From Flavobacteriales bacterium (GTDB taxonomy: Bacteria > Bacteroidota > Bacteroidia > Flavobacteriales > TMED113): a DNA stretch of 55,858 nt. The position numbers and the translations under genes were made by a program. The notes below the pieces were generated by a model, which worked only from the letters and a program-made list of their open reading frames with translations, searched no databases and was not told the origin of the DNA. Location of the stretch: assembly GCA_002863085.1 (NCBI GenBank), contig PKDT01000008.1:1-55858 (forward strand), written 5' to 3'. This document shows positions 1-55,858 of the stretch, piece by piece (positions within the stretch are counted from its first letter, which is position 1; every line of letters starts with the position of its first letter).

Positions 1-310
1 AATAATTTAGCCTGTATCCTTCAATTCTTAAAATTTTTGCAAATACAGAGTGAAATGTTCCCATCCAAAGTCTAAATGATTGTTCGCTGTTAGTCAGTTT
101 GAAAACCCTCTGTTTCATCTCATTTGCTGCCTTGTTGGTAAATGTTAGAGCTAAAATATTTTTTGGATCTACACCGTTTTTTAAAAGAAATGCAATTCTT
201 TCTGTAATAACCCTCGTTTTACCAGATCCAGGTCCAGCAATTATCATCACAGGACCATCGATTTTTCTAACAGCTTGAAGTTGTTGAGGATTTAAATTTT
301 TTGAAATCAT
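1..310 (-). CDS. UvrD/PcrA-type ATP-dependent DNA helicase, N-terminal part
   Basis: Superfamily 1A helicase, cut by the window edge; only the first 103 residues are visible. Translating the minus strand from the ATG at 310 gives a Q-motif (LNPQQLQAV, residues 6-14), Walker A (AGPGSGKT, 25-32), motif Ia (ALTFTNKAANEM, 54-65) and the following GTFHSVFAKILR segment. This is the 1A domain of UvrD, PcrA or Rep, which unwind DNA 3'-5' in repair and replication restart. It is transcribed away from the ribosomal cluster, with 288 bp between. The family is certain; UvrD versus PcrA cannot be decided from this part. Confidence 0.93.
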   Translation of the reverse strand, partial: MISKNLNPQQLQAVRKIDGPVMIIAGPGSGKTRVITERIAFLLKNGVDPKNILALTFTNKAANEMKQRVFKLTNSEQSFRLWMGTFHSVFAKILRIEGYRLNY

Positions 311-511
311 TTCAAAGCGTTTGTTAAATTATTAAACTAAAAATAGTTATTTTTTTAATCATTTGGTGATAAATTACTCGCTAGAAATCAATGTTTATTT
401 CATCAGTGTTAAAAATTGTTTAGTTCCCTCAAAATCAACGTTTTATAGTTGTTTGCTCTATTTTTTTAAAAAATATCGGATCGTCATTTTAAAAAAAAAG
501 AAAAATTTGGT

Positions 512-541
512 TTGATATAAAAATTAAAATTTATAGATTTG
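512..541 (+). promoter_or_regulatory. Bacteroidota-type promoter for the ribosomal supercluster
   Basis: A TTG at 512-514 and a TAGATTTG box at 534-541 lie 19 bp apart. They match the Bacteroidota housekeeping sigma consensus (TTG, then TAnnTTTG about 19 bp later). The box is 57 bp upstream of the rpsL start. The rest of the 311-598 intergenic region is AT-rich, with no other feature I could support. Confidence 0.7.
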
Positions 542-598
542 CAAACCATTTTTAGGAATGGAAAATAAATATTGATTTGTAACAGATAAAAGAAATAT

Positions 599-976
599 AT
601 GCCCACGATACAACAATTAGTAAGGAAAGGAAGAAGGTCCTCAATAAAAAAAAGTAAATCATTAGCACTTAGTGCATGTCCGCAGCGTAGAGGAGTATGT
701 ACGAGAGTCTATACTACAACCCCTAAAAAGCCAAATTCAGCCATGAGAAAAGTTGCTAGGGTGAGGCTTACAAATGGTTTTGAGGTAAACGCCTATATTC
801 CTGGAGAGGGTCATAATTTACAGGAACATTCAATAGTGTTAGTAAGGGGTGGTAGAGTCAAGGATTTACCAGGCGTTAGATATCACATAGTGCGTGGTGC
901 ACTTGATACTGCTGGTGTTGAGGGAAGAAATCAAAGAAGATCCAAATATGGTACAAAAAAAGCAAAAAAGAAGTAA
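599..976 (+). CDS. rpsL: 30S ribosomal protein S12
   Basis: S12 sits at the decoding centre and monitors codon-anticodon pairing. The 125 residues match the family from end to end: the [12 protein letters not shown] segment carries the wild-type lysine that is altered in streptomycin resistance, and [13 protein letters not shown] holds the Asp that is methylthiolated in many bacteria. It is first in the supercluster, 57 bp after a TAnnTTTG box, and rpsG follows after 18 bp. The ATG at 599 gives the usual [13 protein letters not shown]-terminus. Confidence 0.98.
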
Positions 977-994
977 TCATTAAATTTTAAAATT

Positions 995-1465
995 GTGAGA
1001 AAATCAAGAGCTAAAAAAAGAATTCTGTTGCCTGATCCAAAATTTGGAGATAAACTCGTAACCAGATTCGTTAACACAATGATGATGAGCGGCAAAAAAA
1101 ATCTCGCTTTTAAAATTTTTTACGACGCAATTGAGATTATTGAAAAAAATAATTTTGAAGAAAATAGCCTCGATGTATGGAAAAAAGCACTTTCAAATGT
1201 TATGCCCCAAGTTGAGGTTCGTAGCAGAAGAATTGGTGGTGCTACATTTCAAATACCAATGGAAATTAGACCTGAGCGTAAAATTTCAATGGCCATGACT
1301 TGGATGATAAAATTTTCTCGTAAAAGAAACGAAAAATCCATGGCTCAAAAACTTGCTGGTGAAATAATGGCAGCATATAAAGAGGAGGGAGCGTCTATCA
1401 AGAAAAAAACTGAAGTTCATAAGATGGCTGAGGCTAACAAAGCTTTTTCCCATTTTAGATTTTAA
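995..1465 (+). CDS. rpsG: 30S ribosomal protein S7
   Basis: S7 nucleates folding of the 3' major domain of 16S rRNA and lies near the E-site tRNA. The 156 residues are full length: basic N-terminus (MRKSRAKKR), then PDPKFGD, VNTMMMSGKK, and the PQVEVRSRRIGGATFQIP loop, ending ANKAFSHFRF. The start is GTG at 995, since no ATG is available before the conserved N-terminus. It lies between rpsL and fusA as in most bacterial str operons. Confidence 0.98.
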   Translation: MRKSRAKKRILLPDPKFGDKLVTRFVNTMMMSGKKNLAFKIFYDAIEIIEKNNFEENSLDVWKKALSNVMPQVEVRSRRIGGATFQIPMEIRPERKISMAMTWMIKFSRKRNEKSMAQKLAGEIMAAYKEEGASIKKKTEVHKMAEANKAFSHFRF

Positions 1466-1477
1466 ATAATTATAATT

Positions 1478-3583
1478 ATGGCTCAAAGAGATTTAAAGTA
1501 TACAAGAAACATTGGAATTATGGCCCACATTGATGCTGGGAAAACAACTACAACCGAAAGAATCTTATATTACACTGGACTCAGTCACAAAATTGGTGAA
1601 GTTCATGATGGTGCTGCAACTATGGACTGGATGGAACAGGAACAAGAACGAGGAATAACCATTACTTCTGCAGCAACAACTACCAATTGGAAGTTTAGAA
1701 ATGAAGAGTTCAAGATGAATATTATTGATACTCCCGGCCACGTAGACTTCACTGTTGAAGTTGAGCGTTCTTTAAGAGTTCTCGACGGTGCAGTTGCATT
1801 GTTTTGTGCCTCAGGAGGTGTTGAGCCACAATCTGAGACTGTTTGGAGACAAGCTGATAGATATAACGTTCCACGAATTGGATTTGTCAATAAGATGGAC
1901 CGAATAGGTGCTGACTTTTTTAGATGTGTTGAACAAGTTAAGGAAAGACTAAATGGAAATCCAATTCCATTACAAATACCAATTGGCTCTGAAGATAATT
2001 TCAAAGGTGTTGTTGACCTTGTCACAATGAAAGGAATTATTTGGAACGAAGAAGATCTTGGAATGACCTTTAAAGAGGTTGAGATACCAGAAGATTTAAA
2101 GGATACTGCCAGCGAGTGGAGAGATAAAATGCTTGAGGCCGTTGCTGAGTCTGATGAAGCTTTGATGGAAAAGTATTTTGAAGATGCGTCTTCAATTACT
2201 TCATCCGAGATTGAAAAGGCAATTAGAACTGCAACATTAAATATGAGCATCACACCAATGTTATGCGGATCTGCATTTAAAAATAAAGGTGTTCAGACCT
2301 TACTTGACAACGTTATGTTGTATCTCCCAAGCCCGTTAGATGTACCGTCTATTGTAGGTTTAGATCCAAAGTCAGATGAGGAAACAACAAGAAAACCTCA
2401 AAACTCGGAGCCATTCTCTGCTTTAGCTTTTAAAATTGCTACTGATCCCTTTGTTGGTAGATTATGTTTTTTTAGAGTATATTCTGGAGTGTTGCAATCG
2501 GGATCATATATTTATAATACACGCTCAGGATCAAAGGAAAGAATTTCTAGAATCTTTCAAATGCATTCAAACTCTAGAAATGCTCTTGACAAGATTGAAG
2601 CAGGTGACATAGGTGCAGCTGTAGGTTTCAAAGATATAAGAACTGGTGACACACTTTGTGTTGAAAACGCTCAGGTTGTTTTAGAGTCAATGGATTTTCC
2701 AGATCCAGTTATAGGTATTGCTGTTGAACCAAAAACCCAAAATGATGTAGATAAACTTGGCGTGGCTCTCAGTAAATTATCTGAAGAAGATCCAACATTT
2801 CAGGTCAAGTCCGATCATGACACTGGCCAAACAATTATTTCCGGAATGGGTGAATTGCATTTAGAGGTTCTCGTTGACAGACTAAAACGTGAGTTCAATG
2901 TCGAATGTAATCAAGGTGCTCCTCAGGTTAATTACAAAGAAACAATCAAAGGATCTGTAGATCATAGAGAAGTTTACAAAAAACAGACCGGTGGTAGAGG
3001 TAAATTTGCAGACATCATTTTTACTGTTGAGCCCAATGATGACAAAGAAAATCCTGGTTTGTTATTTGTTGACAAAGTTAAAGGGGGTAATATCCCAAAA
3101 GAGTTCATCCCCTCTGTCAAAAAAGGTTTTATGGATTCAATGAAAAATGGAGTATTAGCTGGGTATGAAATCGATTCAATGAAAGTCACATTAAATGATG
3201 GTTCATTTCACGCAGTTGATTCAGATCAACTATCATTTGAAATATGTGCTAAATCTGCATTCAGAGAAGCACTTCCGAAGTGCCAGCCAGTTTTACTTGA
3301 GCCTTTCATGAAACTAGAAGTTGTCACACCAGAAGCAAACATGGGAGACGTCATTGGCGATTTGAATAAAAGACGTGGACTTATTGAAGGAACTAGCGAG
3401 AGAAGTGGTGCTACAATTGTAAATGCAAAAGTTCCCCTTTCTGAAATGTTTGGTTACGTTACAGACCTTAGAACGATAACATCTGGACGTGCAACTTCAA
3501 CAATGGAGTTTAGCCATTATGACGAGGTGCCAAAGAACATCGCTGATGATGTGGTTGCAAAAAATAAAAAAGTAGAAGCATAA
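1478..3583 (+). CDS. fusA: Elongation factor G
   Basis: EF-G is the translocation GTPase, and with RRF it splits ribosomes. The 701 residues are normal length. Visible motifs are G1 AHIDAGKT (16-23), G2 [12 protein letters not shown]3 DTPGHVDF, G4 NKMD, and the domain V signature [17 protein letters not shown] near the C-terminus. The ATG at 1478 is preceded by AATT, as in many genes here. rpsJ starts 2 bp after the stop and there is no tuf gene in between, unlike the enterobacterial str operon. A second EF-G paralogue cannot be excluded elsewhere in the genome. Confidence 0.98.
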
Positions 3584-3585
3584 TT

Positions 3586-3891
3586 ATGAGTCAGAGAATT
3601 AGAATTAAACTTAAATCATATGATTTTAACTTAGTAGATAAATCTGCTGAAAAAATCGTTAAGACGGTTAAGTCTACCGGAGCAGTTGTAAGTGGGCCTA
3701 TTCCATTGCCAACAAACAAGAAAATTTTCACGGTTCTACGTTCACCACACGTAAATAAAAAATCTCGTGAACAGTTTGAACTTAACTCTTACAAAAGACT
3801 ATTAGACATTTATAGTACTTCGACCAGCACAGTTGATGCTCTTATGAAATTAGAGCTTCCGAGTGGGGTAGAAGTAGAAATTAAAGCATAA
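3586..3891 (+). CDS. rpsJ: 30S ribosomal protein S10
   Basis: S10 is in the 30S head and, with NusB, also takes part in transcription antitermination. The 101 residues align throughout: [14 protein letters not shown] at the start, then [30 protein letters not shown], which covers the long loop. It is the first gene of the S10 part of the cluster, but it follows fusA by 2 bp with no promoter of its own visible, so str and S10 are probably co-transcribed. Confidence 0.98.
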
Positions 3892-3894
3892 GTT

Positions 3895-4545
3895 ATGGCA
3901 GGTATAATTGGTAAAAAAATAGGAATGAGTAGTTTTTTCGATCAAGATGGAAAGAGTATTCCATGTACTATGATTGAAGCTGGTCCATGTATTGTGACTC
4001 AAATAAAAAACATTGAAAAAGATGGCTATTCTGCTATACAACTGGGTTTCGAAGATAAGAATCTGAAAAAGTTGAAAAAGTCAGAAATCGGACATGTTAA
4101 AAATGCTTCTTGTCAACCACTAAAAACATACTCCGAATTCAAAAACAACTACACTAGAACTAATGATGAGGGAACTTCAGAGCAGTTTGAGCCAAATGTT
4201 GGAGATATTGTTGGAGTTGATATGTTCAACGAAGGCGAATTTGTTGATGTGACTAGTACTAGCAAAGGTAAAGGTTTTCAAGGTGTTGTTAAGCGACACG
4301 GATTCGCTGGTGTCGGTGATGCTACTCACGGACAACATAACAGAATGCGTGCCCCAGGTTCAATTGGTGCAGCTTCTTATCCGGCAAGGGTCTTCAAAGG
4401 AATGCGAATGGCTGGCAGAATGGGGGGTGAAAAAGTCAAGATAAAGAATCTAAAAGTTCTTAAGATATTAAAAGAAAAAAACGTCATCATACTGAAGGGG
4501 GCTGTTCCCGGACATAATAATACTTACGTAAATATTACAAATTAA
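3895..4545 (+). CDS. rplC: 50S ribosomal protein L3
   Basis: L3 has a globular surface domain and an extension reaching the peptidyl-transferase centre. The 216 residues begin [15 protein letters not shown] and contain the family core [14 protein letters not shown]...[22 protein letters not shown]-like segment (here [18 protein letters not shown]), then [14 protein letters not shown]-like residues. It overlaps rplD by one base (TAATG at 4543-4547), which suggests translational coupling. Confidence 0.98.
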
Positions 4546-5165
4546 TGAAGTTACCAATACTAAATACCAAAGGTAAAGAAACCGGTAGAGAAGCGACGTT
4601 AGCTAAATCCATATTTGGAGTTGACCCTCACGAGCATTCAGTTTATTTATCTGTAAAGCAGATTAGAGCAAATACTAGACAAGGTACTAGCAAAACCAAA
4701 GAAAGAGGTGAGATAAAAGGTAGTACCAGAAAAATAAAAAAACAGAAAGGTACTGGAACTGCAAGAGCTGGTAGTATAAAAAATCCTCTATTTAGAGGCG
4801 GTGGCCGAATATTTGGTCCATCTCCGAGAAACTACGATACCAAGCTTAACCGAAAAGTTAAAGAGCTTGCACGTCGCTCTGCTCTGAGCTCAAAAGCCAA
4901 ATCTAAAAATATTGTTGTTATTGAAGACTTCGATTTTCAGACACCAAAAACTAAAAGTTTTTTAAAAATTTTAGAAAACTTAAAACTTGGTTCAGAAAAA
5001 ATAATGCTAATAATGTCTGAATCAAAAAACTCAGTTCTTTTGTCTGCTAAAAATTTGAAAAAGGCAAATGTAGTTCTGTTTAACGAAATTAATGTTTACA
5101 ACATATTAGATGCACAAAAGTTGATTATTGTTGAAAGTGCCCTAGAAAACTTAAATAAAAAATAA
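4545..5165 (+). CDS. rplD: 50S ribosomal protein L4
   Basis: L4 lines the peptide exit tunnel; in E. coli it also represses the S10 operon, though nothing here shows that for this organism. The 206 residues include the tunnel loop with KQKGTGTARAGSIKNPLFRGGG and FGPSPRNY, followed by the Rossmann-like globular domain (IVVIEDFDF). The start ATG shares a base with the rplC stop, and rplW starts directly after the stop codon, so the three genes are tightly coupled. Confidence 0.97.
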   Translation: MKLPILNTKGKETGREATLAKSIFGVDPHEHSVYLSVKQIRANTRQGTSKTKERGEIKGSTRKIKKQKGTGTARAGSIKNPLFRGGGRIFGPSPRNYDTKLNRKVKELARRSALSSKAKSKNIVVIEDFDFQTPKTKSFLKILENLKLGSEKIMLIMSESKNSVLLSAKNLKKANVVLFNEINVYNILDAQKLIIVESALENLNKK

Positions 5166-5456
5166 ATGGATTTATTACTTAGACCTATTGTAACAGAAAA
5201 AGTGACATCACAAACAGAAAAATTCAACAGATACGCTTTCGTGGTGTCAAAAGATGCGAACAAGATTGAGATTAAAAAATCAGTTGAGACCATCTACAAT
5301 GTGTCAGTGAAATCTGTCAGAACAATGAACTACTATGGTAAAACAAAGAACAGGTTTACAAAAACTGGTGTAACCCGTGGTAAAAAAAATGCTTTTAAGA
5401 AAGCAATTGTCGAATTAATTGATGGCAATAGTATTGACTTTTATAATAACGTATAA
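5166..5456 (+). CDS. rplW: 50S ribosomal protein L23
   Basis: L23 is at the tunnel exit and is the docking site for trigger factor and SRP. The 96 residues begin [12 protein letters not shown], the conserved start of the family, and contain [39 protein letters not shown]. The reading frame follows the rplD stop with no intergenic base. rplB follows after 2 bp. Confidence 0.97.
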
Positions 5457-5458
5457 TC

Positions 5459-6280
5459 ATGGCTGTAAAGAAAATTAACCCACTTACTCCTGGACAAAGA
5501 TTTAAGGTTGTAACAACTTTTGATGATATAACTTCTTCAAAACCAGAGAAGTCACTTGTTAAAGTCAAGAAAAGAAGTGGCGGTAGAAATAATGACGGTA
5601 GAATGACAATGAGATATGTTGGAGGGGGGCACAAAAAAAAATACAGAGTTGTTGATTTCAAAAGAGATAAGTTTGGCATTCCAGCCACTGTCAAGTCAAT
5701 TGAGTATGATCCCAACAGAACCGCAAGAATTGCACTTTTACACTATGTTGATGGAGAAAAAAGATACATAATTGCTCCAGATGATCTAAATATTGGTGAT
5801 AAACTTACCTCCGGAAAAGGAGTGCCACCAAACATTGGTAATAGCTTATTTTTATCCGACATTCCATTGGGAACAACAATACATAATGTTGAATTATACC
5901 CAGGTAAAGGAGCTTCGTTTGCTAGGAGTGCTGGTGCAAGTGTACAAATTGTTGCAAGAGAAGGAAAGTATGCAACATTAAAGTTACCTAGTGGAGAAAG
6001 CAGATTAGTCTTACTTACCTGTTTGGCTACAATTGGGACCGTATCTAACTCTGAACACGGGTTACAAAAGTCAGGAAAGGCCGGAAGAAGCAGATGGTTT
6101 GGACGACGACCAAGAACAAGAGGTGTTGCTATGAACCCTGTTGACCATCCTATGGGGGGAGGTGAAGGTAAAGCCTCGGGTGGACATCCTAGGTCTAGAA
6201 ATGGTGTACCTGCAAAAGGATATAAAACACGCTCTAAGAAAAAATTGTCCAATAAATACATAATTAAAAGAAGAAAATAA
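5459..6280 (+). CDS. rplB: 50S ribosomal protein L2
   Basis: L2 is needed for subunit association and peptidyl-transferase activity. The 273 residues are standard length: N-terminal [22 protein letters not shown], a central SH3-like domain ([28 protein letters not shown]), and the C-terminal loop [18 protein letters not shown], which holds the conserved His near the catalytic centre. A long reading frame on the opposite strand (5743-6261) is a shadow of this gene. Confidence 0.98.
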
Positions 6281-6282
6281 AA

Positions 6283-6549
6283 ATGGGAAGATCTTTAAAA
6301 AAAGGACCATATGTTCATTATAAATTGTTGAAAAAAGTTGAGGAAAACCTTAGCAACAACAAAAAAGCTGTCATAAAAACATGGAGCAGGTCATCCATGA
6401 TCATTCCGGACTTTGTAGGCCAGACATTTGCTGTACACAACGGTAGACAATTTGTTCCTGTGTTTATTACTGAAAATATGGTTGGACATAAACTTGGAGA
6501 ATTTTCACCTACCAGATCTTTCAGAGGACATGGCGGAAAAAAAAGATAA
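6283..6549 (+). CDS. rpsS: 30S ribosomal protein S19
   Basis: S19 binds the 30S head with S13 and contacts the A-site finger. The 88 residues are full length: [19 protein letters not shown] at the start, then [46 protein letters not shown], essentially the family signature. It sits 2 bp after rplB, with rplV 16 bp downstream. Confidence 0.98.
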
Positions 6550-6565
6550 TTTAACTACATAACTA

Positions 6566-6961
6566 ATGACAAGTACAAAAAATAAAAAAATCAGTAAAGC
6601 ATCCGAAAGTTTTGACAGTAAAGAAGTTGTTGCTAAATTAAAAAACTGTCCAACCTCACCCAGGAAAATGAGACTTGTTGTTGACCAAATTAGGGGTTTA
6701 AAAGTTGAGAAGGCGCTTGTGCTTCTTAAACACAGCACTAAGGATGCCTCTGTAAAATTAGAAAAGTTACTGCTATCTGCTGTTGCTAATTGGCAGACCA
6801 AATATGGCGATGAAGTTGCAGAACTTTCAGTAACCAAAATTTTTGTTGACTCTGGTAGAATGCTTAAACGTATGCAACCCGCACCGCAAGGTAGGGCTCA
6901 CAGAATTAGAAAACGCTCCAATCATGTTACATTAATGGTTGGACTAATTGATAAAATATAA
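6566..6961 (+). CDS. rplV: 50S ribosomal protein L22
   Basis: L22 contacts all 23S rRNA domains, and its beta-hairpin narrows the exit tunnel. The family core begins near residue 29 ([17 protein letters not shown]), and the hairpin is [23 protein letters not shown] near the C-terminus. At 131 residues it is about 20 longer than the E. coli protein because of a charged N-terminal extension rich in Lys and Ser. An internal start would remove this extension, but no better-placed ATG is visible. Confidence 0.96.
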
Positions 6962-6963
6962 TT

Positions 6964-7686
6964 ATGGGACAAAAAACAAATCCAATTGGTAACAGATTAG
7001 GCTTCATTAGAGGATGGGATTCAGCATGGTATGGTGGCAAAGACTTTGGTGACAGAATATTAGAAGATTACAAAATTAGAAAATATCTACACGCTAGGCT
7101 TAAAAAAGCTAGTGTTTCAAAAATAGTAATTGAGAGAACTTTAAAAATTATAACAGTCACTATCAGTACCTCTCGTCCTGGACTAATAATCGGAAAAGGT
7201 GGACAAGAAGTAGATAAATTAAAAGAAGAATTGAAGAAAATAACATCAAAAGATGTACAAGTTAATATTTTTGAAATCAAAAGACCTGAGCTAGATGCAA
7301 AACTAGTTGCAAGAAATATAGCCAATCAAATTGAGGGGAGATTTCCTTACAGAAGGGCTGTCAAAATGGCTATTGCTGCAGCAATGAGAATGGGTGCAGA
7401 AGGAATAAAGGTTCAAGTATCTGGAAGGTTAAATGGTGTTGAAATGGCTAGATCTGAAATGTATAAAGAAGGACGTACCCCACTTCACACATTTCGAGCT
7501 GATATTGACTACTGCATTGAAGAAGCTTTGACCACTTACGGATTGATTGGGGTAAAAGTCTGGATTTGTAAAGGTGAAGTTTACGGAAAAAGAAGTCTTA
7601 CGCCCATTGAAACGATTGTTGTTGGTACAAAAAGAAATACTGGTAGACAAGGTCCAAGAAATAATAATACAAGAAGAAAAAAATAG
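6964..7686 (+). CDS. rpsC: 30S ribosomal protein S3
   Basis: S3 forms part of the mRNA entry channel and its helicase activity. The 240 residues begin [20 protein letters not shown]. The KH domain carries [20 protein letters not shown] with an intact GxxG loop, and the C-terminal domain contains [31 protein letters not shown] short basic tail ends in RRKK. It starts 2 bp after rplV, with AATTATG at the start codon. Confidence 0.98.
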
Positions 7687-7699
7687 ATAATATTTAATT

Positions 7700-8119
7700 A
7701 TGTTACAGCCAAAAAAGACAAAATACAGAAAAAGTCAAAAGGGACGAATGAAAGGTAATGCTCAAAGGGGTGCATTACTCAATTTTGGGTCTTTTGGTAT
7801 CAAAGCCCTTGGAGAATGTTTCATTACTTCCCGCCAGATTGAAGCGGCACGTATTGCTGCCACAAGATATATGAAAAGAGAGGGGCAACTTTGGATAAGG
7901 ATTTTTCCAGATAAAGTATTGACAAAAAAACCTGCGGAAGTTAGAATGGGTAAGGGTAAAGGGGCTCCTGAGTATTGGGTGGCTGTAGTGAAACCTGGTA
8001 GGATGTTATTTGAATGTGATGGAGTTAGCTCTGAAATAGCTTCGGAAGCACTTAGATTAGCTGCACAGAAGCTTCCTGTAAAAACAAAGTTCATAAAAAG
8101 ACGTGATTTAATAAATTAA
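7700..8119 (+). CDS. rplP: 50S ribosomal protein L16
   Basis: L16 organises the A-site side of the peptidyl-transferase centre. The 139 residues run from [19 protein letters not shown] through [22 protein letters not shown] to the glycine-rich [23 protein letters not shown] loop, where an Arg is hydroxylated in some bacteria. Length and order (rpsC-rplP-rpmC) are standard. The stop is 2 bp before rpmC. Confidence 0.98.
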
Positions 8120-8121
8120 TT

Positions 8122-8316
8122 ATGGCAAATAAAAATTTAATAAGCGAAATGACAGACTTGGAACTCAAGAAAAAGTTGAGTGACTGCAAGGATGCTTACA
8201 CCAAAAAAAAGCTATTTCACAAGACAGCAACCTTAGACAATCCAATTTCTATTAGGTTTGACAGAAGAGAGATTGCAAAAGTTTTAACTGAAATTAATAA
8301 AAGAAAAATAAAATGA
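8122..8316 (+). CDS. rpmC: 50S ribosomal protein L29
   Basis: L29 is a small two-helix protein beside L23 at the tunnel exit. Its 64 residues include the typical helix-turn-helix pattern, [30 protein letters not shown], and then an [18 protein letters not shown]-terminal helix. Sequence conservation in this family is low, so position between rplP and rpsQ is part of the evidence. Its stop overlaps the rpsQ start as ATGA (8313-8316). Confidence 0.95.
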
Positions 8317-8570
8317 TTGAAAGAAAATTAAGAAAAGAGAGAATTGGAATCGTATCAAGCGTTTCGATGGAAAAATCAATTGTTGTTTCTGTAGAAAGAA
8401 GGGTAAAACATCCGAAGTATGAAAAGTTTGTAAAAACTACATCAAAATTTATGGCTCACGATGAGAATAATGAATGTACTGTAGGTGACAAGGTTTCGAT
8501 AATGGAGACAAGACCAATGAGCAAGAGAAAATGTTGGAGATTAGTTAAAGTATTAGAAAAAGTAAAATAA
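8313..8570 (+). CDS. rpsQ: 30S ribosomal protein S17
   Basis: S17 is a primary 16S rRNA-binding protein with an OB fold. The 85 residues contain [42 protein letters not shown] and the C-terminal [14 protein letters not shown], which match the family. The ATG at 8313 overlaps the rpmC stop by four bases, so the two are probably translationally coupled. rplN starts 1 bp after the stop. Confidence 0.97.
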
Positions 8571-8571
8571 T

Positions 8572-8940
8572 ATGGTACAACAAGAATCATTACTAAATGT
8601 AGCAGACAACACGGGTGCAAAAAAAGTTTTGTGCATCAGGGTTCTGGGTGGAACGAAAAGAAGATATGCATCACTTGGTGACAAAGTAGTGGTGTCAGTA
8701 AAGGCAGTTTCTCCAAATGGTACTGTTAAGAAAAAACAAGTGACAACTGCAGTAATCGTTAGAACAAAAAAAGAAGTTAAAAGGCGAGACGGATCTTATA
8801 TTAGATTTGATGATAATGCATGTGTACTGCTGGACACTAATGGAGAAATGAGAGGAACAAGAGTCTTTGGTCCCGTCGCACGTGAACTTAGAGATAAAAA
8901 TAATATGAAAATAATATCACTTGCACCAGAAGTGTTATAA
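8572..8940 (+). CDS. rplN: 50S ribosomal protein L14
   Basis: L14 lies on the 50S interface and is the docking site for the silencing factor RsfS. The 122 residues are standard: [27 protein letters not shown], then [53 protein letters not shown] and [12 protein letters not shown]. It lies between rpsQ and rplX, as in the standard spc order. Confidence 0.98.
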
Positions 8941-8956
8941 TTTAACTTAAAATGTT

Positions 8957-9277
8957 ATGTTTAAAATCAAACTAAAAAAAGGAGACACTGTAAAGGTAAT
9001 GACCGGAAAGTCAAAGGGACATATTGGAAGAATAATTTCAGTTGTTCCTAACAAAAATGTAGCTTACGTAGAGGGAGCTGGTATAGTTAGCCGTCACACA
9101 AAGCCAAATTCTCAAAATCCTGATGGCGGTATTATAAAAAAGGAATCTCCAATCAGCATTTCAAACCTAATGATGGTTGATGGTAAAGGAAATCATTCCA
9201 AAGTTGGGGTAAAATTTGATGAAAAAACAGGAAAACGACAAAGATTTTTTAAAACAACTGGAGAAATTGTAAAATGA
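8957..9277 (+). CDS. rplX: 50S ribosomal protein L24
   Basis: L24 is an early assembly protein with a KOW-type SH3 barrel. The 106 residues begin [29 protein letters not shown], the KOW motif, and continue with [14 protein letters not shown] and [22 protein letters not shown]. Its stop overlaps the rplE start as ATGA (9274-9277), indicating coupling. Confidence 0.97.
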
Positions 9278-9825
9278 AAACATATACACCTAGACTTAAA
9301 AACAAATACAAGAGCGAGATAGTACCCAAACTCAAATCTGAGCTTGGCTACGAAAATCTAATGCAGGTTCCAAGACTAAGAAAAATATGTATCAATCAAG
9401 GAATCGGTCAAGCTGTAAATGATAAGAAATTAGTTGAAATTGCCGCTGACGAGATGACTAGGATTACTGGACAAAAGTCTGTTGTAGCTCTTTCTAAAAA
9501 GGATATTTCAAATTTTAAACTCAGAAAAGGTATGCCAATTGGTGTTAAGGTTACACTTAGAAAGGATAAAATGTATGAATTTTTAGACAGGCTTATCTCA
9601 GTTTCTCTTCCTGGAGTAAGAGATTTTCAAGGAATTAGTCCCAATGGTTTTGATGGTAGAGGAAATTATACCCTGGGAATAAAAGAACAAATAATTTTCC
9701 CTGAGATTAAAGTTGATGAAATAAAAAAAATAACAGGTATGGATATAACCTTCGTGACCTCTGCCAATTCTGACGAAGAAGGTTTGTCTTTATTAAAAGA
9801 ACTAGGTTTACCATTTAAAAAATAA
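9274..9825 (+). CDS. rplE: 50S ribosomal protein L5
   Basis: L5 binds 5S rRNA in the central protuberance and contacts P-site tRNA. The 183 residues contain [23 protein letters not shown], then [33 protein letters not shown] and [35 protein letters not shown], all family signatures. It starts inside the last codons of rplX by a four-base overlap; rpsN follows after 6 bp. Confidence 0.98.
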
Positions 9826-9831
9826 ATTCGT

Positions 9832-10101
9832 ATGGCAAAAGAATCAATGAAAGCAAGAGAGGTTAAGAGACAAAAACTTGTTTCCAAATATGCAAAAAAA
9901 AGAGAAGCACTAAAACTTTCAGGAGATTATACTGGTCTTCAAAAGCTTCCTAAGAACTCCTCGCCTGTTAGACTTCACAATCGATGTAAAATAACAGGCC
10001 GACCTAAAGGTTACATGCGAATCTTTGGAATATCTCGTGTAACTTTCAGAGAAATGGCAAATAAAGGACTGATTCCTGGAATAAAAAAATCAAGTTGGTA
10101 A
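9832..10101 (+). CDS. rpsN: 30S ribosomal protein S14 (zinc-independent type)
   Basis: S14 is a late-binding protein of the 30S head. At 89 residues it is the long form. It retains [43 protein letters not shown] but has only one Cys, so it lacks the two CxxC pairs of the zinc-binding form. This is the usual choice in Bacteroidota. It lies between rplE and rpsH. Confidence 0.97.
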
Positions 10102-10112
10102 AAATTAAAATT

Positions 10113-10511
10113 ATGATAACAGACTCAATAGGAAATTATTTAACTTCAATTAGAAACGCAATTCAAGCACAACATAAAGTTGTCAATGTTCCATCATCAA
10201 ACGTTAAAAAAGAGATTACGAAAGTGTTGATGGATCAAGGTTACATTTTGAACTATAAATTTATGACTGAAGGCAATAAAGAATCTATAAAAATTGCTTT
10301 GAAATATAATTCAGTTACTAATGTATCAGCTATAAAAGGTTTAAAACGTGTTAGCACACCTGGTCTTAGAAAATATTCTAGCTCATCAGATTTGCCAAGG
10401 GTTCTCAATGGCTTGGGTATTGCTGTTGTATCCACCTCAAAAGGAATTATGACTGATAAAAAAGCAAGGAAAATGAACATTGGTGGTGAAATAATTTGCC
10501 ATGTGTATTAA
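10113..10511 (+). CDS. rpsH: 30S ribosomal protein S8
   Basis: S8 is a primary 16S rRNA binder; in E. coli it also represses the spc operon. Starting at the ATG at 10113 gives MITDSIGNYLTSIRNAIQAQHKVV, which matches the family start. A TTG at 10095 in the same frame would overlap the end of rpsN and is less likely. The C-terminal signature is LPRVLNGLGIAVVSTSKGIMTDKKARKMNIGGEIICHVY. The product is 132 residues. Confidence 0.96.
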   Translation: MITDSIGNYLTSIRNAIQAQHKVVNVPSSNVKKEITKVLMDQGYILNYKFMTEGNKESIKIALKYNSVTNVSAIKGLKRVSTPGLRKYSSSSDLPRVLNGLGIAVVSTSKGIMTDKKARKMNIGGEIICHVY

Positions 10512-10525
10512 TAAAAAATAAAATT

Positions 10526-11074
10526 ATGTCAAGAATAGGATTAAGCCCAATTAATGTTCCGGAAGGTCTCGAGTTCAGCTTTGTTGAACAGACTTTTTCT
10601 GTAAAAAACCAGAATAATAGTTTATCTATCAAAATTGACAATGGATTCGATATTCAAAGCGACTCGGGCGTAATTAATATAAAACGACCAAACAATAATA
10701 AGGATAGTAGGTCAAAACATGGCCTTTACAGATCACTCATTAATAACATGTTTATTGGTTTATCGAAGGGTTTTGAGCTTGAGTTAGAATTGCATGGTGT
10801 AGGTTACAGAGCTTCCAATAAGGGTCAGTTGTTAGAGCTCTCACTTGGTTATTCTCATAATATCGCTATGCAGGTTTGTGAGGAGGTTGCATTAAGTACT
10901 GAATCTGAAAAAGGAAAGCAACCCAAAATTATTCTAAAATCTCATGACAAAGAATTGATTGGAATGGTGGCTGCAAAAATAAAATCATTGAGAAAACATG
11001 ACCCATACAAAGGAAAGGGAATCAGATTTGTTGGTGAAAGAGTAAGAAGAAAAGCAGGTAAAACTGCTAGTTAA
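10526..11074 (+). CDS. rplF: 50S ribosomal protein L6
   Basis: L6 sits at the base of the L7/L12 stalk near the factor-binding site. The ATG at 10526, preceded by AATT, gives the family start MSRIGLSPINVPEGL; an in-frame start at 10496 inside rpsH is rejected. Two tandem L6 folds are visible, the second with HGVGYRASNKGQLLELSLGYSHN and a C-terminal HDPYKGKGIRFVGERVRRKAGK. Its 182 residues are slightly longer than E. coli L6 because of a loop rich in Glu and Lys between the strands. Confidence 0.96.
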   Translation: MSRIGLSPINVPEGLEFSFVEQTFSVKNQNNSLSIKIDNGFDIQSDSGVINIKRPNNNKDSRSKHGLYRSLINNMFIGLSKGFELELELHGVGYRASNKGQLLELSLGYSHNIAMQVCEEVALSTESEKGKQPKIILKSHDKELIGMVAAKIKSLRKHDPYKGKGIRFVGERVRRKAGKTAS

Positions 11075-11092
11075 ATAATTTACAGTTGAATT

Positions 11093-11446
11093 ATGACAAA
11101 CAAAACTAAAAGAAGACAAAAAATAAAGAACAGGATTAGGGCTATCATCAAAGGAACTAAAGATAACCCCAGACTTTCTGTTTTTAGAAGCAACAAGGAA
11201 ATTTATGCATCTCTCATTGATGATGTTAATGGTGTAACTATTTGTTCTGCATCATCAATAGAAAAAGATTTTTCCAAAAGCAAATTAACAAAATTAGAAC
11301 AAGCGAAAATTGTTGGTGAAAACCTAGCTGAAAGAGCGAAATCATCAGGTGTAAAAAAATGTTCATTTGATAGAAATGGGTATTTGTTTCACGGTCGTGT
11401 TAAGTCATTAGCCGACGGTGCGAGAACAGCTGGATTAAATTTTTAG
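11093..11446 (+). CDS. rplR: 50S ribosomal protein L18
   Basis: L18 binds 5S rRNA with L5 and L25. The 117 residues include a basic N-terminus, then RIRAIIKGTKDNPRLSVFRSNKEIYASLIDDVNGVTICSASS and the C-terminal FDRNGYLFHGRVKSLADGARTAGLNF, all characteristic. It lies between rplF and rpsE. Confidence 0.97.
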   Translation: MTNKTKRRQKIKNRIRAIIKGTKDNPRLSVFRSNKEIYASLIDDVNGVTICSASSIEKDFSKSKLTKLEQAKIVGENLAERAKSSGVKKCSFDRNGYLFHGRVKSLADGARTAGLNF

Positions 11447-11449
11447 ATT

Positions 11450-11971
11450 ATGAAATCAAAAGTAAATATACAACATGTGAGACCCAGTGGTTTAGAACTT
11501 GTAGAAAAAGTAGTTAGTATACAACGGGTTACAAAAGTTACAAAAGGTGGGCGTACATTTAGTTTTTCTGCAATTGTTGTTGTTGGAAATCAGGACGGTG
11601 TCGTTGGATATGGTCTTGGTAAGGGAAAAGAGGTTACTCTTGCTATCACTAAAGCTACTGACAATGCAAAAAAGCAATTGGTCAGAATTCCAATAATTAA
11701 AGGCACAATTCCTCATGAACAATATGGTAAATATGGTGGAGCTAAAGTTTACATGAGACCAGCTTCAAGCGGTACCGGGGTTATCGCAGGTGGAGCGATG
11801 AGGTCAATCATTGAGTCAGTTGGAATCAAGGATATTTTAGCTAAGTCTAAAGGATCAACTAATCCTCACAACTTAGTTAAAGCCACACTTGAAGCACTTG
11901 TTAATTTGAGAGATGCAAATGAAATAGCAAATCTCAGAGGGATTTCATTAAACAAAGTACTAAATGGATAA
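11450..11971 (+). CDS. rpsE: 30S ribosomal protein S5
   Basis: S5 is at the mRNA entrance and affects decoding fidelity. The 173 residues contain the double-stranded RNA-binding-like N-terminal domain ([44 protein letters not shown]) and the C-terminal domain with [48 protein letters not shown]. It follows rplR after 3 bp, with rpmD 2 bp downstream. Confidence 0.98.
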
Positions 11972-11973
11972 TT

Positions 11974-12147
11974 ATGAAAATAAAAATTAAACTAATTAGA
12001 AGTTGTATTAATCGCCCAAAAAACCAGAAAAAAACATTAGTGGCGCTGGGTTTGAAAAAAATTAATCAAGTTGTAACACATGAATCGTCGCCACAAATTT
12101 TAGGAATGATAAATGTTGTAAGTCATTTAGTTAATATTGAGAAATAA
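11974..12147 (+). CDS. rpmD: 50S ribosomal protein L30
   Basis: L30 is a small 50S protein that is optional in some lineages. The 57-residue reading frame starts at an ATG preceded by AATT, with MKIKIKLIRSCINRPKNQKKTL, then LGLKKINQVV, HESSPQILGMINVVSHLVNIE. The Rpk-nQkkTLxxLGLkKin pattern and the position between rpsE and rplO identify it. Confidence 0.94.
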   Translation: MKIKIKLIRSCINRPKNQKKTLVALGLKKINQVVTHESSPQILGMINVVSHLVNIEK

Positions 12148-12159
12148 AACAATTATAAT

Positions 12160-12615
12160 ATGGATTTATCAAATTTAAAAGCTGCTGAAGGTTCAAAAAA
12201 GACTGCCAAAAGAATAGGACGGGGACAGGGATCAGGTAGAGGCGGCACCTCCACAAGAGGTCATAAAGGTCAAAAGTCAAGATCTGGTTACTCTAGAAAA
12301 AAAGGTTTCGAAGGTGGTCAAATGCCATTACAAAGACGGGTTCCGAAGTTTGGTTTTAGTAACCCCAATAGAAAGGTTTTTCAAGGTGTCAACCTAGGAA
12401 GGTTACAGTTATTAATTGATTCCAAACAAATAAAAGATGATTTAGATGTAAAAAAGATGATAGAATTAGGTTTAGTTAAGTCAAAAGAAAAAGTCAAAAT
12501 TTTAGCCAAAGGTGATTTTAAATCTAAGTTAAACATCAAGTGTCATAAATTCTCCTTGGCTGCAAAAAAAATAATTGAAGAAAACGGAGGAAGTATTGAG
12601 CTAATAGAAAAATAA
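12160..12615 (+). CDS. rplO: 50S ribosomal protein L15
   Basis: L15 is a late-assembly protein that spans 23S rRNA domains. The 151 residues begin MDLSNLKAAEGSKKTAKRIGRGQGSGRGGTSTRGHKGQKSRSG-type sequence (glycine- and arginine-rich RNA-binding extension), then FEGGQMPLQRRVPKFGFSNPNRK. The globular C-terminus ends IIEENGGSIELIEK. secY starts 2 bp after the stop, the usual spc arrangement. Confidence 0.97.
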   Translation: MDLSNLKAAEGSKKTAKRIGRGQGSGRGGTSTRGHKGQKSRSGYSRKKGFEGGQMPLQRRVPKFGFSNPNRKVFQGVNLGRLQLLIDSKQIKDDLDVKKMIELGLVKSKEKVKILAKGDFKSKLNIKCHKFSLAAKKIIEENGGSIELIEK

Positions 12616-12617
12616 CC

Positions 12618-13940
12618 ATGAAGTCACTAATAAGCACCTTAAGAAATATTTGGAAAATAGAAGATTTGAGACAAAGAATTTTAACAACTCTTGGATTTGT
12701 TTTAATTTACAGACTTGGTTCATTTGTAACTCTTCCTGGTATAGATCCAAATCAACTTCAAATGCTCGAAAGTCAGACTTCTGATGGTCTTCTTGGACTT
12801 TTAAATCTGTTTACAGGTGGTGCCTTTTCACAAGCTTCAATTATGGCTCTTGGTATTATGCCATATATCTCAGCATCAATTGTAATTCAACTTTTAGGTG
12901 TTGCTGTTCCATATATTCAAAAGTTACAGCGTGAAGGTGAGAGTGGAAGAACAAAAATCAATCAACTTACAAGGTATTTGACAATTTTAATTACTGGTGT
13001 TCAAGGTCCTGGTTATATCGCAAACCTTCAAGCAACTCTCCCTGAAACAGCTTTTTTGCTGTCGCCAAGTACCTTTTGGACTTCCAGTATAGTAATTTTG
13101 GTTACTGGAACATTATTTGCTATGTGGCTTGGGGAAAAAATTACAGATAGAGGTATAGGAAATGGTATATCACTATTAATTATGATTGGAATTATTGCTG
13201 CTCTTCCGCAGTCATTCGCATTTGAGTTTGTTACAAAAATTAACAGTTCAGGTGGGGGGTTAGTAATGCTTGTAATTGAGTTAGTTCTTATACTTGCAGT
13301 CATTCTACTGTGTATTCTTCTCGTGCAGGGAACAAGAAGAGTTCCAATTGCCTATCCAAAACAAATGATGGGACAGAGATTTGCTGGTGCTCGACAATAT
13401 ATTCCTCTAAAAATCAATGCCGCAGGAGTAATGCCTATAATCTTTGCACAAGCTATAATGTTTATTCCAATAACTTTTGCTGGTTTTTCTTCATCAACCG
13501 CTGCCAGTGGGTTCGTTCAAGAATTTTCAGACTTTTCAGGATTTTGGTACAATTTTGTATTTGCCATCTTAGTTATTGTATTTACGTATTTTTATACTGC
13601 AATTACAGTAAATCCAGAACAGATGGCCGCAGATATGAAGAGGAGCGGAGCAACAATTTATAATCTCAAACCAGGAAAGGCAACAGCAAAATTTTTAAAT
13701 GAAACCATGACAAGGATTGTCCTACCCGGATCCTTTTTCTTAGCTTTTGTTGCAATCTTGCCTGCCTTTGCAATGAGAGCTGGAGTGAATCCGCAGTTTG
13801 CTCAGTTTTATGGTGGAACATCATTATTAATTATGGTTGGAGTAGTTTTAGATACAGTTCAACAAATTAATGCTCACTTATTAAACCGTCACTATGATGG
13901 TCTAATGAAAAGAGGAAGAAGAACACGATCAGGAATGTAG
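12618..13940 (+). CDS. secY: Preprotein translocase subunit SecY
   Basis: SecY is the pore subunit of the SecYEG translocon in the inner membrane. The 440 residues show ten hydrophobic segments and the family signatures: GLLNLFTGGAFSQASIMALGIMPYISASIVIQLL (TM2 and plug region), REGESGRTKINQLTRYLT, IGNGISLLIMIGIIA, and the cytoplasmic loop with VQGTRRVPIAYPKQ. It ends in a basic tail. The gene lies between rplO and map with only 2-bp gaps. An alternate-frame reading inside it (13310-13663) is not a gene. Confidence 0.98.
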   Translation: MKSLISTLRNIWKIEDLRQRILTTLGFVLIYRLGSFVTLPGIDPNQLQMLESQTSDGLLGLLNLFTGGAFSQASIMALGIMPYISASIVIQLLGVAVPYIQKLQREGESGRTKINQLTRYLTILITGVQGPGYIANLQATLPETAFLLSPSTFWTSSIVILVTGTLFAMWLGEKITDRGIGNGISLLIMIGIIAALPQSFAFEFVTKINSSGGGLVMLVIELVLILAVILLCILLVQGTRRVPIAYPKQMMGQRFAGARQYIPLKINAAGVMPIIFAQAIMFIPITFAGFSSSTAASGFVQEFSDFSGFWYNFVFAILVIVFTYFYTAITVNPEQMAADMKRSGATIYNLKPGKATAKFLNETMTRIVLPGSFFLAFVAILPAFAMRAGVNPQFAQFYGGTSLLIMVGVVLDTVQQINAHLLNRHYDGLMKRGRRTRSGM

Positions 13941-13942
13941 AT

Positions 13943-14725
13943 ATGATTAAACTTAAAACATATAGTGAAATTGAATTAATTCGCGAGAGTTCAAATCTCG
14001 TCGTTCAGACGCATGCTATGCTAGCTAAGTTAATTAAGCCAGGTATTAATTCTTTGTACTTGGACAAAGTAGCCGAGGAATTCATTAGGGACAACGGAGG
14101 GAAACCTGGGTTTAAAGGATATAATAACTTTCCTTTCACCCTATGTGTGTCTCCTGATGACCAAGTCGTTCACGGACTGCCTTCCGATGAAGAAATTAAA
14201 AGTGGGACCATATTATCAATTGATTGTGGCGTTCTAATGAACGGTTTTTATGGTGATTGTGCCTATAGTTTTGCTGTTGGTGAATTGTCCGATGAAAAAA
14301 GAAAACTGTTAGATGTCACAAAAGAATCTTTGGAAAGAGGAGTCCAAGCTGCTAAATATGGTAACACGGTTGGTGATATTGGCTTCAATATTCAAAACTT
14401 TGCTGAATCAAATGGATTTTCGGTTGTAAAGGAATTAGTCGGGCATGGCATCGGAAAGCAATTACACGAAGCACCTGAAGTACCAAATTATGGCAATGAG
14501 GGAACAGGCAGTATTCTTGATGACGGTTTGGTTATAGCAATCGAACCCATGATTAACATGGGTTCCCCGGATATTGAACAAAAAAGTGATGGTTGGACAA
14601 TTGTCACAAAAGATAGAGCGCCTTCAGCTCACTTCGAATATACCGTTGCCGTAAAAAAGGGAAAAACTGAAGTGCTTTCTCCTTTTAGTATTATTGAAGA
14701 TAATTTAAAGCAAGATCATGGTTAA
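13943..14725 (+). CDS. map: Type I methionine aminopeptidase
   Basis: This enzyme removes the initiator Met from nascent chains in the cytoplasm. The 260 residues show the pita-bread metal ligands: [18 protein letters not shown] (two Asp), the [19 protein letters not shown] His segment, the IEPMINMG Glu, and the FEYTVAV Glu near the C-terminus. The substrate-pocket His of [13 protein letters not shown] is also present. It follows secY by 2 bp and overlaps infA by 8 bp. Confidence 0.97.
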
Positions 14726-14933
14726 ACAAATGTCAATAGAACAAGATGGAGTAATTAAGGAATCATTATCTAATGCTATGTTTCGTGTTGAATTAGAAAA
14801 TGGTCATATTATTACAGCTCATATTTCTGGTAAAATGAGAATGCATTATATAAACTTGTTGCCAGGAGATAAAGTTAAAATTGAAATGTCGCCTTATGAT
14901 TTATCAAAAGGGCGTATAACCTTCAGATATTAA
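14718..14933 (+). CDS. infA: Translation initiation factor IF-1
   Basis: IF-1 binds the 30S A site during initiation. The 71 residues form a single OB fold: [64 protein letters not shown] matches the family across its length. The ATG at 14718 overlaps the map stop by 8 bp. A second in-frame Met at residue 5 would also give a plausible start, so the first four residues are uncertain. Confidence 0.97.
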
Positions 14934-14944
14934 ATGATTTAAAT

Positions 14945-15061
14945 ATGAAAACAAGAGCATCAATTAAAAAAAGAACAGCTGATTGTAAATTGGTCAGAAG
15001 AAAAGGTAAATTATATATAATTAATAAAAAAAACCCAAAGTTTAAACAAAGACAAGGTTAA
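14945..15061 (+). CDS. rpmJ: 50S ribosomal protein L36 (zinc-independent type)
   Basis: L36 is the smallest 50S protein. The 38 residues read [21 protein letters not shown], then [16 protein letters not shown], a clear family match. Of the zinc ligands (three Cys and one His) of the classic form only one Cys remains, so this is the zinc-free variant usual in Bacteroidota. It lies between infA and rpsM. Confidence 0.96.
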
Positions 15062-15076
15062 AAAAAACTAAGAATT

Positions 15077-15454
15077 ATGGCTAGAATTGCAGGGGTAGAC
15101 ATACCCAAAGACAAAAGAGGTGAAATAAGTCTAACATACATATTTGGTATTGGACGAAAAAGATCTCAGGAAATTTTAAAAAAAGCCAAAGTTGACTTTA
15201 ATGTTAAAGTTAGCGACTGGAAAGACGATCAATTACAAAAAATTAGACAGATAATTTCTGATGAGTACACAATTGAAGGTGAATTGAGATCAGAAGTCCA
15301 ATTAAACATCAAAAGACTTTCTGACATTGGGTGTTTTAGAGGCATAAGGCACAGGCTTGGACTTCCGCTTAGAGGTCAAAAAACAAAAAATAATTCTCGT
15401 ACAAGAAAAGGGAAAAGAAAAACTGTTGCTAACAAAAAAATGGCTACAAAATAA
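15077..15454 (+). CDS. rpsM: 30S ribosomal protein S13
   Basis: S13 is in the 30S head and makes bridges to the 50S subunit and contacts to P-site tRNA. The 125 residues contain [33 protein letters not shown], then [42 protein letters not shown], the conserved basic C-terminal tail. Its position before rpsK and rpsD begins the alpha part of the cluster. Confidence 0.98.
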
Positions 15455-15466
15455 AATTAATTTAAT

Positions 15467-15847
15467 ATGGCAAAAAATACAAATAAAAGAAAAGTTAAGG
15501 TTGATGCTAATGGAGATGTACATATTCACTCGAGTTTTAATAACATAATTATTTCAATTACAAACAAGAGTGGCCAGGTAATCAGCTGGTCATCTGCCGG
15601 TAAACAAGGTTTTCGAGGTTCTAAAAAGAATACTCCGTATGCTGCTCAAACTGCTGCTGAGGATTGTGGTAAAGTTGCATTTGACGCTGGTCTAAGAAAA
15701 GTCAATGTTTATGTAAAAGGTCCCGGAAACGGAAGAGAAGCTGCAATCAGAGCAATTTATAATGTTGGCATTACAGTTTCTGAAATTATTGATGTGACTC
15801 CACTACCTCACAATGGTTGTAGACCGCCCAAAAGAAGAAGAGTATAA
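15467..15847 (+). CDS. rpsK: 30S ribosomal protein S11
   Basis: S11 lines the platform near the E site. The 126 residues contain [44 protein letters not shown], then [44 protein letters not shown], covering the full family profile, including the Asn-Gly of the HNGCRPPK motif that is isomerised in some bacteria. It lies 12 bp after rpsM. Confidence 0.98.
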
Positions 15848-15862
15848 ATTAAATTTAAAATT

Positions 15863-16468
15863 ATGGCAAGATATATAGGCCCCAAAACTAAAATAGCAAG
15901 AAAATTTTCAGATCCAATTTTTGGTCCTGACAAGTATTTTGAGAAAAGAAAGTTTCCTCCTGGACAACACGGACCAAATGCCCGAAGAGGTAAAAAGTCT
16001 GATTATGCATATCAGTTAGCTGAAAAACAAAAAGCAAAATATACATACGGTATCTTAGAAAAGCAGTTTTCCAATATTTTTAAAAAAGCAACTAAAAGTA
16101 AAAATATAACAGGTGTTGCCCTTTTGCAATTTTGTGAACTTAGACTAGATAATATAATATTTAGATTAGGTTTATCAAATACAAGGAGCGGTGCCAGACA
16201 ACTTGTGTCTCACAAACATGTCACAGTCAATGGAGAAGTAGTCAACATTCCCTCCTACACGATTAAAATGGGTGACGAAATATCAATAAGGCAAAAGTCT
16301 AAGTCACTAGAAGTGATATCATCATCATTAGCTAAAAACAATAGTGTTGTTGACTGGCTTGACTGGGATGTTAACACAATGACAGGAAAACTGCTCACTA
16401 TACCAGATAGGGAGCAAATTCCTGAAAACATAAAAGAACAACTAATAGTAGAATTATATTCTAAATAA
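15863..16468 (+). CDS. rpsD: 30S ribosomal protein S4 (zinc-independent type)
   Basis: S4 is a primary 16S-binding protein that nucleates 30S assembly. The 201 residues contain [40 protein letters not shown] and the S4 RNA-binding fold [39 protein letters not shown]. The N-terminal domain has no Cys cluster, so it is the non-zinc form, as are S14 and L36 here. rpoA follows after 19 bp. Confidence 0.98.
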
Positions 16469-16487
16469 TAAATTAAATTATAAAACT

Positions 16488-17480
16488 ATGGCAATTTTAA
16501 ATTTCATAAAACCAGATAAAGTATTCATGATTGAATCTACCGAAACTAGTGGTCAATTTGAGTTCAGACCTCTTGAGCCTGGATATGGTCTCACAGTTGG
16601 AAACGCTCTAAGACGGGTTTTACTATCTTCTCTCGAGGGATTCGCAATTTCATCTGTCAAAATTGACGGGGTTGACCATGAGTTTTCAGCTATTGAAGGA
16701 GTCAAAGAAGATGTTGTTGAGATTATATTGAACTTAAAGCAAATAAGGTTTAAAAAGCAGATTGATGATGCTGAAAATGAAGAAGCAAGTATTTCAATTA
16801 CTAACCAAACAGTCATCAAAGCTGGCGATTTAGGAAAATTCATTTCTAATTTTCAAATCCTCAATCCGGATTTAGTTATTTGCAACTTAACAAAGTCAAC
16901 TAAGATAAATTTAAATTTATCCATCAAGAAGGGTCGTGGCTTCGTTATTTCCAATGAAAATAAATTTGAAGATGCACCTATTGGAACAATTTTTACGGAT
17001 TCTGTATTTACACCTATTAAAAATGTAAAATATTTCGTGGAAGACTTCAGAGTTGAACAAAAAACAGACTATGAAAAACTTGTACTTGACATTGAAACCG
17101 ATGGCTCCATACATCCAAAGGATGCTTTGACAGAAGCGGCTAAAATTTTAATTCATCACTTCATGTTATTTTCAAATGAAAGAATATCTATCAAGGATGA
17201 CTACGCATCTTCGATTGATGAGTATGATGAACAATCACTACATATGCGTCAGCTCTTAAAAATGAAACTAGTCGACCTTGATTTATCTGTAAGGGCATTA
17301 AACTGTTTAAAAGCGGCCGAAGTTGATACTTTAGGCGACTTAGTCACTTACAATAGATCCGACCTTATGAAGTTTAGAAATTTCGGTAAAAAGTCTTTGA
17401 CTGAACTTGATGAGTTAGTCGAGGCTAAGGGTGTTCAGTTTGGTATGGACTTAAGCAAATATAAACTTGATAAAGAATAG
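16488..17480 (+). CDS. rpoA: RNA polymerase alpha subunit
   Basis: Alpha dimerises to start polymerase assembly, and its C-terminal domain binds UP elements and activators. The 330 residues have the N-terminal domain ([56 protein letters not shown]) and the C-terminal helix-hairpin-helix domain ([46 protein letters not shown]). Length is normal. It stands between rpsD and rplQ, the canonical alpha order. Confidence 0.98.
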
Positions 17481-17484
17481 TTAA

Positions 17485-18228
17485 ATGAGACACAGAAAAG
17501 CCAATAACAATTTGAGGAGAAAAACAGGCCACAGAAAATCTATGCTTGCGAATATGTCTTGTTCTCTGATAATGCATAAAAGAATTAAAACAACATTAGC
17601 TAAGGCAAAAGTTTTAAAAAGGTTTGTTGAGCCAATCATTACAAAATCAAAAAATGATTCAACTCACAATAGGAGAATTTCTTTCAGATACCTAAGACAA
17701 AAAGATGCAGTTACGGAATTATTTTCTACTGTTTCAAACAAGGTTGCTGACCGACCAGGTGGATACACACGAATAATTAAACTTGGTAACAGATTAGGCG
17801 ACGCTGCAGAAATGTGCTTTATCGAACTTGTTGATTTTAATGATACTTACAATGTTAAAACAGTCAAAAAGAAACGAACAAGAAGGTCTAAAAAAAATGA
17901 ACCTGATGTGAATAGTGATAATGAAGTTCAAGATGTAAAAGCTGATGAAACAAAAGTCGATGAGTCAAAAACAGAACTGACAGAAGCAGAAGAATCTAAA
18001 GTTGAAGAGACAAAAGCAGAAGAGACAAAAGCAGAAGAGCCAAAAGCAGAAGAGCCAAAAGTTGAAGAGACTAAAGTAGAAGAGCCAAAAGTAGAAGAGC
18101 CAAAAGTTGAAGAGACTAAAGTTGAAGAGACTAAAGTAGAACCAAAAGTTGAAGAGACTAAAGTAGAAGAAGATAAAGCTGAGCCAACTAAAAATAATAC
18201 TGATACCAAAGGTTCATCAGAAAAATAA
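17485..18228 (+). CDS. rplQ: 50S ribosomal protein L17 with long acidic C-terminal repeat tail
   Basis: L17 sits near the tunnel exit. The core is residues 1 to about 120: [24 protein letters not shown], then [25 protein letters not shown] and [27 protein letters not shown]. The protein then runs to 247 residues, about twice the E. coli length. A short basic patch ([13 protein letters not shown]) is followed by about 110 residues dominated by Glu, Lys, Val, Thr and Pro, in five-residue steps of [10 protein letters not shown] or AEETK type. This tail is probably disordered and surface exposed. Acidic extensions on L17 are common in Bacteroidota; a repeat this regular is notable. It closes the ribosomal cluster. 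Confidence 0.96.
18001..18180 (+). repeat. 15-bp in-frame tandem repeat encoding the L17 tail
   Basis: About twelve imperfect copies of a 15-bp unit, roughly GTAGAAGAGACTAAA or GTAGAAGAGCCAAAA, lie head to tail in frame inside rplQ. Several neighbouring copies are nearly identical at the DNA level, which suggests recent expansion by slippage. One copy has lost a Glu-Thr pair (EPK instead of EETK) but the frame is kept. Confidence 0.85.
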
Positions 18229-18267
18229 ATCTCAAATGATTGTTCAAAATAATTATCATAAAGTAAT

Positions 18268-18289
18268 ACTAAATAAATCAATATTTAGT
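18268..18289 (+). terminator. AT-rich inverted repeat between rplQ and carA
   Basis: ACTAAATA (18268-18275) and TATTTAGT (18282-18289) form a perfect 8-bp inverted repeat with a 6-base loop, followed by TGTTTT. It lies 40 bp after the rplQ stop and 26 bp before carA. It could be a weak terminator closing the ribosomal cluster, but the stem is almost all A:T and the T run is poor, so the call is tentative. Confidence 0.3.
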
Positions 18290-18315
18290 TGTTTTAGTTC
18301 CAAATAGAATAACTT

Positions 18316-19413
18316 GTGGAGGGAGAAGCATTACTTATTTTGGAAGATGGAACAACATTAACAGGTAAAGCAGCTGGTTTCTTAGGCACATCCTATGGTG
18401 AGATTTGTTTTAACACTGGAATGACTGGTTACCAAGAAATTTTCACAGATCCTTCATATTATGGTCAGATAATGGTTACTACAAATGCTCATATTGGTAA
18501 TTATGGATGTAAAGATACTGAACAAGAATCTGACGGTATTAAAATTTCGGGTCTAGTATGTAAAGATTTTAATTCGCACAACTCTAGATACGGTTCAGAC
18601 TTAAGCCTACAAGATTATTTTTTTAAAGAAAAAATTGTTTGTATTTATGATGTCGACACTAGGGCTCTAGTTCGTCATATTAGAGACAAAGGTGCAATGA
18701 ATGCAGTTATTTCAACAGAAGAAAAATCAGTTAAACAACTGAAGGAAATGCTTTCTGAAGTCCCTACTATGGAGGGGCTTGAACTATCTTCTTATGTTTC
18801 AACAAAACAGGCCTATACGTTCGGTGATTTTAATTCACCTATACACATTGCTGTAATTGATTATGGCATTAAGAAAAATATTTTGAAAAGTTTTCAAGAA
18901 AGAGGCGTATATTTAAAAGTGTTCCCTATGAGTTCATCTTTGAATGAAATTTTAAGCTTTAATCCTGGCGGTATCTTTCTTTCCAATGGTCCTGGAGATC
19001 CCTCAACAATGCACGATTCAATAGCTTTAGTTAAAAAAATTATTGAAAAAAATATTCCTTTATTTGGTATCTGTCTCGGCCATCAGTTGATTGCTCAGGC
19101 AGGTGGTCTGAAAACTTTCAAAATGCATGCTGGTCACAGAGGAATCAATCACCCCATTATTAATTTATCCACAAATAAATGTGAAGTTACTTCCCAGAAT
19201 CACGGTTTTTCAATTGATGAAGCTAGTCTAAAAAATAATGAAAATATAATAGTTACACACCGAAACTTAAATGATGACTCAATCGAGGGTATCAAATTTT
19301 TAAATAAACCAGTCTTTTCTGTCCAATATCATCCTGAATCATCACCAGGTCCTCACGACTCTAGGTACTTATTTGACGATTTTCTTACTAATATAAAAGA
19401 ACAAATCAAATAA
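18316..19413 (+). CDS. carA: Carbamoyl-phosphate synthase small (glutaminase) subunit
   Basis: CarA hydrolyses glutamine and passes ammonia to CarB for carbamoyl phosphate, the precursor of arginine and pyrimidines. The 365 residues show the N-terminal CPSase domain (ALLILEDGTTLTGKAAGF, FNTGMTGYQEIFTDPSYYGQI) and a class I glutamine amidotransferase domain with the nucleophile in FGICLGHQLIAQ and the His-Glu pair in QYHPESSPGP. The start is GTG at 18316; no ATG fits the conserved N-terminus. carB is not in this window. eno follows after 3 bp. Confidence 0.96.
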   Translation: MEGEALLILEDGTTLTGKAAGFLGTSYGEICFNTGMTGYQEIFTDPSYYGQIMVTTNAHIGNYGCKDTEQESDGIKISGLVCKDFNSHNSRYGSDLSLQDYFFKEKIVCIYDVDTRALVRHIRDKGAMNAVISTEEKSVKQLKEMLSEVPTMEGLELSSYVSTKQAYTFGDFNSPIHIAVIDYGIKKNILKSFQERGVYLKVFPMSSSLNEILSFNPGGIFLSNGPGDPSTMHDSIALVKKIIEKNIPLFGICLGHQLIAQAGGLKTFKMHAGHRGINHPIINLSTNKCEVTSQNHGFSIDEASLKNNENIIVTHRNLNDDSIEGIKFLNKPVFSVQYHPESSPGPHDSRYLFDDFLTNIKEQIK

Positions 19414-19416
19414 TTT

Positions 19417-20697
19417 ATGGCAAAAATCAAAGATATTATTGCTAGACAAATAATTGATTCAAGAGGAAATCCTACAGTCGAAGTAGATATTCATACAGAT
19501 TCTGGTTCCTTTGGAAGGGCCTCTGTCCCGTCTGGAGCATCAACTGGCAAATATGAAGCTGTTGAGTTAAGAGATGGTTTTCCTACCTATTGTGGAAAAA
19601 GTGTATCTAAGGCTATCAAAAATATCGTGAATCTTATTAAACCAGTTCTGATGGGCACTGATGTTGAAAACCAGATTGAAGTTGACAGAATCATGATATC
19701 TACTGATGGAACTCACAATAAGTCAAAAATAGGTGCTAATGCAATTTTAGCAGTTTCCCTAGCCACTGCAAAAGCAGCAGCAGATTACAGAAATATTAAT
19801 TTATTTGAGTACTTATCAGATGGTAATTTCATGATTCCTGTACCAATGATGAATATCCTAAATGGTGGTGCTCATGCTGATAATTTAATTGATATTCAAG
19901 AGTTTATGATTGTTCCAAACTCGGCAAAGTCGTTTTCTCATGCATTGAGGATTGGTGTTGAAATATTTCACTCTTTGAAAGAAATATTGAAAATCAAGAA
20001 TTTATCAACTAATGTGGGAGACGAGGGAGGATTTGCACCTAACCTTAGTTCTAATGAAGAAGCGATTGAAATAGTCATAAAGTCAATTAAAAATGCTGGA
20101 TATAAACCAGGTTCAGACGTTTCATTGGCATTAGATGCTGCATCTTCTGAATTTTATAACAAAGATAGAAAAGTATATATTTTAAATGATGGGCTTGGTA
20201 ATATTAAAGAGCTTGATTCATCTCAAATGGTTGATTATTGGGATAAAATTGTAAAAAAATATCCAATTTCTTCTATAGAAGATGCTTTAGATGAAGATGA
20301 TTGGGAAGGTTGGATTAATATCACAAATTCACTAGGTCGTGACATTCAACTCGTTGGAGATGATTTGTTTGTAACTAATTCAGACAGATTAAAAAGAGGA
20401 ATTTCCCTCAACGCAGCAAATTCAATATTAATTAAACCAAATCAAGTTGGAACATTAACAGAGACGTTAAACACTGTTAAACTTGCAAAAGAACACAATT
20501 ATGGTACCATTATAAGTCATAGGTCTGGTGAAACTGAGGATGTAACAATTTCTGATTTATCTGTTGCTTGTTGTTCTGGACAAATTAAAACAGGTTCGTT
20601 ATCTAGAACTGACAGAGTCTCGAAATATAACCAGCTTTTAAGAATTGAAGAGAAATTAGGAGATAAAGCCGTTTACAGTAATTATTTTAAAAAATAA
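19417..20697 (+). CDS. eno: Enolase
   Basis: Enolase interconverts 2-phosphoglycerate and phosphoenolpyruvate in the cytoplasm. The 426 residues contain [37 protein letters not shown], the metal-binding region [20 protein letters not shown], the [14 protein letters not shown] Glu, [20 protein letters not shown] with the catalytic Lys, and SHRSGETED. The C-terminus ends at YSNYFKK, normal length. It lies between carA and the citrate synthase gene with gaps of 3 and 5 bp, likely one operon. Confidence 0.98.
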
Positions 20698-20702
20698 CAT
20701 AT

Positions 20703-22007
20703 ATGAGTAGTTTAAAAAAGAAATTTGAGGAACAATTAAGTCAGTCAAGAATAAAAGTAAAAAATTTTGTATCGGACTATGGTGATAAAGTAATTGGAGA
20801 AATTAACTTAAGACAACTATACTCTGGTATGAGAGGTATGCTTAGTATGATAACCGAAACATCAAAGCTTGATCCAAATGAAGGAATTAGATTTAGAGGA
20901 TATACACTGCCTGAAATCCAAGATGTTTTACCAAGGGCTGAAGGCTCAAATCAACCATTGCCTGAAGGAATATTTTATCTGATGCTAATTGGAAGTTTGC
21001 CAGATGAAAAAGACGTTAAACAAATTAGTTTAGAGCTTGAAAAAAGATCAAATGTACCTAACCATGTTTTCGATGTAATTAATAATCTTCCAAAAGATAT
21101 GCATCCAATGACTCAGTTTTCAATTGCTATTTTGAGTCTCCAAAATGGAAGTAATTTCTCAGTTTCTTACAAGAGCGGCTTAAATAAATTAGATTATTGG
21201 GACGCTACTTTTGAAGATGCACTTGATCTCATTGCGAGAATTCCACGTGTTGCGGCTTATATTTATAGAAGAATCTATCATAACGAAAAATATATTGAAC
21301 CCATTAAAGGTGTTGATTGGTCTAAAAACTTTGCCCATATGTTAGGTTTTTCGGATTCAGAGTTTATAGATCTTATTAGGTTGTATATGACAATTCACTC
21401 TGATCATGAGGGAGGAAATGTATCTGCTCATGCATCTCACTTGGTCGGCTCTGCATTAAGCGATGCATATATTTCATTTTCTGCAGGTATGAATGGACTA
21501 GCCGGACCATTGCATGGGTTAGCCAATCAAGAGGTTGTTAGGTGGTTGTTAGAAATGCAAGAATCACTCGGTGGAGGCCTGCCAAGCAGAGACAATATTT
21601 CAGAATATGTTCAAAAATCACTATCCGAGGGTAAAGTGATTCCTGGTTTTGGTCATGCTGTTTTAAGAAAAACAGACCCCAGATATACTGCACAACGTGA
21701 GTTTGCATTGAAATATCTTCCAGACGATGAACTTTTTCTTCTTGTGAGTAGGGTATATGAAGTCGTTCCATCAATTCTTGAGTCAACAGGAAAGGTGAAA
21801 AATCCTTGGCCAAATGTTGATGCTCACTCAGGTGTACTATTGTTAAAGTATGGAATGACTGAATATGATTTCTTTACCGTTTTATTTGGTGTTTCTCGGT
21901 CCTTAGGAATAATGGCTCAACTTATTTGGAGTCGTGCTTTAGGAATGCCAATTGAAAGACCAGGATCCACAACAACTGATCTTATGATAAAAAAGTTTTC
22001 TAACTAG
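20703..22007 (+). CDS. gltA: Citrate synthase, eukaryotic (mitochondrial) type
   Basis: Condenses acetyl-CoA and oxaloacetate at the entry to the TCA cycle. The 434 residues closely resemble mitochondrial citrate synthase rather than the NADH-regulated E. coli type. Visible are SDHEGGNVSAHASHLVGSAL, MNGLAGPLHGLANQEVVRWL, IPGFGHAVLRKTDPRYTAQREFA, KNPWPNVDAHSGVLLLKYGMTE and FGVSRSLGIMAQLIWSRALG. Catalytic residues are H271, H318 and D373, with oxaloacetate ligands H235, R399 and R419. It follows eno by 5 bp and overlaps the convergent rlmB-type gene by 8 bp. The symbol is by function; orthology to E. coli gltA is distant. Confidence 0.95.
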   Translation: MSSLKKKFEEQLSQSRIKVKNFVSDYGDKVIGEINLRQLYSGMRGMLSMITETSKLDPNEGIRFRGYTLPEIQDVLPRAEGSNQPLPEGIFYLMLIGSLPDEKDVKQISLELEKRSNVPNHVFDVINNLPKDMHPMTQFSIAILSLQNGSNFSVSYKSGLNKLDYWDATFEDALDLIARIPRVAAYIYRRIYHNEKYIEPIKGVDWSKNFAHMLGFSDSEFIDLIRLYMTIHSDHEGGNVSAHASHLVGSALSDAYISFSAGMNGLAGPLHGLANQEVVRWLLEMQESLGGGLPSRDNISEYVQKSLSEGKVIPGFGHAVLRKTDPRYTAQREFALKYLPDDELFLLVSRVYEVVPSILESTGKVKNPWPNVDAHSGVLLLKYGMTEYDFFTVLFGVSRSLGIMAQLIWSRALGMPIERPGSTTTDLMIKKFSN

Positions 22008-22740
22008 TTGAAAACTGCCTTTTCTGTTCATACAATGCAATTCCAGCTGCTACAGAAGCGTTGAGTGATGATGTTTTTCCTGATATTGGTATTTTAATAA
22101 TTTCATCACAAATTAAAAGTAAATTATCTGAAATTCCGTTTTTCTCGGAGCCGATTATTATTATACTTGGTTTGTTTAAACTTGCTTCATAAATATTTTT
22201 ATTACTTTTTTCAGAGCAACCTACTATACATAATCCACAGTTTTTCGCATATTTTAATAGTCCTCTAAAGTTGTCGGTTCTAAATATATTTATATTGTTT
22301 AGTGCACCTGCGGAAGCTTTCATAGCTATTTCGTTAATTAAAGCAGACTCTCTATTAGGAATAATTACTCCAGTAATCCCGTTAGCTTCGACACTTCGAC
22401 ATATTGAACCAAAGTTCCTTACGTCAGTTATTCTATCAAGTAAGATAAAAATTGGATCATTTCCTTTTTCAAACTCGCAAGAGAGAACATTTTCAAAGTT
22501 TTGGTAACTTATAATCGAACCTATAGCAATTACACCCTGGTGATTTTTTTTTGTTAGTTTATTAAGTTTGAATTTTGGGACAAATTTTAGTGGAATAGAG
22601 TTTTCTTTTGAAACTTTTTTAATTTCACTGGCCCATTCAGACTTTAAATCTTTTTGTAAAAAAATTGTTTCAACCTCTTTATCAGATCTTAATAGTTCAA
22701 GTACAGGCCTAATTCCATATATTATCATTTGTTTGTTCAT
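22000..22740 (-). CDS. rlmB: 23S rRNA (guanosine-2'-O-)-methyltransferase, TrmH/RlmB family
   Basis: A SPOUT-fold SAM-dependent 2'-O-methyltransferase; RlmB methylates G2251 in the P loop of 23S rRNA. The 246 residues have an N-terminal substrate-binding domain (IIYGIRPVLELLRSDKEVETIFLQ, KNHQGVIAI) and the knotted catalytic domain: LDRITDVRNFGSICRSVEANGITGVIIP, ASAGALNNINIFR, IIIGSEKNGISDNLLLICDEIIKIPISGKTSSLNASVAAGIALYE. The paralogue TrmH is possible, but the N-terminal domain favours RlmB. The start ATG is preceded by AATT. It is convergent with the citrate synthase gene. Confidence 0.92.
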   Translation of the reverse strand: MNKQMIIYGIRPVLELLRSDKEVETIFLQKDLKSEWASEIKKVSKENSIPLKFVPKFKLNKLTKKNHQGVIAIGSIISYQNFENVLSCEFEKGNDPIFILLDRITDVRNFGSICRSVEANGITGVIIPNRESALINEIAMKASAGALNNINIFRTDNFRGLLKYAKNCGLCIVGCSEKSNKNIYEASLNKPSIIIIGSEKNGISDNLLLICDEIIKIPISGKTSSLNASVAAGIALYEQKRQFSTS

Positions 22741-22819
22741 AATTATTAGGATGATATTTATATATAAACATATATCTTTTAATTAAAATTATTACATTTA
22801 TATAATAAAGATCTTAACC

Positions 22820-22969
22820 ATGATTAAAAAAATTTTAATATTATCACTAATTTCATTTCTTTTTATTTTTCAGTCTTGCTATACAATTGGTTATCCAACT
22901 CCTTGTCCAGGATTAGTTGATAGCCCTGACATTTCTAGTAATGAAATTAGTGTAAGTTTAAATGATTAA
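22820..22969 (+). CDS. Small putative lipoprotein (49 aa)
   Basis: The frame from the ATG at 22820 encodes a lipoprotein-like signal (MIKKILILSLISFLFIFQSC, with Cys at residue 20), followed by a 29-residue mature part with one more Cys and several Pro and Ser residues (YTIGYPTPCPGLVDSPDISS). No family is recognised. It sits between the divergent rlmB gene and lipA, 22 bp before the lipA start. The signal and lipobox argue that it is real; the short length keeps confidence moderate. Confidence 0.55.
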   Translation: MIKKILILSLISFLFIFQSCYTIGYPTPCPGLVDSPDISSNEISVSLND

Positions 22970-22991
22970 TACATTTAGTTTATTTTAATTC

Positions 22992-23930
22992 GTGGAAAAA
23001 AAAGTTTCAAAACCTACCCAGAGTTGGACAAAAATCGATTTGAATAAAAATGTCTACACAATCAATTCAAACCATAATTATAAAATACGAAAAAAGAAAC
23101 CAGATTGGCTGAGAGTAAAACTACCCTCAGGAAAAGATTTTACAAATCTTAGAAGAATTGTTGACAATCATAATTTGCACACGATATGTGAAAGTGGAAA
23201 TTGCCCTAATATGGGTGAATGTTGGGGTGCTGGGACTGCAACATTTATGATTTTGGGAAATATATGTACCAGATCATGTGGTTTTTGCGCAGTTGCTACT
23301 GGTAAACCCAAGCCAGTTGACTGGTCTGAAGCTGAAAAAGTGGCTAGGTCTGTAGAATTAATGAGTGTTAAACATTGTGTAATTACATCTGTTGACAGAG
23401 ACGACTTAGAAGATGGAGGAGTGTCAATGTGGATTGCTACAATTGACGCTGTCAGAAGGTTATCACCTTCAACAACCTTAGAAACCTTGATACCTGACTT
23501 TAAGGGTGAAAAAGATATAATAATAAAACTTGCTAGTTCTCGCCCTGAGGTTGTTTCACACAATATGGAAACAGTTGAAAGATTAACTCCAATAGTTAGG
23601 ATCCAAGCGAAATACAATAGAAGCTTATTTGTGCTTGATGAGCTAAAGAAAGCTGGTGTTGAACGAACAAAGTCAGGAATAATGCTTGGTCTATCCGAAA
23701 AAAAAGAGGAAGTCATAAAAACAATGAAGGATTTAAGGAATGTCAAAGTTGATATATTGACCCTTGGACAATATCTACAACCAACTTCAAAACACCTTCC
23801 AGTAAATAGATTTATTACTCCTGAAGAGTTTAATGAGTACAAGAAAATTGGTTTAAAAATGGGTTTCAAATACGTCGAGTCCGGTCCTTTAGTTCGATCG
23901 TCTTATCATGCTGAAAAACATTTGTTTTGA
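22992..23930 (+). CDS. lipA: Lipoyl synthase
   Basis: A radical SAM enzyme that inserts two sulfurs into octanoyl groups on pyruvate dehydrogenase, oxoglutarate dehydrogenase and GcvH. In its 312 residues, the auxiliary cluster ligands are C66, C71 and C77 ([12 protein letters not shown]), the radical SAM cluster is C92, C96 and C99 (CTRSCGFC), and the C-terminal RSSYHAEK at 302-309 carries the Ser ligand. The start is GTG at 22992. The N-terminal extension of about 35 basic residues is longer than the conserved [12 protein letters not shown] start and may be partly mis-called. gap follows after 3 bp. Confidence 0.97.
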
Positions 23931-23933
23931 AAT

Positions 23934-24920
23934 ATGAAAAAAATTGCAATTAATGGATTTGGTAGAATAGGAAGGGTTTTACTCAGGCTACTTTCAAATA
24001 ATCCTAATTACAAGGTTGTTGTAATAAATGACTTGGCACCACCAAGGACGTTGAGTCATCTTTTAAAATATGACACCATTCACGGGAGGTTTCCTAAAGA
24101 AGTTTCATGGAATGATAAATCTATTTTAATAGATGGTAAAGAGATTAAGATTGTCAATATTCCCAAACTTAGTAAAATCCCTTGGAGTACTTTTGATATT
24201 GACGTTGTATTTGAATGTTCGGGAAATTATAAAACATATGATCAACTTAAAAACCATATTACTAATGGTGCCAAAAAAGTAATATTAACGTCACCTTCAA
24301 ATGACGAAAAGATTCCAATGGTTGTTCTTGGCGTTAATGATTCTAAAATTGACTTTTCGGCTGATATTATCTCAAATGCCTCATGTACTACTAATTGTGC
24401 AGCACCTATGATTGATATTATAAATAAAAATTTAAAAATCGAAAGCGCATATGTAACAACTATTCACTCTTTTACAGGCGATCAAAACTTACATGACTCA
24501 ATTCATAATGATTTAAGAAGAGCTAGATCAGCACCTAGTTCAATAATTCCCACTACCACAGGAGCGGCCAAAGCACTCTCAAAAATTTTTCCTAACCTAA
24601 CGATTGGAGGGTGTGGAATTAGAGTACCTGTGAACAACTGTTCGTTAACAGACATAACATTTTTTTTAAAAAATAGTAGTTCACAAAATTTTATTAATTC
24701 ACTGTATGAGAATGCCTCAAAGAGTAGCCTTGACGGGCTGTTGAAATACATAAATGATCCAATTGTTTCTATTGATGTAAAGTCAAGTCCATTCTCTTGT
24801 ACTTTTGACTCTCAATTGACATATGTTTCTGGAAACATGGTCAAAGTTGTTGGTTGGTATGATAATGAATATGGTTATTCTTCAAGGCTTGTCGATCTTT
24901 TGTCAAAAATTAGATTTTAG
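23934..24920 (+). CDS. gap: Glyceraldehyde-3-phosphate dehydrogenase (type I)
   Basis: Oxidises and phosphorylates glyceraldehyde 3-phosphate with NAD. The 328 residues contain KIAINGFGRIGRVLLRLL, D33 in VINDL (favours NAD over NADP), the catalytic Cys C151 in SNASCTTNCAAP, H178 in TTIHSFTGDQNLHD, the ARSAPSSIIPTTTGAAKA loop, and VVGWYDNEYGYSSRLVDL. Normal length and no unusual substitution. It follows lipA by 3 bp and ends 2 bp from the convergent fusion gene. A second gap copy elsewhere cannot be excluded. Confidence 0.97.
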   Translation: MKKIAINGFGRIGRVLLRLLSNNPNYKVVVINDLAPPRTLSHLLKYDTIHGRFPKEVSWNDKSILIDGKEIKIVNIPKLSKIPWSTFDIDVVFECSGNYKTYDQLKNHITNGAKKVILTSPSNDEKIPMVVLGVNDSKIDFSADIISNASCTTNCAAPMIDIINKNLKIESAYVTTIHSFTGDQNLHDSIHNDLRRARSAPSSIIPTTTGAAKALSKIFPNLTIGGCGIRVPVNNCSLTDITFFLKNSSSQNFINSLYENASKSSLDGLLKYINDPIVSIDVKSSPFSCTFDSQLTYVSGNMVKVVGWYDNEYGYSSRLVDLLSKIRF

Positions 24921-24922
24921 TT

Positions 24923-27682
24923 TTACTTGTCAATTATATAAAAACCTTCATTTCCTTTATTTTGATACAGCGGCATTAACAAGTATCCAGAAATAGGAGA
25001 GCATATTGGTCCACTTTTGTCGTGAGCTATAATTTCATTTTTTAAAATTTTTTGAAAGTTAAACATGTTTGGATTCATTAAAAAATCATCATTACTAGAA
25101 ATTTTATGAATATATTTAAGTTTATAATCACCTAAACTTGGTTCAGAAAATTTTTTCATTTTTTCAATTTTATCAATTACCTCCTGAGGTATATCCTTTG
25201 TTTTTATAAACTTTCTCTTTTCTAAAATCTTCCAAATTCCAGCTAGGTGATTATTTACAGATACAGGGTCTCCAATGGCACCTCCTTCAAAAACTATCAC
25301 ATTTACTCCATTCTTATTATAATATTCAGCAAACGAGCCTTTTATTTTATTTAAAAGATTATTTACAGTTGGTACTTTGAGACAGTTTGCAATTTTTGCT
25401 TCTGATTCATTATTTACAATAGTAAAAACTCCGTTTGAAGAGGATGTATTATGAAGATCAACAATTAATATATCATTTTTGTTTTTTGCAGTGATTATTT
25501 TGTCAATTAAACCCTTTAATACTAAAAGTTCATTTTCTTCAGAGTTGTATTTACTTTTAGAAATAGTTTTATTCCATAATCTGTTTAAGTCTTCATCAAT
25601 ATATCTTCTATTTTTTGAGAGTGCTTTTAAATTTCCTATCAAGCCAACAACTGTTCCCTCAATTTGAGTAGCATTTTCTTTTACGTTTTTAAAAAATTTT
25701 TTTAAGGCAATGACTCCCGAATCTTCATTTCCATGAATAGCTGAAACAAATATTACAGTTTTCTTATTATTACTATGAATATTACCAATTATTCTTTCAT
25801 AGTTATCACCAACATCCTTTTCGAATTTATTCTCCTTAATTTCATATTGTATTAGTTTTTGTTTTTGAATAATTCCGATATACAACCCATCCTCAACGAC
25901 TGGCAAAATTTCAATTTTTTCTTGTCTCATTATTCTTAAAGCATGTCCTATGGTTTTATATGGTTTTATTGTAGTTAGTTTTTTTTTCATTAATTCCTTG
26001 ATAACTATTTTATTTTTTTTTGAGGTGTAATTTTTATCATTGAAGATATCTTTGTCTAGTATTCCAGAAATATGTTTTTTTTCATTAACTACAACCATAA
26101 AATCTTTTTTATTCCAGCTGTTTATTTGGTATGCAAGTTCAAAAATGTCATTTTCATTTATTGAGTATATATCTCTTTCCATACATTCCTCTACGAGTAG
26201 ATTTGAGGGATTGTTGATGACAACGCAATTCTTCGGAGTGTTCCAGTTATGTACAGGTATATTATTTTTTTGATTTTCAATTATATGGGATGTAATTGTT
26301 GTGAGTGTATTTTGCTTAGAATATTTAGAATTCAGTGAGTCATATGAGTCAATTATCCATCTTGCTCCATTTTGACGACTGATTGTACGATCTTTTATTA
26401 TTTTAAGATACTTGTTGATGTCCTCTGGATTAATTTTAACATGAGACAGACCGATTGCAGCTTTTGGAATAAGTTCGTTTAAAATTAATTTTCTTGCATC
26501 AACCCTTTTACCAAACCATCTGAAAGTTGCATCAATACCTTGTTGTGCAGCAGAGTAAAAATTTATCCTAGCATCATCAAACTTCATTTGCTTTTCAAAA
26601 TCTTCACTGTAATTTTCTTTGTAGAACATCATTAGTCCTAACCAGAAGGAAGAATTTGCAACTTCATCAACAATTGACGGACCAGATGGTAACATTCTAT
26701 TCTCAATTCTAATGCTTGGTTTATTCTTATAAATACCATAACATGGTCGATTCCATCTGTAAACGGTTGAGTTATGTAGTGTTAAAGCATTTAGGTTTGG
26801 GAGATTTTGATTTTCAATTGAGTAATTTTTTTGGGTCAGATTTTTTAGCAGTATTTTGTATCTTGTAATATCTTCTTTATATATTTCAATTAATGATTTC
26901 TTAAGCCACTGATTTCCAAATGTTACTCTTGGCAAACTTTCTAAGTGATAATTGCCTACGATTCTAGTGTCTGTTGCTTGTTGAAATACAGCAATTCTTG
27001 TTTCGTTCCAAAGTCTTTTTCCAAATAACATAGGTGAATTGACACATGTTGATAAAACTGGACCAGCAATTAATTGTGAAATGTTATACATTTTGTGAAA
27101 TATTTCGTGGTCGATTTGTAAATGAAATTGAAATCCTGTGTTACAGCCTTCAATGAGCGGTGAATCATGCTGAAATATTAATTCATCAATTCCCGATATC
27201 CTTATTTTATATTTTTTTCCTCTTGAAGCACTAATTGAATCACATAAATCAAAATATCTTCTGTTGTTAGTTATATTCTCATACCTCAAATCGAATTTTC
27301 GAACTGTTGGAAGCATGCCAGTCAAAATCAACTCAGAATCGAAATTTTTAGATACGCTTCTAGCAATTAATATTTTGTCCAACAATACCTTTTCCAACTT
27401 CTTAAATGAATTGGAATTAAGATCTATGGGGTCAATGTTGAGTTCCATATTAAATTTTGCTATTTCTGTCACAAAACCTTCATCACTCAGTTTTTCTACA
27501 ATCTTGTCGTTGATCGGGTTTGGTCTAAGATTGTCGTCAACTAAACAAAATTCTTGTTCTGCTCCAATTCTTTGCTTTTTTTCAAGAATATTTTTTGAAA
27601 TTAGTCTTTCCAGCAGTTCAATGTCATTAGTCAGCTTGTTAATGAATTTATGAGATTGAATATTTTTGTTGGGTTTAATCAT
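24923..27682 (-). CDS. GCS2-type carboxylate-amine ligase / CBS pair / aspartoacylase-type deacylase fusion
   Basis: A 919-residue three-part cytoplasmic protein. Residues 1-460 resemble glutamate-cysteine ligase family 2 (GCS2): IGAEQEFCLVD (39-49), FNMELNIDP, a FQFHLQI segment, and SIRIENRMLPSGPS, which fit the ATP-dependent carboxylate-amine ligase fold. Residues 500-615 form two CBS motifs (ILPVVEDGLYIGII in the second), which usually bind adenine nucleotides. Residues 644-919 match the succinylglutamate desuccinylase/aspartoacylase zinc hydrolases: H650 and E653 in HGNE, DLNR at 698-701, the H744 zinc ligand in DLHNTSS, catalytic E799 in VFEGG, and the C-terminal ISGYLLMPLYQNKG. The ligase and the hydrolase would make and cleave amide-linked amino acids, with CBS as an energy sensor; that pairing is inference. 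Substrates are unknown. Confidence 0.85.
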   Translation of the reverse strand: MIKPNKNIQSHKFINKLTNDIELLERLISKNILEKKQRIGAEQEFCLVDDNLRPNPINDKIVEKLSDEGFVTEIAKFNMELNIDPIDLNSNSFKKLEKVLLDKILIARSVSKNFDSELILTGMLPTVRKFDLRYENITNNRRYFDLCDSISASRGKKYKIRISGIDELIFQHDSPLIEGCNTGFQFHLQIDHEIFHKMYNISQLIAGPVLSTCVNSPMLFGKRLWNETRIAVFQQATDTRIVGNYHLESLPRVTFGNQWLKKSLIEIYKEDITRYKILLKNLTQKNYSIENQNLPNLNALTLHNSTVYRWNRPCYGIYKNKPSIRIENRMLPSGPSIVDEVANSSFWLGLMMFYKENYSEDFEKQMKFDDARINFYSAAQQGIDATFRWFGKRVDARKLILNELIPKAAIGLSHVKINPEDINKYLKIIKDRTISRQNGARWIIDSYDSLNSKYSKQNTLTTITSHIIENQKNNIPVHNWNTPKNCVVINNPSNLLVEECMERDIYSINENDIFELAYQINSWNKKDFMVVVNEKKHISGILDKDIFNDKNYTSKKNKIVIKELMKKKLTTIKPYKTIGHALRIMRQEKIEILPVVEDGLYIGIIQKQKLIQYEIKENKFEKDVGDNYERIIGNIHSNNKKTVIFVSAIHGNEDSGVIALKKFFKNVKENATQIEGTVVGLIGNLKALSKNRRYIDEDLNRLWNKTISKSKYNSEENELLVLKGLIDKIITAKNKNDILIVDLHNTSSSNGVFTIVNNESEAKIANCLKVPTVNNLLNKIKGSFAEYYNKNGVNVIVFEGGAIGDPVSVNNHLAGIWKILEKRKFIKTKDIPQEVIDKIEKMKKFSEPSLGDYKLKYIHKISSNDDFLMNPNMFNFQKILKNEIIAHDKSGPICSPISGYLLMPLYQNKGNEGFYIIDK

Positions 27683-27699
27683 TTTTTTCGGATTGGATT

Positions 27700-28437
27700 T
27701 TATTTATCATGTTTTATCATTCTTGATATAATTTCAAACTTGTAATCACAATTTAGATAGTTGTAATTATTCTCTTTTAAATGAAGAATATACAATCCAT
27801 TTATTTTAGCATCGTAATACTTTTCAAGGATGTATCTATACATCGTAAGTTGAAGTTCGTATTTATTGTAACTACAATCTCCAATATCTAGTGTGGGTTC
27901 TTTTGTTCCGTTTCGATAACTAATTTTTTTTATTTTCTCATTAGTTTTCCAGTCGACTAATGAAATAATGTTTTTTGGCTTATTATATATCAAAAGATCT
28001 ATCGTTCCTGCTAATTTTAGTGTTTCAGAAAATATTTTAACCTCAGGAAAAATTAAATTGTTTTTAAAAATATCACAATCGTTTAGAAATTTAATTGCTT
28101 GCTTTGATTTTAAATTTAGTTCATCAACTCTTTTTTCATTATCGGTAAAATTTCTTGAATTAAAATTATTTATATATTTCTCAATCTCATAATGAATTAA
28201 TGTTCCATCATTTCTTCTTTTTTCCCAATCTTTCAAAATCTCACTAGTTGTTAGACCTTTAAATTTACCATAATTCGTTAATTTTTTAGCAACTTTTATC
28301 TCATCAAACTTTTCAAAAAAGTCTCCAATGAATTCCGTAACACTTCGAAATTCAATATTTGAATTTAGTAATGAGTATTTGTGAGAATTTTCATCTAATG
28401 AAATTAATTTATCTTTTTCAATAATAGTTTGATACAT
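27700..28437 (-). CDS. PD-(D/E)XK nuclease family protein
   Basis: A 245-residue protein with a RecB/Cas4-like nuclease core. The motif order is PEVKIF, then GTIDLLIY (Asp), then ISLVDWKTNEKI (D-x-K), then YELQLTMYRYILEKYY, whose Gln and Tyr fit motif IV of this superfamily. The N-terminus has an EFRSVTEFIGDFFEKFDE segment and an HYEIEKYIN helix. Metal-dependent nuclease activity is the likely role; the substrate is unknown. It lies 17 bp upstream of the ligase-deacylase fusion on the same strand, which may mean co-transcription. There are no cas, restriction or toxin genes nearby. Confidence 0.72.
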   Translation of the reverse strand: MYQTIIEKDKLISLDENSHKYSLLNSNIEFRSVTEFIGDFFEKFDEIKVAKKLTNYGKFKGLTTSEILKDWEKRRNDGTLIHYEIEKYINNFNSRNFTDNEKRVDELNLKSKQAIKFLNDCDIFKNNLIFPEVKIFSETLKLAGTIDLLIYNKPKNIISLVDWKTNEKIKKISYRNGTKEPTLDIGDCSYNKYELQLTMYRYILEKYYDAKINGLYILHLKENNYNYLNCDYKFEIISRMIKHDK

Positions 28438-28455
28438 TATTAATAATTTTCAATT

Positions 28456-29007
28456 ATGATTTTTTTTAATAACAATATAGATATAATTAAATTATTTATG
28501 ATTTTATACATAAATAGTTTTTCCTTATTAGCTCAAATTGATTCTACTATCAAATTAGATGAAGTACAAATTATTGACACTCAATCTAATAATTTAAGTG
28601 TTTTTGAATATGAAAAACTTAAAAGAAGAGTTATGCGTGTTCTTCCTTATATTGACTCAATTGAATTAGTAATAAATGAGGTAGATTTAAATTTATCATT
28701 GATTGAAAAGAAAAAGAAAAAAAGAAAATACTCAAGAAAAAAACAAAAAGATATAATAAAAAGATTTAGTAAAAATATAAAAAAATTAACCAGAAAAGAG
28801 GGCGTGATACTTACCAAGTTAATTCACAGGAAATTCAAATTGACGGCATATCAACTAGTAAAAAGTTACAGAGGAAACTTTCAAGCAATTCTTTGGAACA
28901 GATTGGCTAAATTTTATCAAGGAAGTTTAAAAAATAAATTTGACCCAGTTTCGGTTACAGAGGATATTTATATTGATAAGATAATTAAAGAAAATTGTAA
29001 TAATTAG
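28456..29007 (+). CDS. DUF4294 domain protein, probably exported
   Basis: The 183-residue protein has a hydrophobic N-terminal segment (IIKLFMILYINSFSLLAQ) that looks like a signal peptide, then the DUF4294 pattern: FEYEKLKRRVMRVLPYIDSI, a very basic KKKKKRKYSRKKQKD stretch, FSKNIKKLTRKEGVILTKLIHRKF, and YRGNFQAILWNRLAKFYQGSLKNKFDPVSVTED. This family is found in Bacteroidota and has no known function. The ATG is preceded by AATT. Its stop overlaps the stop of the convergent dehydrogenase gene in TTAG at 29004-29007. Confidence 0.8.
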   Translation: MIFFNNNIDIIKLFMILYINSFSLLAQIDSTIKLDEVQIIDTQSNNLSVFEYEKLKRRVMRVLPYIDSIELVINEVDLNLSLIEKKKKKRKYSRKKQKDIIKRFSKNIKKLTRKEGVILTKLIHRKFKLTAYQLVKSYRGNFQAILWNRLAKFYQGSLKNKFDPVSVTEDIYIDKIIKENCNN

Positions 29008-29894
29008 ATTATAAATCTTTTATTTATAAATTTATTTTTGACACCTTTAGAATAGTCATAAAATCCTTTCTTAGTCTTAACTCCTAAATCACCAGCATTG
29101 ACCAACTCCTTTAGCAACCGATTTGGCTTATATTTTTCTTTCTTAAATCCATCATGAAGAACTTCAAGAATAGATAGGCAAACATCAAGACCAATGAAGT
29201 CAGCAAGATGTAATGGCCCCATTGGGTGAGACATGCCTAAGATCATCACAGTATCAATTTCATCAACACCTGAAACTCCTTCATCAAGTGTATGAATTGC
29301 TTCGTTTATCATGGGCATCAATATGCGGTTAGCAACAAAACCAGGCGAATCATTTACTAAAACTGGTATTTTATTTAGTTTTTTTGATAGATCAAAAGTT
29401 TTTTTAATCGTCTCCTCACAAGTAAATTTAGATTTTATTACTTCAACAAGTTTCATTAACGGCACTGGGTTCATGAAATGCATTCCAATTACTTTGTCTT
29501 TTCTATTAGTAGAATTTGCAATATCTTCAATGGAAATAGAGGATGTGTTAGACGCTAATATGGTCTCGGGCTTACAAACTTTATCAAGTTTATTGAAAAT
29601 TTCCAGTTTTATTTTTTTTGACTCCGTAGCAGCTTCAACTACTAAATCACTGTTTTCAATTTTATCATTGAATTCATTAACAAACATGATTCTATTTAAT
29701 ACTTCTTTCTTTTCATTTTCTGAGATTTTCTCTCTCTTAATCATTCTATCTAGGTTGTTTGAAATAGTTTCTTTTGCTTTAGTTAAATTTTGTAATGAAA
29801 TGTCAAGTAGAGTTACGTTATACCCCATCTGAGCAAAAGAGTGGGCTATTCCATTACCCATTGTTCCTGAACCTATAACAGATATATTTTTCAT
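29004..29894 (-). CDS. hbd: 3-hydroxybutyryl-CoA dehydrogenase
   Basis: NAD(P)-dependent oxidation of 3-hydroxyacyl-CoA, or its reverse, in fatty-acid and butanoate metabolism. In the 296 residues, the Rossmann motif is GSGTMGNGIAHSFAQMGYNVTLLD; LASNTSSISIEDIA and GMHFMNPVPLMKLVEVI with the catalytic His follow, then NDSPGFVANRILMPMINEA and GMSHPMGPLHLADFIGLDVCL. It is the stand-alone form without an enoyl-CoA hydratase domain. It lies 18 bp downstream of the sugar transferase gene on the same strand, but metabolic linkage is not evident. Confidence 0.92.
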   Translation of the reverse strand: MKNISVIGSGTMGNGIAHSFAQMGYNVTLLDISLQNLTKAKETISNNLDRMIKREKISENEKKEVLNRIMFVNEFNDKIENSDLVVEAATESKKIKLEIFNKLDKVCKPETILASNTSSISIEDIANSTNRKDKVIGMHFMNPVPLMKLVEVIKSKFTCEETIKKTFDLSKKLNKIPVLVNDSPGFVANRILMPMINEAIHTLDEGVSGVDEIDTVMILGMSHPMGPLHLADFIGLDVCLSILEVLHDGFKKEKYKPNRLLKELVNAGDLGVKTKKGFYDYSKGVKNKFINKRFII

Positions 29895-29912
29895 AGTATA
29901 AAATTTTTTACA

Positions 29913-31304
29913 TTATTTGCCTCTGCCTTGCAAAATAATAATAATTGTTAAAATAAAAACCTTAAAATCACTAATTAACGACAAATTTTCAAGATAAATC
30001 AAATCATATCGCAATCTTTTTATCATTTCTTCAACATTTTCAGCATATCCAAATTTCACCATTCCCCACGAAGTTATTCCAGGCTTAACTTTATAGACCA
30101 ATTTATATTGGGGAGCTTTTGCAATTATTTGCTCTGCGAAATATTTTCTTTCAGGTCTTGGGCCAATTAGTGACATTTCACCAATTAGTACATTATAGAA
30201 TTGAGGAAGTTCATCTAGTCTGAATTTTCTCATAATTTTACCCCATTTAGTTATTCTTTGGTCATCTTTACTTGAAAGTAAAGGTCCATGAACCTCAGCA
30301 TTAATTTTCATTGATCTAAATTTTATTATTCTGAAGGGTTTTGAGTTTATGCCTAGTCTCTCTTGAAAGTAAAATATCGGACCCTCTGAAGATAGTTTTA
30401 CCACTATCGAAATAAAAACCAATAACGGAGAAAGAAGAATTAATGCTGAAGCAGAAATTAGTAAGTCTAAAAATCTTTTTAAAAAAGATTCAAAATGAAG
30501 CATCTTTATTTGCTTAATTTCTATGTATGGTGTGTCAAAAAATGATTGCATTTTTATTTTACCTGAAATTAAATCTTTTACATCACTAGGGATCTTTGTA
30601 ATTATATCATTGTAGATCAAATCATTTATCATATTAATGTTAGATTCAAGATCATTTTTTTTGGGATTTAAGATAACTTCTTCAATTTGAAAGGAATTAA
30701 GCACATCATTTAGATTATTAATACTGCCAAGTTTGTTTAATTCAAAATTACTTAACGATTTGTTCGAATATTCTAAATAACCAACTATATGATTTCCGGT
30801 AGTTTTTGAAATTTTTTTCATAACGTTGTAGCTTTCAACAATTGAGTCACTATCTCCAATTAATAATGTGTTAAATTTTACGACACCGTTTTTTATTTTT
30901 TTAATTGCATTTTCAGCAACACGAAATCTAAATAAATATGTCAATGAGAAATGAAAAATAAATAATGCTATTATAGATTTATAGTAAAGAAAGTGGTTTG
31001 AATAGTTTTCAAAATCGTCAATAATTAAAAAGAAGAATAATAATAAGCATCCGATTACAGATTGTAACAATGTTTTCAAAAATTCGTTTAGTCTTGACAC
31101 CCTTCTTACATCAATATAATTACCAGAAATAGTATAGAGAGCTATCCAAAAAGTAGTAACACTAATCGTTCCAATAATTAGAGTCCAGGTTAAATTAAAA
31201 TCGTAGTTTTCAATTTCAGTTTTTCTGTAATAAAAAAATAACAACCAAGAAAACATAGCTGAAAAAATATCAAAGAAAATTCTTTTGAAATATTCTTTTT
31301 TCAT
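29913..31304 (-). CDS. Polyprenyl glycosylphosphotransferase (initiating sugar transferase)
   Basis: Transfers a sugar-1-phosphate to undecaprenyl phosphate to start exopolysaccharide or O-antigen synthesis. The 463-residue protein has four hydrophobic N-terminal segments, a central CoA-binding-like domain (NTLLIGDSDSIVESYNVMKK), one more membrane segment (FLDLLISASALILLSPLLVFISIVV), and the C-terminal bacterial sugar transferase domain: GPIFYFQERLGINSKPFRIIKFRSMK, LRKFRLDELPQFYNVLIGEMSLIGPRPE and VKPGITSWGMVKFGYAEN. It overlaps the upstream lipoprotein gene by four bases (31301-31304). WcaJ/EpsE-like; the sugar specificity is unknown. Confidence 0.93.
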   Translation of the reverse strand: MKKEYFKRIFFDIFSAMFSWLLFFYYRKTEIENYDFNLTWTLIIGTISVTTFWIALYTISGNYIDVRRVSRLNEFLKTLLQSVIGCLLLFFFLIIDDFENYSNHFLYYKSIIALFIFHFSLTYLFRFRVAENAIKKIKNGVVKFNTLLIGDSDSIVESYNVMKKISKTTGNHIVGYLEYSNKSLSNFELNKLGSINNLNDVLNSFQIEEVILNPKKNDLESNINMINDLIYNDIITKIPSDVKDLISGKIKMQSFFDTPYIEIKQIKMLHFESFLKRFLDLLISASALILLSPLLVFISIVVKLSSEGPIFYFQERLGINSKPFRIIKFRSMKINAEVHGPLLSSKDDQRITKWGKIMRKFRLDELPQFYNVLIGEMSLIGPRPERKYFAEQIIAKAPQYKLVYKVKPGITSWGMVKFGYAENVEEMIKRLRYDLIYLENLSLISDFKVFILTIIIILQGRGK

Positions 31305-32161
31305 TCGCCGTGTATAAGTTTTAAGTTATCAAAGTAGATCGCGTTATTTTCAACACTATTGTCAAATTGACCATCTAAGTATATTTTGAAATTAGAGTAG
31401 ATATTTCCTCCAGATAGAAGTGGGTATAAGTCGAGATATATTTTTTTCCATTCATTTGTGGGGTACAGTTGAATTAATTCTTCCTTGATTTCCAAATTCC
31501 CTGCGTTTTGTATAATCACTCCGACGTTAAATGAAATATTTGATTTAAAATCTAGCTCCATGAAAGTATTAAGTGGAATATCTAAAAAATCAATATTTCT
31601 AATATCGAATCTACTATTTAAACTATCTAAAAATATTGCACCGCTGAATTGGCCCTGAAACACTTCATGATTTTGTCTGACTACAGATGTGTCACTAATA
31701 TCACCATTTTCAAACATTGTGCCAGTTTGTTCAAAAGATCCTGATGTTTCAAAAATTATATTTATATTTTTTTTGTAGTTAGTTGTTGGGTTAATTTCAA
31801 TAGAGCTATTTTTTAATAGTTCAGACGTAATTAGAAATTTTTCATAAAATGGGTATTTAATTCTTGATGATGAAATTCCATTGACCTTAATTCCAGGACT
31901 TAGTTCAATTGTATTTGTATTTTCCATCAAAACTGGAATTGTTGAAGGAATTTCAAATGCACCAATAAATTGTCCGTTAATTGTTACCCAACAGTCAATA
32001 ATGTTATGAGATAAATAATTTTCAGAATGAGGAACCGAGGATTGATTGTTATTTTCAATTTCGTAATTATTTATTTCAAGATAAGAAGGTATTGATGAGT
32101 CTATATTTTCGCAAGAAATAGTTAAAAGTATGTATATAAAAAATAATTTTATATGTTTCAT
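31301..32161 (-). CDS. Putative lipoprotein in the polysaccharide gene group
   Basis: A 286-residue protein with a short signal and lipobox (MKHIKLFFIYILLTISC, Cys at 17). The mature part is rich in Asn, Ile and Ser. It contains a CWVTINGQFIGAFEIPSTIPVL segment, a series of beta-strand-like stretches, and a C-terminal part (FKIYLDGQFDNSVENNAIYFDNLKLIHG) reminiscent of carbohydrate-binding jelly-roll domains. I do not recognise a family. Its stop overlaps the start of the sugar transferase gene, and its start is 2 bp from the oxidoreductase stop, so the three genes are probably one transcript. Confidence 0.75.
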   Translation of the reverse strand: MKHIKLFFIYILLTISCENIDSSIPSYLEINNYEIENNNQSSVPHSENYLSHNIIDCWVTINGQFIGAFEIPSTIPVLMENTNTIELSPGIKVNGISSSRIKYPFYEKFLITSELLKNSSIEINPTTNYKKNINIIFETSGSFEQTGTMFENGDISDTSVVRQNHEVFQGQFSGAIFLDSLNSRFDIRNIDFLDIPLNTFMELDFKSNISFNVGVIIQNAGNLEIKEELIQLYPTNEWKKIYLDLYPLLSGGNIYSNFKIYLDGQFDNSVENNAIYFDNLKLIHGE

Positions 32162-32163
32162 TA

Positions 32164-33081
32164 CTACAAAATATTATTGTTTAATTTTTTTTCAATTTTT
32201 AATGCAATTTCAACGGCCCTACAACCATCAAATAAGCTGACTTTTGGTTTTTTATTTTTAAGCACATTGTTGTAGAATTCGGTCAATTCGCTTTCAAGTG
32301 GATTAATTTTATCGTCTGTCTCAATTATTTTTTTTAATTGGTTTGACTCAAGTAAGTTAACTTTGCGGTTTAGAAAGTCAAGTTCAATAAGTTTATCTTT
32401 GTATATTACTTTGGTTACTCTGTAGCTATTTTTGTTCACTCCTCTTTCACTTGTTAGTTTTGCAATTTTTTTGTTTTTAAATATAATTATACTCTCAACG
32501 TATTCGTCACCTTCTTTATTATCTTTTCTAGAGCTGATGCTTTCAATATCACTTCCAACTATATTAAGAATAAAGTCAATATCGTGTATCATTAAATCTA
32601 AAATAATTGAATTCTTCTTATTTCGTTGACTCAGAATTCCAGTTCTGTAGGAGTTTATTTCAATAAAATTGGTGTTTTCAAGTTCATAAATATTTGAAAC
32701 TGGATTATATCTTTCAATATGTCCAACTTGAATAATTTTCTTATATGATTGTCCGTAATGTTTTAAATCATCAACTTCGTCTTGGGTGCAACATATTGGT
32801 TTTTCAACAAAAATATGTTTATCATGTTTGATACATAATTTAATTAAATGATGATGGGTTCTGGTGTTTGTCACAATGTCGATGGCATCACAATTTTTGA
32901 TTAGATCGACATCAGACTTAAAACTCTTGATTTTAAATTTTTTCTCAACCTCAATAGATTTTTTTTTATCAGGATCGTAGAATCCAATAATTTTGATTCC
33001 TTGTATATTTTTTAAAACATTTATATGTTTTTTACCGAAACTTCCTACGCCCAGAATCCCGAGGTTCATTTTAATTTGCAT
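32164..33081 (-). CDS. Gfo/Idh/MocA family oxidoreductase
   Basis: An NAD(P)-dependent sugar oxidoreductase. The Rossmann motif is NLGILGVGSFGKKHINVLKNI near the N-terminus, with FYDPD at the end of strand 2 and the family motif HIFVEKPICCTQDEVDDL containing EKP. A QVGHIERYNP segment and the LDLMIHDIDFILNIVG catalytic-region His-Asp follow. The 305 residues are normal. An ATG at 33069 (MNLGILG) is an alternative start. Grouping with an initiating sugar transferase suggests a role in making a modified sugar, but the substrate is not deducible. Confidence 0.88.
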   Translation of the reverse strand: MQIKMNLGILGVGSFGKKHINVLKNIQGIKIIGFYDPDKKKSIEVEKKFKIKSFKSDVDLIKNCDAIDIVTNTRTHHHLIKLCIKHDKHIFVEKPICCTQDEVDDLKHYGQSYKKIIQVGHIERYNPVSNIYELENTNFIEINSYRTGILSQRNKKNSIILDLMIHDIDFILNIVGSDIESISSRKDNKEGDEYVESIIIFKNKKIAKLTSERGVNKNSYRVTKVIYKDKLIELDFLNRKVNLLESNQLKKIIETDDKINPLESELTEFYNNVLKNKKPKVSLFDGCRAVEIALKIEKKLNNNIL

Positions 33082-33092
33082 TTAATGTTGTT

Positions 33093-33100
33093 CAAAAGTA
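33093..33100 (-). promoter_or_regulatory. TAnnTTTG box upstream of the Gfo/Idh/MocA gene
   Basis: Read on the minus strand, TACTTTTG lies 11 bp upstream of the 33081 start (23 bp from the alternative start at 33069), in the divergent gap shared with pcm. It matches the Bacteroidota -7 box. No clear TTG element was found at the expected distance. Confidence 0.4.
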
Positions 33101-33145
33101 CTTTATTTTTATATTTAAATATGTTTCTTTTTTTAAAAGTTTAAA

Positions 33146-33787
33146 ATGATTGATAATTTTCGTCACAAGGGTATGAGAAGAAAATTGGTTGATTATCTTA
33201 CCGACAAAAAAGATATTACCAATGAGCTTGTTTTAAATGCTATTAAAAATGTTCCAAGACATTTATTTTTAGACTCCTCCTTTTTAGAGTTTGCTTACCA
33301 AGACAAGGCTTTTCCGATTGGCGATAGCCAAACAATTTCTAGTGTATATACAGTTGCTTTTCAAACAGAGCTTTTGAATGTGAAAAAAAACGATAAAATT
33401 TTAGAAATAGGAACAGGCTCTGGATACCAAACAGCAGTTCTATGCGAAATGGGCGCTAAAGTTTTTTCAATTGAAAGACATATGAACTTGTATAAAAAAG
33501 CTAAAGGTTTACTAAAAAAACTTAATTATTTTCCAAAACTAAAGCATGGAGATGGATATCTTGGAATTAAAGAAGACTCTCCGTTTGACAAAATTCTTGT
33601 TACATGCGGTGCCACAGAACTACCTCCAGAGCTTATTAATCAACTAAAAATAGGTGGGTTTATTGTCATACCAATAGGTCATGAGGAACAAATGATGACA
33701 GTAATTGTAAAGCATGCTGACGGTATCTTAAAAAAAATAGAGTATGAAAACTTTAAATTTGTTCCATTTCTCAGAAACAAAAAATAA
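33146..33787 (+). CDS. pcm: Protein-L-isoaspartate O-methyltransferase
   Basis: Repairs isoaspartyl residues in damaged proteins by SAM-dependent methylation. In the 213 residues, the family motif QTISSVYTVAFQTELL is followed by SAM motif I LEIGTGSGYQTAVLCEMGAKVFSIER, then GDGYLGIKEDSPFDKILVTCGATELPPELINQLKIGGFIVIPIG, the usual motif II and III region. Length is normal. It is divergent from the oxidoreductase gene, 64 bp away. Confidence 0.95.
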   Translation: MIDNFRHKGMRRKLVDYLTDKKDITNELVLNAIKNVPRHLFLDSSFLEFAYQDKAFPIGDSQTISSVYTVAFQTELLNVKKNDKILEIGTGSGYQTAVLCEMGAKVFSIERHMNLYKKAKGLLKKLNYFPKLKHGDGYLGIKEDSPFDKILVTCGATELPPELINQLKIGGFIVIPIGHEEQMMTVIVKHADGILKKIEYENFKFVPFLRNKK

Positions 33788-33879
33788 CTGAGGTGAACGA
33801 TGTTTACTTATTAATCTTTTTAACATTTGTTTGTTTATAAAACAGTGATTTTTTTTTTACCATTTAAAAAAACCCAATA

Positions 33880-33887
33880 TATATTTG
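33880..33887 (+). promoter_or_regulatory. TAnnTTTG box upstream of the 33917 gene
   Basis: TATATTTG lies 29 bp upstream of the ATG at 33917, in a 129-bp gap after pcm. The -7 box is perfect, but no TTG is seen at the matching upstream distance. Confidence 0.5.
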
Positions 33888-33916
33888 TGCCATTAATAAT
33901 TTAAAATTATTTAATT

Positions 33917-34324
33917 ATGAAAAATTTAATTATTGTTTTCGCACTTATGTTTAGTGCAGTAACGTTTGGTCAGATGTCGTTCGCGATCAATGATTTAAAC
34001 GTAAATCGTCCAATGGATAGTAAAGCTAACATTGGTTACTTTATGTCTGATGACATCATGGTGTCATTAGGTATGGATAACTGGGATGACTTTACAGTTG
34101 GCGCAAGATATTATACAGGTTTCTGTGATAATATGTTTATTCAAGCTAATACTTTCTCTGCAGCTAATGCTGATTCAGGTGAAAGAGAGTATTACGTTAG
34201 CGCTGCTGCTGGATGGACTAAAGCTCTAGGCATTTGGAAATTACAATTCGAGCCTATGATTGTTTTAGATAACATTGAAGATTTTAACCCAAAATTAGCT
34301 TGGGGTCTTAGATTTAATCTATAA
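33917..34324 (+). CDS. Small outer-membrane beta-barrel-like protein (135 aa)
   Basis: Begins with a clear signal peptide (MKNLIIVFALMFSAVTFGQ). The mature 116 residues have alternating amphipathic strands ending in an aromatic-hydrophobic C-terminus (WGLRFNL) typical of outer-membrane barrels. Shared segments with the next gene (ANIGYF near residue 40, LQFEPMI near 113, KLAWGLRF at the end) show that the two are paralogues. It has its own TAnnTTTG box and a strong terminator, and it is less AT-rich than the flanking intergenic DNA, which suggests good expression. Function unknown. Confidence 0.82.
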   Translation: MKNLIIVFALMFSAVTFGQMSFAINDLNVNRPMDSKANIGYFMSDDIMVSLGMDNWDDFTVGARYYTGFCDNMFIQANTFSAANADSGEREYYVSAAAGWTKALGIWKLQFEPMIVLDNIEDFNPKLAWGLRFNL

Positions 34325-34342
34325 TAATCAAATTTGTTAGAG

Positions 34343-34370
34343 AAAAGGGGAGTTTGCTCCCCTTTTTTTT
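34343..34370 (+). terminator. Strong rho-independent terminator
   Basis: AAAAGGGGAG (34343-34352) and CTCCCCTTTT (34357-34366) pair perfectly around a TTTG loop and run into eight Ts. It is 18 bp after the 33917 gene and is the clearest terminator in the window. Confidence 0.93.
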
Positions 34371-34490
34371 TACATTAAATTTTCATACTTACCAGTCTAT
34401 TAACAATCTATTGTTTGTATGTATTTTAAAACAAATGTTAAATCTTTTGAATATTTTTCGAATTTTAATAAAACTTTAAATTAACATACT

Positions 34491-34991
34491 ATGAAAAAAA
34501 TAAATTTATCTCTATTCGTTTTTGCGATCAGTTTAGTTTCATTTGCTCAAGAACAAGGACAGTGGTCTTTTGGTGCAGGTGGTGATTTTACTGCTCCAGA
34601 CGCTAATGCTAACATTGGTTATTTTGCTACTGATGGATTATTATTGAGTTTTGATTTTGAAATGGGCATGGACTACAAAGAGGAGCATATTCATGAAAAT
34701 GGAGAAACACACAAAGAAAGAGTTGAAGGAGACTTTACGTGGGGAGGTTCTTTGAGATACTATGCCAAAGATAACATGTTTGTTGAAGGAGGTTTAAAAA
34801 TGGGAGATGGGTATGATGATCCTGACACTTACTTAGCCGGTGGTGTTTCATTAAAGCTTGGATTTGATGACAAATTATGGTTTGAACCGATGATAAAGTA
34901 TACTATGCCAGGTGCAGAAATTAGCACAGAAGGGAATAATGAATCTCAGTCTAAACTTGGTCTTGCTTGGGCATTTAGATACACATTTTAG
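34491..34991 (+). CDS. Outer-membrane beta-barrel-like protein, paralogue of the 33917 gene
   Basis: The 166 residues start with a signal peptide (MKKINLSLFVFAISLVSFAQ). The mature part has barrel-like strands (WSFGAGGDF, NIGYFATDGLLLSFDFEMG, WGGSLRYYAKDNMFVEGGLKMG, LWFEPMIKYTM) and a C-terminal Phe (LGLAWAFRYTF). It shares ANIGYF, FEPMI and the C-terminal strand with the 33917 product. An acidic, His-containing insertion (EEHIHENGETHKER) in an apparent loop is absent from the shorter paralogue; metal binding there is only a guess. A 166-bp gap with the upstream terminator separates the two genes. Confidence 0.82.
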   Translation: MKKINLSLFVFAISLVSFAQEQGQWSFGAGGDFTAPDANANIGYFATDGLLLSFDFEMGMDYKEEHIHENGETHKERVEGDFTWGGSLRYYAKDNMFVEGGLKMGDGYDDPDTYLAGGVSLKLGFDDKLWFEPMIKYTMPGAEISTEGNNESQSKLGLAWAFRYTF

Positions 34992-35075
34992 TCATTTGAC
35001 TTTGTAATCTAAATAATTAATTTTTAAGTTTTTGAGCAACTTAAAACTCTATAATTTGCGTAAAAATATTTATTA

Positions 35076-35696
35076 ATGAAGCTAATATTATTTAAACTAG
35101 TATTTTTTATTCACTTATTCAGTTCGTCTCAGTCCATGCACTCAAAATATGGTGAAAGTATTTTGCCTGAAAAGGGAGATTGGTCCATAAGTATGTCGAT
35201 TCATCCTGTAATAAATTACATAACAGATGTTTTTAACGGTTTAAATAACGATTTCTCAACACCTACATTTGGAGATGATTTATATTTTCATATACGTAAT
35301 TTTTCGTCAGAAAAAAAAGCACATAGATATACTATAGGTGCAAATTTTGATACTTCATCAGAAACATGGAGTTTTGGACTTGGTTATGGCCTAGAAAATA
35401 GAAAGGGTGATACCAGGCTCCAGGGAAAATGGGGATATTATGGATTTATTGGAATTGGGGAAAAAATTAATAGTGGGGAGTGGATATCAATTCCCACAAT
35501 AACTTATGATGATGGATACAACATGCATATTATATCATCTTTATTCATAGGTTGTGAATATTTTTTCATGCCAAAGGTTTCACTTGGTGCTGAGTACCAT
35601 TATGGTGCAATTATGCATGTGACAGACGGAGAAACTACATTTAATATTGGAAATAACTCTAACAATACACTTGTAAAGATGAATTTTTACTTTTAA
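35076..35696 (+). CDS. Hypothetical outer-membrane protein (206 aa)
   Basis: Not assigned to a family. The N-terminus is a signal-like segment (MKLILFKLVFFIHLFSSSQS). The rest alternates short strands and turns, with GDWSISMSIHPVINYIT, WSFGLGYGLENRKGDTRLQGKWGYYGFIGIGEKI and YFFMPKVSLGAEYHYGAIMHVT, and ends LVKMNFYF, an aromatic barrel-type C-terminus. This suggests a small outer-membrane beta-barrel, more distantly related to its two upstream neighbours. Its stop overlaps the smpB stop in TTAA at 35693-35696. Confidence 0.72.
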   Translation: MKLILFKLVFFIHLFSSSQSMHSKYGESILPEKGDWSISMSIHPVINYITDVFNGLNNDFSTPTFGDDLYFHIRNFSSEKKAHRYTIGANFDTSSETWSFGLGYGLENRKGDTRLQGKWGYYGFIGIGEKINSGEWISIPTITYDDGYNMHIISSLFIGCEYFFMPKVSLGAEYHYGAIMHVTDGETTFNIGNNSNNTLVKMNFYF

Positions 35697-36187
35697 TCGC
35701 TACTCATCTTTTTAAAATTGGGAGAATTAATTTCTCCCTTTTTTTTTCTAGCAATTTCCATTTTTGCATCTCTTTTTTTGATAGCTTGTCTTTTGTCAAA
35801 TAATTTTTTTCCTTTACCTATTCCCAACTCAAGTTTGGCAAAACCTTTTTCATTAATTACTAACTTTGTTGGAACTAGTGACATACCTTTTTCGTTGATA
35901 TCCTTCTTTATCTTTTTAATTTCAACTTGGTTAAGTAATAGTTTTCTATCTCTTCTTGCAACGTACTCAGGATCTTGACAAAATTTGTAGCGTGTAATGT
36001 CAATATTTTTTATCCATATCTCATCATTTTTTACCAGACAGTAGGATTCATTTATATTCACATTTCCAATTCTAATTGATTTTATTTCAGCACCCTTTAA
36101 CTGAATTCCAGCAACAAATTTTCCGCTAATCAGGTATGAGAAATATGCTTTTTTGTTATTACAAATAATTTTAAATCTGTTTTTCAT
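35693..36187 (-). CDS. smpB: SsrA (tmRNA)-binding protein SmpB
   Basis: SmpB carries tmRNA to stalled ribosomes for trans-translation. In the 164 residues, the OB-barrel features are NNKKAYFSYLISGKFVAGIQLKGAEIKSIRIGNVNINESYCLVKNDEIWIKN, then RRDRKLLLNQVEIKKI, GMSLVPTKLVINEKGFAKLELGIGKGKKLFDKR and a basic C-terminal tail that would insert into the A site. Slightly longer than usual through the C-terminus. No tmRNA gene was seen in the window. It starts 5 bp after the ZIP gene stop, so the two are likely co-transcribed. Confidence 0.96.
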   Translation of the reverse strand: MKNRFKIICNNKKAYFSYLISGKFVAGIQLKGAEIKSIRIGNVNINESYCLVKNDEIWIKNIDITRYKFCQDPEYVARRDRKLLLNQVEIKKIKKDINEKGMSLVPTKLVINEKGFAKLELGIGKGKKLFDKRQAIKKRDAKMEIARKKKGEINSPNFKKMSSD

Positions 36188-36192
36188 ATAAA

Positions 36193-37050
36193 TTATCCCA
36201 ATGAAACATCTAATATCATCATAACTATAAAGCCAAAAATCAATCCTAACGTAGCAATGTCAGTATTTCCACCACTTTGACTTTCAGGAATAACTTCTTC
36301 AACAACTATAAAAATCATCGCACCTGCAGCAAATGCAAGTGCGTAAGGCAAAATAGGGTAAATTAATAAAACTATTGCTGCTCCAATTACAGCAAAAATG
36401 GGTTCAACAATTGCAGAGAGTTGTCCCCATTTCCATGATTGGAATTTACTTAGACCTTGTCTTCTTAGTGGCATAGAGACCGCGAACCCCTCAGGTGCAT
36501 TTTGTATGCCCATACCTATCGCAAGTGCAATTGCACTGCCGATTTCGATGCCTATATCCATTCCTGAAGCTATGGCGCCGAATGCCACTCCAACCGCTAG
36601 ACCTTCTGGAATATTATGTAGAGCTATTGCTAAAACTAAAAGTTCGGTTTTCCTGAGATTGGTCTTTGGTCCTTCGGCTTTTTCTACTGGGTTGAACAGA
36701 TGAAGGTGAGGAATTTTTTTATCAAGATAATATAAAAAGATTGCCCCTAAAAAAAACCCGGTAGCTGGAGCGAACCAAATTGGTAATGTAGTAATTCCAA
36801 GTTCCTTTTGTATCTCAACAGCTTTAATCGCTGGTGATAGAAGTGACCAAAAGCTTGCTGCAATCATCACTCCGCCAGTAAAACCTAAGCACATGTCAAG
36901 CACTTTTCTATTCGCTGATTTAAAAAAAAATACCAATGACGCTCCAATAGCTGTTAGTATCCATGTGAATAATCCACCAACAAATGCTTGTAGAACAGGA
37001 TTTTCGAGTTCAATAAAAAAACCCTTAAGACTCACGATTATTCCTTCCAT
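36193..37050 (-). CDS. ZIP family metal transporter
   Basis: An inner-membrane divalent metal (probably zinc) importer. The 285 residues have eight hydrophobic segments and the two metal-site helices: LALHNIPEGLAVGVAFGA (TM4) and GIQNAPEGFAVSMPLRRQG (TM5). A short variable loop (KKIPHLHLFNPVEKAEG) lies between TM3 and TM4 and carries two His. It resembles the GufA-type branch. A smpB-coupled arrangement 5 bp downstream is probably just operon sharing. About 200 bp without a supported feature separates this start from the divergent 37254 gene. Confidence 0.93.
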   Translation of the reverse strand: MEGIIVSLKGFFIELENPVLQAFVGGLFTWILTAIGASLVFFFKSANRKVLDMCLGFTGGVMIAASFWSLLSPAIKAVEIQKELGITTLPIWFAPATGFFLGAIFLYYLDKKIPHLHLFNPVEKAEGPKTNLRKTELLVLAIALHNIPEGLAVGVAFGAIASGMDIGIEIGSAIALAIGMGIQNAPEGFAVSMPLRRQGLSKFQSWKWGQLSAIVEPIFAVIGAAIVLLIYPILPYALAFAAGAMIFIVVEEVIPESQSGGNTDIATLGLIFGFIVMMILDVSLG

Positions 37051-37253
37051 TCAACTTTTTTTTATATTTTTATTAATATAATTTACTTCAAATTATTTAT
37101 AATTTATGTATTATCTATTTTATTTTCTATCCATTCTAAATAAATTATTTCTTCCAAATTTATATAAACGAAAAATGGTTAATTATAAAAAACACCACTT
37201 TCTAGTTCTGGGATTCAAATACTGGGTAACAAAAAATCTTCTTTATTTTAAAA

Positions 37254-38231
37254 ATGAACAAAATTTTAAAGACTGAACTAACAAAAATATTAAATATTGA
37301 CTATCCAATAATTCAAGCACCCATGTTTCTTGTTTCAAACACAAAAATGGCAATTGAGGCAGCAAATTCAGGTATTACGGGATGTATCCCGGCCTTAAAT
37401 TACAGGAGTTTAAATGAACTTGAGGCTTCTATCATGGAATTTAAAGCCCAGTCTAATGGTCCAATCGGAATAAATTTAATTGTAAATAAATTCAATGATA
37501 AAAAAAATGAACAACTCAAGGTTTGTATTAAATCAGGTGTTGATTATATAATTACTTCTCTAGGGAATCCCAAGTCCACAATTCAAGCGTGTAAGCCACG
37601 AGGGATAAAAGTTTTTTGTGATGTTACGAATTTAGAATATGCTAGAAAGGTAGAGTCACTTGGTGCAGACGCTATAATTGCTGTAAATAACAAGGCTGGT
37701 GGTCACTTGGGCGATTTATCCCCTGAAAAACTTATTCCCGAACTAGTTAATAAGTGTAATATCCCAGTAATTTCGGCAGGTGGTGTTTCAAATGGAAAAG
37801 ACATGGTCAAGATGCTAAGTTTAGGAGCTTGTGGGGTATCCATTGGTACACCTTTTATTGCTACTCACGAGGCTGATATCTCCAATGATTATAAGCAAGC
37901 AATTGTTGATTACACTGCTAATGATATTGTAGTTACGGATAGAATTAGTGGCTCTAAATGCACAATAATTAATACACCATATGTAAAAAAATTAAATCTC
38001 AAAGCCAACAGATTTGAAAGGTTTTTATTTAGTAATAAATATTTAAAAAAATATTTTAAAGCTTTTAGATGGTTTCAGGGTACAAAAATGTTCAAAAAAT
38101 CTGCTAAAAATGTTACATATAAAACTGTGTGGTGCGCTGGTCCGTCTCTTGATGGCGTTCACTCAATTAGACATGTTTCAGAGGTTGTATCAGACTTTTT
38201 AAATCCTATTATGATCGAGGGTGATAATTAA
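37254..38231 (+). CDS. Nitronate monooxygenase (2-nitropropane dioxygenase family)
   Basis: An FMN-dependent TIM-barrel enzyme that oxidises nitronates such as propionate-3-nitronate. The 325 residues contain IDYPIIQAPMFLVSN (N-terminal FMN contact), GPIGINLIVNK, DYIITSLGNPKSTI, DAIIAVNNKAGGHLGD with the His-Gly region, VISAGGVSNGKDMVKMLSLGACGVSIGTPFIATHEA as the phosphate-binding end. Broad-specificity homologues are common, so the true substrate is open. It overlaps the convergent xerD gene by 23 bp. Confidence 0.9.
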   Translation: MNKILKTELTKILNIDYPIIQAPMFLVSNTKMAIEAANSGITGCIPALNYRSLNELEASIMEFKAQSNGPIGINLIVNKFNDKKNEQLKVCIKSGVDYIITSLGNPKSTIQACKPRGIKVFCDVTNLEYARKVESLGADAIIAVNNKAGGHLGDLSPEKLIPELVNKCNIPVISAGGVSNGKDMVKMLSLGACGVSIGTPFIATHEADISNDYKQAIVDYTANDIVVTDRISGSKCTIINTPYVKKLNLKANRFERFLFSNKYLKKYFKAFRWFQGTKMFKKSAKNVTYKTVWCAGPSLDGVHSIRHVSEVVSDFLNPIMIEGDN

Positions 38232-39096
38232 GTATTTCCTCTCTTAAAAATCTTTTACTTAAATGAGTATAAATTTCTGTAGTTGTGATATTTGAGTGAC
38301 CCAGCATTTCTTGAACAACTCTTAAGTCTGCACCACCTTCTACCAAATGCGTAGCAAAAGAGTGTCTAAATGAATGGGGGCTTATGTTTTTTTTTAGACC
38401 TGAAAGACTTGCATATTTTTTAACAATATTAAATATCATAACCCTTGAAAGCTTGTTACTATTAGCAGAAAGAAACAAAATATCAGAATTATCTTTTTTA
38501 GTATCCTTTTTAGATCTGAAATACATTAAGTAATTTTTTAAATACTTTTTGAGGGTATTACTAAGTGGAACAATTCTTTGTTTGTTGCCTTTACCCATAA
38601 TTTTTATTATGTTATCATCAAAATTTATGTCAGATATTTTTAGCGATATAAGCTCAGAAACTCTCAAACCGCACGAGTATAAACACTCAATAATTGTTCT
38701 ATCTCTCTCGGAATTTTTTTTACTTAAATCTATGGAATGTATAATTTTATCAATCTCTTCTACAGAAAGAATTTCAGGAATATTCGAACCTATTTTTGGA
38801 GACTTGATATGTTTACATGGATGTAATGATATCTTGTTTTCAAATATTAAAAAATTAAAAAAACCTCTTATACTTGATAACATTCGGGCTTGACTTTTGG
38901 GACTAATTTTTATTTCATTTATTTTATTCAAGAAGTTGGTTATATGTTCACGTCTAATTTTAGTTGGTTCAACTTTTTTATTATACGCTATGAATTTCTT
39001 TAAATCTCTTGTGTAAGATTCTACACTATTTTCTGAAAGATTTCTTTCAAGTAATATGTAGTTTCTATATTTTTCAATGCACCTATCCCAACTCAT
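38209..39096 (-). CDS. xerD: Tyrosine recombinase XerC/XerD type
   Basis: Resolves chromosome dimers at dif together with its partner. The 295 residues have the N-terminal SAM-like core-binding domain (LSENSVESYTRDLKKF) and the full catalytic set: R145 in CGLRVSEL, K169 in GKGNKQRIVPL, H241 and R244 in HSFRHSFATHLVEGGADLRVVQEMLGH, H267 and nucleophile Y276 in TTTEIYTH. XerD fits length and sequence best, although single-Xer systems exist in Bacteroidota. The gene next to tRNA-Asp is not evidence of an integrated element, because no attachment-site repeat was found. Confidence 0.92.
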   Translation of the reverse strand: MSWDRCIEKYRNYILLERNLSENSVESYTRDLKKFIAYNKKVEPTKIRREHITNFLNKINEIKISPKSQARMLSSIRGFFNFLIFENKISLHPCKHIKSPKIGSNIPEILSVEEIDKIIHSIDLSKKNSERDRTIIECLYSCGLRVSELISLKISDINFDDNIIKIMGKGNKQRIVPLSNTLKKYLKNYLMYFRSKKDTKKDNSDILFLSANSNKLSRVMIFNIVKKYASLSGLKKNISPHSFRHSFATHLVEGGADLRVVQEMLGHSNITTTEIYTHLSKRFLREEILNYHPRS

Positions 39097-39100
39097 TTAA

Positions 39101-39108
39101 TATATTTG
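39101..39108 (+). promoter_or_regulatory. TAnnTTTG box for aroQ
   Basis: TATATTTG lies 18 bp upstream of the aroQ ATG and 5 bp from the start of divergent xerD. Transcription would begin only about 10 bp before the start codon, giving a very short leader. No TTG at the expected spacing. Confidence 0.5.
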
Positions 39109-39126
39109 TGATTTTAAATAAAAATA

Positions 39127-39543
39127 ATGAAAGTAATTATCATTAATGGTCCTAATCTTAATTTATTAGAAAAAAGAAACATTAAACAATATGGTGGTAA
39201 ATCCTTTGATGATTTTTTTAAGGGAATTAAGAGTAAATATAAAAATATAGATTTGTCGTACTTTCAATCTAATATTGAAGGTGAGCTCATAGATAAATTA
39301 CAAATAGTTGGTTTTACTCATGACTACATAATATTTAATCCTGGTGGATACACTCACTATTCTGTAGCTATTTCTGACTGTGTTAGTTTAATATCGACAC
39401 CTGTTATTGAAGTTCACATTTCAAATATTTATTCAAGGGAAGATTTTAGAAAAAAATCCTTGATTTCCAAACATTGTATTGGTTGTATTGTAGGATTTGG
39501 ATTAAGTGGTTATGAAATGGCCATAGACAATATAATTCAATAA
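39127..39543 (+). CDS. aroQ: 3-dehydroquinate dehydratase, type II
   Basis: Third step of the shikimate pathway. The 138 residues show INGPNLNLLEKRNIKQYGG with the catalytic Tyr (Y22), IEGELIDKLQ with the acidic base region, IIFNPGGYTHYSVAISD with Asn, and the His of EVHISNIYSREDFRKKS followed by Arg. Length is normal for the dodecameric type II enzyme. It is divergent from xerD with a TAnnTTTG box between; tRNA-Asp follows in the same direction. Confidence 0.96.
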   Translation: MKVIIINGPNLNLLEKRNIKQYGGKSFDDFFKGIKSKYKNIDLSYFQSNIEGELIDKLQIVGFTHDYIIFNPGGYTHYSVAISDCVSLISTPVIEVHISNIYSREDFRKKSLISKHCIGCIVGFGLSGYEMAIDNIIQ

Positions 39544-39548
39544 TATTT

Positions 39549-39578
39549 TTGTTAAAAATGTATTTAAATATATATTTG
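39549..39578 (+). promoter_or_regulatory. Bacteroidota-type promoter for tRNA-Asp
   Basis: TTG at 39549-39551 and TATATTTG at 39571-39578 are 19 bp apart, matching the Bacteroidota consensus at both boxes. The box ends 13 bp before the mature tRNA 5' end, so the primary transcript would have only a short leader. Confidence 0.75.
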
Positions 39579-39591
39579 CATTCATGATAAC

Positions 39592-39665
39592 GGTCTGGTA
39601 GTTCAGTTGGTTAGAATACCTGCCTGTCACGCAGGGGGTCGCGGGTTCGAGTCCCGTCCAGACCG
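39592..39665 (+). tRNA. tRNA-Asp (GTC anticodon)
   Basis: The 74-nt sequence folds as a cloverleaf: acceptor GGTCTGG pairs with CCAGACC; the anticodon stem CCTGC/GCAGG encloses CTGTCAC with GTC at 39626-39628; the T arm is CGGGTTCGAGTCCCG. The discriminator is G. CCA is not encoded. It has its own promoter and is followed by a small membrane-protein gene. Confidence 0.97.
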
Positions 39666-39701
39666 CATCATTTTAAAAAGTTCAACTTACCAATTTTTTT
39701 T

Positions 39702-39881
39702 ATGAAATTTTTATCACTTAGCTGGCTCAAAGAATGGAAACAAATTTATTCTGAGGGAGGATTGAAACTATTAATTTCAAAAAAAGGTTGGTTGGTAGCC
39801 ATAGCATTGTTCATGTTTTTTTTGACAAAAGGTTTGATTTGGCTTATCATTCTTTATTTAACAGCTAAGGGACTATTATAA
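39702..39881 (+). CDS. Small membrane protein downstream of tRNA-Asp (59 aa)
   Basis: Begins with an amphipathic, tryptophan-rich part (SLSWLKEWKQIYSEGGLKLL), a basic SKKGW turn, and then one long hydrophobic segment (LVAIALFMFFLTKGLIWLIILYL) ending KGLL. The segment is long enough for one or two membrane spans. The gene lies 36 bp after tRNA-Asp with no terminator seen in between. A short protein of this build near a tRNA gene seems familiar from other Flavobacteriales, but I cannot name a function. Confidence 0.68.
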   Translation: MKFLSLSWLKEWKQIYSEGGLKLLISKKGWLVAIALFMFFLTKGLIWLIILYLTAKGLL

Positions 39882-39983
39882 CTTATCCAATCATATTTAA
39901 CTCAGCGTATTTATTTCGTTTAATCCCATTCAAAATAACATTTTTTTGTATTATCTAGGAATGAAATGAGTTCTATTTATGTG

Positions 39984-41264
39984 TTAGAACAATAGACAAA
40001 TAAGAACTATTATGCAATAAATAGCTTGAAGTCCTATTGTTTTCCAGTTTGAGTCAACTAATGATCTGCTTTCATAGTTTTTTAAAATATTTCTAAATAT
40101 ATATAGCCCAAAAAGTAGACAAAATACAGTAGGGATCAACAGATAGACATTATTTAGCTTATTGTACATATAAAATGAGCTGCTCACAGCAAGTATTAAG
40201 AAAAATAAATAAATCCAAGAACTTATTTTTTTTCCGAATGTAACTACAAGGTGATTTTTTCCAGTCATGGCATCACTTTTCATATCAGGGAACTCATTTA
40301 TTAAAAGAATATTTGTTGTTAGAATTCCCATTGGAATACCTATTAACATACAATTCACAAAATGTTCACTATTAGCAAAGTCACCATTAAAAATGGCAAA
40401 CCCAGTTCCTAATGTGAGTAGTGGACCAAAAGATAAAAATATTGACAGCTCACCCAAACCTCTTCTTGCAACCAGCCTTAACGGTCTTGCAGTGTAAAAA
40501 TAACCCAGTAGTAGACCAGATAGTAAAATTTGTAATACATACTTACTGTTCAAAGGATTAACATTTAAGAAAATATATGCCCCGATTGCTAGTGCGATTA
40601 ATGTGAGAATAACCGCTAGCTTAAAAGTGCCATTGAGAGAAATTAATCCTAATTCTATGGCTCTACTTCCACCAGAAATTTGTTGAAAATATTCAGTATT
40701 GGCGTCGTCAGTTCCATCTTTGTAATCAAAATAATCATTGAAGACATTAATAGCTAAATGAGCAATTAATATACCAAAAAATGTAAGAACGAACAGTGGA
40801 ATACTAAACAGACCATCTCCAACACCAGCAAAGTATGCTCCTACGGCACCTATTGGTAGAAGAGAAGCTGATGTGAACGGCATCCTTGTAATTGCAAGTC
40901 CTTTGATTAGTTTGGTTGAAAATTTGATTGGAACATCAACCTCTTTGTCAATGACCTCAGTTACACCACAATAACCTGTTTGTGGATTATCTTTTCCATT
41001 TCTAAATGTTGGTGTAATTCTAATTTTGGCATTTATTTTTTCACCTTTTTTATTCAAAAAATATGTTTCACCTTTGTATTCACCGTCCTTGACAGCAGTT
41101 TCAAGCCATCCTCCAACATTTTGAAGAACAATTTCACCAGGAGAAAATAGAGAAACTCTTTTTTTCCCTATGAGCTCTTCTTTTTTATAGCCAAATATTT
41201 TTTCTGCACCTTCATTCATTGTCTCAATAACACCTTCCATATCACATGTAATTGTACTTCTCAT
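39984..41264 (-). CDS. PAS domain-UbiA prenyltransferase fusion (MenA-like)
   Basis: The 426 residues have two parts. Residues 1-105 form a PAS domain (MEGVIETMNEGAEKIFGYKKEELIGK, FLNKKGEKINAKIRITP, YCGVTEVID), with no kinase or GGDEF output. Residues 115-426 are an integral-membrane UbiA-type prenyltransferase with about eight membrane segments. The first Asp-rich motif is NVFNDYFDYKDG (N173-G184), the second NEFPDMKSDAMTGK (323-336), close to 1,4-dihydroxy-2-naphthoate polyprenyltransferase (MenA) of menaquinone synthesis. PAS as a redox or ligand sensor controlling quinone-type synthesis is inference. No other men genes are in the window. Confidence 0.86.
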   Translation of the reverse strand: MRSTITCDMEGVIETMNEGAEKIFGYKKEELIGKKRVSLFSPGEIVLQNVGGWLETAVKDGEYKGETYFLNKKGEKINAKIRITPTFRNGKDNPQTGYCGVTEVIDKEVDVPIKFSTKLIKGLAITRMPFTSASLLPIGAVGAYFAGVGDGLFSIPLFVLTFFGILIAHLAINVFNDYFDYKDGTDDANTEYFQQISGGSRAIELGLISLNGTFKLAVILTLIALAIGAYIFLNVNPLNSKYVLQILLSGLLLGYFYTARPLRLVARRGLGELSIFLSFGPLLTLGTGFAIFNGDFANSEHFVNCMLIGIPMGILTTNILLINEFPDMKSDAMTGKNHLVVTFGKKISSWIYLFFLILAVSSSFYMYNKLNNVYLLIPTVFCLLFGLYIFRNILKNYESRSLVDSNWKTIGLQAIYCIIVLICLLF

Positions 41265-41335
41265 ATGTTTTAATTTATCGGTTTCTGTATTTTTTAATTA
41301 TATTTATCTCTATTAGATAAAATTTCTTCTAAATT

Positions 41336-43669
41336 ATGAAAAACATTTTTCTTATTTTTCTTTTACCGTCATTTTTGTTAACGCAAGTTACATTTTCTGA
41401 ACATATCTCTCCAATTATCTACAATAACTGTACTGAATGTCACCGAGTTGGAGGGCCAGGTCCAATGCCATTCACAAATTACAATGAGGTTTCTTCTCTG
41501 GGCTACATGATTGAATATGTGACATCAACCGGTTACATGCCTCCATGGCATGCTGACCCTGAGTACTCAAATTTTGTTGGAGAAAGATTTTTAAACGATC
41601 AAGATAAACAACTTATTTCAGACTGGGTCAATGAAGGAATGTTACAAGGAGATCCAAATTTAGAAGCAATTATTCCAGAGTTTCCTGAGGGGTCCCAAAT
41701 TGGAATTCCAGATGCAGTTTTTACTATGGAGGAAGAATATTTAATCGAGGGAAATAATCAAGATGATTACAGAGTTTTTGTTTTTGAAACCAATTTCAAC
41801 GAAGACAAATATTTAAAATCAATTGAAATAATACCCGGTAACTTATCAGCAGTCCATCATGTGATAATTAATATCGATACTCAGGGCTTGTGCGCACAAT
41901 TAGACGCTCAAACAACTGAGTATGGTTACGAGTGTGAGAGTGGTTTTTGTGTTCCTGGTGTTCCGCAATTTGCTGCTGGCTATACGCCTGGAATGACTCC
42001 TCCAGTTTGGAACAATGACATAGGTATGGTTTTGCCTCAAGGTTCTGATATTGCAATTCAAATCCACTATGCTCCAAGTTCGATAGATGAATACGATCAA
42101 ACTTCAGTTAATTTATTTTTCAAAGAACAACCTGTTGAAAGAGAAGTTGAAGTACTGACTCTTTTAGATACTGAACTTCAAATTCCGGCAAATGAAATAT
42201 ATACTCATTACATGTCCTATGAAGTGCCATTCGACATGAGTATTATTAGTGTACTTCCCCACATGCATTTAATTGGAAAGTCATGGCTTATATATGCCGA
42301 AAATGACGGTGATACAATTCCAATCATCAGTATACCACAATGGGATTTTAATTGGCAGTCATTTTATCAACCCCAGTTTTTGCTTAAACTTCCTCAAGGA
42401 TATACACTTCATGCTTATGCTACATATGACAATACATCAAGTAACCCATTCAACCCAAACTCTCCTCCCCAAAATATGTATTGGTGTGATTACACAACCT
42501 GCGAAATGTTTTTCTTACCATTTGCGTTTGTTCCATATGAAGAGGGTGATGAAAATACTTATTTAGGTAATTCAGATGATTTAGGATGCACCGATGCCTA
42601 TGCTTGCAATTTTAACCAGGATGCAATAATAGATGATGGTTCATGTGGTGTTTTTGATGATTGTGGGTTTTGTCATGTTCCATGTTGTTACAATGAAATT
42701 ACTCAAGAGTGTGATTATTCTGTCAATGAACAAAATTGCAATAATTTCTGGGCAGATTATGATGTAATTTCTGATTCCTCACAAAACATCTTTTGGAATA
42801 ATAGTTGTTTATCGGGCTGTACTGATTCAAATGCGTGTAATTATGATTCTTCAATTCTCCCTGGAGGTTTTGATGATGGTTCTTGTGAATACCCTCCAGA
42901 TTTTTACAACTGTGATGGAGAGTGCATTAATGACAATAATTTTAACGGCATATGTGATGAGGAAGAGTGTTCTGATATAATTTGTGAAGAATATTATAAT
43001 TGTATTTCAGGAGAATGTATTTGTTTAAATGATGTAAATGATAATCAAATTTGTGATGAATTTGAGTTAGAAGATTGTTCGTCACTTTCAATAGATTTAA
43101 TATATCAAAGTTCCGTAAATGAAATAGTAGTCAATGTGTCAAATTCAGATTTTGCAAATTTTCCATACCCAGGATTTATTTTATTTAATTCATTTGGTGA
43201 TACTATTGCTGTAGAAAATGTTAATTTTTTTGGTATTCCAAACACGAGTAGTCATATACTTACAATACAAGATAATGCTGAGTTAACCTCTGTTGTTTCG
43301 TTGCATTTATATACAGGTTTTTATGATTTGTTTCAATGTGAATGGTCAGATTTAATTATTACTGATAATTGTGATTTAACTCCTGATGAGGGTGAGTGCG
43401 ATGGTGCATTTCAAGTATTTTATTTTGATCAAACTACATCATCATGTCAAGAAACAATATGGGGGGGCTGTGGTGGTATTGTACCATTTACAACGTTTGA
43501 AGATTGTGAATCCTCTTGTAATGTTTTCAATATCAACAATAATATAAAGTCAGACAAAGAAATAATATTTCGCTTTGATGTTCTCGGGAAAAAATCAAAT
43601 TTAAACTCAAAATATATTATTGAGGTTTTTGATGATGGAACAGTTGATAAAAAAATAATTTTAAATTGA
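41336..43669 (+). CDS. Secreted haem c / PHM-like copper monooxygenase with GCTD repeats, Kunitz domain and T9SS-like tail
   Basis: The 777-residue exported protein has at least five parts. A signal peptide (1-17) is followed by a c-type haem motif CTECH (32-36) in a HISPIIYNNCTECHRVGGPGPMPF context. Residues about 130-400 match the PHM/DBH type II copper monooxygenase core: H174-H175, H244, H309 and H311 (PHMHLIGKSW), and M391 before FFLPFAF as the CuM ligand. Two GCTD...DGSC repeats sit at 417-437 and 494-517. A Kunitz/BPTI-like domain spans 679-728 with six Cys at C679, C688, C704, C712, C724 and C728. The last about 35 residues (FDVLGKKS to FDDGTVDKKIIL) look like a short T9SS sorting tail. 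The substrate is unknown. It overlaps the aldehyde dehydrogenase gene. Confidence 0.86.
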   Translation: MKNIFLIFLLPSFLLTQVTFSEHISPIIYNNCTECHRVGGPGPMPFTNYNEVSSLGYMIEYVTSTGYMPPWHADPEYSNFVGERFLNDQDKQLISDWVNEGMLQGDPNLEAIIPEFPEGSQIGIPDAVFTMEEEYLIEGNNQDDYRVFVFETNFNEDKYLKSIEIIPGNLSAVHHVIINIDTQGLCAQLDAQTTEYGYECESGFCVPGVPQFAAGYTPGMTPPVWNNDIGMVLPQGSDIAIQIHYAPSSIDEYDQTSVNLFFKEQPVEREVEVLTLLDTELQIPANEIYTHYMSYEVPFDMSIISVLPHMHLIGKSWLIYAENDGDTIPIISIPQWDFNWQSFYQPQFLLKLPQGYTLHAYATYDNTSSNPFNPNSPPQNMYWCDYTTCEMFFLPFAFVPYEEGDENTYLGNSDDLGCTDAYACNFNQDAIIDDGSCGVFDDCGFCHVPCCYNEITQECDYSVNEQNCNNFWADYDVISDSSQNIFWNNSCLSGCTDSNACNYDSSILPGGFDDGSCEYPPDFYNCDGECINDNNFNGICDEEECSDIICEEYYNCISGECICLNDVNDNQICDEFELEDCSSLSIDLIYQSSVNEIVVNVSNSDFANFPYPGFILFNSFGDTIAVENVNFFGIPNTSSHILTIQDNAELTSVVSLHLYTGFYDLFQCEWSDLIITDNCDLTPDEGECDGAFQVFYFDQTTSSCQETIWGGCGGIVPFTTFEDCESSCNVFNINNNIKSDKEIIFRFDVLGKKSNLNSKYIIEVFDDGTVDKKIILN

Positions 43670-45045
43670 AAAGTTTAGATTACATACTTGAAAAACAAAA
43701 ATTATTTTATTCAACGAAATTAGTTTCCTCTAATATCTCTTCGCGTATAACTAAAATAAAAAGTATTAAAAGTTGGATTTTAAAAAATAAAGAAATTATT
43801 GCAGAAACATGCTCATTAGACTATTATAAGCCTTTGACAGAAATCTACTCAACTGAGATAAATCCAATTTTAAATCACATCGATTTTAATTTAAAGCATA
43901 TAAAGCGTTGGGTAAGACCAAAATATGTTTCTAGTCCTTGGTTTTTAATTTCAACTAAATCAAAAATACATTATGAGCCAAAGGGTTGTTGTTTAATTAT
44001 TTCCCCCTGGAATTACCCTTTTAACTTGACATTAAATCCATTAATTTCTGCCATAGCTGCTGGTAACTGTGTGATAATTAAACCCTCAGAACACACCCCT
44101 TCAGTGTCTTCTCTAATCGATAAAATGATTTCTGATTTGTTTGATAGCGAAGAAATTAAGGTTATTCAGGGAGATGAAAATATAGGATCGTACTTGATAT
44201 CAATGAAATTTGATCATATCTTTTTTACAGGCTCTCCAGAGGTTGGTAGAAAGGTAATGCGTTCAGCAGCAAATAACTTTAGCTCAGTTACATTAGAACT
44301 TGGGGGTATAAATCATAGTATTGTTGATGAAACAGCTAATCTTAAGTCATCCGCTGAAAAAATTCTATGGTCTAAATTTCTAAATGCTGGACAAACTTGT
44401 ATTGCTGTAAATCACACCTTTGTTCATGAAAGTATCTACGATAAATTCTTAAATCACTTGAGAGATATAGCCAATAATTTTTTTTCAAAAAATAATGATT
44501 ACGCCTCGATCGTTAATTCATTTCATTTCAAAAGAATCAATGATTTAGTTAATTTATCTTTGAAACAAGGGTCAAACATTTTTTACGAATCAGTGGTCAC
44601 CAAGAACAAGCTGTGTCTTCCATTGAAAATTGTAAAATTGAAAAATACAAATAACTGCCTACTCGATAACGAAATATTTGGACCAATTCTACCTGTAATT
44701 AAGTATAATGATATCAACGATTTAATAAAATATATAAACTACAAAGACAAACCATTAGCCCTATATTTATTCTCAAAATCCAAGTCCAATAAAATAAAGG
44801 TTACAAACAATACCACCTCTGGTACTTTGGTTGTCAATGATACAATTCTTCAATACTCGAATCCTTATTTATTATTTGGAGGCGTTAATAAAAGCGGTTT
44901 TGGTAAAATAGGAAGAAGACGGGGATTTATCGAGTTTTCAAATGAGAAGTCAGTCTTGTCTCAGTTTTCAGCTTTTACTATTGCGAAGTTACTTTACCCA
45001 CCATATAACAATATTAAATCAAAATTGGCAAAATTAGTTAGGTAG
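43666..45045 (+). CDS. Aldehyde dehydrogenase family protein
   Basis: NAD(P)-dependent oxidation of an aldehyde to the acid. The 459 residues carry CLIISPWNYPFNLTLNPLISAIAAGNCVIIKPSEHTP with N116, HIFFTGSPEVGRKVMRSAA, catalytic E211 in VTLELGG, nucleophile C245 in AGQTC, and NEIFGPILPVI. It is class 3-like, with a C-terminal hydrophobic stretch (FSAFTIAKLLYPPYN) that could associate with membrane, as in fatty aldehyde dehydrogenases. The start is TTG at 43666, overlapping the stop of the copper protein gene (TTGA); the next Met lies beyond residue 100 and would lose conserved sequence. Confidence 0.9.
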   Translation: MKSLDYILEKQKLFYSTKLVSSNISSRITKIKSIKSWILKNKEIIAETCSLDYYKPLTEIYSTEINPILNHIDFNLKHIKRWVRPKYVSSPWFLISTKSKIHYEPKGCCLIISPWNYPFNLTLNPLISAIAAGNCVIIKPSEHTPSVSSLIDKMISDLFDSEEIKVIQGDENIGSYLISMKFDHIFFTGSPEVGRKVMRSAANNFSSVTLELGGINHSIVDETANLKSSAEKILWSKFLNAGQTCIAVNHTFVHESIYDKFLNHLRDIANNFFSKNNDYASIVNSFHFKRINDLVNLSLKQGSNIFYESVVTKNKLCLPLKIVKLKNTNNCLLDNEIFGPILPVIKYNDINDLIKYINYKDKPLALYLFSKSKSNKIKVTNNTTSGTLVVNDTILQYSNPYLLFGGVNKSGFGKIGRRRGFIEFSNEKSVLSQFSAFTIAKLLYPPYNNIKSKLAKLVR

Positions 45046-45050
45046 TATTT

Positions 45051-46412
45051 TTAATAAAAAGTTATTCTTTTATTATACCTACCGTCTTCATGTACATCAA
45101 TTTTGAAATTAAAATTAGTTCTGTTATTAGAAATACTTCGACCCAACACATCAATTGTTCTTTTTTTAACTTCTATGTTTGAATATCTTTCTAAGTTGAC
45201 ATTTATTTCGCAAAGATCTGCATAAGAATCAATCCACATTTTTGCTCCAATAATAGCTATTGTGGCACATTGTTCATGATTGTAGTCCCCACCATCAATT
45301 AATTCAATATTAAGGGTGTTATTTTCCACAAAATAGTTGTAAGCATTTTGCGCATTTTCAAATGATACATTATCATCACCGCTGCAATGTAACATTCTCA
45401 TAGGAGACGTGGGAATAAAATCAAATACATTATTATCAGCCAAAGCAACTCTAAAGGGGTGATTTTCATCTTCCAAGTAGTTTTGATAATAATCTTCATT
45501 AAATATGTTAATAGGAGAAAATTCATATGGACTTATACCAAAATTCTCTTGAGCTATTTCCCATATATAGTTATTTATCTGCCACATGCTGTAGTTTCCG
45601 TTGTACATTTCCTCAATATTTGTAAATGGTGCTTTGAAAATCTCATTTAAATTATCATATAGATTGTAAATTTTGTTGTAGGATAATATAATGTAAGGAA
45701 GGTATCCAGGATTTGGATAATAATTACCTGTTTCTAACATGATTCTTTGTGCTCCAGACATATCATAGGGTCCTGCCATTGGAGCTGACGCAGTAATTTG
45801 AAGTTGATCAGAAAAAAATGTTTCAATTTCTTTAACTGTTGCCATTGTTGCGTGCCCACCTTGTGAATAACCAAAAAGAAATAGTTGATCATTAGACTCA
45901 ACTCCAATTATTTCATTTGAGATTTCTTTGGCAATTAAAATCAAATCTATTGTTGACGTGGCTTGTGTTTTAGCATGGATATAATTGTGAATACCTTCAC
46001 CGTCTCCCAAACCTATAAAATCACTCATAGTTACTATGTATCCGTTTGAGGCTCCAATAGCACCAATTAAGTCATTATCAGTGTTACCTATATTTGATGG
46101 AGCAAAGAAGTTATTGACCATAGTTCCGTGTTGCCAACTAAGAATTGGAGGTTCACAATCAATATTTCTTGGAAAGTATATTGAACCCGAACATAAAACT
46201 TTTTCACCGTCAAAATCTTCAGTAAGATAATTCAATTTATATCCATCTACTGAATATGTTACGTTTCCAACTGTTGGTGGGATCGAATAGTCAGAGTAAA
46301 GTTGACTAACTTCGTTTGTCGTCCAGCTTTCAATGAGTTCATATGAGATTATCTGAGAATTCGCAATCAAAGAAAAAAACATGAAAAATGAAGATATAAA
46401 TTTTGTTGGCAT
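45051..46412 (-). CDS. Secreted alpha/beta hydrolase (lipase/esterase-like) with T9SS-like tail
   Basis: The ATG at 46412 gives a good signal peptide (MPTKFISSFFMFFSLIANSQ); an in-frame ATG at 46442 would add ten residues before it and is less likely. The hydrolase domain shows LSWQHGTMV (oxyanion region), DFIGLGDGEGIHNYIH, the nucleophile in LFGYSQGGHATMA, an Asp in MLHCSGDDNVSF and a His in DYNHEQCATIA, consistent with the secretory lipase type. The last about 35 residues (IDVLGRSISN to HEDGRYNKRITFY) resemble the tail of the 41336 protein. Substrate unknown. Confidence 0.83.
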   Translation of the reverse strand: MPTKFISSFFMFFSLIANSQIISYELIESWTTNEVSQLYSDYSIPPTVGNVTYSVDGYKLNYLTEDFDGEKVLCSGSIYFPRNIDCEPPILSWQHGTMVNNFFAPSNIGNTDNDLIGAIGASNGYIVTMSDFIGLGDGEGIHNYIHAKTQATSTIDLILIAKEISNEIIGVESNDQLFLFGYSQGGHATMATVKEIETFFSDQLQITASAPMAGPYDMSGAQRIMLETGNYYPNPGYLPYIILSYNKIYNLYDNLNEIFKAPFTNIEEMYNGNYSMWQINNYIWEIAQENFGISPYEFSPINIFNEDYYQNYLEDENHPFRVALADNNVFDFIPTSPMRMLHCSGDDNVSFENAQNAYNYFVENNTLNIELIDGGDYNHEQCATIAIIGAKMWIDSYADLCEINVNLERYSNIEVKKRTIDVLGRSISNNRTNFNFKIDVHEDGRYNKRITFY

Positions 46413-46470
46413 CGCGGGGGATAGATAAACGTCAATACACAAATTTAAAAAAATATATTAAAAATATTGC

Positions 46471-46478
46471 TATTTTTG
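46471..46478 (+). promoter_or_regulatory. TAnnTTTG box upstream of the ferric-iron ABC operon
   Basis: TATTTTTG lies 24 bp before the 46503 ATG, in the divergent gap with the hydrolase gene. The -7 box is perfect; the -33 element is not clear. On the other strand TAAATTTG (46447-46440) could serve the hydrolase gene. Confidence 0.42.
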
Positions 46479-46502
46479 CCCATGTTAAGTTGAACTATTT
46501 AT

Positions 46503-47522
46503 ATGAAAAAACTTCTGTCTCTAATTATTCTTCTATCCCTCGTTTCCTGTAATAATAAAAAGTTAAATCCTGATGTTGTGAATGTTTACACAAAAAGGCA
46601 TTACCAGGTTGACAAAGACTTGTTTGAACAATTTGAAAAAATTCATAATATTAAAGTGAATGTTGTAAAGGCTAGTGCAGATGAGTTAATTGAGAGAATA
46701 AAAATTGAAGGTATTAATTGTCCTGCTGATTTGCTTATCACTGTTGATGCAGGAAAATTATATAAAGCCTCAACTCTTGGTATGTTTCAAAAACTTAATT
46801 ACAGGGAATTTACAAGCGCAATAAATAAACAACTACTTGATAAAAATAGTTTTTGGCTTCCAATAACTTACCGCGCGAGAGTCATAGTATACCACAAGGA
46901 CAGAGTAGACGCAAGTGAGTTATCTACATATTATTCCTTAACACAGCCAAAATGGACTGGAAGAATTTTGGTTAGATCATCAAAAAATGCATATAATCAA
47001 GCATTATTATCATCTATGATTGCAAATGATGGAAAAAATATCGCAAGAAATTGGACAGACAAATTGGTTAGTAACTTTTCAAGAGAGCCTAAGGGGAATG
47101 ACAGAGATCAGATGAGAGCTATAGCTGCGGGGATAGGTGATATTGCAATAGTAAATTCATATTATGTAGCTCTATTAAAAAGTTCAAGTGATAATAATGA
47201 TAAGTTAGTTGGAGAAACCGTCAATGTTTTTTTTCCTAACCAATCAACATCAGGCACTCATATTAATATTTCAGGTGTTGGATTATTAAAAAACTCTCCA
47301 AACTCAAAAAATGCAAAATTACTAATGAAGTTTTTGGTCTCTGATTATGCTCAGTCTTATTACACTGATAACAGCTATGAGTACCCGGTCAGTTTGAACG
47401 TTAGTCCATCAAAGCTTATTTCTGCTTGGGGTGAATTCAGAATCGATAGTCTTGATTTAAATATGCTTGGCATTCACAGAAAAAGTGCAGTTGAAATTTT
47501 TGAGAATTCGGATTGGAAGTAG
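46503..47522 (+). CDS. Ferric iron ABC transporter, substrate-binding lipoprotein
   Basis: A periplasm-facing Fe(III)-binding protein of the FbpA/FutA type. The 339 residues begin with a lipoprotein signal (MKKLLSLIILLSLVSC, Cys at 16). The mature part shows VVNVYTKRHYQVDKDLFEQFEKIHNIKV, ADLLITVDAGKLYKA, PITYRARVIVYHKD, and GIGDIAIVNSYYVALLK, with the Tyr pair that binds Fe(III) in this family. No secondary siderophore-binding features are seen. The permease gene overlaps its end by 10 bp, and an ATPase gene follows, so this is a complete binding-protein transporter operon. Confidence 0.92.
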   Translation: MKKLLSLIILLSLVSCNNKKLNPDVVNVYTKRHYQVDKDLFEQFEKIHNIKVNVVKASADELIERIKIEGINCPADLLITVDAGKLYKASTLGMFQKLNYREFTSAINKQLLDKNSFWLPITYRARVIVYHKDRVDASELSTYYSLTQPKWTGRILVRSSKNAYNQALLSSMIANDGKNIARNWTDKLVSNFSREPKGNDRDQMRAIAAGIGDIAIVNSYYVALLKSSSDNNDKLVGETVNVFFPNQSTSGTHINISGVGLLKNSPNSKNAKLLMKFLVSDYAQSYYTDNSYEYPVSLNVSPSKLISAWGEFRIDSLDLNMLGIHRKSAVEIFENSDWK

Positions 47523-49102
47523 TTAAAAAAAATTTTTTTTCGGGGATTACATTTCTAGTAGTTCTTGTATTACTATTACCTATTTTATTTATAGTAAGGT
47601 TTTCTTTCGATATTAATTATGAGGAGATTAACTATTTTATCAATTCTAAATTGGTCGAGTACGTAAAGAACACTCTCAAGATTGCTCTTTTTACATCTCT
47701 TTTTTCTATAATTTTGGGAGTAGTTCCTGCCTATATAATATCAATCTATAATGTGAGATATAGTAGGGTCTGGGATTTACTAATGATTTTGCCATTGTCA
47801 ATTCCATGTTATATCATGTCATTCATATATGCTGATTTCTTTGGTTTTCAAGGATTATTTTTTAATTTTTTGAGCTCGATACAAATAAATATAATGTTTG
47901 ATGTACTCAAAATTGAATTTCTTTCATTATTTTTTGCTCTCTCACTGTTTCCATATTTATATGTAACTTCTCGCATATCATTTAATCTTATTGGTAATAA
48001 TTATTTGGAATTATCCAAGACGCTAGGCTTAACTAGATTTGAAATTTTAAAGAAGGTTATTCTGCCTCTTTCATTTTCAGGAATTTACTCTGGTTTACTT
48101 TTAGTCATAATGGAAGTGTTTAATGAGTATGGAGCAGTTCACTATTTTGGTATTGAAACATTCTCAAATGGAATATTCAAATATTGGTTTTCTCTTGATA
48201 ATAAAAATATTTCACTGCTTTTATCACTAATACTAATTATAATTATTTTATTTTTTCTTTATTTAAACGTTATTGCTAGCAAAGTGTCAAAAAATATTAG
48301 TAAAACAAAATTAATATTAATAGGTAGTGTTAGAAAAAAATCTATTAAGTCTTATCATTACATATTTCTTTTTTTACCAGTTTTTTTAGGCTTTTTTTTC
48401 CCATTTATCTTAGTTTTAAAAGGTGCTATTGCTTCCGTCCAAAATTATAATTTTGTTGAGATTATACAACCAACTATTAATACTATTTTTTTGGGTACTT
48501 TGTCGTCTTTTTTGATAGTTTTCACAAGTTTTTACATCTTAAAATCAAATTTATTTAATAAATCAAGTTTTACTAATTTTTTTAGTATTCTTCTAACTTC
48601 AGGATATGCTATTCCCGGTGCAATAATTGGCTTATCAATAATGTTGGGTATTGAATACTTAGGAATTGGAACAGGTTTTTTGATAGGTTCAATTTCCGTT
48701 CTTGTATATTCTTATTTGTTCAGATTCATTTCAGTTTCTTTTTTTTCTCTAAAGTCAAGTTTTGATAGACAACCAATCACATTAGATGAACAAGCTAAAA
48801 TATTAAAAATGAACTACATTCAACGTGTACTAAAGCTTCACATTCCTTTAAGTAAATTTGCATTAATTTATGCCGCAATTTTGATTTTTGTTGATGTTGC
48901 AAAGGAATTACCCTTGACACTGATTTTGAGACCTTTCAATTTTGAAACACTAGCTACGCAAACATATCAATATGCGAATGAAGAAATGCTTTCTCAATCA
49001 AGTATTTATTCACTAACTTTAATCGTAATTTGTGCTATTCTATTAATTATTGCACAAAATATTCTTAACAAGCATGAGTTACTTAGAAATAAAAAAAATT
49101 GA
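47513..49102 (+). CDS. Ferric iron ABC transporter, permease
   Basis: A 529-residue inner-membrane protein that is an internal duplication of two binding-protein-dependent permease domains. Each half has about six membrane spans and an EAA loop: YLELSKTLGLTRFEILKKVILP in the first half and EQAKILKMNYIQRVLKLHIP in the second, matching the FbpB arrangement. The start appears to be TTG at 47513, inside the end of the upstream gene; no ATG precedes the first hydrophobic segment. It overlaps the ATPase gene by 29 bp. Confidence 0.92.
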   Translation: MEVVKKNFFSGITFLVVLVLLLPILFIVRFSFDINYEEINYFINSKLVEYVKNTLKIALFTSLFSIILGVVPAYIISIYNVRYSRVWDLLMILPLSIPCYIMSFIYADFFGFQGLFFNFLSSIQINIMFDVLKIEFLSLFFALSLFPYLYVTSRISFNLIGNNYLELSKTLGLTRFEILKKVILPLSFSGIYSGLLLVIMEVFNEYGAVHYFGIETFSNGIFKYWFSLDNKNISLLLSLILIIIILFFLYLNVIASKVSKNISKTKLILIGSVRKKSIKSYHYIFLFLPVFLGFFFPFILVLKGAIASVQNYNFVEIIQPTINTIFLGTLSSFLIVFTSFYILKSNLFNKSSFTNFFSILLTSGYAIPGAIIGLSIMLGIEYLGIGTGFLIGSISVLVYSYLFRFISVSFFSLKSSFDRQPITLDEQAKILKMNYIQRVLKLHIPLSKFALIYAAILIFVDVAKELPLTLILRPFNFETLATQTYQYANEEMLSQSSIYSLTLIVICAILLIIAQNILNKHELLRNKKN

Positions 49103-49997
49103 TAAATATTTTGATAATTCAAAGATTATTAAATCCAACAGTTTTACCATAGGAAGGGGAGAACTGGTCTCTATTGTTGGTGAGAGTGGTTCAGGTAAGA
49201 CAACTTTATTGAGATGTATTGCAGGTCTAGAAAACATTGAGCGAGGAAAAATATTTTTAAATTCTGTTGACATAACTAGTGTAGCCGTTTCAAAACGTCC
49301 AATATCATTTGTTTTTCAACAAAGCCCCTTATTTCCACATTTGAGTATTTATGAAAATATTTTATTCAATCTTAAACAATATGATCAAATTCTATTTAAT
49401 CAACTCATCACTAATCTCAAAATATCTACAATACTTAATAAATTCCCACATCAAATTTCTGGAGGTGAAAATCAACGTGTAGCTGTCGCAAGATCCCTCA
49501 TACGAAAACCAAGTTTGATGTTGCTTGATGAACCTTTTAATCATCTAGATGTTCAAATAAAAGAAAAACTAAAAAAGATTATTGTAGAAACAATTAGAAA
49601 AATGAATGTTACAACGATTGTTGTGAGCCATAATGTGTCTGACGCACTTCAGATTTCTGATAAAATTTTAGTTCTAAAAAATGGAAAAATTGTTGACTAT
49701 TCCGAACCAGAAAAAATTTATAAGAATCCTAGCAGTCTTTATTCAGCTAAGTTATTTGGACATGTCAACAAATTTAAGCTTAACGATAAAACAATTTTAG
49801 TAAGACCTGAAAATATCTTTGTTGATAATAAATCTCTCATCTCTGTCAAAGTCATAGACTCTGTTTTTTTTGGTGATAAGTTTTTAATCAAATCACAATT
49901 CAAAAATAACAAAATCATGTTCTACAATGATACTTCAATTGAATGTAAAAGGGTAATTAAAGTTAATTATTCAAAAGAAAAGATATTGAATATTTAA
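49074..49997 (+). CDS. Ferric iron ABC transporter, ATP-binding protein
   Basis: The 307-residue ATPase has Walker A GESGSGKTT (36-44), a Q-loop in FVFQQSPLFPHLSIYENI, the signature ISGGENQRVAVARSLIRKP, Walker B LMLLDEPFNHLD, and the H-loop VVSHN. A C-terminal TOBE-like part (ILVRPENIFVD, FFGDKFLI) follows, as in FbpC. The ATG at 49074 is chosen over a TTG at 49050 because it gives a conventional N-terminus; both overlap the permease gene. Its stop overlaps the convergent nitroreductase stop in TTAA at 49994-49997. Confidence 0.93.
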   Translation: MSYLEIKKIDKYFDNSKIIKSNSFTIGRGELVSIVGESGSGKTTLLRCIAGLENIERGKIFLNSVDITSVAVSKRPISFVFQQSPLFPHLSIYENILFNLKQYDQILFNQLITNLKISTILNKFPHQISGGENQRVAVARSLIRKPSLMLLDEPFNHLDVQIKEKLKKIIVETIRKMNVTTIVVSHNVSDALQISDKILVLKNGKIVDYSEPEKIYKNPSSLYSAKLFGHVNKFKLNDKTILVRPENIFVDNKSLISVKVIDSVFFGDKFLIKSQFKNNKIMFYNDTSIECKRVIKVNYSKEKILNI

Positions 49998-50539
49998 TTA
50001 TGCCAAATGATATCATCATTGATATTTTTTCTTTTGATATTTCGGTTATTAATTTTGTCATATACTCCTAAATAGAATAGTCCTAAACACTCTTCATTTT
50101 TATCAAGTTTTAGAAAATATTTAAGTTTACTAATATTTTTTGGTGTGCTCCAATATCCGCCAATATTTTTACTGTCAACTAGTGAAATCCAAATATTTTG
50201 AACTGCCATTGCTGTTGAAGCTATTTCTTCCCAGTAGGGAACCTTTTTGCTTTCCCTCAAACAAATACAAATAATATGACTAGATAATTCAAATTTTTTT
50301 AAAATATTGGTATTAGACTTTAGCGGATTTAATTTACTAATCTCTGTCGCTAGCTTTTCTTTGCTTTTACCAGAAAAAACTTTAAAAAACCAAGGTTGAG
50401 TTAGTTTGTGTGAAGGTGCATGATTTGCGTTTAATAATAACTCTTTGACAATGTCGTCTGATAATTTTTTCTTTGTGAACTCCGATGGATAGACACTCCT
50501 TCTTTTTCTAATTTGAAAAGATAATTTTTTGTTAATCAT
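49994..50539 (-). CDS. Nitroreductase family protein
   Basis: An FMN-dependent NAD(P)H oxidoreductase. The 181 residues have the N-terminal FMN-binding motif (FQIRKRRSVYPSEFTKKKLSDDIVKELLLNANHAPSHKLTQPWFFKVF), a dimer-helix region EIASTAMAVQNIWISLVDSKNIGGYWSTP, and the C-terminal LGLFYLGVYD. Small size and motif order fit the nfnB/ydjA-like branch. The electron acceptor is unknown; ferric-siderophore or flavin reduction would suit the context but is only a guess. It is divergent from the HmuY-like gene. Confidence 0.86.
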   Translation of the reverse strand: MINKKLSFQIRKRRSVYPSEFTKKKLSDDIVKELLLNANHAPSHKLTQPWFFKVFSGKSKEKLATEISKLNPLKSNTNILKKFELSSHIICICLRESKKVPYWEEIASTAMAVQNIWISLVDSKNIGGYWSTPKNISKLKYFLKLDKNEECLGLFYLGVYDKINNRNIKRKNINDDIIWHN

Positions 50540-50637
50540 TATTACTTAAAATAAAATGTTTAATACTCTACAATTTTATAAATTTACACATAATTAAATA
50601 TGTTTTATTTCACTTCAGTAATCAAAATAATTATTTC

Positions 50638-50660
50638 TAATTTAGAATATTTCTAAATTA
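50638..50660. promoter_or_regulatory. 23-bp palindrome, candidate operator
   Basis: TAATTTAGAA (50638-50647), TAT, TTCTAAATTA (50651-50660): a perfect 10-bp inverted repeat around a 3-bp spacer. It lies 98 bp upstream of the divergent nitroreductase start and 29 bp upstream of the HmuY-like gene. Position and symmetry suit a dimeric repressor, possibly an iron regulator, but the regulator cannot be named. Confidence 0.5.
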
Positions 50661-50689
50661 TATTTAAATTTATTATTAATTGTTTATTA

Positions 50690-51913
50690 ATGTTAAGATT
50701 ATTTTTACTCAATCTCCTGATTTCTCTGAGTACATTTTCTCAAGAGATAGTAGAGTTTAGCCTTGGTCAAGGCTATCAGTACGATATTTATTATTCCTTT
50801 AATCAAGGTATTTCTGGGTATACTGAAAGTGACAATTGGGAATTGGCTTTCTCAACGAATCCCAATATTCCCAACGTACGTATTAATAGCGGAAAAAGTG
50901 TTAAATTATTTCTTTTGTCTGAAAATATAAACAACTGGGACTCAGTTAGTACAGTTCCAGATTCAGCAATTCAACTAAGGAATAGTAATGAAAGTTGGGA
51001 TTTAGGTGCTTTCGTAAATGGCTATTATGAATCAGGTGAATCTTTTACATGGGGGGATTTCAACTACAATGAAATTAATCAAATGAATCAAAATTATGTT
51101 GGTTCAAAAATTTTTCTTATTGAGTATGGCAGTGTACTTAATCCAATTCAAAAAAAAATAATGATAACTGAAATGACAAGCGGTATGTATTATTTGAGGA
51201 TTTCAAATCTAGATGGCACCTCTGATCAGTTATTTTCTGTAGATACTGAACCTTACTCTGAAAAAAAATTTATATACTTTTCGTTGTCAGATAATCAGCT
51301 AATTGATAGGGAACCGTCCAATTGGGATATTATTTTTACTAGATATGAAGAAGAATATGTTACACTAAATGGGACAACTATGCCCTACATTGTTACTGGT
51401 GCATTAACAAATGAAAATTACTGCTTTGAATTTAACGGACCAGCAGATTTTAATCCTCCTATGGATTCGACACAATTCTCAACAATTATAAATACAATTG
51501 GATATGATTGGAAATTATATTCTGGTTCTTACTCTATTGTCCCAGATAGGGCTTATTTTATTCTCTCAAATGACCAACTTTTTGTACACAAGATTACTTT
51601 TCAAAGTTTTGATGGTGGTCAGACGGGTAATATGTCTTTTTTGACCGAAGAATTTAATTATAATCCAATAACAATCAACGAATTTAATTCAATATCCAAT
51701 TTTTTATATCCAAACCCTTCAGATGGGATAATAAATAGTTTGTTTTTATATGATGTAAAATTAGAGATAAGAGATTTGAGTGGTCGTCTATTGTTAAGCA
51801 ATTTTGGACCAATTTTAAATGTTGACCTAAGTTCATTAAATAATGGTCATTACGTAGCGACAATAACAACAAATGATGATATATTTGTAGAAAGAATTAT
51901 CGTGAGTAAATAA
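50690..51913 (+). CDS. HmuY-like secreted protein with T9SS type A sorting domain
   Basis: The 407 residues begin with a signal peptide (MLRLFLLNLLISLSTFSQ). Two HmuY-like segments follow: residues about 25-175 (SDNWELAFSTN at 47-57, SWDLGAF) and about 195-310 (IYFSLSDNQLIDREPSNWDIIFTRYE, then MPYIVTGALTN). HmuY proteins bind haem at the cell surface; the fold match is by pattern, and the haem ligands are not identified. Residues 337-407 are a classic T9SS type A domain (NFLYPNPSDG, LEIRDLSGRLLL, GHYVATI, ERIIV). A TonB-dependent receptor follows after 3 bp, as in hmuY-hmuR. Confidence 0.78.
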   Translation: MLRLFLLNLLISLSTFSQEIVEFSLGQGYQYDIYYSFNQGISGYTESDNWELAFSTNPNIPNVRINSGKSVKLFLLSENINNWDSVSTVPDSAIQLRNSNESWDLGAFVNGYYESGESFTWGDFNYNEINQMNQNYVGSKIFLIEYGSVLNPIQKKIMITEMTSGMYYLRISNLDGTSDQLFSVDTEPYSEKKFIYFSLSDNQLIDREPSNWDIIFTRYEEEYVTLNGTTMPYIVTGALTNENYCFEFNGPADFNPPMDSTQFSTIINTIGYDWKLYSGSYSIVPDRAYFILSNDQLFVHKITFQSFDGGQTGNMSFLTEEFNYNPITINEFNSISNFLYPNPSDGIINSLFLYDVKLEIRDLSGRLLLSNFGPILNVDLSSLNNGHYVATITTNDDIFVERIIVSK

Positions 51914-51916
51914 CTT

Positions 51917-53899
51917 ATGTTGTTAAGAATATCCACTTTTGTGATTTTCATTTTTTTTGGAATAAGTCGTTCTCAAATAAATACTGATTCCGTCTCAGTA
52001 CTGTTAAAAAATCAATTGGATGAAGTTATGGTTACAGGTCAAATCGGAAGCCAAACCATTTCAGAATCGGTTAATAATCTAATTTTAATTACATCTAAAG
52101 ATATTAAATCTACGGGTTCTAACGATCTAGCTGAGCTATTCAGTAACCAAGCCCTGTTTGATTTGAATGTTGATCCCGCTCTAGGAACCACAGTAAGTAT
52201 CCAAGGAATGCAAGGAAATAACATCAATATAATGATTGATGGAATACCTGTTATAGGTCGAAAGGGGAGTCAGATTGATCTTTCCCAAATTAATCTTTCA
52301 AATATTGATAGAATAGAAATTCTTAAAGGTCCAGCCTCTGTTATGTACGGAACTAATTCTACAGGAGGTGTGATAAATTTAATATCCAAAAAGAATTTAA
52401 ATACAATTCTATTTAATTCATATCTAGAAAGCATTGGAGTATATAACTTTAATGCCGACATCAACAAGTCCATTAGAGATTTTGATATACATGTTAATTT
52501 AGGCAAGTACGACTTTGATGGTTATGGTTACGACGAAAGTAGGTCTAAGTACTGGAAGCCAAAGAATCAATTTTTCTCAGACTTCAAGATTAGAAAAAAA
52601 ATAAATAAAACAACTTTTGAACTAAAAACCTCTCTGTTTGATGAGGAAATAATTGATTTAGGTGATGAGAATTTTTTTCCTTTTGCAGGTACAGCAAACG
52701 ATCTTCATTATTACACATACAGAAATGTAAATTTTTTAAAAATTAATTCAACTGATTCAGTATTTAATTGGAACTATACTGGCTCATATTCAAGAACGAA
52801 CTTTGAAAAAAAAGAATTTATTATTGACCTTATTTCTGAAAATTCAAATCAGACATCGAGTCAAGATTTTAATACTTTAGATATATTTAAGACTTTTTTT
52901 AACAGATTTGAGTACAATAGATTTAGTGGTTTGAGATATAAAAGTCAGTTGGGTGTAGATTATGTACATGAGACTGTTGAAGGATCTAAAATTCTTGACT
53001 CATTAGCAAGTATATATCATTTTTCGTTATTTACCCAGTCAAGCTTTGAACTTACAAATAAACTTACAACTCAATTTGGAATTAGACTTCCCTTCCACTC
53101 TAGTTATTCGGCAAATTTGATTCCCTCCCTTCATTTTAAATATGACATGAATACTGAAAATCAATTGAGACTATCTTATTCTCGGGGATTTAGGTCCCCG
53201 ACAATCAAGGAGCTATTTATGGAGTTTATTGACATTAATCACAATATTGTTGGGAATTCTGACTTAAAACCGGAAAGATCTAATGCATTTCAACTGTCTT
53301 TGAGTTTAATTCCAAAAATTAATGATAAAATTTATTCATCATTCAACATTGAAGGCTTTTTAAATTTTCTTGATAATAAGATTGAGCTTGCGAGAATACA
53401 AAATACGGATTCCTACACATATTATAATTTAGAAAAGTCAACATACTATGGAACTAATACATTCCTCAAATTAGATTTCAAATCTCAGTTAAATACTGTA
53501 AGTTCTTTTAATTTTATGTGGAATATGTTTCATATTGATAACTCATCGTTTAATTATAATAAAGCTAGACACAATCTAAGTTTTGCATATAAATTCGAAT
53601 ATGAAGAATGTAACTGTGGACTAAATTTAAATTGGAGAATAAAATCAAAATTTGAATACCAGTCTTACAATGATCAAAACGAATTAGTAGTTTTCGAACA
53701 ATCCGGTTACGAACTGTTAAATTTAAATCTATACAAAGAATATGATAAAATTAATTCCTCACTTATTTTTGGTGTAAAAAACTTATTAGATGTAACAGAT
53801 GTAAATTATGCAATGCAAGACGATATACATTCTGGTGATTTTTCAACAATATCCTGGGGACGAACTTTTTATATTCAATTAAGCTGGATGCCATTTTAA
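51917..53899 (+). CDS. TonB-dependent outer-membrane receptor, probably haem or iron
   Basis: The 660 residues comprise a signal peptide (MLLRISTFVIFIFFGISRSQ), a plug domain from about 33 to 160 with DEVMVTGQ, NIMIDGIPVIGRKGSQIDLSQINLSNIDRIEILKGPASVMYGTNSTGGVINLISKK, and a 22-strand-type barrel. In the barrel, RLSYSRGFRSPTIKELFMEF, then NHNIVGNSDLKPERS, recalls the FRAP and NPDL region of haem receptors such as HmuR. The C-terminus ends in an aromatic strand (FYIQLSWMPF). There is no CarboxypepD-like N-terminal extension. It follows the HmuY-like gene by 3 bp. The haem substrate is inferred. Confidence 0.86.
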   Translation: MLLRISTFVIFIFFGISRSQINTDSVSVLLKNQLDEVMVTGQIGSQTISESVNNLILITSKDIKSTGSNDLAELFSNQALFDLNVDPALGTTVSIQGMQGNNINIMIDGIPVIGRKGSQIDLSQINLSNIDRIEILKGPASVMYGTNSTGGVINLISKKNLNTILFNSYLESIGVYNFNADINKSIRDFDIHVNLGKYDFDGYGYDESRSKYWKPKNQFFSDFKIRKKINKTTFELKTSLFDEEIIDLGDENFFPFAGTANDLHYYTYRNVNFLKINSTDSVFNWNYTGSYSRTNFEKKEFIIDLISENSNQTSSQDFNTLDIFKTFFNRFEYNRFSGLRYKSQLGVDYVHETVEGSKILDSLASIYHFSLFTQSSFELTNKLTTQFGIRLPFHSSYSANLIPSLHFKYDMNTENQLRLSYSRGFRSPTIKELFMEFIDINHNIVGNSDLKPERSNAFQLSLSLIPKINDKIYSSFNIEGFLNFLDNKIELARIQNTDSYTYYNLEKSTYYGTNTFLKLDFKSQLNTVSSFNFMWNMFHIDNSSFNYNKARHNLSFAYKFEYEECNCGLNLNWRIKSKFEYQSYNDQNELVVFEQSGYELLNLNLYKEYDKINSSLIFGVKNLLDVTDVNYAMQDDIHSGDFSTISWGRTFYIQLSWMPF

Positions 53900-53902
53900 A
53901 AT

Positions 53903-54517
53903 ATGAAAGCAACTAAATTATTTAATTCTTGGGTTGAAAATGGAAAAGATGAAGGTATGGAAAAGAACCATTCTGCATCTGTGAATGAGATGATAAAATT
54001 AGTCCCTAATTATATTTTAAATAATAGTTTTAGTTTTTTAGACTTTGGTTGTGGTAATGGATGGCTTGTAAGAAAGTTTACCAACTATGATAATTGCATA
54101 AAATCTACAGGAATTGATGGTGCTTCAAACATGATAAAAAAAGCAATATCCAATGATAATGAATCAAAATATATTCAGTTTGACCTAGATAATATTTATT
54201 CGTTTAATCAAAAATTTGATTTGATTATGAGCATGGAAGTAATGTATTATTTAAAAAATCCTGCGCTAGTAATTAATCACATAAATAAAAACATGTTAAA
54301 CCCGGGAGGCGTTTTCATAATGGGCATCGATTTTTATGAAGAAAATAAATCATCTTTATCATGGCCATCAAAACTTGATGTTGAAATGTTTTGTGCTAAC
54401 AAAAATAAATGGAAGGATTACTTAAGTCTCGCTGGGTTTGATAAGGTTAGAATATTTCAGTTTGGTAAAAAAAATGACTGGGCTGGAACTCTGGTTTTAT
54501 CAGGTGTTAAGATATAA
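53903..54517 (+). CDS. Class I SAM-dependent methyltransferase
   Basis: The 204 residues show the Rossmann methyltransferase order: motif I FLDFGCGNGWLVRKF (near residue 45), motif post-I STGIDGASNMIKKA, motif II region FDLIMSMEVMYYLKNPALVINHINKNMLNPGGVFIMG. The N-terminal KATKLFNSWVENGKDEGMEKNHSASVNEM segment is family-like but does not reveal a substrate. It follows the receptor gene by 3 bp, so it is probably in the same operon. Small-molecule methylation is more likely than rRNA modification. Confidence 0.82.
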   Translation: MKATKLFNSWVENGKDEGMEKNHSASVNEMIKLVPNYILNNSFSFLDFGCGNGWLVRKFTNYDNCIKSTGIDGASNMIKKAISNDNESKYIQFDLDNIYSFNQKFDLIMSMEVMYYLKNPALVINHINKNMLNPGGVFIMGIDFYEENKSSLSWPSKLDVEMFCANKNKWKDYLSLAGFDKVRIFQFGKKNDWAGTLVLSGVKI

Positions 54518-54521
54518 ATAT

Positions 54522-55091
54522 TTAAAATATCTTATCCGGATAATTGTAGCTGAACTGAAGATTAAAACCTATGTATGGAACCCAGTCTCCTAATTCATAT
54601 TTTTCAAGGATCGTCATTTGCTCATTGTACAGAAAATACCCACCAAAAGTAAGCTCTAAAAGTCCATACATATTTTTTGAAAACTCCCTTTCAAATCCGA
54701 CAATATATTGAGGAGATATCATTGCAGATTCTTGAAAATATGATGAATTATTTATTGGGTAGTATAAGCTTTCTACTCTGAAATTGTCATATTCATAAAA
54801 ATATCCTACAAGAACTGAGGGTCCGTGAAAAAATTCAAAATCGAATATACTAATGTCGTTATATATTTTAGCAGATAATGAGCTGTAATCGTAAGTTACC
54901 TTTCTATTTGAATTATACCCGTCAACCATGCTTCTTGTAAATGAATATCTCAAATTAAAATTACTTGAAATGATTCTTTCATAGCTTATAGAATAGTTTG
55001 CAAAATTATTAATACCAATACCAAAACGGTGATTTTGACCATTCACTCCTACAAAAATTAAAGCTAAAACGAATAAAATTTCTTTTTTCAT
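54522..55091 (-). CDS. Hypothetical outer-membrane beta-barrel protein (189 aa)
   Basis: No family recognised. The protein begins with a signal peptide (MKKEILFVLALIFVGVNGQ). It continues with regularly alternating, Tyr- and Phe-rich strands (FGIGINNFANYSISYERIISSNFNLRYSF, HGPSVLVGYFYEYDNFRVESLYYP, YGLLELTFGGYFLYNEQ, YIGFNLQFSYNYP) typical of a small outer-membrane barrel. It lies between the convergent methyltransferase gene and rimM, 34 bp after the rimM stop on the same strand. Confidence 0.75.
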   Translation of the reverse strand: MKKEILFVLALIFVGVNGQNHRFGIGINNFANYSISYERIISSNFNLRYSFTRSMVDGYNSNRKVTYDYSSLSAKIYNDISIFDFEFFHGPSVLVGYFYEYDNFRVESLYYPINNSSYFQESAMISPQYIVGFEREFSKNMYGLLELTFGGYFLYNEQMTILEKYELGDWVPYIGFNLQFSYNYPDKIF

Positions 55092-55125
55092 AAAAATAGA
55101 TTTCTTCTAAATTAAAAAAATAAAT

Positions 55126-55650
55126 TCATCTTACACAAATTTCTGTTAATCCTTCTGGTAAGTTCATAAAAATTTTTTTTTCTTTATCGCTTACTTCTGT
55201 AATAAGTGAATCTACATTAGGAACATATAATTCATTTTTATTAGTGTCGACTAAAAAAATTGGTTGAGGCCTATTGTTATCTATCTCAATAATCTCTCCA
55301 ACAAGACCTGTCTTTTGATCAATTATTGTGTATCCAATGTATTTTTGTAGCTTCCTAAATTCTTCATCAATAGAGCTATGTTCACCAATTTTTAAAAATA
55401 TTCTTTTACGTAATATTCTTTTTGCACTCTCTCGATTTGAAATTTCTTGTGTGATTACTCTGAGAAATTTGTTTGAATTTGGTTCAATTTTTATGACTTT
55501 GAGCTTTAGTTTGTCCTCTCCTAAATAGACTGACTTTATATCCAAGAGTATTTCAAAGATCTTGTTTGGGGTATACAATTTAATACTAAACGCACCATTT
55601 AATCCGTGAGCTTTTGCTACATGTCCAATACAAATTTCTTTTTTTCGCAA
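55126..55650 (-). CDS. rimM: 16S rRNA processing protein RimM
   Basis: RimM helps mature the 30S head and binds S19. The 174 residues have the N-terminal RimM domain (ICIGHVAKAHGLNGAFSIKLYT, with the AHGLxG motif) and a C-terminal PRC-barrel (YIGYTIIDQKTGLVGEIIEIDNNRPQPIFLVDTNKNELYVPNVDSLITEVSDKEKKIFMNLPEGL). It lies 44 bp downstream of rpsP on the same strand, matching the common rpsP-rimM order. Confidence 0.96.
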   Translation of the reverse strand: MRKKEICIGHVAKAHGLNGAFSIKLYTPNKIFEILLDIKSVYLGEDKLKLKVIKIEPNSNKFLRVITQEISNRESAKRILRKRIFLKIGEHSSIDEEFRKLQKYIGYTIIDQKTGLVGEIIEIDNNRPQPIFLVDTNKNELYVPNVDSLITEVSDKEKKIFMNLPEGLTEICVR

Positions 55651-55694
55651 GGTTTTATCTATAATGAAAACTGATTAAGTAAATTAATACTTTA

Positions 55695-55858
55695 TTACTT
55701 TTCCTCTTTTGCAGGTGTTTCTTCAGCAGCAGGAGTTTCTTCAGCAGCAGGAGTCTCTTTAGCAGCAGGAGTTTCTTCAGCAGCAGGAATTTCTTCAGTA
55801 GCAGGAGTTTCTTCGGCAGCAGGAGTTTCTTCAGCAGCAGCAGTTTCTTCGGCAGCAG
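55695..55858 (-). CDS. rpsP: 30S ribosomal protein S16, C-terminal end with Ala/Glu/Pro repeat tail (partial)
   Basis: Only the last 54 codons are inside the window; the start lies beyond the edge. Read on the minus strand they encode repeats such as AAEETPAAEETP, then PAKEEK and tandem TAA stops. The S16 core is not visible. The call rests on the position directly upstream of rimM and on the Ala/Glu-rich C-terminal extension that S16 carries in Bacteroidota. The tail composition resembles that of L17 in this genome (Glu-Glu-Thr units). Confidence 0.75.
   Translation of the reverse strand, partial: AAEETAAAEETPAAEETPATEEIPAAEETPAAKETPAAEETPAAEETPAKEEK
55714..55858 (-). repeat. 18-bp tandem repeat encoding the S16 tail
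   Basis: At least seven copies of an 18-bp unit, on the plus strand about GTTTCTTCAGCAGCAGGA, run to the window edge in frame with the six-residue unit PAAEET. Substitutions such as GTA for GCA and TCG for TCA give small variations. Confidence 0.85.

Follow-up and report, generated by a model that had tools for sequence, protein, structure and literature searches.

The best functional analogue of the protein described here would be glutathionylspermidine synthetase/amidase, in which a single polypeptide makes and breaks the same amide, and the product of which is known. Its ATP-grasp and CHAP amidase folds are, however, unrelated to the domains of our protein, in which a Pfam scan detected neither an ATP-grasp synthetase nor a CHAP amidase domain, and it has no CBS domains. 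Aspartoacylase-type zinc enzymes cut N-acyl-amino acids, the alpha-carboxylate of which is held by the DLNR motif. The C-terminal domain of our protein shares with the aspartoacylase/succinylglutamate desuccinylase family (PF24827) the HxxE, DLNR and DLH motifs, the catalytic glutamate, the C-terminal segment and the fold, but constitutes a subfamily of its own and, unlike those enzymes, is joined to a ligase. The N-terminal domain resembles the YbdK/GCS2 ligases (PF04107, TIGR02050) in fold (TM 0.75), in the GhExE signature and in invariant acidic and arginine residues, but it is longer (~480 residues vs ~370), is barely recognisable to the family models, and is supplemented with a CBS pair and a deacylase partner. 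In the part of Iyer et al. 2008 (PMC2588565) that we cite, GhExE is given as the Mg2+/ATP signature on strand 1 of the ligase superfamily. The same part describes a similar ligase/thiol-peptidase neighbourhood, where a superfamily ligase lies by a GATase-like gene as in six of the ten relatives of our gene examined (see below); it mentions neither the CBS pair nor the AspA deacylase that characterize the fused family. No description of the three-part architecture was found in the literature searched, consistent with the first-pass annotation, to which no characterised protein of this kind was known, and the split pair may appear among the amidoligases of Iyer et al. 2009 (doi 10.1039/b917682a). 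The domain architecture is new; the enzyme families are known.

The window, i.e. the whole stretch of 55,858 nucleotides that was analysed, contains the fused gene with the following features:

24923-27682, minus strand: fused open reading frame of 919 aa, GCS2-like ligase + CBS pair + AstE/AspA-type deacylase
26228-27649, minus strand: GCS2 (YbdK-type) carboxylate-amine ligase domain, residues 12-485, assigned from Pfam scores of relatives, fold and invariant residues
27551-27565, minus strand: GhExE signature GAEQE, residues 40-44, with G40, E42 and E44 invariant
25823-26215, minus strand: CBS pair, residues 490-620, assigned from Pfam, split relatives and AcuB-like fold
25856-25876, minus strand: degenerate nucleotide motif GIIQKQK of CBS2, residues 603-609
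24926-25804, minus strand: AstE/AspA-type zinc deacylase domain, residues 627-919, with the C-terminal segment MPLYQ..G.EGFYI
25724-25735, minus strand: HGNE, residues 650-653, zinc ligands H650 and E653, kept in every aligned row
25580-25591, minus strand: DLNR, residues 698-701, the family's substrate carboxylate-binding motif, D[LM]NR in every aligned row
25451-25459, minus strand: DLH, residues 742-744, zinc ligand H744, from the alignment
25286-25288, minus strand: E799, presumed catalytic glutamate, from the alignment

The three parts lie in a single frame, as the first-pass annotation had stated; this frame is on the minus strand and is free of internal stops, and the plus strand of the same interval is stop-rich. 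The fused form was found in 12/12 genomes of the source family, representing seven genera, at one common syntenic place, which shows that it is not an artefact. Fused relatives within the family are 58-69% identical, the gene order around the fused gene is kept across the family relatives compared, and those relatives that carry names are metagenome-assembled genomes of marine Flavobacteriales, TMED113 among them. The fused genes of two family members end at contig ends. Seventeen bases upstream of the fused gene lies a gene (27700-28437, minus strand) for a 245-aa PD-(D/E)XK nuclease-like protein, whose PDDEXK_1 match (E 9e-4) is under the cut-off and whose position is kept throughout the family.

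The profile searches proposed in the first-pass annotation gave a mixed result: AstE_AspA_cat and one CBS motif scored above their cut-offs, whereas GCS2 remained below. Pfam did not detect GCS2 in the 919-aa protein, and identification of the ligase by NCBIfam likewise failed; the ligase domain alone reached 12.7 bits (E 0.083) against a cut-off of 21 bits, and scanning the complete source genome with GCS2 returned no match. Some GCS2 match was obtained with 11 of 17 ligase-domain homologues (best 1.6e-6), and homologues elsewhere in the phylum exceeded the cut-off at 22-37 bits, the best (2.3e-9) being from a genome of family f32, which we take to be Chlorobi-like, judging partly by its position in the phylum. 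The AlphaFold model of the fused protein (mean pLDDT 81.6, pTM 0.67) has stretches of poor confidence within the ligase domain, residues 215-248 in particular; the modelled domain matches YbdK (1r8g_A, E 9e-11, target TM 0.75) and also 1tt4, yeast glutamate-cysteine ligase 3ig5 and Francisella GshA 3nzt. Residues G40, E42, E44, E73, E80, Q185, H187, R312, E327 and R329 are invariant in an alignment of 20 diverse homologues from Bacteroidota, two actinobacteria and one haloarchaeon, so that the ligase active-site residues that were checked are not missing. GAEQE fits the GhExE signature. By a weak pairwise alignment, QFH 185-187 and ENR 327-329 may correspond to the strand-4 [HDQ]x[NH] and strand-6 Ex[RK]x2D motifs of the GCS2/YbdK ligases, with P332 at the x2D position and an invariant D339 close by. 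Alignment of the ligase domain to E. coli YbdK with hhalign gave weak, short matches, and of the sequence-profile searches of the PDB with four alignments two gave nothing meaningful and two were swamped by CBS. Taken together, the relatives above the GCS2 cut-off, the GAEQE signature and the YbdK-like fold show, by an indirect proof, that the ligase module claimed earlier is real; it is called GCS2-like through its relatives and fold rather than as a scored Pfam member.

The deacylase was recognized directly: AstE_AspA_cat matched residues 641-802 with 72 bits (cut-off 25; E 6.3e-20), and in the AlphaFold model the domain folds like AstE 2bco and ASPA 2i3c. The zinc ligands, the DLNR motif and E799 were found exactly at the residues named in the first-pass annotation, which had described a complete zinc deacylase, and the catalytic sites of both enzymes are predicted to be intact. 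Scores are below the NCBIfam equivalog cut-offs for AstE (43.1 vs 305.65 bits) and for aspartoacylase (78.5 vs 180 bits). Near the active site fused deacylases have DLHNTSS..FEGGAI where split ones have DLHTTSS..FESGQH, a difference suggesting that acceptor specificity may have moved. In one relative (L018:8001-10772; L003/L018) an in-frame TGA, either natural or an assembly error, breaks the deacylase part of the fused gene.

An architecture survey, also suggested in the first-pass annotation, revealed that outside the source family, where the fusion is universal (see above), the two halves are separate genes. At all 13 loci examined elsewhere in the order, the deacylase gene comes immediately after a ~615-660-aa ligase+CBS gene. 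Among 395 sampled genomes of the phylum (171 genera), the ligase was present in 116 (43 genera) and the deacylase subfamily in 59. Fifty-six of the latter also had the ligase, and in 51 of these the deacylase came next after it on the same strand; the five genomes with both genes unlinked all belong to one family. The association was highly significant (Fisher p 1.7e-31, 395 genomes), although its strength is overstated by taking related genomes as independent. The order ligase then deacylase is constant, whereas the flanks of the unit vary by lineage (between PriA and ScpB; beside RF3; beside serine hydroxymethyltransferase). In the remaining three deacylase genomes, which lack a GCS2-like ligase, the neighbours of the deacylase are a MATCAP/QEGLA protein and an ATP-grasp ligase resembling glutathione synthetase; the subfamily is thus found repeatedly with amide ligases, and these are of two unrelated folds. 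The units deviating from the common arrangement are:

L056:5879-9786, L057:8407-12269, L058:8485-12395 and L163:2490-6358: AspA subfamily + ATP-grasp ligase + MATCAP/QEGLA metallopeptidase, no GCS2 ligase
L109:6796-9368, L110:5318-7806 and L111:5864-8424: Chlorobi-like, GCS2 ligase without CBS domain, its frame overlapping or adjoining that of the divergent AstE/AspA protein which it precedes

The co-occurrence in 56 of 59 genomes, the adjacency in 51, the second ligase fold beside the deacylase in the other three and the divergent Chlorobi-like pair give good support to the view that ligase and deacylase are a real functional couple. Their side-by-side position in much of the phylum makes it very likely that both serve one small molecule. 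The ligase+CBS gene also occurs without an adjoining deacylase in a large group of other genomes, the two annotated actinobacterial homologues stand alone with no deacylase adjoining, and about half of the ligase-bearing genomes have no detectable deacylase of the subfamily (116 vs 56), which indicates that the ligase can work alone. At two loci (L090:3542-8556, L091:4869-9883) a single deacylase gene follows a tandem of two ligase+CBS genes that belong to different clades.

The fused clade was monophyletic in both the ligase and the deacylase tree (100/100), and both placed it beside genes of family f38 (ligase 97/92; deacylase, more weakly, 88/92). Origin of the fusion from a flavobacterial split pair is not favoured by this placement, and a single fusion of an f38-like operon would be the simplest account.

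In six of the ten family relatives examined, the stop of the fused gene lies within or directly next to a class-I glutamine-amidotransferase (GATase) gene, which is broken in one of them:

L017:7315-8040, L018:10772-11503, L019:10723-11448, L020:10736-11467 and L021:10738-11463: class-I GATase gene
L016:7072-7807: class-I GATase gene, broken

The best PDB match of the GATase was gamma-glutamyl peptidase 1 (3.6e-13), with GMP synthase (GuaA-type) subunits close behind. In the window, no GATase gene adjoins the stop of the fused gene, and elsewhere in the source genome there was only a weak match, within a frame the size of a GMP synthase. The GATase neighbour seen in some relatives tilts the balance towards a gamma-glutamyl product, which is thereby slightly better supported than the "osmolyte or storage dipeptide" of the first-pass annotation. 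Against this, GuaA-type GATases match almost as well, and the source genome has no such gene.

Going beyond the domains, residues, conservation and coupling observed, we infer ligase and amidase activities, a gamma-linkage, and a common substrate handled in opposite directions. The best reading, which we hold tentatively and at slightly less than an even chance, is that of a bifunctional gamma-glutamyl-type synthetase/amidase. With ATP, its N-terminal GCS2 domain would phosphorylate a carboxylate, most likely the gamma-carboxylate of glutamate, and would couple the resulting acyl phosphate to the amino group of an acceptor, a small amino acid. The AstE/AspA zinc domain would hydrolyse the same type of bond in an N-acyl-amino acid, whose free alpha-carboxylate would be held by the DLNR arginine, and would thereby set the level or the lifetime of the product. 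In the fused lineage the CBS pair would be a structural linker or a divergent regulator, and in many relatives two adjacent genes would perform the same job. Gamma-Glu-X is chemically close to N-succinyl-Glu, which AstE cuts, so it is plausible that both halves act on one bond in opposite directions.

Adjacency and fusion fit serial pathway steps equally well, and the chief rival, somewhat doubtful in our estimate, is serial biosynthesis: the AspA domain would deacylate a precursor, the GCS2 domain would ligate the freed amine, and fusion would channel the intermediate. Consecutive steps predict the adjacency, fusion and co-occurrence found, and the constant order of ligase then deacylase is in keeping with them; but no acetyl- or acyltransferase was common to the sampled neighbourhoods (among the annotated part of the neighbours), and the pairing of the deacylase subfamily with another ligase fold suits a match to the type of product better than a fixed pathway. 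We consider it unlikely that the ligase makes gamma-glutamylcysteine as a low-molecular-weight thiol or glutathione precursor. YbdK has gamma-glutamyl:cysteine ligase activity (Lehmann 2004, via the part of PMC2588565 cited here) and the GshA enzymes to which the domain is similar in fold belong to the same superfamily, but BshC of bacillithiol biosynthesis scored above the cut-off in 12/12 family genomes and no glutathione synthetase did so in the source genome, which disfavours glutathione or gamma-Glu-Cys as the housekeeping thiol. Still more improbable is that the GCS-fold domain is an ATP/ADP-using amide hydrolase like Dop, or a protein modifier. Dop is a ligase-fold enzyme that became a hydrolase (PMC7947786) and our domain has diverged from all GCS2 models, but every ligase-type residue that was checked is kept in homologues as distant as the actinobacterial ones, and the neighbouring ORFs, surveyed down to 80-90 aa, gave no sign of a small tag gene.

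A further rival is the control proposed in the first-pass annotation, in which the CBS pair would bind AMP/ATP and toggle the protein between ligase and deacylase according to energy state. Of the two CBS motifs described there, Pfam found one (residues 561-612, 41.5 bits, cut-off 24, 1.7e-10) and the first was below detection; the pair is nevertheless real, since split relatives score two strong CBS stretches and in the AlphaFold model the residues fold as a CBS pair like the AMP/ADP-binding AcuB. Fused proteins and most split relatives retain the pair, and 42/44 split relatives carry the canonical ribose/phosphate motif for nucleotides, G-h-x-[TS]-x-x-[DN], in one or both of their CBS motifs, so that such a switch may hold for the split systems. 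This nucleotide motif was found in 0/9 fused proteins: in GIIQKQK, Q606 and K609 replace T/S and D. Among fused proteins, CBS is moreover the module with the lowest conservation (mean identity 54%, compared with 56% for the deacylase and 72% for the ligase), and CBS domains are absent altogether from the Chlorobi-like pair. Loss of the motif and low conservation argue against energy sensing in the fused protein, which is not supported by the sequences, and an energy switch there appears improbable; binding of another ligand by the CBS pair would be compatible with the loss.

More tentatively than the synthetase/amidase assignment itself, we propose a self-contained make-and-break enzyme for an undescribed gamma-glutamyl or other acyl amino acid in marine Bacteroidota and Chlorobi, an old couple that would have been fused in one streamlined marine family with its nucleotide-sensing CBS motif swapped for other control. 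The ligase, present in 116/395 genomes and missed by the standard GCS2 model in the source genome, points to an undescribed metabolite system. Every sampled member of this family with ~1.3 Mb genomes keeps the fusion, thus the product is probably no luxury. The tight ligase/deacylase pairing offers a concrete hypothesis that is open to assay, and for nucleotide control a natural comparison is provided by those split relatives that have kept the CBS motif intact. Elsewhere in the window (17485-18228, plus strand) a ribosomal protein L17-like protein is encoded, which carries a long acidic tail made of repeated units resembling a ten-residue sequence.

Follow-up and report, generated by a model that had tools for sequence, protein, structure and literature searches.

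A PAS domain fused to a UbiA-type prenyltransferase, a candidate for regulated quinone supply in marine Flavobacteriales

A gene from a Flavobacteriales bacterium joins a PAS domain directly to a complete UbiA-type membrane prenyltransferase and belongs to a family of genomes that keep a quinone-reducing enzyme and in which neither known menaquinone route is found. Both domains are known, no report of their arrangement was found in the open-licence literature, where the only match was an unrelated fungal paper, and the genome context makes an open question testable. PAS domains usually act via kinases, cyclases or DNA binding. Here the PAS domain is fixed on a membrane biosynthetic enzyme and the sensor is more conserved than the enzyme. 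Our best explanation, to which we assign a probability of about 0.5, is that the protein is a polyprenyl transferase from the MenA/UBIAD1 branch under PAS control, which in this family probably supplies a respiratory quinone from a ring that is not made by the Men or futalosine routes. If the PAS domain does act as a sensor, the supply of respiratory quinone would be governed directly at the protein level.

The PAS-UbiA gene is intact and its architecture recurs in several lineages

The window, a stretch of 55,858 nt from a Flavobacteriales bacterium (TMED113; GCA_002863085.1, contig PKDT01000008.1, positions 1-55,858, forward strand), encodes the 426 amino acid fusion protein on the reverse strand at 39984-41264 (ATG 41262-41264, stop 39984-39986), and all features of the gene given below lie on that strand. 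The PAS domain occupies residues 1-105 (40950-41264) and is supported by a Pfam PAS_9 match at residues 5-92 (36.6 bits, curated cut-off 27), by the PAS fold of the AlphaFold2 model and by its dN values. A linker of about 20 residues (106-126, 40887-40949), helical from about residue 115 in the model, leads to the UbiA-type prenyltransferase domain with nine membrane helices (residues 127-426, 39987-40886), for which the Pfam UbiA model (PF01040) matches residues 139-400 with 99 bits against a curated cut-off of 34.2. The AlphaFold2 model of the full protein has a mean pLDDT of 86.7 and a pTM of 0.80 and places the PAS fold ahead of the nine membrane helices. The Pfam score and fold put the protein in the PAS superfamily, while the Pfam score, two Asp-rich motifs and nine membrane helices put it in the UbiA superfamily as well. 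The first Asp motif, NDYFDYKDGTD (176-186, 40707-40739), and the second, NEFPDMKSD (323-331, 40272-40298), are both complete with Asn and Asp residues invariant among 39 sequences, and an SGGSR motif (197-201, 40662-40676) within SGGSRAIE is conserved across the fusion family. The preliminary description had proposed that a PAS domain directly precedes a UbiA-type enzyme whose two Asp-rich motifs are intact, and that the protein has no other output. Pfam matches, motifs and predicted fold bear this out, the active site is not degenerate, and no kinase, cyclase or HTH domain is found in the protein.

Nine of the 12 genomes of the window's family, its own included, carry the fusion at an identity of at least 73%. 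The other three are 80-84% complete, and the listed completeness values predict about 2.7 such misses. A scan of 84,980 species genomes recovered about forty full-fusion loci, with identities down to 49% and collinear from the first residues, in marine Flavobacteriales MAGs and single-cell genomes, Saprospirales, Kapabacteria and Ignavibacteria, and a survey of 395 genomes of the phylum found the fusion in about a dozen. Every recovered relative that is not truncated by a contig end has the PAS domain with the same N-terminus, and a downstream start and homologues free of the PAS domain were accordingly rejected. One locus labelled Bradyrhizobiaceae (L079 in G070) has contigs, coordinates and match statistics identical to those of a genome of the window's phylum (G297) and is therefore taken as a misnamed MAG.

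The window's family keeps NqrB and neither known menaquinone route is found in it

NqrB, which reduces quinone and belongs to the sodium-pumping NADH:quinone oxidoreductase, is present in all 12 genomes of the family. The pathway search covered the Men and futalosine genes. MenD, MqnA/D, MqnC/E and MenB above cut-off were each found in none of the 12 genomes, and the chance that a universal gene is missing in all 12 through incompleteness is about 2e-9. Among 28 other genomes of the order, MenD above cut-off was found in 19, MqnA/D in 8 and neither in one, a 0.3-Mb genome. Five of the 12 family genomes encode full-length UbiE. In the window's own genome, which is 96% complete, the search gave no UbiE, and the UbiA proteins there are two, PAS-UbiA and the heme O synthase CtaB. 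As NqrB is kept and both menaquinone routes are missing, the family appears to need quinone without a known menaquinone route. Membrane enzymes of this kind normally attach the lipid tail to a respiratory quinone. The fusion, as the one enzyme of the kind that the family retains, may carry out a regulated final step in a quinone supply that has yet to be explained. Where the known pathways have been lost, it is the leading remaining candidate.

In the mechanism that we propose, the membrane half would use a Mg2+/Asp site on the cytoplasmic face to attach a polyprenyl chain, supplied as the diphosphate, to a quinone-type ring. The PAS domain, likewise cytoplasmic and connected via the short linker to the first helix, would bind a ligand or cofactor and in this way control how active the adjacent catalytic cap is. 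In the window's family the fusion would be the last non-heme UbiA enzyme and would probably supply the respiratory quinone, with the ring coming either from uptake of a DHNA-like compound or from an unknown route. By analogy, such salvage has a precedent in Porphyromonas pasteri, another member of the Bacteroidota. Five genes are missing from this species, but the pair that converts DHNA to menaquinone is retained and external DHNA sustains growth (PMC9704088). The likeness extends to the retention of only a prenyltransferase and a methyltransferase. P. pasteri differs in its classic pathway ending, in having no reported PAS fusion and in its oral habitat, whereas the fusion hosts, as putative salvagers, are found in the open sea.

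Carriers outside the family suggest either salvage or an undescribed quinone pathway

Among 30 further carriers, MenD was found in one (G052) and convincing or partial futalosine genes in five (G044-G047, G057). G052 has a classic MenA besides the fusion and MenD, and two others (G044, G047) have separate MqnP-type proteins (L087, L095) and futalosine genes besides the fusion, which makes the fusion in such genomes a second enzyme and not simply MenA. Other UbiA proteins of the futalosine genomes, 296-309 aa long and considered as MqnP, were rejected because they look like CtaB and adjoin CtaA/COX15- and Sco-like genes. Neither pathway was found in a marine group (e.g. G048-G051, G053-G056, G058, G060, G063, G067) or in G041-G043. 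G064, G065 and G068 give moderate PF02621 matches but have no MqnC/E, and were for this reason not credited with a pathway. The carriers that were checked encode both CtaB and PAS-UbiA, and in some of them there are one or two extra UbiA proteins of lipid or unclear type. In total, 33 of 39 carriers have no known pathway compared to 1 of 28 non-carriers, a striking tally, but one that overstates independence and whose p-value is not to be taken at face value, since the carriers are related and clustered in few clades.

The main rival to salvage is that the fusion represents the ring-prenylating step of an undescribed Bacteroidota/Ignavibacteria quinone pathway, the carrier lineages then being able to lose menaquinone synthesis. 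The data do not favour either, and on its own we regard this pathway as possible but doubtful. It would explain why a known route is present in only 6 of 39 carriers but in 27 of the 28 further genomes from the order, and why some genomes with a complete Men or futalosine set also carry the fusion, as expected if it served a second quinone. Free-living plankton is also, we infer, a poor setting for dependence on salvage. A survey of 26,264 genomes reported many lineages without any known quinone pathway and suspected undiscovered quinones (PMC13386864). On the other hand, besides the clustering of the carriers, no pathway genes adjoin the fusion, and in one family (f39) three genomes have a classic MenA-UbiE arrangement with no upstream genes detected, so that the loss has other causes. 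The complete f39 genome G166 has no PAS-UbiA match, no MqnC/E and no MenB above cut-off, and upstream-gene loss in this family is therefore not tied to the fusion. A more far-reaching proposal, which we consider speculative and rather unlikely, is that PAS-UbiA is the regulated prenyltransferase of a Bacteroidota/Ignavibacteria quinone route that is not Men, futalosine or a known ubiquinone or plastoquinone route, with the PAS domain setting synthesis directly by redox state. The gap exposed here concerns marine bacteria that have a sodium-pumping NADH:quinone oxidoreductase and no known menaquinone synthesis, and the fusion offers a handle for distinguishing salvage from an unknown pathway in such lineages.

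Three near-complete genomes encode a classic MenA above cut-off beside a UbiE-type methyltransferase (L175:7092-8683 in G094, L176:6363-7966 in G152 and L177:6934-7806 in G166; clear in L175 and L176) yet are without MenB above cut-off or MqnC/E, representing a further quinone gap.

The PAS half is the most conserved part of the fusion and may bind a cofactor

Purifying selection on the fusion is strong and is strongest in the PAS domain. Mean column entropy across 39 sequences is 0.87 bits for the PAS domain, 1.27 for the linker and 1.38 for the enzyme, and comparison of the window gene with its relatives gives dN values of 0.05-0.13 for the PAS domain and 0.14-0.36 for the enzyme; dS is close to saturation or past it. 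The lower dN and entropy indicate that the PAS domain is not a decaying passenger. Strictly conserved PAS residues include C7, D8, E10, G11, R36-S38, Q48, N49, W53 and C99. Cys7 (41244-41246, strand 2-8) and Cys99 (40968-40970, strand 95-104) are the sole invariant cysteines of the whole protein among the 39 sequences, and in the predicted PAS sheet they lie on the first strand and the last. The best solved fold match of the PAS half is 3lyx (Z 17.1, rmsd 1.4 Å), and the redox PAS domains of Aer (Z 15.2), NifL (Z 14.9) and MmoS (Z 14.2) are among the subsequent matches, although a shared fold alone does not demonstrate function. The top PDB match for the PAS domain alone, 7rdr, was discarded as a repeat artefact.

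A conserved Trp on helix F-alpha is the primary determinant for FAD-binding PAS domains (PMC10468136), and in Aer this residue, W70, stacks on the adenine (PMC9668731). Trp53 of the fusion (41106-41108), located in the long PAS helix (43-60) and invariant in all 39 sequences, aligns with the FAD-binding Trp70 of E. coli Aer in three MAFFT modes. Both secondary FAD residues are missing, Aer His53 corresponding to Arg36 and Aer Asn85 to Phe69, so that flavin is a lead and not a result. The signal that the PAS domain may receive, a redox or ligand state in the preliminary description, is likewise inferred. The fusion shares the PAS fold with Aer, NifL and MmoS and the Trp position with Aer, but the output of those proteins is a kinase, an antiactivator or a chemoreceptor while that of the fusion is a membrane enzyme. 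Alternatively, the PAS half could serve for dimerisation or docking and have no sensory function. Conservation is strong throughout the domain, as expected of a binding surface, and two of the three Aer FAD positions are not conserved. However, the invariant Trp at the FAD position and the two invariant cysteines, which are lacking in four ordinary PAS comparators, suggest a bound cofactor or redox chemistry, and we consider a non-sensing role unlikely, if conceivable.

The enzyme half lies beside MenA and resembles UBIAD1

NCBIfam ranks MenA models first for the fusion, all far below cut-off (TIGR00751, 50.5 vs 102.15 bits; NF004751, 86.2 vs 264 bits), and lipid, chlorophyll, heme and 4-hydroxybenzoate UbiA types score lower still. 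No MqnP model is among the 25 matches listed and the host family is also without MqnA/D and MqnC/E; the CtaB model TIGR01473 is not among the matches listed either, and the window genome has a separate CtaB. In a maximum-likelihood tree based on one alignment, with a midpoint root and a few long branches, the fusion proteins group together (one or two label changes) and a long branch without PAS domain (L153) sits at the base of the group. The group lies inside a well supported clade (98/100) that also holds uncharacterised UbiA proteins from Aminicenantes, CSSED10-310, Bacteroidales and archaea. The fusion clade is sister to, and not inside, the MenA proteins from Men operons, for which menA-menC-menE-like neighbours were read by eye in L154 and L155. 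MenA and the fusion have in common the best-scoring family models, the same two Asp motifs and the UbiA membrane fold. The fusion differs in its N-terminal PAS domain, its scores below cut-off, its sister position, its lack of a men operon and a host family without DHNA synthesis or a known menaquinone pathway. The label MenA-like in the preliminary description consequently holds for the wider clade and not for MenA itself.

The best fold match of the enzyme half is UBIAD1 (8djk; Z 24.4, 3.3 Å, 270 residues), followed by archaeal UbiA structures, and UBIAD1 is also the nearest solved structure by profile (2.5e-13). This menaquinone-4 synthase of animals has related YFDxxxGxD and NxxxDxxSD motifs but is 17% identical to the fusion and has no PAS domain. 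To our knowledge, UBIAD1 alone is known to exchange the side chain of vitamin K. Hydropathy and charged loops predict a topology in which the N-terminal PAS domain shares the K/R-rich side with the two Asp motifs, and this predicted topology, together with the conservation, would fit direct control of the enzyme by the PAS domain.

The enzyme could instead prenylate a non-respiratory substrate such as a membrane lipid, pigment or secondary metabolite, with the missing quinone supply a separate matter. UbiA enzymes are diverse, the neighbours of the fusion vary and several genomes have MenA or MqnP besides it. We nevertheless judge such a substrate improbable, as MenA gives the best family models, UBIAD1 the best structure and other UbiA types lower scores, and the window genome has NqrB yet no other ring prenyltransferase. 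Against our preferred explanation of a PAS-regulated quinone prenyltransferase stand the scores below the MenA cut-offs, the placement outside the MenA clade, the presence of a second enzyme in some carriers, the loss in f39 independent of the fusion, the UbiE not found in the window genome and the lack of a conserved operon. A wrong start, chance fusion or chimeric assembly can be dismissed, nothing having been found in favour of it and the same N-terminus and domain order being shared by dozens of assemblies, MAGs as well as single-cell genomes, that come from many projects.

Gene surroundings differ between lineages

No conserved operon and no men or mqn neighbours were found at the fusion loci. 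The neighbours vary by lineage, with sets comprising Hsp70, a thioesterase and an Rce1-like protease, or rho and a pterin dehydratase, or purH, a Mur ligase and an S1-domain protein. Promoter and terminator predictions show no excess over shuffled sequence, and the sole Rfam match is a tRNA at 39592-39665. The divergent neighbour at 41336-43666 on the forward strand encodes a 777 amino acid protein with an N-terminus suggesting secretion and a Kunitz/BPTI domain (679-728), which is unusual in bacteria. In four related genomes (L036-L039), a pterin-4a-carbinolamine dehydratase lies directly downstream of PAS-UbiA, an arrangement that may point to a connection with the hydroxylation of aromatic amino acids.

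Other UbiA loci also have distinctive neighbours. In a Desulfurococcales MAG (L074:2341-4813), a UbiD-type decarboxylase is encoded directly upstream of a PAS-less relative of the fusion UbiA. In several marine Flavobacteriales (L104, L106, L108 and L120, about 1-7200), a UbiA-type protein of 268-275 aa adjoins a tryptophan 2,3-dioxygenase-like protein, an SDR and a hydroxymuconic-semialdehyde-type dehydrogenase, families having been scanned for L120 and part of L104 and the others assigned by gene order and length; a tryptophan-derived prenylated product is possible. Three tandem MenA-like UbiA frames are present in G190 (L160:3-2493), with neighbouring pairs in the related genomes G145, G198, G337 and G403.
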